Notes: a model not told the origin generated them from the letters alone. A stretch of 37,677 nucleotides of DNA from Pseudomonadota bacterium (GCA_039714795.1 JBDLIP010000003.1:1-37677); one strand, 5' to 3'; shown: positions 1-37,677, numbered from the stretch's first letter. Numbers and translations are program-made.

Positions 1-1
1 A

Positions 2-287
2 ATGCGTCCCGTGTATCATCAAAAAACGAGACGCGTCGATGGTCATTTATTCATCACAATTTTGGCTTATCATATTATCCATAGCATTCGTCATCAGCTG
101 AACTTGGGTTAAAATGATGTGAGAGTTTTTCTGAAACTTTGAACATTTGAGCACCTACCTTCCTGGTGAAGATGCCTCAATCTTTACGGGACGGCAACAG
201 ATGCGACAGAACCCTGAACAGCTACGCTTTTTTTATCAAACGCCCTATAGGCAAACAACTTACCATATGATACAATTATCTTAAAAA
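2..287 (+). pseudogene. Degraded 3' end of an IS1634-like transposase
   Basis: An open frame runs in from the left edge and is readable from position 2 to a TAA near 110. It reads MRPVYHQKTRRVDGHLFI, then a segment like ILAYHIIHSIRHQL. This resembles the C-terminal part of IS1634/IS4-superfamily transposases, where a YHQK...R..GH.FI..LAYH motif lies in the last catalytic helix region. After the stop, another frame (about 143-245) reads like the distal end, with STYLPGEDASIF and RQNPEQLRFFYQ, suggesting at least one frameshift. The 5' part lies outside the window, and no terminal inverted repeat could be placed. The assignment rests on remembered family motifs. Confidence 0.5.
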
Positions 288-312
288 GTGGGTAAAATTT
301 TTTCTATCGGTG

Positions 313-432
313 TACGAGTGAAGTGAAATCAAAACCTCTGGTTCCTGATACGCTCGAAGTGCTCATTTACACTTGTAAACTGCGCGCTTCTCGCTATCAT
401 TAAACTAGAGGTTTTGATTTCACGAGAGTTTA
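313..432 (+). repeat. Family B palindromic element, copy B1 (full length)
   Basis: The element is about 120 bp. Its outer arms GTGAAATCAAAACCTCT (left) and its reverse complement (right) flank a core with TTCCTGATACGCTCGAAG and CTTCTCGCTATCATTAAAC. Other copies lie at 5899-6017, 9786-9870, 19758-19877 (inverted), 26712-26798 (inverted, truncated), and as remnants at 24446-24476 and 29824-29862. The right end leads into TATAAT at 433-438, about 20 bp before the downstream regulator, so the element end may contribute a promoter. No coding capacity is seen. Confidence 0.85.
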
Positions 433-457
433 GTATAATGAGGATATTATAGGTAAA

Positions 458-1171
458 ATGACGATATCAGAACAAAAGAAGAGGGGCCGGCGTCGGACCT
501 CCACTGGACACCTGTGTGAGAACTGGCACAGTCGACTCAAGATGGCAAGGCGTATTTCAGGCCTATCTAAAAAATATTTGCAGGATAAATATCATCTTAA
601 TGCGCACACACTAGCCTCTCTTGAGATCAGTCGATCGATCCTTTCTGAAGAATGGGGTAAACAATTTTGCCGAGCGTTGCAAGAGGAGAAGGTTTTGTGT
701 TCTCCAGAATGGTTGTTCAAAGGCACTGGCACTCCTCCCAAACGCCTACAAGACCGAGAGGCTGCACTCCTCCTGGAGCAAAAACGCGTTGAGGATTGTA
801 AGGTCTTTAACGACGAAGTCGCCATCACCTCAGAAGTAAAGACCTTCTGTGCTGGACACAAAGATAATATGGTCGCCATTGTCAAGGATGATGCTATGTC
901 TCCTTTCTTTGAATTTGGTGATTACGTTGGCTGTCGCCGTGTTCCCCTAGGTTCAATTGATCAAATGCTAGGAGAAAAATGCCTAATCGAGCCAGAGCCA
1001 GGAGAGTACCTTGTGCGTCATTTTACCTATGACGACAATACCAGTCAGTATCTCCTGTCTGCCGCCAACCCAAAGTCAACCATCAATAGACCCCTTTTGT
1101 TTATTAAAAAACCTGTAAGTGTCAGCCAAATCATTTGGATCAGAAGGTTGCCTAGGCCGATTTTGGACTGA
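458..1171 (+). CDS. XRE-type HTH regulator with a degenerate S24/LexA-like C-terminal domain
   Basis: The 237-aa protein is probably a DNA-binding repressor. A basic N-terminus (KKRGRRR) precedes a helix-turn-helix-like segment at about residues 28-60 (MARRISGLSKKYLQDKY). The C-terminal half, about 135-230, looks like the S24 peptidase/LexA dimerisation fold: VAIVKDDAMSPFFEFGDYV aligns with the usual V.GDSM.P....GD.V signature. The nucleophilic Ser of that motif is Ala here, and the Lys normally in a (V)KR context appears to be Arg (LVRHF). Self-cleavage is therefore unlikely. The start has a weak AGG 4 nt upstream. The gene ends with TGA exactly where a family A repeat begins. It is solitary and probably a domesticated phage-type repressor, but its targets are not visible. 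Confidence 0.75.
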   Translation: MTISEQKKRGRRRTSTGHLCENWHSRLKMARRISGLSKKYLQDKYHLNAHTLASLEISRSILSEEWGKQFCRALQEEKVLCSPEWLFKGTGTPPKRLQDREAALLLEQKRVEDCKVFNDEVAITSEVKTFCAGHKDNMVAIVKDDAMSPFFEFGDYVGCRRVPLGSIDQMLGEKCLIEPEPGEYLVRHFTYDDNTSQYLLSAANPKSTINRPLLFIKKPVSVSQIIWIRRLPRPILD

Positions 1172-1222
1172 GATCAGAGGTCAGAGGTCAGAAGTCAGAA
1201 GTCAGAAATCAGCAAGGCAGTC
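1172..1222 (+). repeat. Family A heptamer tract (AGARGTC)n, left arm
   Basis: Tandem copies of a 7-bp unit, AGAGGTC/AGAAGTC/AGAAATC, end in CAGCAAGGCAG. The tract starts at the stop codon of the preceding regulator. The opposite-orientation arm lies at 1481-1538, so the two could pair as the stem of a large stem-loop. Similar tracts occur at 7356-7400/7476-7537, 24069-24143/24169-24190 and 26813-26863. Confidence 0.85.
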
Positions 1223-1235
1223 TGGGATATGATGC

Positions 1236-1409
1236 AGGGCTACCTCATGAAATAGTCATCATATATTGCTTAAATCCTTATCTACAAAGGGATACCGGCC
1301 ATTTTCAGCCTGCAAAAAGCACGTAGTATTGCACGTATCTGCAAAAGCTATCAAACCCTTTGTAAATAAGGTTTTGGGAAAAACAATATAATCTTCATGA
1401 GGTAGCCCT
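1236..1409. mobile_element. 174-bp MITE-like fold-back element with 12-bp target duplication
   Basis: The ends are perfect 16-bp inverted repeats: AGGGCTACCTCATGAA at 1236-1251 and its reverse complement at 1394-1409. Pairing continues imperfectly inward, including CCTTATCTACAAAGGG against CCCTTTGTAAATAAGG. The element is flanked by identical 12-bp direct repeats GGGATATGATGC at 1224-1235 and 1410-1421, as expected for a transposed insertion. It has no ORF. A 12-bp duplication would fit mobilisation by an IS4-type transposase (inference). It interrupts a family A/C composite repeat, so it arrived later. Confidence 0.8.
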
Positions 1410-1431
1410 GGGATATGATGCCTTCTGAAAC

Positions 1432-1455
1432 CATATTATCCAAAACTAAGGTTAG
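1432..1455. repeat. Family C motif, copy near 1.44 kb
   Basis: TTATCCAAAACTAAGGTT lies here, close to TTATCCAAAACTTAGGTT at about 7435 and to related copies near 19732, 25848 and 37472. It sits between the 174-bp insertion and the 3' end of the response-regulator gene. Confidence 0.6.
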
Positions 1456-2532
1456 TTAAGATAAACCAGAAATCATTGTATCTTCTGATCTCTGACCTCT
1501 GATCTCTGACCTCTGATTTCTGACTTCTGATTTCTGATAATCGCACAACTTTGCAAAAGGAATCACTCGGCTATAATCAAGGTCAATCAATCCGCGATCA
1601 AAGGCAAAGTAATAAGGAGTAGATCCTTGAATCATCTGTGTGGGGCGCAAATATTTTTCCCACTCAGATACTTGCGGCAGTTTGATGTCCTCCTGGTGAT
1701 GGAAACACAGCATTCGCTTAAAATCGCGCAAATCTTTAATAATATTTTGTGGAGCATCTTCAAGTTTGGCTTGATCAATGACCATTTCGAATTGTTCCGG
1801 CGCACTGGTAAACAACCCATAATGATTCCCATCGGCATCCATCATTAAAAAGCTCCCCATACTTTCAAACAAATAGTACTCAACGATGTTATGCTGTTGA
1901 GTCAACCGAAAAAAGTGATCGCGAAAATCGGGAACTGCAATGGCACTCACAGGATGAGTATGTTTTGTTACCGCATTGGTAATTGTCTCGGTTAATTTAC
2001 AAAAATATTTGTGTTGCGCAGACTGAATTGCAAATTCAAGCTCTTCCAACAAATTACTGCTCTGTTTGTGAATAAAATGATCAATCAACCCTTCGTTGAA
2101 AGCCCGGATCGCCAAACCCTCATCTGCTTCACCGGTTAAGACAATTTTTTGAATATAGGGAGATTCAATCTGCTGGCAAACTTCAAAGCCACTCATGCTT
2201 GGCATCTCATAATCAACCACAACAACAGAAAATCGATTAAAGCGCGATGCGTTGTAGATTTCCCTGTACTGGTCATAGATATTGATATCTACAGCCCGGT
2301 GCTCCCACTCAGATTCGTCAGCCTCGCTGACAAACTTTGCAACTAACTCATCCGCCTCCTGGCAGGCATTCAAAACATCCAACCCATCCGGTGCATGTAC
2401 GCTCGAGACAAAGTTTGTCACATGCCCGGCGGATAAGTTGCTCGCCATATACCGGCAATACTCCGGATCATCATCTATGAGCATCACTTGAGTGGGAAAA
2501 TAAAAACTAGGAATCGATTGAGAGTAAGACAT
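1456..2532 (-). CDS. Response-regulator receiver protein with an unassigned output domain and repeat-derived C-terminus
   Basis: The chosen start, MSYSQSIPSF at 2532, leaves about 358 aa; a longer in-frame start at 2619 adds 29 unlikely residues. The N-terminal receiver domain has the acidic pocket (VMLIDDDPEYC), the phospho-acceptor Asp in VVVVDYEMPSMSG, the switch Thr in IVLTGE and the Lys in FIHKQ. Phosphorylation is therefore plausible. About 40 extra residues sit between the acidic pocket and the acceptor strand (GLDVLNACQEADELVAKF to NRFS). The C-terminal half (HNIVEYYLFESMGSFLMMDADGNHYGLFTS, here abbreviated in scope to that region) is not a DNA-binding domain I recognise. The last 20 or so residues (SEVRNQRSEIRGQRSED and following) are translated family A repeat. 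No histidine kinase is adjacent. Confidence 0.75.
   Translation of the reverse strand: MSYSQSIPSFYFPTQVMLIDDDPEYCRYMASNLSAGHVTNFVSSVHAPDGLDVLNACQEADELVAKFVSEADESEWEHRAVDINIYDQYREIYNASRFNRFSVVVVDYEMPSMSGFEVCQQIESPYIQKIVLTGEADEGLAIRAFNEGLIDHFIHKQSSNLLEELEFAIQSAQHKYFCKLTETITNAVTKHTHPVSAIAVPDFRDHFFRLTQQHNIVEYYLFESMGSFLMMDADGNHYGLFTSAPEQFEMVIDQAKLEDAPQNIIKDLRDFKRMLCFHHQEDIKLPQVSEWEKYLRPTQMIQGSTPYYFAFDRGLIDLDYSRVIPFAKLCDYQKSEVRNQRSEIRGQRSEDTMISGLS
1481..1538 (-). repeat. Family A heptamer tract, right arm (partly coding)
   Basis: About eight 7-bp units read AGARGTC on the minus strand (CTGACCT on the plus strand). The tract is the inverted partner of 1172-1222. It lies inside the 3' end of the response-regulator gene, where its frames are free of stops in this orientation and encode the R-G-Q-R-S-E-V type heptapeptide. 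Confidence 0.85.
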
Positions 2533-2682
2533 ACTTTTGAAACCTGTAAAACGTAATACACTGTTGATGGGTGCATTATGCTCCCTATTTTGGCTTTTGT
2601 GAAGCCCAAAAGTAACCATGTCATTGAACAGCCCTGGCCAGTGTAAGCTGAAGTGTAAGCTGAACAGTTACGCACAAAATAG

Positions 2683-4275
2683 CTAAAGTAGAGGCATTGC
2701 CTCAAACAAATCTGGTAAATCATTTTCCAGCAAGATCACATCTGGCGACTTTGTGTTATTTGCAAGCCATGCACGTGCTTGTGCAAACGATTCAACTTCA
2801 ATCAACTGGATGTTGGACCGCGCTGCACGAATTGCTTGTACGAAACTAGGAATTCTTGAAGCCATAACCACAATGGCTATATCTACACAGTCAGCAACCT
2901 TGGTCCCTAAATCTGCATGAACCGCGGCATGCTGCGCGCCAAGCTCAACAATTCCAGGTGTGACAAGAATGCGCCGTCCTGGCTTTTTGTGCAGCAGATT
3001 TAACACCCCAAGTCCAGCTACAAAACCATCTGGATTGGCATTAAAGGCATCATCAATGATGCAGGTACCGTTAGGTTGAGGTTTGACCTCCAAACGATGC
3101 CGAATTTGCGGCAAGCTCTTCAAAGCTGTTTGAATCGATTGAGCGTCAATCCCAAGGGCGCGAGCGGCAACAAAGGCCAGGGCAATGTTTGCCCCCTGAT
3201 GCTTGCCGTAAATCGGCGCCTGCAAAACCCATTGCTGGCCTTCTTTTGCTTCGGCAACGGTGACCTGGATTCCCTTGGCAGTTTGATTTATCTCTTTCAG
3301 GCCATCGGTTTCACACAGAGTTATGGATTTTTGCGGCAGCCTGCGCCTTTGGTAAGACTGAAAACGCGCCACAGAAGTCGCCATTACCATCTCCCCGCCG
3401 CTGCTGATAACAGAATCGGCCAACTCTAATTTGGTATTTGCTGTGGTCTCAAGCGATTTAAATCGCTCCAAGTGCGCCTCTCCTACAGCGGTAATCAAGC
3501 CCATTTTAGGAGCCACCAGCCGGCAGATTTTGGCAATCGACCCCTGCCGGTAAGCCCCCATTTCCACCACAAAATATTTATGAGCTGCATTAAGCTTTTC
3601 GCGAATCACCCGTGAGATTCCCATCGGCGTATTCACACTCCCCGGTGTGATCAAAGCCGAAGAAGTTGTGCTTAGAATATGTCCCAAGATATGCTTGACT
3701 GAAGTCTTACCAAACGAACCGGTAACACCAATGACAAACGGATCCAACTCCTGCAAGCGCTGTTGCGCCAGATTCCAGTACTTCCTCTGCGTCCAAGTTT
3801 CAAAAGGGGCCAGCAGAAGATTGGCAAGAGTGAGAATGATTGGAATGACCTGTGCAAACAAAATCCAAATCAGTAAAGACCAAAACGGTGTCACCAGTAA
3901 AAGAGGCAAAAGGGCCACCATCAAGCACAATGCTACAGCCACAGACAAAATACGTTGTGCCCGATGCGTGAGCAGCAAAGGTTTTTTACCATAAAACCTA
4001 GCGTCTCTTTCATACCAAGCGAAAAATGCAAATGCAAAAATTACCAGCAATAAAACAGCCAGTTCAGATAAAACAAATGCACTCAATAATATTACAATTA
4101 ATACAAAACTCAGCTTGCGATCCAATAAACTATGCGAGACAACCCATTTTAAAAAGCGTGCATTGTTATAATCTTGTTGCTGGAGAAAGCGTAAAAATGT
4201 CAGCAAACGCTTGACGGCAAAGCTAGTTAAAGCGATGAGTAAAAGAATTTTTAAGGCAAGAATAGGTAAAGTCAT
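2683..4275 (-). CDS. Membrane-anchored MurF-like Mur ligase
   Basis: The 530-aa protein belongs to the ATP-dependent Mur ligase family. Residues 1-155 hold several hydrophobic segments (about 1-25, 56-87, 109-155). The ligase core starts near 180 with the P-loop GVTGSFGKTSVKHIL, followed by EMGAYRQGSI, GEAHLERF (the MurF-type G..H...), HQGANIALAFVAA and the late IIDDAFNANPDGF motif (DxYNANP in MurF). Canonical MurF (UDP-MurNAc-tripeptide:D-Ala-D-Ala ligase) has a soluble N-terminal UDP-sugar-binding domain. Here that domain is absent and replaced by membrane segments, so the acceptor may not be the usual nucleotide precursor. It lies 25 bp after hicB and in the same cluster as a hydrolase and a Ddl-like ligase. 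I leave the symbol blank because it may be a paralogue rather than the housekeeping enzyme. Confidence 0.8.
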   Translation of the reverse strand: MTLPILALKILLLIALTSFAVKRLLTFLRFLQQQDYNNARFLKWVVSHSLLDRKLSFVLIVILLSAFVLSELAVLLLVIFAFAFFAWYERDARFYGKKPLLLTHRAQRILSVAVALCLMVALLPLLLVTPFWSLLIWILFAQVIPIILTLANLLLAPFETWTQRKYWNLAQQRLQELDPFVIGVTGSFGKTSVKHILGHILSTTSSALITPGSVNTPMGISRVIREKLNAAHKYFVVEMGAYRQGSIAKICRLVAPKMGLITAVGEAHLERFKSLETTANTKLELADSVISSGGEMVMATSVARFQSYQRRRLPQKSITLCETDGLKEINQTAKGIQVTVAEAKEGQQWVLQAPIYGKHQGANIALAFVAARALGIDAQSIQTALKSLPQIRHRLEVKPQPNGTCIIDDAFNANPDGFVAGLGVLNLLHKKPGRRILVTPGIVELGAQHAAVHADLGTKVADCVDIAIVVMASRIPSFVQAIRAARSNIQLIEVESFAQARAWLANNTKSPDVILLENDLPDLFEAMPLL

Positions 4276-4300
4276 TGATTTATTTGTAACTACATCAAGT

Positions 4301-4723
4301 TTAATAAAGATCTTCTAAATTAATCACAAGCTTTTTTCCTAGTGCCTTAGCTGCTTTATCCAATTGTCTTAAGGTTGGCCAATGGGTAGGATCCTCTAGC
4401 CTTGCAACCGAAGGCCAAGAAGTTTCCAGTGCTCTTGCAAGCTCTGCTAGAGAGTGATCGCCACGGCTGAAGCGTATTAGTAAAGCAGCTTGAATCCTGG
4501 CAGAAGGATAAAGTATGTGCGTAAACTCACCATGAGATGGCTCTGGAATTTCCATCCCCTCATCGATCCTGCCCTCAATTGTGAGATTTAAAACCTCAGC
4601 TGCATTAAACAGGGCTTCTTCTAGAGTTTCTCCTTGCGTAATGGCTTCGGGCATATCTGGAAATGATACAACGTATATACCATCATCATCTTGTTTTATG
4701 ACACATCCATATTGAATATTCAT
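4301..4723 (-). CDS. hicB: HicB-family antitoxin
   Basis: The 140-aa protein has the HicB N-terminal partial RNase-H-like fold (MNIQYGCVIKQDDDGIYVVSFPDMPEAITQGE region; typical F.D.P...T.G.T..EA). The C-terminal HTH is at about 85-125 (SLAELARALETSWPSVARLEDPTHWPTL), which would bind its own promoter. It neutralises the adjacent HicA mRNA interferase. Its ATG overlaps the hicA stop by 4 bp (ATGA), as expected for a co-translated toxin-antitoxin pair. Autoregulation is known for the family; no operator was identified. The pair sits between the hydrolase and the MurF-like gene, which share its strand. Confidence 0.88.
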   Translation of the reverse strand: MNIQYGCVIKQDDDGIYVVSFPDMPEAITQGETLEEALFNAAEVLNLTIEGRIDEGMEIPEPSHGEFTHILYPSARIQAALLIRFSRGDHSLAELARALETSWPSVARLEDPTHWPTLRQLDKAAKALGKKLVINLEDLY

Positions 4724-4905
4724 CTCAACTTTACTCCTGTTTGTCTTTCGATACTCGCCAGCAGCCCTTTACCTATATCTTTTGAGCCATGTACAGGAAC
4801 AGTTGTGCGTTTCTCTCCGCACCCCATACGATAATGGCTCCCACGAACTCTAAGGATTGCCCATCCCTGCTTTTCTAGAGTTTTAATGATTTCTTGCCCT
4901 TTCAT
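4720..4905 (-). CDS. hicA: HicA-family mRNA interferase toxin
   Basis: The 61-aa protein begins MKGQEIIKTLEKQGWAILR. The family core follows: a dsRNA-binding-like fold with G-W..., then the RGSHYRM segment holding the catalytic His, then TTVPVHGSKDIGKGLLASI. HicA cleaves mRNA and is inhibited by HicB. The start at 4905 matches normal HicA length (about 60 aa). A longer frame to 5016 exists, but its extra residues do not resemble the family; an intermediate ATG at 4920 has an AAAAAAG stretch upstream and is an alternative. The toxin precedes the antitoxin, the usual hicAB order. Confidence 0.87.
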   Translation of the reverse strand: MKGQEIIKTLEKQGWAILRVRGSHYRMGCGEKRTTVPVHGSKDIGKGLLASIERQTGVKLR

Positions 4906-5054
4906 GACATAATGATACATCTTTTTTGATGTATCGTAAAGTTTTTTGTCAGAAATTCTGCACATTGCCCAGTCCCGTAGAGGCTGGGCTGGAAAATGGA
5001 GTGAGCCGAGAATCAACAGTTTGAATCAGCTTCAGTACAGCAAGCCAGAACCCC

Positions 5055-5864
5055 TCATTTTTTGTTGATGCTCTGCAAAAACTGCTGCAATAAATAGCTC
5101 ACTTGCGCTCGTCCTTCGGTTAAAATATTGGCATGGTCAAAATGTTCCAAGACCGTCAGTTTAGCATTTGGAATGAGCTCTGCAAACCGCCGCCCCATTT
5201 CTGGAGGAGTTTCTTGATCTTGCGCTCCATAAAGCAAATGCACTGGACACTTAACCTTTTGCGCAATCTGTGTCAGATCTTCTTGGATTACACGCAGCAA
5301 AACCCCCCGCATTGGTCCAGCGGCCCGATAATCTGTGCTACCAAATCGCTGTTTGAGACCTTCTGGAACCAATCCTCGATGAATCAGCGGTTTTAAAGCT
5401 TTGTAAGTATACACTTTGCTTTTCAGGACAATAGTTTCAACGGGCGTGCGCCTGCGCTGCAATCCAGCACCGGCAATCAAAAACAGTCCATCTAATAAAT
5501 CGGGCTCCCGTGCAGCAATGCGTAAGCCAACCCGGGCTCCAAAAGAATGAGCCACCCATATCCGCTTTGCTTGACATTTTTTCTGGGGCAAGGTTTGCAA
5601 ATATTCAATGACCAGATCGGCATAGTCCTGTGTGTTCCAGGTTTTTGGAGGCAGCGGCGCCTGGCCAAATCCTGGAAAATCGAACAAAATTTGGCTTGTG
5701 CTGGCATCAAAGCTTTGAGCTATGGGCAAAAGCGTTCGATGATCAACCCCCCAACCATGGGCCCAAATCAATTGTGGAACGTCAAATGATTCTAATCCGC
5801 GCTTGTGCAGAGCCAAAAGAGTTGCAGTAGTTGCGTTATTGGCTGGCTGTGTCGTTAGTTGCAT
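5055..5864 (-). CDS. Alpha/beta-hydrolase fold protein
   Basis: The 269-aa soluble protein has the standard hydrolase layout. The oxyanion-hole motif is WAHGWGVDHR (about 34-43), the nucleophile elbow is WVAHSFGARVG (Ser near residue 107), the acid is in LLYGAQDQETP, and the catalytic His is in LEHFDHANIL near residue 245. No signal peptide is seen. It starts about 220 bp from the divergent Ddl-like gene, and the MurF-like ligase follows on the same strand with hicAB between. This context suggests a role with those ligases, perhaps hydrolysing an amide or ester of the product. A generic esterase remains possible, since the fold does not fix the substrate. Confidence 0.75.
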   Translation of the reverse strand: MQLTTQPANNATTATLLALHKRGLESFDVPQLIWAHGWGVDHRTLLPIAQSFDASTSQILFDFPGFGQAPLPPKTWNTQDYADLVIEYLQTLPQKKCQAKRIWVAHSFGARVGLRIAAREPDLLDGLFLIAGAGLQRRRTPVETIVLKSKVYTYKALKPLIHRGLVPEGLKQRFGSTDYRAAGPMRGVLLRVIQEDLTQIAQKVKCPVHLLYGAQDQETPPEMGRRFAELIPNAKLTVLEHFDHANILTEGRAQVSYLLQQFLQSINKK

Positions 5865-5898
5865 GCTTAATCCCTACACTATACTGAAGCTGAATAGT

Positions 5899-6017
5899 TA
5901 TACTGAAGTGAAATCAAAACCTCTGTTTCCTGATACACTCGAAGTGCTCATTTACCCAAGTAAACTGCGCGCTTCTCGCTATCATTAAACTAGAGATTTT
6001 GATTTCACGAGAGTATA
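5899..6017 (+). repeat. Family B palindromic element, copy B2 (full length)
   Basis: The copy is 119 bp and begins TATACTGAAGTGAAATC. It ends with the reverse-complement arm running into GAGAGTATA. It lies in the divergent spacer between the hydrolase and the Ddl-like gene. A family C end, GCTGAATAGTTA, directly precedes it at 5889-5900. The A/T-rich TATATAT at the right end faces the Ddl-like gene and could act as a -10 region (inference). Confidence 0.87.
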
Positions 6018-6084
6018 TATAAAAACTTTCCTTTTACACCTGCATCTTTTATAACCAATTTAGAGCTTGAAAGAAAGGAATGTA

Positions 6085-7353
6085 ATGCCCCCTTCTCCCA
6101 CACAACGCCCACATACGCGCCCGCATACACGCCCAAAGGTTGCGGTATTTTTCGGCGGGCAATCGCCTGAGCATGACGTAAGCATTGTCACCGGCCTGCA
6201 AGTTCTGCATGCTATTGACCAAACGCGCTATGCGCCTTTTCCAGTCTATATTGCTCCCAACGGGACCTGGCTGGTAGGAGACGCGCTTGCCAATCGCTGC
6301 AACTATTGGCTTAATGCGAAAACAAAAGCAACGCTGACCCCGGTCACCCTTGATTTCAGCAATACAAGAGGACGCGGCAGACTGTTGCCGCACCACAAAA
6401 GTATATTTCAAAGTATGTTCCAGCGCCCTCAGCCCATTGACTTTGATATTGCTCTGCCAGCAATGCATGGTCTTTATGGCGAAGACGGCAATTTGCAGGG
6501 GTGTTTTGAAATAGCTCACCTCCCCTACGCCGGTCCTCGAACCCACGATGCAGCTATTTTTATGAACAAAGCCACCACAAAACGTTTGTTACAGCAGTTA
6601 GATATCCCGGCCTTGGCCTATACTGTGATTCAGCGACCTCAGGAAGGCCTGCTGTTAAAGCCAGATGCACTCAAACAAGTTGCCAAAGACATCACATTTC
6701 CGGCATGCGTCAAACCCAATCATCTCGGCAGCAGCATTGGTGTCGCCAAAGTCACCTCCGCAGAAGAACTCAATGCAGTCCTGCCGGCAATTTTTAAATA
6801 CGACTCACAAGCCATTGTCGAGCCATTTGTTGATAATCTAGTGGAATATAATGTTGCCATCCGCCGCACAACAACTGGAGAGATCATCACTTCGGCAATC
6901 GAACAACCGAAAAGCAGTGCTGAACTCTTAGATTTTAAAGAAAAATACCTTTCAGGAGGCGCAGACAAACTGGGTAATAAAATTGGCTCCAAAACTAGCG
7001 CTAACCAAAGCGGAGGCATGGCCAGTCTGACTCGAATTGTAAATCCAAAAATAAGTTCCAAAATGCAAGCCAATATTCGCCAATGGAGCACCACACTTTA
7101 TCAAGCGGTCGAGGCAACGGGCGCTCCTCGAGTTGATTTCTTGTGCAACCAAAAAACCGGAGAGTTATGGCTGAATGAAGTTAATCCATTTCCCGGATCG
7201 GTAGGTTATTACCTATGGGAGGCGGCGCCCCAGCCAATCCTGTTCACCCAGCTGTTAAATGAATTACTGGATGAAGCGCAAAGCTGCCATCATAGCTCAA
7301 CACTGCCAGAGGATCCGACTCCTGAGGCGGGGCGGTTGTTTGTTAGGCAGTAA
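6085..7353 (+). CDS. D-alanine-D-alanine ligase homologue (divergent)
   Basis: The 422-aa ATP-grasp ligase is chosen from ATG 6085 with AAAGGA about 5 nt upstream; the frame is open back to a TTG at 6067. Family motifs are GGQSPEHDVS (about 24-33), HGLYGEDGNLQG, YAGPRTHDAAIFMNK, the ATP-binding PNHLGSSIGVAKV, and the metal-binding NEVNPFPGS. Standard Ddl enzymes carry NE.NT.PG.T at the last motif and are 300-370 aa. Here that segment is altered, and there is an enlarged insertion after DFKEKYLSGG (about 298-330), next to the omega loop that orders the second substrate. Reaction by homology: ATP-dependent dipeptide formation for peptidoglycan. The exact substrate is open. The stop codon is a few bases before a family A tract. 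Confidence 0.8.
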   Translation: MPPSPTQRPHTRPHTRPKVAVFFGGQSPEHDVSIVTGLQVLHAIDQTRYAPFPVYIAPNGTWLVGDALANRCNYWLNAKTKATLTPVTLDFSNTRGRGRLLPHHKSIFQSMFQRPQPIDFDIALPAMHGLYGEDGNLQGCFEIAHLPYAGPRTHDAAIFMNKATTKRLLQQLDIPALAYTVIQRPQEGLLLKPDALKQVAKDITFPACVKPNHLGSSIGVAKVTSAEELNAVLPAIFKYDSQAIVEPFVDNLVEYNVAIRRTTTGEIITSAIEQPKSSAELLDFKEKYLSGGADKLGNKIGSKTSANQSGGMASLTRIVNPKISSKMQANIRQWSTTLYQAVEATGAPRVDFLCNQKTGELWLNEVNPFPGSVGYYLWEAAPQPILFTQLLNELLDEAQSCHHSSTLPEDPTPEAGRLFVRQ

Positions 7354-7355
7354 TA

Positions 7356-7400
7356 CAGAGGTCAGAGGTCAGAGGACAGAGGGCAGAGGGCAGAGGACAG
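7356..7400 (+). repeat. Family A heptamer tract, left arm, after the Ddl-like gene
   Basis: Units AGAGGTC, AGAGGAC and AGAGGGC begin directly after the stop of the ligase gene. A family C motif, TTATCCAAAACTTAGGTT, lies at about 7435-7452 in the core, and the inverted arm is at 7476-7537. Confidence 0.85.
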
Positions 7401-7475
7401 TATCTCAGTGGCGAGCTGGATCAAAATACTTCTTATCCAAAACTTAGGTTGGTATGATACAATCGACATATAAAA

Positions 7476-7537
7476 TCTGAACTCTGAACTCTGAACTCTG
7501 AACTCTGAACTCTGACCTCTGACCTCTGACTTCTGAA
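7476..7537 (-). repeat. Family A heptamer tract, right arm, before the DUF3429-like gene
   Basis: About nine units of CTGAACT/CTGACCT on the plus strand end 16 bases before the next start codon. With 7356-7400 they form inverted arms around a 75-bp core. Confidence 0.85.
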
Positions 7538-7553
7538 ACTGGCTTCTGAAAAA

Positions 7554-8075
7554 ATGACCGAAAAAGGCTTTAAAATCATCATTTACTTCGCGTTTTTGCT
7601 AGTTCCTATGATCATGGCACTATATGCTGCGGCCTACTGGCTGGATGTGACAGCTAGCAAAAACTTACTGCACGCACAAATTGGATTCGGCGCCATGCTG
7701 CTAGCCTTTGCTGGCGGTGAGTACATGGGCACATTGCGCTATACTTTTTTAGATCCACCACCACTGCCAGCGCATGAATCACCATTGCGGGACAGCTCAA
7801 GTCTGGGATTAATCTTGCTGTTTTTGGCGTTTATCGCCCTGAATAACCTGGCCCAGAGCCGCACAAACCTAACAATGCTGGCCCTAGCACACGCCTTTGT
7901 CATCCCCGGATTTATTCTCATAATGTATATTGATCGGCGCCTGTTGCACTATAAAATTCAACCCACCTGGTTTACCCGCATTCGCATGTACGGCTGTAGC
8001 ATTGCGCTAGCAGCTCTGGCAATTTCAGGTGTGAAACTCTATACGCAAATGCTAGAGGTTTATGTGCGGGGGTAA
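7554..8075 (+). CDS. DUF3429-like integral membrane protein
   Basis: The 173-aa protein has about five predicted membrane helices: roughly 7-29, 41-62, 82-100, 104-125 and 142-162. The segment HAQIGFGAMLLAFAGGEYMG resembles the Y.A.ILSF.GG...G signature of DUF3429 (TMEM69-like) proteins, common in alphaproteobacteria and of unknown function. No Shine-Dalgarno sequence is visible: the 16 bases before the ATG follow directly from a family A tract. Insertion of the repeat may have altered the 5' leader. It is co-directional with the Ddl-like gene but separated by 200 bp of repeats. Confidence 0.6.
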   Translation: MTEKGFKIIIYFAFLLVPMIMALYAAAYWLDVTASKNLLHAQIGFGAMLLAFAGGEYMGTLRYTFLDPPPLPAHESPLRDSSSLGLILLFLAFIALNNLAQSRTNLTMLALAHAFVIPGFILIMYIDRRLLHYKIQPTWFTRIRMYGCSIALAALAISGVKLYTQMLEVYVRG

Positions 8076-8098
8076 AGAAGATCGAGCGAGATCAAGAC

Positions 8099-8132
8099 AA
8101 AAAAAACCCACGGGCCGAAGCACCGTGGGTTT
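8099..8132 (-). terminator. Rho-independent terminator of the secreted repeat protein gene
   Basis: A perfect 10-bp stem (AAACCCACGG at 8104-8113 with CCGTGGGTTT at 8123-8132) has a 9-nt loop. On the minus strand it is followed by a run of eight T (8106-8099). It lies 50-85 bases after the stop of the minus-strand gene and also faces the DUF3429-like gene convergently. Confidence 0.92.
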
Positions 8133-8184
8133 AGTAGACGTTAATCAAAAAAGATTAGGTGCCATCCGGACCCATATTAGCTGG

Positions 8185-8505
8185 CTACTGATTATTACCT
8201 TCTCCTGGCTCTGGCTGCTGTACTGGAGCCGGATCCATATGTCCTAGCTGCTGATTATTACCTTCTCCTGGCTCTGGCTGCTGATTATTACCTTCTCCTG
8301 GCTCTGGCTGCTGATTATTACCTTCTCCTGGCTCTGGCTGCTGATTATTACCTGCTCCTGGCTGTTGTACTGGAGCCGGATCCATATGTCCTAGCTGCTG
8401 ATTATTACCTGCTCCTGGCTCTGGCTGCTGATTAGGCTGTTGTACTGGAGCCGGATCCATATGTCCTAGCTGCTGATTATTACCTGCTCCTGGCTGTTGT
8501 ACAAA
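8185..8505 (-). repeat. Tandem coding repeats in the tail of the secreted protein
   Basis: Two alternating units, near-identical at the DNA level, encode EPG(E/A)GNNQQ and QLGHMDPAPVQQP. The QLGHMDPAPV unit occurs three times intact. A decayed fourth copy lies after the stop codon at 8155-8187. High DNA identity between units implies recent expansion and likely length variation between strains. Confidence 0.9.
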
Positions 8506-9453
8506 CTGATTCTGATCTGAATTATCCATATTAAATGGGTCGGCTACTTTTTCTACTCTATTCTCAACAATATTAACAAGGGACCGAGCAAAACTCTCTA
8601 TGCCTTCATAGTCAACTGAATTAGCCTCACCATCATCGAGTGTATCATCTTCGCACAGAGTATAAATGACAGCATCCAATCGATCAGCAATTGCCTGCTG
8701 TACAAAAGAATGGAAATAGCCTTCCACCTCATCAGCAGAACCATAAAATCCTATTGTGTTACTAATCGCGTCACTATACGCTCGCAAACCAGCAACTTCT
8801 GCTCTAAGGTCAGTAATCTCCTGACCTGCTCTACTCACTCCTGAATAAAATCCCTCTTCATCTCGGCAATGAAAACCAAGCGCCCTACCTGTTGCACTTA
8901 CCATATCTTGCATCTGCTTCAACGGTATGGTAGGACCCCGGCGTGTTGAACGTGTTGGAGCTGCCGAACGTGTTGGACGTGCTGTACGTGTTGGACGTGC
9001 TGGACGTGCTGGACGTGCTGTACGTGAGGGAGAAACAGAATCTCTACTAACACTACTGGGGGTCAAAGTGCTTGGGTTAGTTACTGACGAAATAGTTCTC
9101 CTGGGAGCTGAAGAATTGGCATTTTCGCCTGCGCTATAGCCCTGCCCAACCTGAGGTGTTCTACTGGAAGCAGGCACTGCTATGCCCTGGTGAAGACGGG
9201 GGGCGCTTGAGAAATGAGCAGCAGGTACAGTATTGGTTACATTCCCTGAATTAAATGAAGGACTGAGACCTCCGCCTGCGTTATAGGTACTCACAGGCTG
9301 AGATGTTCTCCTGGGAGCTGAAGAATTGGAATCTGCGCCTCCGCCAGCATATCGATTAAACTTGGAGGCCTGAGCATCTCCAGCGGCAACACCCGCCAAC
9401 AAAGCTGCACAAGATGTGGCAGCCAACAATAATTTAAATTTATTCGCTTTCAT
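8185..9453 (-). CDS. Secreted low-complexity repeat protein (candidate surface or effector protein)
   Basis: The protein is 422 aa, starting at ATG 9453, which has AAGGAG 8 nt upstream. A Sec signal peptide is clear: MKANKFKLLLAATSCAALLAG with likely cleavage after AQA (about residue 30). Then come a Gly/Ser/Asn-rich part containing two copies of SSAPRRT, an Arg/Pro/Thr tract made by a 9-bp DNA repeat (8941-9027; RPARP/RPTR), a central unique region of about 140 aa with two Cys (FHCRDEE, YTLCEDD), and a Gln-rich tail. The tail alternates EPGEGNNQQ and QLGHMDPAPVQQP units. I recognise no family. The gene is monocistronic, with a good promoter (9545-9573), a structured leader and a strong terminator, which suggests high expression. 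The last codon before the stop looks like the result of a nonsense change. Confidence 0.8.
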   Translation of the reverse strand: MKANKFKLLLAATSCAALLAGVAAGDAQASKFNRYAGGGADSNSSAPRRTSQPVSTYNAGGGLSPSFNSGNVTNTVPAAHFSSAPRLHQGIAVPASSRTPQVGQGYSAGENANSSAPRRTISSVTNPSTLTPSSVSRDSVSPSRTARPARPARPTRTARPTRSAAPTRSTRRGPTIPLKQMQDMVSATGRALGFHCRDEEGFYSGVSRAGQEITDLRAEVAGLRAYSDAISNTIGFYGSADEVEGYFHSFVQQAIADRLDAVIYTLCEDDTLDDGEANSVDYEGIESFARSLVNIVENRVEKVADPFNMDNSDQNQFVQQPGAGNNQQLGHMDPAPVQQPNQQPEPGAGNNQQLGHMDPAPVQQPGAGNNQQPEPGEGNNQQPEPGEGNNQQPEPGEGNNQQLGHMDPAPVQQPEPGEGNNQ

Positions 9454-9472
9454 TAAGCTTTCTCCTTTATAA

Positions 9473-9496
9473 ATCTCATCTATCCTTAGATGAGAT
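9473..9496 (-). promoter_or_regulatory. Perfect 10-bp hairpin in the 5' leader, next to the ribosome-binding site
   Basis: ATCTCATCTA and TAGATGAGAT pair across a TCCT loop. The structure ends 9 bases before AAGGAG of the secreted-protein gene. A second stem, GGAG/CTCC with extra pairs, lies just upstream at about 9510-9531. They may stabilise the mRNA or act as a protein operator. Confidence 0.7.
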
Positions 9497-9544
9497 ACTA
9501 CTAACAATCACTGAAGGAGACCAACTCCTCAGCGTCACGAAGTT

Positions 9545-9573
9545 AATGTAAGGGCACTAGACATTTATGTCAA
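9545..9573 (-). promoter_or_regulatory. Sigma70-type promoter for the secreted protein gene
   Basis: On the minus strand, TTGACA (9573-9568) is followed by exactly 17 bp and TACATT (9550-9545). The predicted start near 9538 gives an approximately 85-nt leader with two hairpins. The -35 is a perfect consensus match and the -10 matches at 4 of 6 positions. Confidence 0.75.
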
Positions 9574-9908
9574 GTAAAAAAATGATTTTAAATTAAAAAA
9601 AATACTGAGACGATTACGTTCGCACAAAGCACTGGAAAACTTTGATCAGCAAAGCGTCCAGCTAATGTCGTCCCGATGATAGAAAGCAAAAACTTTAGAG
9701 ATTTTATTCAAGCGCCACCATCTTGAAGTTTATTTTTTCAAATAAAGATATAAATGCTAACTATTATTTTCATATAATGTATTCTTATACTGAAGAGAAA
9801 TGAAAGCCTCTGTTTCCTGACACACTCAAAGTGCTCATTAAACTAAAGGTTTTCATTTCTCGCGGGTATATATTGAAACTAAATCAAGCTGTTGATTTTC
9901 TGGTGTAC
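9574..9908. other. Intergenic region, mainly AT-rich, with family B copy B3
   Basis: No gene is seen between the secreted protein's promoter and the convergent 3' end of the SDR gene. The only structured part is the shortened family B element at 9786-9870. Short frames on the plus strand at 9831-10125 overlap the SDR gene antisense and have no family likeness. Confidence 0.6.
9786..9870 (+). repeat. Family B palindromic element, copy B3 (internally deleted, arms co-varied)
   Basis: The copy is 85 bp. The internal deletion appears to join two CATT sequences of the full-length core. Its arms differ from the consensus GTGAAATCAAAACCTCT: they read GAGAAATGAAAGCCTCT on the left, with TTTCATTTCTC on the right. 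The two substitutions in the left arm are matched on the right, so the arms still pair. Confidence 0.85.
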
Positions 9909-10634
9909 TCAAACAGCCTTGTGCCCCACTCGAATCACCTCGCCATGCTGCTGGCAGTTCGGTACGGCAAGTTCAACAAACACATCCACAACATCTTCAG
10001 GAGCAGGCAAGGTTTGCGGATCCTCACCCGGCATAGCTTCTGCGCGCAATTTGGTGCGCACAATCCCCGGGTCCACCAAGTTAACCCTTAAGTTGGGAGC
10101 AATGTTTTGGGTTTCAGTCGCATAGGTTTGCACCAATCGATTAAGAGCTACTTTGCTGGTGGCATATGCCGACCAATACGCTTTAACGTGCTCAGTAATA
10201 TAGGAAGTGGTGAAAATTGCACGTCCCATGGGAGATTTTTGCAATAAAGCATCAAAAGCATGAAGTAATCGCCAATTGGCATTTACATTGACTGCCATCA
10301 CTTGCTCCCAAACTTTAGGTTCCATGTGCGCTGTCGGTCCTAAAACACCTAAAACAGCGGCATTACCTACCAAAATGTCAAGCCGCCCAAACCGCCCGGC
10401 TACTTCAACGCCAAGAGCGTCAATCTTGGCTCCTTCTTGCAAATCAAGCTGCACCAGGGTGACCGCAGCCCCTAGCGCTTTACAACGATCATCAGACCTT
10501 TCCAGGCCTTCAAGATCGCAATCCAGCAAAATCAGCCTCGCTCCTGCTTGTGCGTACGCCCTAGCTACAGCTGCGCCAATTCCATTGGCTGCACCAGTAA
10601 TCAGGGCAAGCTTATCTTGCAGTCGCCTTGCCAT
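9909..10634 (-). CDS. Short-chain dehydrogenase/reductase
   Basis: The 241-aa classical SDR has the NAD(P)-binding TGAANGIGAAVA (about 14-25) and an acidic residue at LILLDCD, which suggests NAD preference. It also has the structural GNAAV, the catalytic Ser in FTTSYI, and the YATSK active-site pair near residue 157. The PGIVRTKL segment follows. The substrate cannot be told. It starts immediately after the cvpA stop (TAAATG), so it is translationally coupled as the last gene of the dnaB operon. Its 3' end faces a repeat-containing spacer with no obvious terminator. Confidence 0.85.
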   Translation of the reverse strand: MARRLQDKLALITGAANGIGAAVARAYAQAGARLILLDCDLEGLERSDDRCKALGAAVTLVQLDLQEGAKIDALGVEVAGRFGRLDILVGNAAVLGVLGPTAHMEPKVWEQVMAVNVNANWRLLHAFDALLQKSPMGRAIFTTSYITEHVKAYWSAYATSKVALNRLVQTYATETQNIAPNLRVNLVDPGIVRTKLRAEAMPGEDPQTLPAPEDVVDVFVELAVPNCQQHGEVIRVGHKAV

Positions 10635-11288
10635 TTATTGTTTGGCGCCAAGATTTCCTGGCATGTCGTTCATCTGTTTGTCAGTCTTTGGCCCTTCCGG
10701 TTCCGGACGTGAAAATGAGCGTACTAAATTTTCTGCAGGAAACTCAGATGCCTTTGATCTGTTTTTCAATCGATCTTTCTGCAAACCAAGATTTTTAATT
10801 GCAGCATTGGGCACCAGACCCCGCAACCAATCACCAGCTTCAACAATAAACGGGGTCGAGCGGGCTGTCTGCAAAGGCTTAGGCCATTTTTCATGATTCG
10901 GCATGAAAAAGCTAAAAGCAAGGTAGGCTAAGCTGAGGAGCACTCCGCCTCGAATCACCCCAAAGACAACGCCAAGTGAACGATCCAAGCCGCCCAACGT
11001 TCCCGATTTAATGCGCTGTGAGATGCTGCGACTGATAATGGTCAACACAATAAGAGCTATGATAAACAGGATGATCCCAGATATGACGTCAGCCACAAAA
11101 GCATCGTGGATGTACTGCATCACAAAAGGCCTGACAAGAATCATACCGTATAAGCTGATAAAAAATGCACCAATCCATCCGCCAATGCCTAAAACCTCTC
11201 GGGTAAAACCGCGTGAAACACCAACGGCAGCCGATATTGCTAAAATCACAAGAACAACAATATCTATGGTATTAAAATCCGGAGTCAT
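10635..11288 (-). CDS. cvpA: CvpA-family membrane protein
   Basis: The 217-aa protein begins with the CvpA domain: IDIVVLVILAISAAVGVSRGFTREVLGIGGWIGAFF, split here only for description, with helices at about 8-25, 30-50, 65-88 and 103-127. The family is linked to colicin V export, envelope stress tolerance and purF expression; its molecular activity is not settled. A charged tail of about 75 aa follows. Its ATG overlaps the radA stop (ATGA), as in other alphaproteobacteria where radA and cvpA are adjacent. The usual next gene, purF, is missing and an SDR gene takes its place. Confidence 0.87.
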   Translation of the reverse strand: MTPDFNTIDIVVLVILAISAAVGVSRGFTREVLGIGGWIGAFFISLYGMILVRPFVMQYIHDAFVADVISGIILFIIALIVLTIISRSISQRIKSGTLGGLDRSLGVVFGVIRGGVLLSLAYLAFSFFMPNHEKWPKPLQTARSTPFIVEAGDWLRGLVPNAAIKNLGLQKDRLKNRSKASEFPAENLVRSFSRPEPEGPKTDKQMNDMPGNLGAKQ

Positions 11289-12703
11289 GAGTTGATAACC
11301 TCTCTTTGTTTAGGTTTAGGTTTAGGTTTAGGTTTAAGTTGAGTTTGAGTTTGAAACAGTGTACCTAGGTCCTGCACATAACTCAACTCGTGAATTTGAA
11401 TCAAGTCATCAGGTGCTTTTGATCGCTTTTTCTGCCTTGGCAGAAAGGCTGTGTTAAACCCTAGCTTTGCCGCTTCCTTCAGTCGGAGAGCTTGCTGGCC
11501 CACGCCTCGAATTTCCCCAGCCAGGCCAATCTCACCAAAAATAACCGCATCTTGTGCAATAGGAACCTTAGTGACCGCTGAAACCAGTGCCGCAGCCACT
11601 GCCAAATCCGCAGCCGGTTCCCCAATACGCAAACCGCCTGCAATATTCAAGTACACATCTTGACCGGAAAAATTCATCCGGCACCGAGCTTCTAAAACCG
11701 CCAAAATCATCGATAGCCGACCTGAATCCCAACCGACCACAGCTCTGCGCGGTGTTGCCAATGTGGATCCCACCACCAGTGCTTGCACTTCGACCAACAA
11801 GGGCCGTGTCCCTTCAATTCCAGCAAAAACCACTGAACCACTGACATCACCGGATCGATCCGCAAGAAACAGCGCGGAAGGGTTGGCAACCTCTTGCAAC
11901 CCTCCTTGTGTCATTTCAAATACACCAATCTCATCTGTGGCCCCAAAACGATTCTTTACTGAGCGCAAAATCCGAAATTGATGCCCTCGGTCGCCTTCAA
12001 AATAAAGCACAGTATCCACCATGTGCTCAAGCACCCGGGGACCTGCAATCATACCTTCTTTGGTAACGTGGCCCACAAGAATGAGAGTCAAACCTCGCTT
12101 CTTGGCATAGCGAATCAAAACTTGTGCGCATGCTCGTACCTGGCTGACAGTTCCGGGAGCAGATTCCATGGTATCCATTGCCATGGTTTGAATCGAGTCA
12201 ACGATCAAGACAGCAGCCTTGGGCATCGCCTCCAAGCTGCTCAAAATATCCTGCACACTGGTGCTGGTTGCCAGGTGAACTGGGCATTGCGCCAACTCCA
12301 GTCGCTCAGCTCGCATACGCACCTGGTCTATGGCCTCTTCACCAGATACATAAATGCATTGTGCGTTCTGGCTTAAAGCCGCCACCACTTGCAACAAAAG
12401 CGTGGATTTGCCAATTCCTGGATCTCCACCAACTAAAATCACCGACCCAGGTACCAGGCCGCCGCCACACACCCGATCAAATTCTGCAATGAGTGTTTTG
12501 CGCCGCATAACCTGCTGCTGCTTTCCGCTAAGGGATACAAAATCAAGAGCGCTGCCCGCCCCCAACTTAATACCTGGACTAGTGATTGGCATTTGTTCTT
12601 CGGCAAGGCTATTCCATGAATGGCAGCCACTACATTGACCACTCCATTTGCCTTGACGCGCTCCACATTGTTGGCAAACATATTGAGTTGTGTGTTTGGC
12701 CAT
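11285..12703 (-). CDS. radA: DNA repair protein RadA (Sms), branch-migration ATPase
   Basis: The 472-aa protein is full length for RadA. An N-terminal C4 zinc finger (CQQCGARQGKWSGQCSGC, residues 10-27) precedes the RecA-like ATPase with Walker A GGDPGIGKSTLL (about 92), Walker B AAVLIVDSIQT and the RadA-specific KNRFG motif (SVKNRFGATDEIG). The C-terminal part is Lon-protease-like. RadA drives branch migration in recombination and repair. The last residues are KPKPKPKPKQ, encoded by a short tandem TTTAGG hexamer (about 11309-11335) that is probably dispensable. It starts 8 bp after mlaF. Confidence 0.95.
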   Translation of the reverse strand: MAKHTTQYVCQQCGARQGKWSGQCSGCHSWNSLAEEQMPITSPGIKLGAGSALDFVSLSGKQQQVMRRKTLIAEFDRVCGGGLVPGSVILVGGDPGIGKSTLLLQVVAALSQNAQCIYVSGEEAIDQVRMRAERLELAQCPVHLATSTSVQDILSSLEAMPKAAVLIVDSIQTMAMDTMESAPGTVSQVRACAQVLIRYAKKRGLTLILVGHVTKEGMIAGPRVLEHMVDTVLYFEGDRGHQFRILRSVKNRFGATDEIGVFEMTQGGLQEVANPSALFLADRSGDVSGSVVFAGIEGTRPLLVEVQALVVGSTLATPRRAVVGWDSGRLSMILAVLEARCRMNFSGQDVYLNIAGGLRIGEPAADLAVAAALVSAVTKVPIAQDAVIFGEIGLAGEIRGVGQQALRLKEAAKLGFNTAFLPRQKKRSKAPDDLIQIHELSYVQDLGTLFQTQTQLKPKPKPKPKQREVINS

Positions 12704-12711
12704 ATCCTTTG

Positions 12712-13512
12712 CTAACCCATTTGAATCGGACCTTCAGCCCGACCATGAATAAATTGATCAACCATGGGATGACCTGACTGATCGATGGATTCTGCTGGTC
12801 CCACCCAGATAATTTTCCCATCGTGCAACATAGCGATTCGATCTCCAATGGTTCGAGCACTGGCGATATCATGAGTGATGGTAATGGCAGATGCCCCCAG
12901 CCCTTTCACACACTCAACAATCAGATTATTAATCACAGAAGAGACAATTGGATCTAACCCTGTTGTCGGCTCATCAAAAAAGATAATGTCCGGGTTGTAA
13001 GCAATTGCCCGCGCCAAAGCTACGCGTCGTTGCATGCCTCCAGACAACTCAGCCGGATACAAATCAGCAACCCGCGGTTTCATTCCCACGGCTGCAAGCT
13101 TTGCAATCGCCAGTTCTCTACCCTCTTTGCGATTGCATTTACCCTCTTGCAACAAAGCAAAGGATACATTTTCCCAGACTTTCATACTATCAAACAGCGC
13201 GGAGCCTTGAAACAACATACCCACTTTGTGCAGATCCGGCCGGCATTTTTTCACTTGGGCGCCAAATTCTTGGATGCCACACATCTCAACCTGACCGCCA
13301 TCCGGTTGAATTAGCCCCAAGATACACTTAATGAGCACCGATTTTCCAGTCCCTGAACCACCGATGACAACCAAAGATTCTCCTTCCCTTAGGTCTAAAT
13401 CGATGCCACACAACACTTTCTTTGCAGCAAAACTCTTGGTAAGTCCTCGAACGCGAACCTTGCAGGAAACGGAAGTCGTTGTAGTTGTCTTTGTTGTTGT
13501 TGTAGATATCAT
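12712..13512 (-). CDS. mlaF: ABC transporter ATPase MlaF (lipid asymmetry / toluene tolerance type)
   Basis: The 266-aa protein is chosen from the ATG at 13512, which overlaps the mlaE stop (ATGA). A longer frame to 13641 lies inside mlaE. Walker A is GGSGTGKSVLIKC, the Q-loop is LFQGSALFDSM, the signature is ELSGGMQRRVALARA, Walker B is IIFFDEPTTGLDP and the H-loop is ITHDIA; all are intact. The Mla ATPase powers phospholipid movement between the inner and outer membrane with MlaE and an MCE protein (MlaD). The N-terminus carries a Thr-rich tract (MISTTTTKTTTTTSVS) from a simple ACA repeat. No mlaD is in this operon. Confidence 0.92.
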   Translation of the reverse strand: MISTTTTKTTTTTSVSCKVRVRGLTKSFAAKKVLCGIDLDLREGESLVVIGGSGTGKSVLIKCILGLIQPDGGQVEMCGIQEFGAQVKKCRPDLHKVGMLFQGSALFDSMKVWENVSFALLQEGKCNRKEGRELAIAKLAAVGMKPRVADLYPAELSGGMQRRVALARAIAYNPDIIFFDEPTTGLDPIVSSVINNLIVECVKGLGASAITITHDIASARTIGDRIAMLHDGKIIWVGPAESIDQSGHPMVDQFIHGRAEGPIQMG

Positions 13513-14285
13513 GAGTGAAAAAACAGTGCTGTAATAAGATAATTGAGAATTAAAATCATAATCGAGGCTGAGACAACTGCATTGGTGGTAGCAGCCCCTA
13601 CACCTTGCGCCCCACCTTTTGAGTGATAGCCATGATAACACCCCAAGGTGGTGATTAAAAACCCGAACACCGCAGCCTTGACCAAACCAGATACCACATC
13701 AATCCGCTCCAAGTGATCAAAGGTCTGATGCAGATAATTGGCGGGATTAAAACCCAATGTGTAGGTGGAAACCAGATAGCCACCAAACACCCCAATGATA
13801 TCAGCAATCAATACCAGCACCGGCAGCATCAAGACGCCAGCCAAAATACGTGGCATAACCAAGTATTTGTAAGGATTGGTCGATAAAACCGTCAGCGCGT
13901 CAATCTGTTCGGTGACTCGCATGGTGCCAATTTCAGCCGCCATAGCAGCTCCTATGCGCCCAGCCACCATCAAACCCGCCAGCACAGGCCCCAACTCGCG
14001 TGTGACCGAAAGCACGACAACTGTGGGAATGGAATTTTCAGCGGCAAATCGAGCAAATCCTGTGTGCGTTTGCAAGGCCAACACCATGCCGGTAAAAGTC
14101 GCAGTCAACCCCACAACTGGTAACGAGTAATAGCCAATGTCAATCAACTGGCGCAAAATCTGACGTGGATAATAAGGAGTGCACACGCCATGAGCCAGGG
14201 ACGTTAATACAAACAACGTAAGACGCCCGCATACTGCAAGGAAGCGTAGAAAATACTCTCCAACTTTTGCCAAAAAACCGATCAC
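13509..14285 (-). CDS. mlaE: MlaE-family ABC transporter permease
   Basis: The 258-aa integral membrane protein of the MlaE/YrbE family is the permease of the Mla lipid transporter. Recognisable parts are QLIDIGYYSLPVVGLTATFTGMVLALQ, described here across residues 45-71, then ELGPVLAGLMVAGRIGAAMAAEIGTM near residue 100 and VTEQIDALTVL. The C-terminal GAQGVGAATTNAVVSASI is also typical. The start is GTG at 14285, overlapping the alr stop (GTGA), and the stop overlaps mlaF. Direct coupling to mlaF supports a complex in the inner membrane. Confidence 0.9.
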   Translation of the reverse strand: MIGFLAKVGEYFLRFLAVCGRLTLFVLTSLAHGVCTPYYPRQILRQLIDIGYYSLPVVGLTATFTGMVLALQTHTGFARFAAENSIPTVVVLSVTRELGPVLAGLMVAGRIGAAMAAEIGTMRVTEQIDALTVLSTNPYKYLVMPRILAGVLMLPVLVLIADIIGVFGGYLVSTYTLGFNPANYLHQTFDHLERIDVVSGLVKAAVFGFLITTLGCYHGYHSKGGAQGVGAATTNAVVSASIMILILNYLITALFFHS

Positions 14286-15448
14286 GTTTCGCCTCGGTAT
14301 ATTCGGTGGTTACGCTCACCAAAGTTCGTATAGATCTCCCGCGAAATTGTTCCACCAGCCGCCGCTTGCTCATCAGCAGTAATGTGTTCACCCACAACCT
14401 CAGCCCAAAAACCAGGCCTGAGGTATTGTTCAGGTACAGCGCTGGCGTCAACAGCAATCAAGTCCATAGAAACCCGACCGACAATTGGCGCTACATGACC
14501 GCCAATAAACACCTTACCACAATTACCAAAGGCTCGGATAATGCCATCGCCATAACCCATCCCTAAGGTTGCCAAGCGGATTGGCGTACTTGTCTTGTAT
14601 TGCGCGTCATAGCCAATCGAGTGACCGGCAGGCATATCCCGCACCTGCAAAATCTGCGCATAAACTTGCACAGCGGGCTGCAAGCCAATTGCAGGAGCCA
14701 CAATAGTTCCAACACCCAACAGTGCCTTACCGGGACGCACCAAATCAAAGTGATAGTCAGGCCCAAGCAAGATACCACCAGAATTGGCCAAACTCATTGG
14801 TGCTGCGGGCAATAACTGACATGCTGCTTGAAACCGCTGTAGCTGACGTGCGTTGAGCGGGTGATGTAGCTGCTCACTACAAGCCAAATGACTCAAGATA
14901 CAACGCAGATCAAATCTTTCAAGTTTTTCCAAATGTTGACCAAGAACCGCCAGCTCTTGCGGTGGCAATCCCATACGCCACATGCCAGTATCAAGGTGCA
15001 ATGCAGCAGGTAGAATGCGGTTTTGTTGCACGCCCCACTCACGCCACAAATCGATCTGTCCCAAGTCGTTTAAAACGGGAATCAGCTTATGTTTATCGAG
15101 AACTTCTTGCGTACCTGGTAAAACTCCGTTAAAGACAAAAATGTGAACTTCAGGAAGCGCCCTGCGCAACCGAATGCCCTCATCAACGGTGGCAACAAAA
15201 AAATCCCTACATCCGGTTTGGAACAAAGCCTTAGATACTGGAACCATACCAATTCCATAGGCATTGGCTTTTACAACCGCCGAACTTTTGGCTTTCGGCA
15301 AATGCGCTGCGATTTTTCTAAAGTTAGCCGCAATGATGCCCAGATCCGTTATGATCACACCACTGATACCCGGGGGGACCTCATGCTGTGCAAAGGGTAA
15401 CTTGTAAGCGCCAAGCAAGTTACAAGATTGAGTTGTTAGAGGCTGCAT
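14282..15448 (-). CDS. alr: Alanine racemase
   Basis: The 388-aa PLP enzyme converts L-Ala to D-Ala for peptidoglycan. The PLP lysine is in AVVKANAYGIG (about residue 51), and the second catalytic base Tyr is in HSIGYDAQYKT (about 260). LDTGMWRMG and the C-terminal GRVSMD segment are also present. The start at 15448 gives a 1-bp TGATG overlap with the dnaB stop; a TTG-started longer frame to 15478 lies within dnaB. Length is normal. It supplies D-Ala that the Ddl-like and MurF-like enzymes nearby could use. Confidence 0.95.
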   Translation of the reverse strand: MQPLTTQSCNLLGAYKLPFAQHEVPPGISGVIITDLGIIAANFRKIAAHLPKAKSSAVVKANAYGIGMVPVSKALFQTGCRDFFVATVDEGIRLRRALPEVHIFVFNGVLPGTQEVLDKHKLIPVLNDLGQIDLWREWGVQQNRILPAALHLDTGMWRMGLPPQELAVLGQHLEKLERFDLRCILSHLACSEQLHHPLNARQLQRFQAACQLLPAAPMSLANSGGILLGPDYHFDLVRPGKALLGVGTIVAPAIGLQPAVQVYAQILQVRDMPAGHSIGYDAQYKTSTPIRLATLGMGYGDGIIRAFGNCGKVFIGGHVAPIVGRVSMDLIAVDASAVPEQYLRPGFWAEVVGEHITADEQAAAGGTISREIYTNFGERNHRIYRGET

Positions 15449-16950
15449 CACTGGCGATCCTCTACATAGTCCACACATTTGGTCAAGGCGCTATCAAAGC
15501 GCAATTTGACTTTACCAATCGGCCCATGCCGCTGCTTGGCGATAATAACTTCGGTTATATTTGATACCTTATCCATACGCGCTTGCCACTCGGCATGCTT
15601 TTCCGTATCTTCCTCTGGCTGCTTGCGGGATTCATAATATTCTTCACGATAAATAAACATCACCACGTCAGCATCTTGCTCAATAGTTCCTGAATCCCTG
15701 AGATCTGCCAACTGAGGTCGCTTGTCATCTCTTTGCTCGACTGCACGCGAAAGCTGTGACAGCGCAAAAACCGGCACATTAAGTTCTTTGGCCAAGGCCT
15801 TAAGACTTCTGGTAATATCGGAAATCTCTTGTACGCGGTTTTCCGCGCGGCGCCCAGCCGACCCTTGCAGCAGTTGCAAATAGTCAACCACAATCATGCC
15901 CAAACCCTTTTGCCGCATTAACCGGCGTGCACGGGTGCGCAATGCCGAAACACTTAAGGCTGGAGTATCATCAATAAACAGGGGAACTTCACTTAAGTTG
16001 CGACTAACTTCGATAAACTTTGGAAAATCCGACTCCGAGACAGCGCCACGGCGAATCTTATCCGAGGCAACCCCCGATTCTTGTGCCAACAAACGAGTAG
16101 CTAATTGTTCTGCGGACATTTCTAGAGAAAAGAAAGCCACATGTGCCCCTTCGTTGCCCTTCAGTGCCGCCTGGGCTGCATTAAATGCGATATTCATTGC
16201 AAACGCCGTTTTACCCATCGACGGACGCCCAGCCAAAATTATCAAATCAGATGGGTGCAACCCCCCTAATTTGAGATTGATATCTTTAAATCCTGTAGTC
16301 ACACCAACCACATGGCTGTCCCGCTTAAAGGCCACCTCAGCCATACTCACTGCCTCAGACATCGCATCTTCAAGACTGGTAAAGCCCCGATCCAGGGAAC
16401 CAATGGTTGAAAGGTCAAACAATTTTTGCTCAGCCGCTTCCATTTGCTCAACTGCATCGCTCTCTAAATCTTGATTATACGCCTCATTGACGACATCTTC
16501 GCCAAAGGTAATTAATTGCCGGCGATAGTAAAGATCACGAATCGTAATTGCATACGAGCGAGCATTAATGATGCTGACCACCGAATCTGCTAGCTGGATC
16601 AAATATTTTGCCCCGCCAATGTCTTCCAGAGCTGCGTCTTGATCAAAATAATCCTTTAGGGTAATCGGGTCAGCGATATGCCCGCGTTCAATAAGACGTC
16701 GAATGGCACTGTAGATCCGCCCATGCACGGCATCGGCAAAATGTTCTGGTTGTAAAATTTCATCAATTGTCTCGTGACAAGCATTGTTATGAAACAAAGC
16801 CCCCAACAACGCCTGCTCAGCCTCATAGTTACAAGGTAGCCTACGACCAACTTCAAGCGCCAACGGCTCCTGCCGCTCATCCGAAACCAGCGGCTGCTCT
16901 GGTGGCTCAGGCGTTTCTTCGTTTGTATTGACGGCTTGCACTTGACTCAT
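15448..16950 (-). CDS. dnaB: Replicative DNA helicase DnaB
   Basis: The 500-aa protein has the DnaB N-terminal domain (NYEAEQALLGALFHNNACHETI) and the RecA-like C-terminal domain with Walker A AGRPSMGKTAFAMN (about 242-255). Walker B-type IVVDYLQLL, the SRAVEQRDDKRP stretch, SGTIEQDADVVMFIYREEYY and the final arginine-rich motif AKQRHGPIGKVKL complete it. It unwinds DNA at the fork and loads with DnaC/DnaA-type partners. It is the first gene of the seven-gene minus-strand operon and its 5' side faces the divergent hfq. No intein is seen. Confidence 0.97.
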   Translation of the reverse strand: MSQVQAVNTNEETPEPPEQPLVSDERQEPLALEVGRRLPCNYEAEQALLGALFHNNACHETIDEILQPEHFADAVHGRIYSAIRRLIERGHIADPITLKDYFDQDAALEDIGGAKYLIQLADSVVSIINARSYAITIRDLYYRRQLITFGEDVVNEAYNQDLESDAVEQMEAAEQKLFDLSTIGSLDRGFTSLEDAMSEAVSMAEVAFKRDSHVVGVTTGFKDINLKLGGLHPSDLIILAGRPSMGKTAFAMNIAFNAAQAALKGNEGAHVAFFSLEMSAEQLATRLLAQESGVASDKIRRGAVSESDFPKFIEVSRNLSEVPLFIDDTPALSVSALRTRARRLMRQKGLGMIVVDYLQLLQGSAGRRAENRVQEISDITRSLKALAKELNVPVFALSQLSRAVEQRDDKRPQLADLRDSGTIEQDADVVMFIYREEYYESRKQPEEDTEKHAEWQARMDKVSNITEVIIAKQRHGPIGKVKLRFDSALTKCVDYVEDRQ

Positions 16951-17355
16951 AAAAAAAACCTTATGGCTTCAACCACTGACTCTTGAGGAATAACTCCTTT
17001 AATTTTTACGACCAACACACGCAGGGGTCAAGGGCTGTTTTATAGATTCAGTGCTTAAGTAGCTAACTGACCGCTCCAGAGGCCGATTGAGTATAATTTT
17101 GAAAAAACAAGCTATTTTTCCTTGTTTTTTTACATCCTTATCGGATACAATCGGATCGATAATTGAAGCAATAACGACGATACAAAATATTTGGGAAAAT
17201 TAGGTATGACCTTAAAAAAAATCAGAGACGGACAAGATATCTTGTTGACAAATTCCACAATTTACATTAATTGTTTATCTATAGTTCTTTTATTAGAATA
17301 GTAGTTGGACATGATCACATGTCCTTTTAAACAAAAATATTAGGAGAGTAACAAA
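16951..17355. other. Divergent dnaB/hfq spacer (405 bp)
   Basis: No gene is seen. An AT-rich perfect 10-bp inverted repeat, AAAAAACAAG / CTTGTTTTTT, is at 17102-17111 and 17121-17130. A consensus -35 TTGACA lies at 17245-17250, but I find no good -10 at 16-18 bp (TAATTG is the best placed). AGGAGAG at 17343-17349 is the hfq ribosome-binding site. Promoters for both operons presumably lie here. Confidence 0.55.
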
Positions 17356-17628
17356 ATGGCATCAGAAAAGCAGGCCAATCTTCAAGACATATTTCTAAAC
17401 CATCTCAGAAAAGGGAAGGCCCCAGTCACAATTTTCCTTGTCAACGGTGTGAAATTACAAGGCATCGTGACTTGGTTCGACAATTTTTCCGTTCTACTAA
17501 GACGTGACGGACACTCACAATTAGTTTATAAAAGCGCCATCTCAACTGTTATGCCGCTTAACCCAATTAAACTATTTGAAGAAGAAGAGACTGGAACAAC
17601 CTCTCAAGATTCTGAAGCTAATCAGTAA
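17356..17628 (+). CDS. hfq: RNA chaperone Hfq
   Basis: The 90-aa Sm-like protein begins with [26 protein letters not shown]; in parts, the Sm1 motif spans about 9-55 with the proximal-face residues, and the Sm2 motif is [10 protein letters not shown] (family YKHAIST). [12 protein letters not shown] is typical. Hexameric Hfq pairs small RNAs with mRNAs. A strong AGGAGAG Shine-Dalgarno precedes the ATG. The acidic tail (EEEETG) is short, as in other alphaproteobacteria. hflX follows after 15 bp, the classic hfq-hflX operon. Confidence 0.97.
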
Positions 17629-17643
17629 TGGTTTAAGGAGATC

Positions 17644-18930
17644 GTGAGTGATTCAACTACAAATATAGCACTCATCCTCCACCCTGATTTCAGGCACATC
17701 AAGGGTCATGCGCGCAGCGTGTATGACCCTTCTTTTCAGCTACAAGAAGCAGTTGGCCTGGCTCGAGCCATCAATTTAGATGTCATCGATGCCACAGTAT
17801 TGCCAATCCGCTCTCTTAAGCCCAACAGTCTTTTTGGCACCGGTGTGATCCAACGTTACAAGGTGTACATCCATGATCAAGACATCAAACTTGTTATAAT
17901 TGATGCACCGCTAACCCCAATTCAACAACGCAATCTTGAGCGTAAGTGGTCCTGCAAAGTCATTGACCGAACTGGTCTCATTCTTGAAATTTTCGGCGAG
18001 CGGGCTCGTACAGCTGAAGGTAAATTGCAGGTAGAACTTGCAGCCCTGACCTACCAACGTAGTCGTTTGGTACGATCATGGACCCACCTAGAGCGACAAC
18101 GTGGCAGTCTTGGCTTTGTCGGAGGTCCTGGAGAAACCCAGTTGGAGGTAGACCGCAGGCTAATTGATGAACGCATTGGCCGCTTAAAAAAGCAATTGAC
18201 TGGCGTAAAGCGCACCCGAGAACTACACCGAAAATCACGGCAATCGGTTCCCTACCCCGTTGTGGCTCTGGTGGGATACACCAATGCTGGTAAATCCACA
18301 CTGTTTAATGCCCTCACCCAATCAGAAGTTATGGCCGAGGATATTCTGTTTGCCACTCTTGATCCAACCATGCGATCACTCAAATTACCTTCTGGTAGAA
18401 AGGTAATTCTATCCGATACAGTGGGGTTTATCTCGGACCTGCCGACGCAGTTGGTCATGGCATTTCGGGCCACCTTAGAGGAAGTTAAAGGCGCTGATCT
18501 GTTGCTGCACGTTCGCGATATTTCTCATCCACATACGGATATGCAATGCAAAGAAGTCTTCAACGTGCTCCATGAACTTGGCATCAAGGATACCTTGGAA
18601 GAAAATGCCATCGAAGTCTTAAACAAAATCGATCAACTCAAGGAAGAAGAACAAGAGTACATCTACCCAAAAGAAAATAGCATTCCTTTATCGGCCCTGA
18701 AACGAGAAGGACTTACCGCGCTACTGCATGCCATTGACCGTGCCTTAGCCCGCGATGAAATTATCCATGAGTTTACGGTTGACCTGCATGATGGCGCCGC
18801 CTTTGCCTGGTTGCACGCACACGGAGATGTGATTGCCCGTACGGATGATAATACGGTTGCAATGGTAACGGTTAAAATGAATCCAAGTGATATACAACGG
18901 TTTAAGAAATTGTTTGATGTGAAGGGATGA
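17644..18930 (+). CDS. hflX: Ribosome-associated GTPase HflX
   Basis: The 428-aa protein starts with GTG at 17644, with AAGGAG 6 nt upstream. The N-terminal HflX domain includes KPNSLFGTGVIQRYK and the glycine-rich GGPGETQLEVDRR linker. The G domain carries G1 GYTNAGKSTL (about 215), G3 DTVGFISDLP and G4 NKID. A C-terminal beta-rich domain of about 60 aa follows. HflX binds the 50S subunit and splits stalled ribosomes, notably after heat stress. It is co-transcribed with hfq. No terminator is obvious before the convergent DUF502 gene. Confidence 0.95.
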   Translation: MSDSTTNIALILHPDFRHIKGHARSVYDPSFQLQEAVGLARAINLDVIDATVLPIRSLKPNSLFGTGVIQRYKVYIHDQDIKLVIIDAPLTPIQQRNLERKWSCKVIDRTGLILEIFGERARTAEGKLQVELAALTYQRSRLVRSWTHLERQRGSLGFVGGPGETQLEVDRRLIDERIGRLKKQLTGVKRTRELHRKSRQSVPYPVVALVGYTNAGKSTLFNALTQSEVMAEDILFATLDPTMRSLKLPSGRKVILSDTVGFISDLPTQLVMAFRATLEEVKGADLLLHVRDISHPHTDMQCKEVFNVLHELGIKDTLEENAIEVLNKIDQLKEEEQEYIYPKENSIPLSALKREGLTALLHAIDRALARDEIIHEFTVDLHDGAAFAWLHAHGDVIARTDDNTVAMVTVKMNPSDIQRFKKLFDVKG

Positions 18931-18980
18931 TTAATACGAACCCCAGAATTCAGACCACTGAAATTAACTGAAACAAACGT

Positions 18981-19664
18981 TCAAGATTTTTTTGCCTCTT
19001 CCCCCTTCTTCGCATCCACCACCACCTTTTGCTTTGGCGTGATGATACCAGCAGATACCACCATTTTGATGCCATCTTCCACTGACATATCTAGCACCTG
19101 CACTTCGCTTTTGGGAATAAATAACAAAAATCCAGATGTTGGATTGGGGGTGGTTGGCAGGAAAACATTGATCACTTCATCTTCGGTATCCTGTTGCACT
19201 TCACCTGTGGTGGTGCCTGTGACAAAACCCAGCGACCAAATTCCGCGCCTAGGGTATTCTACCAGTGCTACTTGCCGAAAACTCATGGAATCTCGGCTTA
19301 AAACCGTTTCAAACACCTGCTTAATGGCCCCATAAATGTTACGCACAATAGGCATTTGTTCAACAATACGCTCACCAATGCGAATAATTAAACGCCCAAA
19401 GAAGCCAGCAGCAATTGCACCAATAAAGGTCAATCCGACAACGGCAATGATCAATCCCAAACCGGGAATATCAAAAGGAAGGTAGTACCCTAGCAAATAA
19501 TGCTCAGGAATGATGGCCTTGACCAGGTTATCGGCAAACCGCACCACTAACAAAACAAAATATATCGTAAGAGACACAGGAGCTGCCACTAAAACCCCTG
19601 CAAAGAAATAGCCTCGAAGGCGCCCCATCAGGGTTATCTCGTGTTTCTCAAATGATTTGCTCAT
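18981..19664 (-). CDS. DUF502 membrane protein
   Basis: The 227-aa protein has the DUF502 pattern: LRGYFFAGVLVAAPVSLTIY with a first helix at about 16-42, a second helix at about 66-92 (IPGLGLIIAVVGLTFIGAIA), GRLIIRIGERIVEQMPIVRNIYG spread over 92-115, then a soluble beta-rich part with VEYPRRGIWSLGFVTG and PTTPNPTSGFLLF. The function is unknown; the family is widespread in alphaproteobacteria. A GGAGAAA Shine-Dalgarno precedes the ATG. It stands alone between hflX and a repeat-filled spacer. Confidence 0.88.
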   Translation of the reverse strand: MSKSFEKHEITLMGRLRGYFFAGVLVAAPVSLTIYFVLLVVRFADNLVKAIIPEHYLLGYYLPFDIPGLGLIIAVVGLTFIGAIAAGFFGRLIIRIGERIVEQMPIVRNIYGAIKQVFETVLSRDSMSFRQVALVEYPRRGIWSLGFVTGTTTGEVQQDTEDEVINVFLPTTPNPTSGFLLFIPKSEVQVLDMSVEDGIKMVVSAGIITPKQKVVVDAKKGEEAKKS

Positions 19665-19700
19665 GTATATTTCTCCAGTACTGATTCGAACTGAGCTTTT

Positions 19701-19745
19701 GGGATGACGGCTCGCAGAAGGAAAGCCCCCTTATCTAAAACTTAG
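19701..19745. repeat. Family C module, copy near 19.7 kb
   Basis: GATGACGGCTCGCAG is followed about 20 bp later by CTTATCTAAAACTTAGAT, the same pairing of motifs as at 25789-25866 and 37438-37490. It directly precedes family B copy B4. Confidence 0.65.
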
Positions 19746-19757
19746 ATCGAGTTACAC

Positions 19758-19877
19758 TATAATCTCGTGCAATCAAAACCTCTAGTTTAATGATAGCTGC
19801 CAGCTTGCAGTTTACTTGGGTAAATTGAACACTTCGAGCGTATCAGGAAACAGAGGGTTTGATTTCACTTCAGTACA
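19758..19877 (-). repeat. Family B palindromic element, copy B4 (full length, inverted)
   Basis: The 120-bp copy is in reverse orientation to B1/B2. It opens TATAATCTCGTGCAATC and ends GATTTCACTTCAGTA. It lies upstream of trkA. Confidence 0.87.
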
Positions 19878-19961
19878 AAAGATAACAAACCTACAGGAAA
19901 TTAGCCAGGTCTTCGCCATTTGTGCTAGCATTATAACATTGGATAAAAGCAAGGATGCGGT

Positions 19962-21341
19962 ATGAAAATTATCGTGTGTGGTGCTGGAAATGTCGGATTT
20001 AGCATTGCTAGCTACCTGGAAAAGTACGACAACGACATCGTCGTTATTGACCAATCAGAGGAACTGGTCCGGCGCATCAGTGACCGGCACGATATCCAGG
20101 GCATTTGCGGCTATGCTTCTGATCCCAGTATCTTAACCCGTGCAGGTGCTGCTGAAGCTGACCTTATTATTGCAGTCACGCACCATGACGAAGTTAATAT
20201 GGTCGCTTGCGAAGTGGCCCACGCCCTTTTCAATGTTCCCACCAAGATTGCCCGCATTCGCAACCAGGCCTACCTTGATCCACAATGGGTGCATCTGTTT
20301 GATGATTTCAACCTTAGCATTGATGTCACCATTTCTCCTGAAATTGAAGTAGCACGCTCGATTGGACAAAGCCTCTCGGTGCCTGGGGTTTTTCGAGTTA
20401 GCCCACTTGTGGATGGCCTTGTCAATATCATCGGCGTCAAATGTACCCTAGACACCCCTATTATCAACACTCCCATTACTCACATCACCAGCATTTTTCC
20501 AGAAGCGGAAATGCGGGTGGTTGCCATTAACCGCCCAACTCACTCATTTCTCCCCAATGACAAAGAAACATTACTCCCTGGAGACGAAGTTCTGTTTGCT
20601 GTCAGTCATGACAAAGTGGTTGAAGCGTTGAAAGCTTTTGGACAATACGAAACAGATAAACGACGCGTCATTATAGTTGGCGCAGGTAACGTTGGCTTGT
20701 CTCTGGCACAAAATTTGGAAGACTTGTTGCCTGACCTTGACGTACGCATCATTGAAAAGTTAAAAAATCGTGCGCGAGAGATTTCCAAATACCTCACGGA
20801 TACACTCGTCCTACATGGTGATGCCCTTGACAGCGAGGTCCTAGAAGAAGCAGGAGTTGAAAACACTGACACCATTGTAGCTGTGACCGAAGATGACAAG
20901 GTCAACACTCTAACCTCACTTCTTGCTAAGCGATCTGGGGCCAAAAGAGCGGTTGCCTTGGTCAACAATACCGCCTCACATCCTTTGGTTACCTCACTTG
21001 GAGTAGACGCTATTATTAGCCCAAAAGAGATTACTGTCTCCAGTATCTTAGAACACGTCCGTAGAGGGCATATCCGATCGATTCATATCCTTAAGCAAGG
21101 ATTTGCAGAAATTTTTGAAGGCGAAATCCAAGAAAACTCAAGCCTTACTGGGGCTTCTCTGCTTGATATTGAAATCCCCGGCAAAGTCCTTCTGGCAGCG
21201 ATTGTCCGAGACCGTACTGTTCTCATGCCCTCAGCCAACATCACTCTACAACTGAATGACCGTATTGTACTGGTTGTTGCCAGCGAATCCATTATAGAAA
21301 CTGAAAAACTGTTCTCGACACGGTTGGAGTATTTTCGGTAA
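19962..21341 (+). CDS. trkA: Trk potassium uptake NAD-binding regulatory protein TrkA
   Basis: The 459-aa peripheral membrane protein gates the TrkH/TrkG potassium channel. It has two RCK units: Rossmann motifs GAGNVGFSIA (residues 7-16) and GAGNVGLSLA (about 239-248), each followed by its RCK-C subdomain. VIDQSEE and RIIEKLKNRA mark the nucleotide-ribose positions. Full length and intact. No trkH is in the window. The ribosome-binding site is weak (AAGGAT, 5 nt upstream). It is followed by a large palindrome that may terminate it. Confidence 0.94.
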   Translation: MKIIVCGAGNVGFSIASYLEKYDNDIVVIDQSEELVRRISDRHDIQGICGYASDPSILTRAGAAEADLIIAVTHHDEVNMVACEVAHALFNVPTKIARIRNQAYLDPQWVHLFDDFNLSIDVTISPEIEVARSIGQSLSVPGVFRVSPLVDGLVNIIGVKCTLDTPIINTPITHITSIFPEAEMRVVAINRPTHSFLPNDKETLLPGDEVLFAVSHDKVVEALKAFGQYETDKRRVIIVGAGNVGLSLAQNLEDLLPDLDVRIIEKLKNRAREISKYLTDTLVLHGDALDSEVLEEAGVENTDTIVAVTEDDKVNTLTSLLAKRSGAKRAVALVNNTASHPLVTSLGVDAIISPKEITVSSILEHVRRGHIRSIHILKQGFAEIFEGEIQENSSLTGASLLDIEIPGKVLLAAIVRDRTVLMPSANITLQLNDRIVLVVASESIIETEKLFSTRLEYFR

Positions 21342-21390
21342 ACCTCTCTTATCTGATGACAATTATACTGAAAACTGATTTCACAATATT

Positions 21391-21427
21391 TTGTGTAAAT
21401 CAGGAGTTCAACTCCAGATTTACACAA
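21391..21427. terminator. 37-bp near-perfect palindrome after trkA, probable hairpin terminator
   Basis: TTGTGTAAATC pairs with GATTTACACAA (11 bp), then after an A/A mismatch GGAGTT pairs with AACTCC. Six bases on, a short T-rich stretch (TATTTTTAT) follows on the plus strand, so termination of trkA is plausible. An operator or repeat function for the downstream ATPase gene is an alternative, because the T-run is displaced. Confidence 0.55.
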
Positions 21428-21469
21428 GTTGTATTTTTATGTTAGAGTGAGGTTTCGCTTCATCCAAAC

Positions 21470-22651
21470 ATGTATGAGCAAATCGCTATGTTTTATCGTC
21501 AAATGAGTACAGAACTCAAATCAATGGCCAAGCAATACCCTGTAATCACAGTGACTGGCCCACGGCAATCGGGCAAAACGACACTGGTCAAACAGATATT
21601 TGCACACAAACCTTATGCGAATTTAGAGGCTTTAGGCACTCGAGAACTTGCAGAAACAGATCCCATCGGTTTTATGGATCGCTATCCGCATGGAGCTATT
21701 ATTGATGAAATTCAGCGATGCCCTAAGTTGCTATCTGAAATTCAAGTGCGTGTCGATGCAGCTAATAACAAAGGCATGTTCATCCTCACGGGAAGCCATC
21801 AGGTCGAATTACATAGTGCAATTTCACAGTCCTTAGCTGGACGCACCTCCATTTTGCATTTGCTGCCTATGAGCATGGAAGAACTCGCAAATGAACAAAT
21901 TCACTTCCGTTTAGATGAGATTCTTTATCAAGGTTGTTTTCCGGGAATTTATGATGATCAACTCAACCCAACAAAAGCCTATAGCAGTTATGTACAAACG
22001 TACCTTGAGCGCGATTTACGGCAAATGATAGAGGTGAAAAACTTACAGCTGTTTCAAAAATTTCTAAAATTATGCGCTGGCCGTATTGGACAAATTTTCA
22101 ACAGAGAAAGTTTAGCAAATGAGGTTGGGATCACTTCAAAAACAGTCTCTTACTGGATTTCAATTCTTGAAGCCTCTTATATCATCTTTCTACTGCCCCC
22201 CTATTTTGAGAATTTTGGCAAACGTGCGATTAAATCTTCCAAAATCTATTTTACCGATGTTGGATTGGCTGCGTTCTTGCTTGGCATTGAACAGATTTCA
22301 CAAATGGAAAGGGACCCCTTAAGAGGCCACCTCTTTGAAAATTTGATTATCCTCGAACTCATGAAGTGGAGGTGGAACCAAGGACTGGAACATCGACTAT
22401 ATTTCTACCGAGATTCCCATCACAACGAGATCGATATCATCTTCCAGCGTGGTCATGAATTGGTTCCCATCGAAATTAAATCAGCCAAAACTTTCAACTC
22501 CTCCTTTTTAAAAGGCCTTTTGTTATTTAAAGAGCTAACCGGTAAACGCTGCCAAGACCCCTGCTTGATCTATACAGGCACAGATGAACAAATGGTTAAG
22601 GGGATAAAACTGGTCAATTACTCCCGGGCTGCAACCACACTATATCCTTAA
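21470..22651 (+). CDS. AAA-type ATPase with C-terminal DUF4143 domain
   Basis: The 393-aa protein has Walker A TGPRQSGKTTLV (about 30-41), Walker B GAIIDEIQRCP and sensor-like FILTGSHQ. After SLAGRTSILHLLPMS comes the DUF4143 region with a winged-helix-like segment (LANEVGITSKTVSYWI). The end, HNEIDIIFQRGHELVPIEIKSAKTF, has a PD-(D/E)XK-like ExK arrangement. Such ATPases are common and horizontally mobile, but their role is unknown. Start choice is uncertain: ATGs at 21470, 21488 and 21503 are all possible and none has a clear Shine-Dalgarno; family members usually begin near the third. Confidence 0.85.
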   Translation: MYEQIAMFYRQMSTELKSMAKQYPVITVTGPRQSGKTTLVKQIFAHKPYANLEALGTRELAETDPIGFMDRYPHGAIIDEIQRCPKLLSEIQVRVDAANNKGMFILTGSHQVELHSAISQSLAGRTSILHLLPMSMEELANEQIHFRLDEILYQGCFPGIYDDQLNPTKAYSSYVQTYLERDLRQMIEVKNLQLFQKFLKLCAGRIGQIFNRESLANEVGITSKTVSYWISILEASYIIFLLPPYFENFGKRAIKSSKIYFTDVGLAAFLLGIEQISQMERDPLRGHLFENLIILELMKWRWNQGLEHRLYFYRDSHHNEIDIIFQRGHELVPIEIKSAKTFNSSFLKGLLLFKELTGKRCQDPCLIYTGTDEQMVKGIKLVNYSRAATTLYP

Positions 22652-22748
22652 GGAATACAACTGGGATTAATTTACCGGTTTTAGCCCTTTTGCAACGCCA
22701 ATATTCCAAATCTCGGTATGCTGTACAAAAAAATGCAAAGTATCCTTG

Positions 22749-24068
22749 ATGACCAAACCACCCAAATCTTCTCTATGGCAGCAAGCCTACGAGCTTGCTT
22801 GTGCTGAACGAGATCGGCGCAGAAAGCTGTCCCAAAAATATGACTGGAGCAAGCACGCCCGCAGCAACCAACTTCCACCTCCTGGTAAATGGCACACCTG
22901 GTTGATTCTAGCCGGTCGTGGATTTGGAAAAACCAGAACTGGCGCCGAAACTATCCGGCAGTGGGTGCAACAAGGAACCGCTAAGCGTATTGCCTTGCTA
23001 GGACACACCCAAGCTGATGTTCGCAGCGTCATGATAGAAGGTGAAAGCGGACTACTGTCCGTCTTTCCAGAAAACAAACAACCCAAATACTCGCCTGCAA
23101 CCGGGAAAGTCCTCTGGAGTAATGGAGCCACAGCGAGCAGCTACAGCAGTGATGCCTACGAACACCTTCGAGGTCCTCAGTTCGACGCTGCTTGGGTGGA
23201 TGAGCTGGCCAAATTCACCTACGCCCAGGAAGCCTGGGATCAACTTTGTCTAACCTTAAGGATAGGCCTACAACCACGGGCTATTGTTACAACCACACCA
23301 CGCCCGATCCCACTTCTTTTTCAATTAGTAAAATCCCCATCTGTAGCCATAACACGCGGATCTACTTTCGATAACCAGGACAATCTATCACCTCGCTTCT
23401 TAGAGCACGTTCGTGAAAATTTCTCCGGCACACGCCTGGGCAACCAAGAACTCTTGGGTGAACTCCATGCAATGCAAGACAACACCCTCTGGCACCCAAA
23501 AATGTTTGCCTGCCATCGGGTCGCAACAGCAACTGAATTGACCAGAATCCTGGTAGCCATTGATCCTGCCGCCAGCAACTCAGAATCTAGCAATGAGACA
23601 GGTATCATTGTTGCCGGCGAAGGTGTTGACAGGCGCGGCTATGTCTTGGAAGATCTGAGTGGTCGAATGTCACCAACCCAATGGGGAACTGTGGCTATTG
23701 ATGCCTATAGAAGGCACCAAGCCGAGCAAATCATTGCTGAAGTAAATAACGGAGGCAATATGGTGACACAAGTTCTCAAAACCATTGATGCTGCTGTGGA
23801 CGTGAAATCTGTATATGCCCAACACAGCAAAACCACCCGCGCGGAACCTATTGCTGCCCTCTATGAACAAGGACGTATTTCCCACGTTGGATCTTTTACC
23901 ACGCTTGAAGAGCAATTATGCAACTACCAACCGGGCAAAAAAAACTGTGCCTCAGATCGCATGGACGCACTGGTCTGGGCGCTAACCGAACTATTTTTTG
24001 GATCCCCAAAGGATGATGCAGTTTCAGCGTTAGTGGTTTCTAGCGTTGATGCTCCACGTATATCTTAG
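22749..24068 (+). CDS. Phage/GTA-type terminase large subunit (orphan)
   Basis: The 439-aa DNA-packaging motor appears intact. The ATPase half has WLILAGRGFGKTRTGAETIR (Walker A, about residue 53 on), FDAAWVDELAKF (Walker B) and the coupling motif VTTTPRP. The nuclease half has VAIDPAASN, an EVNNGGNM segment and SDRMDALVWAL, which carry the metal-binding acidic residues of the RNase-H-like fold. QLPPPGKWHTW before the P-loop resembles alphaproteobacterial prophage and gene transfer agent (RcGTA g2-like) terminases. No portal, capsid or small terminase gene is near. The ATG at 22749 follows a TTG and lacks a clear Shine-Dalgarno. The stop codon abuts a family A tract. Confidence 0.88.
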   Translation: MTKPPKSSLWQQAYELACAERDRRRKLSQKYDWSKHARSNQLPPPGKWHTWLILAGRGFGKTRTGAETIRQWVQQGTAKRIALLGHTQADVRSVMIEGESGLLSVFPENKQPKYSPATGKVLWSNGATASSYSSDAYEHLRGPQFDAAWVDELAKFTYAQEAWDQLCLTLRIGLQPRAIVTTTPRPIPLLFQLVKSPSVAITRGSTFDNQDNLSPRFLEHVRENFSGTRLGNQELLGELHAMQDNTLWHPKMFACHRVATATELTRILVAIDPAASNSESSNETGIIVAGEGVDRRGYVLEDLSGRMSPTQWGTVAIDAYRRHQAEQIIAEVNNGGNMVTQVLKTIDAAVDVKSVYAQHSKTTRAEPIAALYEQGRISHVGSFTTLEEQLCNYQPGKKNCASDRMDALVWALTELFFGSPKDDAVSALVVSSVDAPRIS

Positions 24069-24190
24069 ATCAGAAATCAGAGGTCGGAAGTCAGAAGTCA
24101 GAGGTCAGAAGTCAGAGGTCAGAGGTCAGAAGTCAGAGGTCAGCGCAGCGTTTCAGCGCGGCGCTGCCTTGCTGACTTCTGACTCTTGTC
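24069..24190. repeat. Family A heptamer tracts with GC-rich core between convergent genes
   Basis: The left tract at 24069-24143 has about ten units of AGARGTC. A core with GCGCAGCGTTTCAGCGC and GGCGCTGCCTTGC follows, then a shorter inverted tract at 24169-24190. The element begins at the terminase stop and its right end codes for the last residues of ubiK. Transcribed from either side it would fold as a hairpin, so it might act as a bidirectional terminator. Confidence 0.85.
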
Positions 24191-24377
24191 GTGCTTTTTG
24201 TACCATGGCCTTCACCACTTCAAATTCTTCGCGGCTCACAAATCCAAACTCAGCGGCGCGCCGCTCAAGTCTTAGGCAAACCTTGCGTTTTATATCTTGG
24301 CGAATCTCAAGGCCAAGACCTAATAACCCCATACCAACTTTGGCTAAATCATCAAAAAGGCGGTGTTTCGTTTGCAT
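24153..24377 (-). CDS. ubiK: UbiK-family ubiquinone biosynthesis accessory factor with repeat-derived C-terminus
   Basis: The 74-aa protein starts at 24377, where GGAGG lies about 9 nt upstream. MQTKHRLFDDLAKVGMGLL and the following amphipathic helix, then RRAAEFGFVSREEFEVVKAM, match the UbiK/YqiC (BMFP) family. That family forms a coiled coil that supports the UbiJ/ubiquinone complex. Normal members end in a longer coiled coil. Here the helix is cut after QKARQE and finishes SEVSKAAPR, encoded by family A repeat and core. A larger frame to 24539 exists but lacks a suitable start. Confidence 0.82.
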   Translation of the reverse strand: MQTKHRLFDDLAKVGMGLLGLGLEIRQDIKRKVCLRLERRAAEFGFVSREEFEVVKAMVQKARQESEVSKAAPR

Positions 24378-24788
24378 AAGCGTTCCTCCACTTTCTAACT
24401 GATTATGGCGTGATCCTCCATAAATCACAAGCAAGGGATACGAACAGGAAATAAAAACCTCTCGTTTAATGATAGGCAACAGGTAACTATTCAGTCCACA
24501 TCGGCCGTCATCCTGAACGCCGCCTAATATTACTAACACTCAAAAAAACTAATCTAAAATCAACACTACTAATCACTGACCTTAGTCTACGAGACGCAAG
24601 CATGATGAACAAGCATAACTTTGATATACTTTCTATGCAACAAATGCATTTAAATAAAATTGATACACATCAAGACCTAAGCTCCATTCATCTCTAGATT
24701 GAGCAGGTCGGCACATCACTTGACTCTCAATGCCACTTATGCGAAATCATAAACTGACAATTTAATCTCTTGAAAAGGATACCAATCA
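24378..24788. other. Intergenic region between ubiK and fabI (411 bp)
   Basis: No gene is seen. It holds a family B remnant at 24446-24476 (AAAAACCTCTCGTTTAATGA) and a family C end at 24482-24513 (GGTAACTATTCAGT, GGCCGTCATCC). The rest is AT-rich sequence, and the fabI promoter presumably lies in it. AAAGGAT at about 24775 is the fabI ribosome-binding site. Confidence 0.6.
24446..24476 (-). repeat. Family B remnant B7 (one end only)
   Basis: GGAAATAAAAACCTCT followed by CGTTTAATGATAGG corresponds to one outer arm and the adjacent core of the family B consensus. The rest is replaced by a family C end, so the element is truncated. Confidence 0.65.
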
Positions 24789-25604
24789 ATGAATACCCCC
24801 TCCCCTTTGATGTCAGGAAAAAAAGGTTTGATTATGGGCGTTGCCAACGACAAATCAATTGCTTGGGGCATTTCACAACAGCTGGCCAAACACGGCGCTG
24901 AATTAGCCTTTACTTATCAAGGCCCCGTCCTTGAAAAAAGAATCCACCCCCTGGCTGAATCTGTCAATTCATCTGTTGTGTTGCCCTGCGATGTAACAGA
25001 TGCGCAAAGCATTGAAAACGTCTTTAACACGCTAGAAAATAAATGGGGCAGCCTTGATTTTGTCGTACACGCCATTGCCTTTTCTGACAAAGCAGAACTC
25101 AAAGGGCAGTACGTCGATACGACTCGAGACAACTTTTTACGCACCATGGACATATCTTGCTATTCATTTACCCACATTTGTCGACAGGCCTCTAGGCTCA
25201 TGCCCAATGGAGGCAGTCTCTTGACTCTCACCTATTATGGAGCCGAAAAGGTCATGCCGCATTACAATGTCATGGGTGTGGCCAAAGCCGCCCTTGAGGC
25301 TAGTGTACGCTATTTGGCTGCTGATTTGGGCCGGCAAAACATACGTGTCAATGCTGTCTCTGCAGGACCAATTAAAACACTTGCAGCTTCCGGTATTGGT
25401 GATTTCCGCTATATCTTGAAATGGAACCAGTACAATTCACCCCTTAAGCGCAATGTCAGATTAGAAGAAGTTGGCTCGGCCGGATTATATCTGTTGAGTG
25501 ATCTCTCGACAGGCGTCAGCGGTGAAGTCCATCATGTCGACTGTGGGTATCACACCGTTGGTATGAAATCCGTGGATGCTCCCGATATCTCCACTGTCAC
25601 TTAG
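24789..25604 (+). CDS. fabI: Enoyl-[acyl-carrier-protein] reductase (NADH), FabI
   Basis: The 271-aa enzyme performs the last step of the type II fatty acid elongation cycle. It has the FabI form of the nucleotide-binding motif, GVANDKSIAWGIS (about 17-29), plus AFTYQG and VVHAIAFSDKAEL. The catalytic Tyr pair is in TYYGAEKVMPHYNVMGVAKAAL, which has the Y-x6-K spacing. The AGPIKTLAASGI substrate loop and HHVDCGYHTVGM end are typical. AAAGGAT lies about 8 nt before ATG. It is monocistronic as far as visible. Confidence 0.96.
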   Translation: MNTPSPLMSGKKGLIMGVANDKSIAWGISQQLAKHGAELAFTYQGPVLEKRIHPLAESVNSSVVLPCDVTDAQSIENVFNTLENKWGSLDFVVHAIAFSDKAELKGQYVDTTRDNFLRTMDISCYSFTHICRQASRLMPNGGSLLTLTYYGAEKVMPHYNVMGVAKAALEASVRYLAADLGRQNIRVNAVSAGPIKTLAASGIGDFRYILKWNQYNSPLKRNVRLEEVGSAGLYLLSDLSTGVSGEVHHVDCGYHTVGMKSVDAPDISTVT

Positions 25605-25788
25605 AGATGACTTAGGAATGCGAGCGAAATAACTTCCAATTTTATGCGTGGTTCAAAAAATACACGTTTTTGATAACAATACGGTGTCATCAGGGCCGCG
25701 CTTTTTGTCCAACATTTTTCCGTAACTCAAAGATTTGGACAAGATGCGCCATCGTGATGAAATTGAATTGCAGATGCGGCGTTTAGGA

Positions 25789-25866
25789 TGACGGCTGTGG
25801 AGGATGTCCAAAAGCGCAATTTATGGCCGGGCCGAGTATACTTCGTATCCAAAACTCAGGTTAAAA
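25789..25866. repeat. Family C module, copy near 25.8 kb
   Basis: GATGACGGCTGTGGAGGA is followed about 45 bp later by TATCCAAAACTCAGGTTAAA. This is the same two-part arrangement as at 19701-19745 and 37438-37490. Confidence 0.65.
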
Positions 25867-25881
25867 ATAAATCTTTTTATT

Positions 25882-26082
25882 TCAATAATTTAGTAAGAAA
25901 TTGAGATAAATTGGCTTTTTCCCATTTTTTGCTATTGATCTTTGATTGCATTTAGCGCTAGGATGCCTGGACGCGACGCGCGGGTCATAGTAATCCCGAG
26001 CGCCGCTACCACTGACTGATCCTAACACGATCAAACCAATGGTAGTGACAACATATGCGATTTTGTTCCATTTTGCTAGCAC
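25882..26082 (-). CDS. Doubtful small membrane or secreted protein
   Basis: The 66-codon frame starts with GTG at 26082 and has only AGG 3-5 bases upstream. The N-terminus could be a membrane helix or signal peptide (MLAKWNKIAYVVTTIGLIVL), with a basic, Arg/Ser-rich remainder (ARDYYDPRVASRHP). No family is recognised. It might be an exported peptide or chance ORF; the surrounding 690 bp is otherwise non-coding. Confidence 0.25.
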   Translation of the reverse strand: MLAKWNKIAYVVTTIGLIVLGSVSGSGARDYYDPRVASRHPSAKCNQRSIAKNGKKPIYLNFLLNY

Positions 26083-26295
26083 AAACCTGTGTTGGCGAAA
26101 GGCTGCTGCTTGGCTGCCTTTTGGGGCTGGGTGTCATGTAGAGTTGCTATGGCTAAGTTTGTGGGGGAGCTCCGGAGCTCTTACTTATGTTGTACATTAG
26201 TTTTTTAGTCGCCCGGGTCCCTCTTGCTGTTGATGGCCTTCTGTTGATCAGTTGTGGTTTGTGCAACAACTCTTAGAAGAAGGAGACCCTATATT

Positions 26296-26637
26296 ATGTA
26301 CTTTTGCAACCACCTCTATCTTGTTGGCCGTCTTGAGGCAAACGTTCAGACCGCCTTTAAGAATAAGCATGAACGATTGGCCACCTTTACCTTACTCACA
26401 CCTGTTAAGGGCAGTAACAATGAACGTTTCTTCAAATACCGGGTTTCTGTGGAAAATCCATTATTGGCGGAATACGCAGAAAGTTGTTTGATTGCCGGCA
26501 AACTGGTATTTGTTTTGGGAAATTTTGAACCTGCTTTGGATGAATCTGGCCCCTCTTGGGTTGTGATCTCTAAAGACTTTGGCATGTTGCATTCTATTGG
26601 CTCGCACGTGCATCCTCAGTTTCCAAGCAATTCTTGA
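26296..26637 (+). CDS. Short single-stranded-DNA-binding (SSB)-like OB-fold protein
   Basis: The 113-aa protein starts at ATG 26296, with AAGGAG 10 nt upstream; an earlier frame start at 26254 adds an unlikely Arg-rich lead. The pattern NHLYLVGRLEANVQTAF, then LATFTLLT, FFKYRVSVENPLLAEYAE and LVFVLGNF follows the SSB strand order (N..LVGRL ... A.F.LA ... W..V......LAE ... V.V.G). Most SSBs are 150-180 aa with an acidic DF-type tail for partner binding. This protein has a short unrelated end (HPQFPSNS) and no such tail. It could be a second SSB, a PriB-like protein or a phage-derived one. Confidence 0.6.
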   Translation: MYFCNHLYLVGRLEANVQTAFKNKHERLATFTLLTPVKGSNNERFFKYRVSVENPLLAEYAESCLIAGKLVFVLGNFEPALDESGPSWVVISKDFGMLHSIGSHVHPQFPSNS

Positions 26638-26711
26638 ACAATAACGCACCTGGCGTTTGCAGCTAGTAACAGATACGCTGGGTGCGGAAACGGTTTTTTA
26701 AAGGCATCATA

Positions 26712-26798
26712 TATACTCTCGTGAAATCAAAACCTCTAGTTTAATGATAGCTACCAGCTTGCAGTTTATTTGGGTAAATGAGCACTTCGAACGTATCA
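26712..26798 (-). repeat. Family B element B5, truncated by a family A core
   Basis: The copy begins TATACTCTCGTGAAATC and matches the inverted family B through CGAACGTATCAG. Then it switches directly to the family A core GCGGCGCTGCCTTGCTG. The stop codon of ftsY lies at the junction (26796-26798). Confidence 0.85.
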
Positions 26799-27779
26799 GT
26801 GCGGCGCTGCCTTGCTGATTTCTGATTTCTGAACTCTGATTTCTGACCTCTGACCTCTGACCACTGCTTTGGCAAAATCACTCGCTGAAAACGGACGCAA
26901 ATCATCAGCTCCCTCGCCCACGCCAATGGCGTGGATGGGGTAAGGAAATTTCTGCGCCAAACTCACTAACACACCACCTCTGGCGGTGCCATCCAATTTT
27001 GTCATCACTAAGCCTGTTAGATCAACGGTTTTGGCAAAGGTTTCCACCTGAGAATGCGCGTTTTGACCAACGGTGGCATCAAGCACCAACAAACAACTGT
27101 GCGGAGCACTGGCGTCTACTTTTTTGATGACTCGGGCGATTTTCCCCAACTCTGCCATCAGATCGACCTTGTTTTGCAAGCGCCCTGCCGTATCAATCAA
27201 TAAAATATCATCACCAGCTTGCTTTGATTGCTCCAGTGCTTGGTAGATCAAACCTGCTGCATCACAGTTGGGCTTGCCTGTGACAACAGGAATTTGAGTG
27301 CGCTCGCCCCACTTTTGCAGTTGCTCAACCGCTGCGGCCCTGAAGGTATCGCCGGCAACAAAACGAACCTGATGCCCCTGCCCTTGCCACAGCTTTCCAA
27401 GTTTACCCATGGTGGTGGTTTTGCCGCTGCCATTAACCCCAACCAACAAAATCACATAAGGTTTAAGGGCCGCATCCAGCACCAACGGTTTGGCCACAGC
27501 TGTGAGCACCTTTTCAATTTCGGCTGCCAACACAGAACGAATTTCATCCTGGCTTACTTCTTGATCAAACCGAGTCTTGGCTAGGGCCTGCGTCACTTTC
27601 AATGCTGTTTCAACACCAAGATCAGCCGAGATCAACAGTTCCTCCAGCGCTTCTAAGGCCGCATCATCCAGCTTGCGCTTAGTAACAATGGCTGAAATCC
27701 CCTCAGTCAGCTTATTCGATGATCGCTGCAACCCTAACTTAAGTTTTGAAAACCAGCCTTGTTTTGGTTCTTGCGTCAT
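26796..27779 (-). CDS. ftsY: Signal recognition particle receptor FtsY with repeat-derived C-terminus
   Basis: The 327-aa SRP GTPase docks translating ribosomes at the membrane. The NG domain is complete: helical N domain, G1 LLVGVNGSGKTTTMGKL (about 111-127), AGDTFRAAAVEQL, G3 DTAGRLQNKVDLMAEL, G4 TKLDGTARGG, and the closing GVGEGADDLRPFSASDFAKAV (in two motifs). The acidic A domain is absent, as in other short alphaproteobacterial forms. Normal FtsY ends at the FAKAVV point. Here about 20 further residues (RGQRSEIRVQKSE, then ISKAAPH) are translated family A repeat. Its ATG overlaps the mtaB stop (ATGA). Confidence 0.95.
   Translation of the reverse strand: MTQEPKQGWFSKLKLGLQRSSNKLTEGISAIVTKRKLDDAALEALEELLISADLGVETALKVTQALAKTRFDQEVSQDEIRSVLAAEIEKVLTAVAKPLVLDAALKPYVILLVGVNGSGKTTTMGKLGKLWQGQGHQVRFVAGDTFRAAAVEQLQKWGERTQIPVVTGKPNCDAAGLIYQALEQSKQAGDDILLIDTAGRLQNKVDLMAELGKIARVIKKVDASAPHSCLLVLDATVGQNAHSQVETFAKTVDLTGLVMTKLDGTARGGVLVSLAQKFPYPIHAIGVGEGADDLRPFSASDFAKAVVRGQRSEIRVQKSEISKAAPH
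26813..26863 (-). repeat. Family A heptamer tract inside the 3' end of ftsY
   Basis: Units CTGATTT, CTGAACT and CTGACCT on the plus strand (AGARGTC on the coding strand) run up to the end of the conserved FtsY domain. No inverted partner is present; the other side is the family B remnant. Confidence 0.85.
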
Positions 27780-29059
27780 GTGACCTCCTTTAAAATTTGC
27801 ATTGCTACCAATGTTTTATCCTGAACACTTTTAACATGTACGGGAACAATGGTACCCGGTGCAATGATTTTGTGCGATTCAATCTTTACGGGCAGATAGT
27901 TTTCTGCCCGACCTGCATTATCTTTTTCAACTAAAACTTCTCTAACAGTTCCAACCTCTTGTCCAACCTCTTGCTGCAAAAGATCTCGCAACGCCCCCTC
28001 ACCCAGCGCTCGCAAACGAGCCGCTCGTTGTTTGACAACGCGCCTGGGTACCTGCGGCATGCGAGCTGCTGGCGTACCATCACGCGGGGAAAACGGAAAC
28101 ACATGCATGTAAGTCAGCCCGCATTCGGCAATGATTTGACACGAGCTTTCGTGCATAACCTCTGTTTCGGTAGGAAACCCAGCGATAATATCGGCGCCAA
28201 ACACCACGCCGGGTCTTAAATCTCGGGCTTTTTTGCAAAAATCAATCACATCCTGGCGCAAATGCCTGCGTTTCATACGTTTGAGAATCATATCGTCTCC
28301 GGCCTGCAAACTGATGTGCAAATGTGGCATCAAGCGAGGCTCATCCTTGAGTACTTGCCAAAGATCCTCATCCACCTCAGCCGGATCAATCGATGACAAC
28401 CGCAAACGCGGCAATTCGGGAACCAGCTTGAAGATACGTTTCACTACTGACCCCAGTCGCGGTGCTCCTGGCAGATCGCTACCATAACCGGTAATATCAA
28501 CCCCTGTCAGTACCACCTCTTTACAATCGTTTTGCGCTAAGGTTCGAATTTGCTCAATGATGGCTGCCACAGGCACACTGCGATTGTTGCCTCTGCCAAA
28601 GGGAATGGAGCAAAACGTGCAGCGATGATCACAGCCATTTTGAATCTCGATAAAGGCGCGTGCCCGGCTTTCAAACCCAGAAATAAGATGATGTGCGGTT
28701 TCTTTAACCGTCATAATATCACCCACTTTAACCCTGGGATGTGACGTGACGGCAAAGCTTTGTATGTCCATTTTTTCCGTGTTACCAAGCACGCGATTTA
28801 CCTCAGGCATGTTCGCATATGTTTCTGGATGAATTTGCGCTCCACAGCCGGTCACAATGATTTCTGCCTCTGGGTGTTCCCGGCGTAATTTGCGAATCGC
28901 TTGCCGTCCTTGGCGTTCCGCTTCGTTGGTCACGGCGCAAGTATTGACGATAATGGCATTTTCTAGGCCTTGCGCCTGAGCATGATCCCGCATCACCTGC
29001 GATTCATAGGCATTCAATCGGCAGCCAAATGTATGAACTTGAGTTTGCTTTACACTCAT
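27776..29059 (-). CDS. mtaB: tRNA t6A37 methylthiotransferase MtaB
   Basis: The 427-aa radical-SAM enzyme makes ms2t6A37 in tRNAs reading ANN codons. The N-terminal MTTase domain has TFGCRLNAYESQ and VNTCAVTNEAERQ, with further Cys in VTGCGAQ, ligating the auxiliary cluster. The radical-SAM motif is CDHRCTFCSIPFGRG (CxxxCxxC). A C-terminal TRAM domain closes it (EVLVEKDNAGRAENYLPVKI). TFGCRLN rather than TxGCQMN favours MtaB over MiaB. It lies 6 bp after dapF and overlaps ftsY, the usual alphaproteobacterial dapF-mtaB-ftsY order. Confidence 0.95.
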   Translation of the reverse strand: MSVKQTQVHTFGCRLNAYESQVMRDHAQAQGLENAIIVNTCAVTNEAERQGRQAIRKLRREHPEAEIIVTGCGAQIHPETYANMPEVNRVLGNTEKMDIQSFAVTSHPRVKVGDIMTVKETAHHLISGFESRARAFIEIQNGCDHRCTFCSIPFGRGNNRSVPVAAIIEQIRTLAQNDCKEVVLTGVDITGYGSDLPGAPRLGSVVKRIFKLVPELPRLRLSSIDPAEVDEDLWQVLKDEPRLMPHLHISLQAGDDMILKRMKRRHLRQDVIDFCKKARDLRPGVVFGADIIAGFPTETEVMHESSCQIIAECGLTYMHVFPFSPRDGTPAARMPQVPRRVVKQRAARLRALGEGALRDLLQQEVGQEVGTVREVLVEKDNAGRAENYLPVKIESHKIIAPGTIVPVHVKSVQDKTLVAMQILKEVT

Positions 29060-29065
29060 CTTGGG

Positions 29066-29815
29066 TTAAGACACCAATGCATTCAAATTAAACACCCCCT
29101 GATAGCTTAACACCGCAGGACCCGTCATCTTTACCATTCCAGACTCATCCACTTCAACCTCAAGCAATCCTCCAGGTTGCTGCACTTGGCATTCGGCATC
29201 AACTAGTTTTTGAACCCGGGCTGCCGCCACGGCAGCGCACGCTCCACTGCCGCAAGCCTGAGTGAAACCCACACCGCGTTCCCACACTTTCAAATGGATA
29301 AGCTTGGGATGGACAATTTGCACAACGCCTATATTCACAGCTTTGCCAGCTTGATCACGTAGCTCTTGCCAATTCACCTGGTTGCAATCAGAGACAAAAT
29401 ATATTTTATGCGGATTACCAAGCTTGACATCAATGGAGCCAGGGCTTTCCGAGCTTAACACTTCTACCTGCCCCATCTCAACTTGCACGTGATCGGATTT
29501 AGTAATATGACACGACAAGTCACCAGCGATCGTTTGCAACGTAAGTTGATCCCTACCTAGTTGTTTGCCCAGCCACCAAGCCACACACCGAGTACCATTA
29601 CCACAGGCTTCAGCCTCACCACCATTGGCATTGTAAATCCGCAAGAAAGCATCTTTGCCATTTTCGAGCACCAATATTTGGTCACAACCAACGCCCGTGC
29701 GCCGATTAGCAATTTTTTGCAAGGCTTGCTGCGTTAACTCTAGAGGTTGCGTGCGACAATCCAGCACAACAAAATCATTACCCAGCCCATGCATTTTTAA
29801 AAAATCAATATCCAT
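29066..29815 (-). CDS. dapF: Diaminopimelate epimerase
   Basis: The 249-aa enzyme converts LL- to meso-diaminopimelate for peptidoglycan and lysine. The two catalytic cysteines are in EACGNGTRCVAWW (about residue 70) and TQACGSGACAAVAA (about 200). The N-terminal MHGLGNDFVVLD motif is typical. The protein is slightly shorter than the common 270-280 aa. It is the first gene of dapF-mtaB-ftsY and lies downstream of a family B remnant. Its retention implies that the cell still makes DAP-type peptidoglycan. Confidence 0.95.
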   Translation of the reverse strand: MDIDFLKMHGLGNDFVVLDCRTQPLELTQQALQKIANRRTGVGCDQILVLENGKDAFLRIYNANGGEAEACGNGTRCVAWWLGKQLGRDQLTLQTIAGDLSCHITKSDHVQVEMGQVEVLSSESPGSIDVKLGNPHKIYFVSDCNQVNWQELRDQAGKAVNIGVVQIVHPKLIHLKVWERGVGFTQACGSGACAAVAAARVQKLVDAECQVQQPGGLLEVEVDESGMVKMTGPAVLSYQGVFNLNALVS

Positions 29816-29823
29816 AGCTTAGT

Positions 29824-29862
29824 TATACTCTTGAGAAGTAAAAATCTCCAGTTTAATAGTAT
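29824..29862 (-). repeat. Family B remnant B6 upstream of dapF
   Basis: TATACTCTTGAGAAGTAAAA followed by TCTCCAGTTTAATAGTATGG is a diverged single end of family B. Read on the minus strand it places TATA about 10 bp upstream of the dapF start, so it forms the dapF leader or promoter edge. Confidence 0.65.
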
Positions 29863-29924
29863 GGCATACACCACAGCACACGTAGTTGCAAAACGGCCGG
29901 AGAGTGATCCAAATCTTTACCCTG

Positions 29925-30383
29925 CTAGAACCTTAGTTCTCGAGAAACCATAAACGACCAAAAATTTTCCAGATTTTCCATGGTGGAAAGGAGATGTTGC
30001 AGATCTTTTTCTTCAATATTATTGCGAGAAAGATTTTGCACGTGGCGTTTAATCATCTCAGATAAGTGATCAAAGAGCTTTAGGCCTTTTTCTGTGAGCC
30101 ACACTTGTGAAGAGCGCCTGTCGTGTGGAGATTGCTCTTGATGTAGATATCCGTTTTCTACTAATTTTTTTAGGTTATAAGTAACGTTAGAGCCCAGGTA
30201 GTAGCCACGGTTGGTGACTTCGCCAACGCTCATCTTGCTTTTGCCAACATTATAGAGAATGAGGCATTGGACGTTGTTGATATCTGTGAATTGATGTCGG
30301 TCAACTTCCGCCTTAACAACGTCAAGGAATAGACGGTGGAGGCGTTCGATCAACATAACGATCGTGAAATACTTGTCTTCCAT
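29925..30383 (-). CDS. ldtR: MarR-family regulator, LdtR-like
   Basis: The 152-aa winged-helix protein matches the alphaproteobacterial LdtR type. An N-terminal helix (LIERLHRLFLDVVKAEVDR) is followed by DINNVQCLILYNVG, then SVGEVTNRGYYLGSNVTYNLKKLVENGYLH (recognition helix about 70-95), and the wing with DRRSSQVWLTEKG. In Liberibacter and other alphaproteobacteria LdtR controls L,D-transpeptidase and osmotic or envelope stress genes (known for the family). It neighbours dapF and faces the patatin gene divergently. GGAAC lies 7 nt before the ATG. Regulation of the neighbours is inference. Confidence 0.82.
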   Translation of the reverse strand: MEDKYFTIVMLIERLHRLFLDVVKAEVDRHQFTDINNVQCLILYNVGKSKMSVGEVTNRGYYLGSNVTYNLKKLVENGYLHQEQSPHDRRSSQVWLTEKGLKLFDHLSEMIKRHVQNLSRNNIEEKDLQHLLSTMENLENFWSFMVSRELRF

Positions 30384-30537
30384 CTTTGTTCCTTTGTCTT
30401 TTATAGTTATCCCCTATCTTAAGTAATATTATCACCCTACAGTTGTTAAATTTTAATTAAGATTATGTTTGTATTTTTATATTAGTTATGTTGCATTGAT
30501 GCTTATATTTTGAGCAAAATTCGGATCAGGCGGTAGA

Positions 30538-31566
30538 ATGAACAATACACCTTCAAATAAATCGATTGCTTTAGCGTTGCAGGGTGGGGGATCCCATGGT
30601 GCTTTTACGTGGGGCGTACTGGATGCACTGCTTGAGGATGGTCGTATTGACATAGAAGGTGTGAGTGGCACCAGTGCCGGAGGGATGAACGGGGCCGCAT
30701 TAATGCAAGGGCTTGTTAAAGGCGGTAAGACGCAAGCACGTAAAGAGCTTAAGCATTTTTGGGAAGGCATGCATGACACTGCTGCCCTCAACCCATTCCA
30801 CTCATCCCTGTTTACAGGACTTACGGGGACACACAACCTGGGTCATTCGCCTTTTTATCAGGCAATGACCTTAGTGCGGCATACGTTTTCACCTTATGAA
30901 TTTAATCCACTGAATATGAACATTCTCAAAGATTTTATCGATGAATTTTTTGATTTTTCTATGCTGAGGGATATGCGTAAAGTAAAGTTGTTTTTGTGCG
31001 CAACGCACCTTGAAACCGGTAAGCTTAAGATTTTTAAAGGGCGAGACCTTAGCAAGAAGGCTTTATTGGCATCAGCGTGTTTGCCGTTTATTTTTCAAGC
31101 CATTGAAATCAAAGGGCAGCATTATTGGGATGGAGGTTATATTGGCAATCCAGCTATGTTCCCGTTGGCTTATAATTGTGCAACTCGAGATATTCTTGTC
31201 GTGCAATTAACCCGGGGTCGCCGAAATAAATTGCCCAAGACAGCTGAAGAAATATACAATCGCCACCGTGAAATCACCTATAACTCGTCATTAGTTCGAG
31301 AGATGCGTGTGTTGAATTTTATCTCTAAACTTGTTGATCGTGGATCGGTGACTGACAAAAGTATTAAAAGCATGCACATCCATGTCATTCGCAATCGTGA
31401 GGTGTTTAGGGATTTGGACCTTTCTAGCGCCATGAATACCGACTGGGGGTTTTTGTTGCACCTTTTTGAGACTGGGCGCGCAACAGCAAAAGATTGGTTG
31501 CAAAGTCATTTTGACGATGTGGGAGTACGGACAACAGCCAATTTGGAAGAAGATTTCATTGAATAG
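30538..31566 (+). CDS. Patatin-like phospholipase
   Basis: The 342-aa protein has the full patatin catalytic set: the oxyanion loop LQGGGSHGAFTWGVLD (about 14-29), the nucleophile in GVSGTSAGGMNGAAL (Ser near residue 44), and the catalytic Asp in the DGGYIGNP motif (about 199). No signal peptide is present, so it acts in the cytoplasm unless exported by a dedicated system. The C-terminal WLQSHFDDVGVRTTANL is shared with ordinary alphaproteobacterial patatins. Roles in lipid turnover, storage granules or host lipid attack are all possible. It is divergent from the LdtR-like gene across 154 bp. Confidence 0.9.
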   Translation: MNNTPSNKSIALALQGGGSHGAFTWGVLDALLEDGRIDIEGVSGTSAGGMNGAALMQGLVKGGKTQARKELKHFWEGMHDTAALNPFHSSLFTGLTGTHNLGHSPFYQAMTLVRHTFSPYEFNPLNMNILKDFIDEFFDFSMLRDMRKVKLFLCATHLETGKLKIFKGRDLSKKALLASACLPFIFQAIEIKGQHYWDGGYIGNPAMFPLAYNCATRDILVVQLTRGRRNKLPKTAEEIYNRHREITYNSSLVREMRVLNFISKLVDRGSVTDKSIKSMHIHVIRNREVFRDLDLSSAMNTDWGFLLHLFETGRATAKDWLQSHFDDVGVRTTANLEEDFIE

Positions 31567-31663
31567 TGAATAGCTCTTTCGCATCTTAGTCCCATTCTCT
31601 CAATGAACATTCTCTGCTATTCTATCTGGTATGGGTTAAAATAGAGCGGGGAATCACCTTACA

Positions 31664-33931
31664 ATGACCACTATAAAGACGTACGCACTACTGATTGCAC
31701 TCTTTATTACGAGCTGGAACGGAGCGACCTATGCCTCCGGGGTCATGCAAGCGGCTGAACTGATTGCAAAACCTGTACAAAAGACTGAAGAAGATTTTGA
31801 TATCGCTAAAGCACAAAAGCAATTCTATGACATCAGCTTGAAATTGTCGACCTCAGAGCGTTCGTATGATACCTATGTTGCAGCCGTCACACAGCTCGAA
31901 TCCCTCAAAGTTAAAGCACAAATTTGTTTGGAGGAAGCGCAAATAAGTTTGCTTGAAGTCGATGCCCAATTAGATACGCAGATGGCGCTGCAAAAAGAGT
32001 CAGCTTCAGCCAGCTCTCAATATTTGCGAGAAAAGCGTGAAGCGCTTTTAGAGAGGGCCTCCGATTGCCACCTCTTTATGGTACGCGTCGACGAAGCCAT
32101 TCCGATTTACAAAAAATCGATTCAAGAAATGGGACGATCACAGATGCTTGCCCGCGCAACCCCTGTTTGGGATTTTAGTCTTGATCTAATACAAGAATTG
32201 CGTGATGTGTCTCAACTGGCAGTACAATTCATAAGCGCTCACATAAAACAGCTTGCACCATGGTCAATAGAGCTCATGACTATGTTACTCTTGGCACTCA
32301 CCTTGGGATTTGGTCTTTCTAGAAGATGCGCCAAACTGTTGCCAACTCTCTCCAAGAAAAATCACTTCACATATTCCTTTATGGCCACATTGGGCAAAAG
32401 TCCTCTCTCCTTTGGGATCATTGTCCTGGGTGTTTTTATCGTTGGTTTATCACTGGCTTTAGGGATGCCACCTTATCTCAAAGATGCAGGTGCCGTTCTC
32501 TTACTGCTCGCCCTCTACACTGTATTCTTAAAGATGCTCTTTGTGCCAACTGCAAAGCAACCAGCTTTTGTTCAGGTAGACCCACATTTGGGAAGAGTCC
32601 TGTTTGGAAAAGGTTTGATTCATGCGATTGTCTTAACGTTTGGAGCGATTGGAATCGGCATCGCTGAAGTCACTGAACTTCCCACGCAGGTGCATGACTT
32701 TGTACATATGGTTTGCATGCTGACAATTGTGTTGGCATCAACTTGGTTTGCCGGAGCATTGATACATCTAAAAGCTGTACAAATTCGGCCTCCCCTGGAC
32801 TCTGTGCTTAAGGGATGTCTCATACTGTTAACCCTTACGCTGGTGTTTCTTGAAGTGATCGGGTATCAGATTTTAGCAGTTTATATCCTAAAATCCCTAT
32901 TCGCCTCAGCTGTAACGTTGGTGCTGTTTACGATCGCGTTTTATTTTTTCTCAAACTTGCTGCGCTCACTCCTTGCAGTGAGGTTTTTTACCTCCAAACC
33001 TTTAAAACACTACTTAGGCATTAAAGCCGGTGTGGTATTTTGGGAGGGCATTTTGCTGCTATATCTTTGTTATGCCCTGCTCCTTTACGCTCTGACGTTG
33101 ACCATTTTGCTGTCATGGCAGCTTCCTTATTTTCTCGTGTTTGAGCTTACCAGCGGAGCCATTTACGGTTTTACTTTTGCCGACATCACATTGGTTCCTC
33201 TCAAGCTTGTGATTGCAGTCTTTCTGTTTGCCCTTTTTAACATTGCCGGACGCTTCGTTTCGACCTATGTGTTACATCAAGTGCAAAAAACCCATGAAAT
33301 GCGCACCCAAACAGCATTGGGCTCGATCATTCGCTATATCAGTTTTGTAATTGCCTTATTTTTAGCTCTCTTCATTGTACAAGTTGATCTCAGCGGAATC
33401 GCCCTTATTATAGGCGCCCTTTCGGTGGGCATTGGTTTAGGATTGAGAGATATCGTCAATAATTTTATCTCGGGAGTCATTTTGCTTGTTGAAAAACCAA
33501 TCAAGCAGGGCGATCAGATCACGGTTGAAGACGTGCAAGGATACGTCAAGAAAATCGGGCTTCGCTCGACGTGCATAGCGACAGATGAACAGACTGATAT
33601 CATCGTTCCCAATGCAAATATCATTTCCAACCCAGTGACCAATTTTATGTTTGCCCACAAGTATTGGTGTGTCAAGTGTACAGTTAACGTTGCCCATGGC
33701 AACGATCCAGACAAAATTCAACGAATCCTGCTGGATCTGGCCAAACAACACCCACAAGTGATTCAAAATCCTCCCAACCAACCCAAGGTAAATTTGCTGA
33801 GCCTTGAAGACAAACAAATGAAGTTTGAACTACGCTGCATCATCCGCGATGCGAGCAAAAATCAGGATGTCACCAGTGATTTGAACTTCGCCATTGAAAA
33901 GGCTTTTCGCGAACAAAAAATTCAAGTGTAA
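31664..33931 (+). CDS. Large MscS-family mechanosensitive channel
   Basis: The 755-aa protein starts with a signal peptide (MTTIKTYALLIALFITSWNG). A periplasmic, probably coiled-coil domain spans about 30-180. About 11 transmembrane helices follow from 200 to 590. The MscS pore helix and beta domain come next: IALIIGALSVGIGLGLRDIV near residue 575, then NNFISGVILLVEKPIKQGDQ and the VPNANIISNPVTNF signature. The arrangement resembles MscK/YbdG-type larger channels. It would release solutes under hypo-osmotic shock. The translocase gene follows on the same strand. Confidence 0.9.
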   Translation: MTTIKTYALLIALFITSWNGATYASGVMQAAELIAKPVQKTEEDFDIAKAQKQFYDISLKLSTSERSYDTYVAAVTQLESLKVKAQICLEEAQISLLEVDAQLDTQMALQKESASASSQYLREKREALLERASDCHLFMVRVDEAIPIYKKSIQEMGRSQMLARATPVWDFSLDLIQELRDVSQLAVQFISAHIKQLAPWSIELMTMLLLALTLGFGLSRRCAKLLPTLSKKNHFTYSFMATLGKSPLSFGIIVLGVFIVGLSLALGMPPYLKDAGAVLLLLALYTVFLKMLFVPTAKQPAFVQVDPHLGRVLFGKGLIHAIVLTFGAIGIGIAEVTELPTQVHDFVHMVCMLTIVLASTWFAGALIHLKAVQIRPPLDSVLKGCLILLTLTLVFLEVIGYQILAVYILKSLFASAVTLVLFTIAFYFFSNLLRSLLAVRFFTSKPLKHYLGIKAGVVFWEGILLLYLCYALLLYALTLTILLSWQLPYFLVFELTSGAIYGFTFADITLVPLKLVIAVFLFALFNIAGRFVSTYVLHQVQKTHEMRTQTALGSIIRYISFVIALFLALFIVQVDLSGIALIIGALSVGIGLGLRDIVNNFISGVILLVEKPIKQGDQITVEDVQGYVKKIGLRSTCIATDEQTDIIVPNANIISNPVTNFMFAHKYWCVKCTVNVAHGNDPDKIQRILLDLAKQHPQVIQNPPNQPKVNLLSLEDKQMKFELRCIIRDASKNQDVTSDLNFAIEKAFREQKIQV

Positions 33932-33968
33932 AAGGCGACATCATTCCAAGATTTAAACAGTGCACCTT

Positions 33969-34002
33969 CGAATATCAGGTACCGCCGAATATCAAATACC
34001 GC
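33969..34002 (+). repeat. 17-bp tandem direct repeat upstream of the nucleotide translocase
   Basis: CGAATATCAGGTACCGC is directly followed by CGAATATCAAATACCGC, with two differences. It lies about 165 bp upstream of the translocase start and might be a regulator-binding site or a chance duplication. Confidence 0.7.
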
Positions 34003-34167
34003 TATAACCAAGGCTTGCACGCACTTTTTCCCGCAAAGGCTTGATTTTTAATAAAATTAATATAAAATGCCACATATATTAGTTAGAGTACACCGGAAGC
34101 GTGGTTTTTTTTGAGTGCGGTGTTGCATCAAATTGTCCGATAACCATTAGGAGGTATGAAGATTAAT

Positions 34168-35757
34168 ATGTCGAGTTCATCAACAGCATCAACCACACCG
34201 CAACCCGAGTTTGGTAAGATCCGAGCGGCCTTGTGGCCCATTCATAATGACGAGCTAAAAAAGTTTCTACCCATGGGGCTGATTCTGTTTTGCACCTTGT
34301 TCATCTACACCATGTTGCGAGATACCAAAGACACACTTGTTGTGACCGCAGAAGATGGTGGAGCAGCAATGATCCCGTTCTTAAAACTTGGAGTTACCCT
34401 ACCTGCAGCTGTTTTTTTCGTTGTGCTCTATAGCAAACTTTCTAATGTGCTGAGCCGAGAAAAACTATTCTATTCGGTTGTCACCGGCTTTTTACTGTTC
34501 TTTGGATTGTTTGCGCTTTGGTTTTACCCGAATCGTGCAACCCTACACCCAGATCCAGTATATATTCAAGGGCTAAAGGATGCAGCCCCCAACTTTCAGC
34601 ATTGGTTTTCAGTTGCCGGTTTGTGGTCCTATTCTGCCTTTTACGTACTTTCTGAACTTTGGGGAACCGTGATGATCACTCTATTGTTCTGGCAGTTTGC
34701 CAACGAGGTCACACGCACCATAGAAGCCAAGCGATTTTATGGCTTTTTTGGTTTGATTGCTAACTTCTCCCTGATTGCTTCAGGTTTTACCATCAAGCTC
34801 ATGTCCGACATTCGCAATAGTTACCCTGATGATGTTGATGCCTGGGGTATTTCTATCAACTATATGATGAGTGCTGTTGTGGTGGTTGGAATTGCTATGA
34901 TGGCCATCTACCGATGGATGAATGCCAATGTTTTAACTGACCCGCGCTATTATGATGCTGCCGAAAGCTCTGGCAAAACAAAAAGCAAAAAGCCTAAGCT
35001 ATCAATCATTGAAAGCTTCAAATATGTGTTTAGCTCCAAATATTTGGGCTTCATCGCTATCCTTGTTATTGGCTATGGGTTGTGCATTAACTTGGTTGAA
35101 ATTGTTTGGAAAAGTCAGCTAAAACTACAATATCCCAACTCAAATGATTACAGTGCCTTTATGGGGAAATTCTCTGCCACAACTGGTATTGTAACCATTG
35201 TAATGATTATGATGTTCAAAGGTGTGGTACGCCGTTTTGGTTGGTTTACCGGAGCCATTATCACGCCAGCTATGCTGATCGTTACATCCTTGGCTTTCTT
35301 TGGCTTTGTCATCTTTAGTGAATACACTTCCAGCTGGGCATCAGTGTTTGGTACAACACCACTGATGCTGGCAGTTTTATTTGGCGCAGCGCAAAACATC
35401 TCCAGTAAGGGCACAAAATACGCATTGTTCGACCCAACCACACAGATGTCTTATATACCACTAGACCAAGAACTAAAGGTCAAGGGTAAGGCCGCTGTTG
35501 ATGTTGTAGGATCTCGTCTTGGTAAAGCCGGAGGCGGCCTGGTAGCAGGAGGACTGCTGATGATCACAGCAGCAGCTGACGTGCTAACAGTTGCACCCAT
35601 TTTAGCTGTTTTTGTCACAGCCATGATCCTTCTCTGGATGTATGCCGTAGGGGGCCTCAACAAACTCTACAATGGCTTAATTGCAGCACAAGAAGCGGAC
35701 GACGCCAAGGCACCTACAACAAAGGCTGGAAAAAAGCCAACAAAAGCTGCTGCTTGA
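34168..35757 (+). CDS. tlc: ADP/ATP translocase (Tlc/NTT nucleotide transporter)
   Basis: The 529-aa protein has about 12 membrane helices and belongs to the ATP:ADP antiporter family of Rickettsia, Chlamydia and plastids. LWPIHNDELKKFLPMGLILF and FIYTMLRDTKDTLVVTAEDGG near the N-terminus, and the late GAAQNISSKGTKYALFDPTTQM and VKGKAAVDVVGSRLGKAGG motifs, are characteristic. It imports host ATP in exchange for ADP, or other nucleotides in paralogues. The start at 34168 is preferred because AGGAGG lies 13 nt before it, while the ATG at 34156 is only 1 nt from AGGAGG. The tail is Lys/Ala-rich. Confidence 0.95.
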   Translation: MSSSSTASTTPQPEFGKIRAALWPIHNDELKKFLPMGLILFCTLFIYTMLRDTKDTLVVTAEDGGAAMIPFLKLGVTLPAAVFFVVLYSKLSNVLSREKLFYSVVTGFLLFFGLFALWFYPNRATLHPDPVYIQGLKDAAPNFQHWFSVAGLWSYSAFYVLSELWGTVMITLLFWQFANEVTRTIEAKRFYGFFGLIANFSLIASGFTIKLMSDIRNSYPDDVDAWGISINYMMSAVVVVGIAMMAIYRWMNANVLTDPRYYDAAESSGKTKSKKPKLSIIESFKYVFSSKYLGFIAILVIGYGLCINLVEIVWKSQLKLQYPNSNDYSAFMGKFSATTGIVTIVMIMMFKGVVRRFGWFTGAIITPAMLIVTSLAFFGFVIFSEYTSSWASVFGTTPLMLAVLFGAAQNISSKGTKYALFDPTTQMSYIPLDQELKVKGKAAVDVVGSRLGKAGGGLVAGGLLMITAAADVLTVAPILAVFVTAMILLWMYAVGGLNKLYNGLIAAQEADDAKAPTTKAGKKPTKAAA

Positions 35758-35778
35758 ACTTTTATTTTTTTGGTGGAT

Positions 35779-35815
35779 GTCATCCAACCGAAGCTTTAGC
35801 TTAAAGTTGGATGAC
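35779..35815. repeat. Perfect 10-bp stem-loop after tlc carrying a family C end
   Basis: GTCATCCAAC pairs with GTTGGATGAC across a 17-nt loop that itself contains AAGCTTTAGCTT. There is no T-run after it on either strand, so a classical terminator is not supported. GGATGACGGCC at its right side is the family C motif. Confidence 0.7.
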
Positions 35816-36026
35816 GGCCCCTTCTGTGCGACGCATGCAATCTTCCCAGTTTTGTTGCGTTTGTCCTGAAATTTTTCCTTGAAAAACCTGACACGTTTGC
35901 ATAGGCTGCAAGAGTCCGAATGGCTGACTTCCCGCAAAATCCGCCATAATTAAAATGGCGTTATCGAGGGATAAGCTACAGCTTTTGGGGGAAACTTGAT
36001 TTTTTTAATTTGTAGGAGTCTGGGAA

Positions 36027-37412
36027 ATGGAAAATAAAATCGATCTGATGAAGATGATCAATTTTGCCAATAATCTTGAAGGAGACGAGCAAGAGTTCTA
36101 TGTTTCAACCATGGAATCTTTCGAAAAAACCCTAATGTCGATTGCTTTCGACCCTAGGGGGAACGTAACGGCTGAATACGTTGCAAAACGTTTGCAGAAA
36201 AGCCAAATAGCCCACTTGAATCTGGTGACCTTAGAAGCCTTTATGACAGGGGAATACGTACACCCCAAAAGCAACGAACTTTGGAACGCAATGGATGTTT
36301 TTCTTGAAAGATGTGACGATACTCTAACGGAGTATGAAAAGAAATATTTTGAAGGCCTACGCTTGGCACAAATGAGTATCTACGAGATTATAGACGTTGA
36401 AGACGGTCAATCGCTGACAGTGCGTGATCTGGTTGCAGACGGGAATCCAACTTTTGTTGTGCAAGAATCAGAACCGTCGATATCTTTGCCCAAGTGGAGC
36501 CTGATAGGTACCAAACTGGTTCGCATTGGCGATGAAATCCGTACTCGATCTGCTATCCTACAGTTCGATCGCCAACATGTTGACAGAGCTCTCACGTCGC
36601 TTAAGGCAAGCAAGGCACTACTCGAAAGTGGACTTGGTTCTTTGGATAACAAAACTCTCCAAAAAACTCTCAGAGAAACACAAACCAATTTGGTTACAGC
36701 GGTATGGGTGAATGGTTGTGTTCCTCCACCTAAGTCTAGAACCTACCTTAATAGAGATGGAGAAAAGCTAAAACATTGCAAACATACCTTCCCATTAAAA
36801 GCAACAAAGGCAGCTGTTGCTAAGCGTCTAAATGAAATTGAGGAATTGCAAAATGGCGAGGACGATAAATGGGTCTGGCTTATACCAATGACAAATGAAA
36901 GTACAAAAGAAAACACAAAAAAAGATACACGCCAAGAAAATACCGATGAACAACAATTCGTTCAATTACACGCAGGCATGCAACTCAAGAATGATATGCT
37001 AATTGTAGAAACTCTCTCAGAGCAACGTGCTACCCAAATTGAATTCCTTTTGAAGGAAAACTTAGAGGATATGGTGGGGGAACCAACCCTTGAGCTTCAA
37101 GATATAGATGAAGCACAAACTTCTAAGGATTTTGTCAAACAAAAAGAGCAAAAATTTTCCCCGGAAAATGTCAAGGAATTGAGCGAAATGATCGACGGGT
37201 ATTGCAAAATATGGCTCAGCAATAAAACTCCAAACCTGAATAACCTTTCTCCTAGAGAAGCCGTCAAAACCCCAGAAGGTAGACGAAAAGTGATCTCCCT
37301 TTTGAAAAGTTTAGAAATTTCGTTTAATGAAACCTTCAAACATCAAAAGGATTATACTTATAACTCTGACTGGCTTTTTGAGGATTTGGGAATCAAGGCA
37401 AGTGAACTGTAG
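36027..37412 (+). CDS. Uncharacterised 461-aa protein (P.L...(T/S)PREA-motif type)
   Basis: Function is not recognised. TAGGAG lies 10 nt before the ATG. No signal peptide or membrane helix is seen. Residues about 110-170 (YEIIDVEDGQSLTVRDLVADG, then WSLIGTKLVRIGDEIR) and 230-285 (VPPPKSRTYLNRDGEKL ... EDDKWVWL) resemble a family I remember in which such a beta-rich domain is followed by a C-terminal motif. That motif is at about 403-440 here: WLSNKTPNLNNLSPREAV, TPEGRRKVISLLKSLE. It is often found with SEC-C-like or TPR proteins, but no Cys-rich SEC-C motif occurs here. A polar Lys/Thr/Glu-rich linker sits near 292-312 (ESTKENTKKDTRQENTDEQQ). Confidence 0.7.
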   Translation: MENKIDLMKMINFANNLEGDEQEFYVSTMESFEKTLMSIAFDPRGNVTAEYVAKRLQKSQIAHLNLVTLEAFMTGEYVHPKSNELWNAMDVFLERCDDTLTEYEKKYFEGLRLAQMSIYEIIDVEDGQSLTVRDLVADGNPTFVVQESEPSISLPKWSLIGTKLVRIGDEIRTRSAILQFDRQHVDRALTSLKASKALLESGLGSLDNKTLQKTLRETQTNLVTAVWVNGCVPPPKSRTYLNRDGEKLKHCKHTFPLKATKAAVAKRLNEIEELQNGEDDKWVWLIPMTNESTKENTKKDTRQENTDEQQFVQLHAGMQLKNDMLIVETLSEQRATQIEFLLKENLEDMVGEPTLELQDIDEAQTSKDFVKQKEQKFSPENVKELSEMIDGYCKIWLSNKTPNLNNLSPREAVKTPEGRRKVISLLKSLEISFNETFKHQKDYTYNSDWLFEDLGIKASEL

Positions 37413-37437
37413 CTATATTTACTTGGCATGCACAAAG

Positions 37438-37612
37438 ATGACGGCCCGTGGGCAGAAAGTGCAGTTATCTCTTATCCAAAACTCAGGGTAACTATTTAGT
37501 TCACTTCGATCGTCATCCCGGGCTTGATCCGGGACAGGATCCCATTATTTTTTGCCAATCATAAAAAAGGTATCCTGGATGACGGCCGTGTGAGCTGAAT
37601 GGTTACCACTCA
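37438..37612. repeat. Family C modules with REP-like CCCGGG palindrome at the right edge
   Basis: GATGACGGCCCGTGGG and CTTATCCAAAACTCAGGG form one module at 37438-37490. GGTAACTATTTAGTTCAC with CGTCATCC (about 37489-37526) is an imperfect inverted match to GGATGACGGCC with GAGCTGAATGGTTACC (37577-37608). Between them is TCATCCCGGGCTTGATCCGG, a palindrome of the kind dispersed in many alphaproteobacteria. No gene is seen from 37413 to the end. Confidence 0.7.
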
Positions 37613-37677
37613 GGTTAATTAAAATTTTAATTAAAAAATATCAAGACTTTCTTCTTTTTTTGTTATATAATCCCTCT

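Follow-up and report, generated by a model that had tools for sequence, protein, structure and literature searches.

In the genome of a Pseudomonadota bacterium we have found a trio of genes, encoding a membrane-anchored MurF-type ligase, an alpha/beta hydrolase and a divergent Ddl-type ligase, that very probably forms a conserved module standing in for the canonical enzymes Ddl and MurF, which catalyse the final two reactions of stem-peptide synthesis. Textbooks present MurF and Ddl as essential cytoplasmic enzymes, and both are drug targets. Were the two replaced by a cassette across several phyla, textbook enzyme lists and target-based assumptions would fail for many bacteria. Public databases already list the individual cassette proteins as MurF-, Ddl- and hydrolase-like, and their folds are not new; what is novel is the cassette itself, the replacement and the change of the pathway that this implies. 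A search of open papers yielded no relevant description of a membrane MurF or of bacteria without MurF, many of the matches concerning MuRF, an unrelated muscle protein, and no published wall chemistry of Rhodopseudomonas viridis was found in open papers.

Organization of the locus

The window, i.e. the whole analysed stretch of 37,677 nucleotides, holds the cassette and the genes inserted in it as follows:

2683-4275, minus strand: membrane-anchored MurF-type ligase, 530 aa (Mur domains, tree clade 'memMurF', AlphaFold model, PDB fold matches)
3415-3720, minus strand: catalytic core motifs of the ligase, P-loop GSFGKTS (186), NT (215), E238, H268, K282
3745-4275, minus strand: N-terminal membrane domain of the ligase, approximately residues 1-177, in the place of the UDP-MurNAc-binding domain
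4301-4723, minus strand: HicB-like antitoxin (Pfam), an insertion within the cassette and not a member of it
4720-5016, minus strand: HicA-like toxin, partner of HicB (Pfam)
5055-5864, minus strand: alpha/beta hydrolase, 269 aa; triad S107-D216-H244; S176/D178/Y179 (GSTDYR); AlphaFold pLDDT 92.6
6085-7353, plus strand: Ddl-type ATP-grasp ligase, 422 aa from ATG, 428 aa from TTG at 6067
6943-7035, plus strand: Ddl omega-loop region, K-Y retained, Gly/Ser/Lys-rich insert KYLSGGADKLGNKIGSKTSANQSGGMASLTR
7174-7218, plus strand: Ddl second-substrate segment NEVNPFPGSVGYYLW; family form E[VI]N[TP]xPGS[LF]x[FY][YF]LW, canonical form PGMTxHSxxP

The Ddl gene is transcribed divergently from the genes of the ligase and the hydrolase. 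The original prediction had missed that the latter two are separated by a HicAB pair (4301-5016). Among the surveyed loci, a gap of toxin-antitoxin size between ligase and hydrolase occurs only in that of the window. Promoters and terminators did not rise above chance level.

The surroundings of the cassette contain a family of 7-base tandem repeats (TCAGAAG / TCTGACC), often in units of 14 or 21 bases, that recurs near gene ends (1170-1212, 1484-1538, 7355-7400, 7476-7537, 24070-24143 and 26815-26866); an RSEIRGQRSE-type translation, similar to that of these repeats, is found 3' of ftsW on contig C138. An ORF of 440 aa (8185-9507, minus strand), with a signal-like start and no Pfam match, consists partly of 30/63-base and 9/18-base tandem repeats (8166-9026) and possibly encodes a surface or secreted repeat protein. 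The gene of a phage terminase large subunit (Terminase_6N and 6C; 22746-24068) stands amid chromosomal genes.

Conservation of the trio

A search with four query homologues yielded 80 named loci, located in Alphaproteobacteria, Bacteroidales, Clostridia, Pseudalkalibacillus (Bacillaceae), Thiomargarita and Omnitrophota. In 79 loci the sequence extends 700 bases or more upstream of the ligase; the hydrolase lies immediately upstream on the same strand in 72 of these and at another measured spacing in 3, one of which is the window, where HicAB is inserted. The Ddl is encoded within the flanks of 51 of the 59 wide-flank loci. Moreover, the pairwise distances of the three cassette proteins correlate with r = 0.85-0.89 over 35 loci, a value reached in none of 2000 permutations: the three cassette genes co-diverge. 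The claim of an undescribed conserved ligase cassette, for which conservation in other alphaproteobacteria had been put forward as a check, is borne out, as the clustering is kept in other Alphaproteobacteria and beyond, across several phyla, and no description was found in the open papers searched.

Loss of canonical MurF and Ddl

The original prediction left two readings: a distinct pathway that joins a dipeptide-like unit to a membrane-bound acceptor or, alternatively, the only, diverged MurF and Ddl of the cell. The latter is supported by the search for separate canonical genes. Family searches of the genome of the window (a draft of 183 contigs, 95.7% complete) found no other MurF or Ddl, and murB adjoins ftsQ without a ddl in between, whereas two relatives of the same family retain the order murB-ddl-ftsQ. 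Candidates for a hidden second MurF had to be rejected, the Mur middle domain occurring only in MurC, MurD, MurE, FolC and the cassette ligase; the same holds for a hidden second Ddl, where the remaining ATP-grasp matches in the genome were AccC/CarB-type proteins, and for a canonical murF directly before mraY on contig C138, where 0.3 kb contains neither a MurF-like reading frame nor a recognisable MurF C-terminus.

A murF hidden in a draft of 183 contigs is conceivable, but murF is equally absent from intact clusters elsewhere. Eight further cassette genomes, related to that of the window, have the order murE-mraY in the dcw cluster, with no murF; among them are the isolate Blastochloris sulfoviridis DSM 729 and a Kordiimonas. 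Those of the eight clusters that were read through to ftsQ show no ddl between murB and ftsQ. The murF-less clusters are otherwise intact and are seen in an isolate and several near-complete genomes; MraY, MurE and MurD are kept in normal order in the clusters examined. Genome-wide, one MurF and one Ddl were found in B. sulfoviridis, both from the trio.

The genome of the window also encodes D,D-transpeptidases and alanine racemase-family proteins; the only alanine racemase-family match found is encoded at 14282-15478 of the window, near dnaB and radA. Two genomes of the window's family (G001 and G002) have no match to canonical MurF, membrane MurF or MraY and retain canonical ddl, a pattern that represents either assembly gaps or a further unusual arrangement.

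In an evenly drawn sample of 385 genomes of the class, with counts read from two tables, canonical MurF is absent from 19 of the 22 genomes with a membrane MurF versus 33 of the 363 others (Fisher p 1.3e-15), and from 11 of 14 versus 16 of 300 when only high-quality genomes are considered (p 6.7e-11), p-values that overstate independence since the sequences within the class are related.

The replacement of MurF by the cassette is not universal. A MurF above the curated cut-off was detected genome-wide for 7 of the 57 cassette genome handles. G198 and G395 gave identical matches and apparently are one genome, and canonical MurF is kept in at least five trio genomes (G116, G198/G395, G383, G393 and G396); several Bacteroidales retain a MurF-racemase-sized fusion. 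The cassette Ddl is nearly always the sole strong Ddl found in the cassette genomes, and usually so where canonical MurF is retained. In two other genomes the MurF in the old slot, full-length or shortened, is without the P-loop Lys, E238, H268 or K282. These ORFs, situated between murE and mraY (L184:5041-6345, plus strand; L189:7170-8168, minus strand), fall within canonical MurF in the tree, on long branches; they could be in decay or could have taken on a new, non-catalytic function. Taken together with the functional-looking canonical MurFs beside the cassette (G396, G116), such dead remnants make the genomes look like successive stages of MurF replacement.

A separate pathway, in which the dipeptide would be attached to a non-peptidoglycan membrane acceptor and canonical murF and ddl would have been lost in assembly gaps, could account for the genomes that hold the trio plus a canonical MurF. 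It is nevertheless very improbable, considering that murF and ddl are missing from otherwise intact dcw clusters of an isolate and several near-complete genomes, and that catalytically dead MurF remnants exist. The best reading is that the trio replaces MurF and Ddl and does not constitute an extra pathway. Of the predicted distinct route to a membrane-bound acceptor, the separate pathway finds no support in this genome, whereas the acceptor survives in altered form, possibly as the lipid-linked precursor of peptidoglycan.

The membrane-anchored MurF

The predicted MurF-like protein with membrane helices and without the N-terminal UDP-sugar domain was confirmed. Pfam assigns to the ligase the Mur middle and C-terminal domains alone, from residue 184 onward (Mur_ligase_M and Mur_ligase_C, with the P-loop and the catalytic Glu, His and Lys), and neither the domain search nor the residue comparison nor the AlphaFold model revealed an N-terminal UDP-MurNAc-binding domain. 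The MurF profile TIGR01143 aligns from its position 61 to 403 with 204.3 bits, below the cut-off of 288.6. Residues ~1-177 are hydrophobic according to hydropathy and helical in the AlphaFold model (pLDDT 93.3, pTM 0.90), and Q32, Y36, K97, K98, T103, R105, R108, P157 and E159 of this domain are conserved among 44 homologues. The catalytic residues of the core are mostly identical to those of canonical MurF, whereas the C-terminal motif and positions H393/P440 show family-specific departures. The best PDB fold matches are MurF structures, across the catalytic part; a search by sequence found no solved structure of a membrane MurF or of the cassette Ddl.

In the tree, the membrane MurFs constitute one clade (support 100), separate from MurC, MurD and MurE and sister to canonical MurF (support 94). 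The clade comprises a mostly Bacteroidota/Bacillota half and an Alphaproteobacteria/Omnitrophota half, and the placement of G032 and Thiomargarita inside the former suggests that the spread includes transfers. The ligase of the window is placed with Micavibrio-like sequences. As canonical ddl is retained, and no membrane MurF seen, in two members of the window's family, the cassette of the window was probably acquired.

The Ddl-type ligase and the hydrolase

The Ddl-like protein contains both Ddl domains (Pfam; Dala_Dala_lig N and C), the ATP-grasp motifs and the omega-loop K-Y, and scores 225.6 bits against TIGR01205, below a cut-off (245.65) that many of its relatives pass. Its predicted peculiarities, a length of 422 aa, NEVNPFPGS (at 7174) and an enlarged omega region (~6943-7035), were all found to be real. 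Throughout the family, a motif E[VI]N[TP]xPGSxx[FY][YF]LW and a Gly/Ser/Lys insert after the omega-loop K-Y recur with small variations. Given this and the conservation of the trio, the oddities are signatures of a family and not the result of local decay.

The hydrolase was correctly predicted to lie between the two ligases with an intact Ser-Asp-His triad: all of 75 homologues have S107-D216-H244, and S176, D178 and Y179 vary little or not at all in 75 sequences. The enzyme looks catalytically competent and is linked to the module. Sequence and fold searches for its function returned generic esterases, lipases and BioH-like folds only. Such an invariant enzyme suggests that the pathway includes an unrecognised chemical step or an editing function; that the hydrolase is an editing or recycling enzyme which, for instance, trims the stem back to the tripeptide acceptor is a guess that we regard as rather doubtful.

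The altered second-substrate segment of the Ddl, together with a MurF reserved for the module and a hydrolase whose catalytic residues are invariant, is also what a Van-like system would offer. There, the Ddl would produce a modified dipeptide or depsipeptide for MurF to install, and the hydrolase would destroy D-Ala-D-Ala (VanX-like) or its esters. We consider such a system improbable. The Ddl retains the omega-loop K-Y pair that D-Ala-D-Ala ligases typically have, the Van models listed all score far under their cut-offs, and VanH, VanX and VanS were not identified as neighbours. In addition, the trio Ddl is usually the sole Ddl found, even beside a kept canonical MurF.

Proposed role of the cassette

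If the trio replaces MurF and Ddl, the Ddl-type enzyme would join two D-amino acids, most probably to D-Ala-D-Ala, and the membrane MurF would use ATP to add the dipeptide to the MurNAc-tripeptide at the inner face of the membrane, where the acceptor may be lipid-linked tripeptide (lipid I/II). The departure of the second-substrate segment from canonical Ddl leaves this product putative. We infer D-Ala-D-Ala from the genomes with a retained canonical MurF, where usually no strong Ddl was found besides that of the cassette. A lipid-linked acceptor is suggested by the loss of the UDP-binding domain and the presence of membrane helices at exactly that boundary. For a membrane-proximal acceptor we follow the published reasoning on MurT/GatD, an enzyme that has lipid II as its substrate: MurT is without the UDP domain, and according to its authors such a domain would likely clash with the membrane (PMC6113224).

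The order of precursor synthesis could have changed, a proposal to which we give a little less than an even chance. MraY (perhaps also MurG) would act on the tripeptide, after which the membrane MurF would add D-Ala-D-Ala onto the lipid-linked precursor, helped by the dedicated serine hydrolase. It is a serious possibility, on the other hand, that the membrane MurF still uses soluble UDP-MurNAc-tripeptide and is anchored near MraY merely for channelling. At most canonical positions the catalytic core resembles that of MurF, and MraY, MurE and MurD are retained in normal order, so that UDP-linked tripeptide is still made; however, the DSR-type UDP-binding N-domain is gone, and the C-terminal motif and H393/P440 differ family-specifically from canonical MurF. 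This alternative concerns the acceptor only and is compatible with the replacement of MurF. The replacement itself raises the testable question whether the stem pentapeptide can be completed on the lipid carrier rather than on UDP-MurNAc.

Comparison with known systems

With MurF (UDP-N-acetylmuramoyl-tripeptide--D-alanyl-D-alanine ligase, TIGR01143) the ligase of the window shares the Mur middle and C-terminal domains, the P-loop and the catalytic residues, but it has a membrane domain where MurF has its UDP-binding N-domain. Moreover, none of the clusters read has the membrane MurF between murE and mraY; it sits with the hydrolase and the Ddl instead. MurT of the MurT/GatD lipid II isoglutaminyl synthase is likewise a Mur ligase without the N-terminal UDP domain. 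MurT, however, has a short N-terminus without membrane domain, requires GatD, serves to amidate D-Glu and carries a DNAAD motif, whereas the ligase of the window has IDDAFNANP and groups with MurF. The MurT models give 13-22 bits on the ligase against a cut-off of 800, and no gene for a GatD glutamine amidotransferase was identified beside it among the ORFs of the window (Pfam).

The cassette Ddl shares with Ddl/DdlA (TIGR01205, NF002528) both Ddl domains, recognisable active-site motifs and the omega-loop K-Y. It differs in its length of ~400-430 aa, its Gly/Ser/Lys-rich omega insert and its PGSxxYYLW in place of PGMTxHSxxP, and it remains under both NCBI cut-offs. The Van ligases (VanA, VanG and others) resemble it in belonging to the Ddl superfamily, in an altered second-substrate segment and in a helper hydrolase in the cluster. 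Nevertheless, the cassette Ddl reaches ~100-165 bits against the curated Van models, with cut-offs of 495-775, and is usually the sole cell-wall Ddl and not an extra one.
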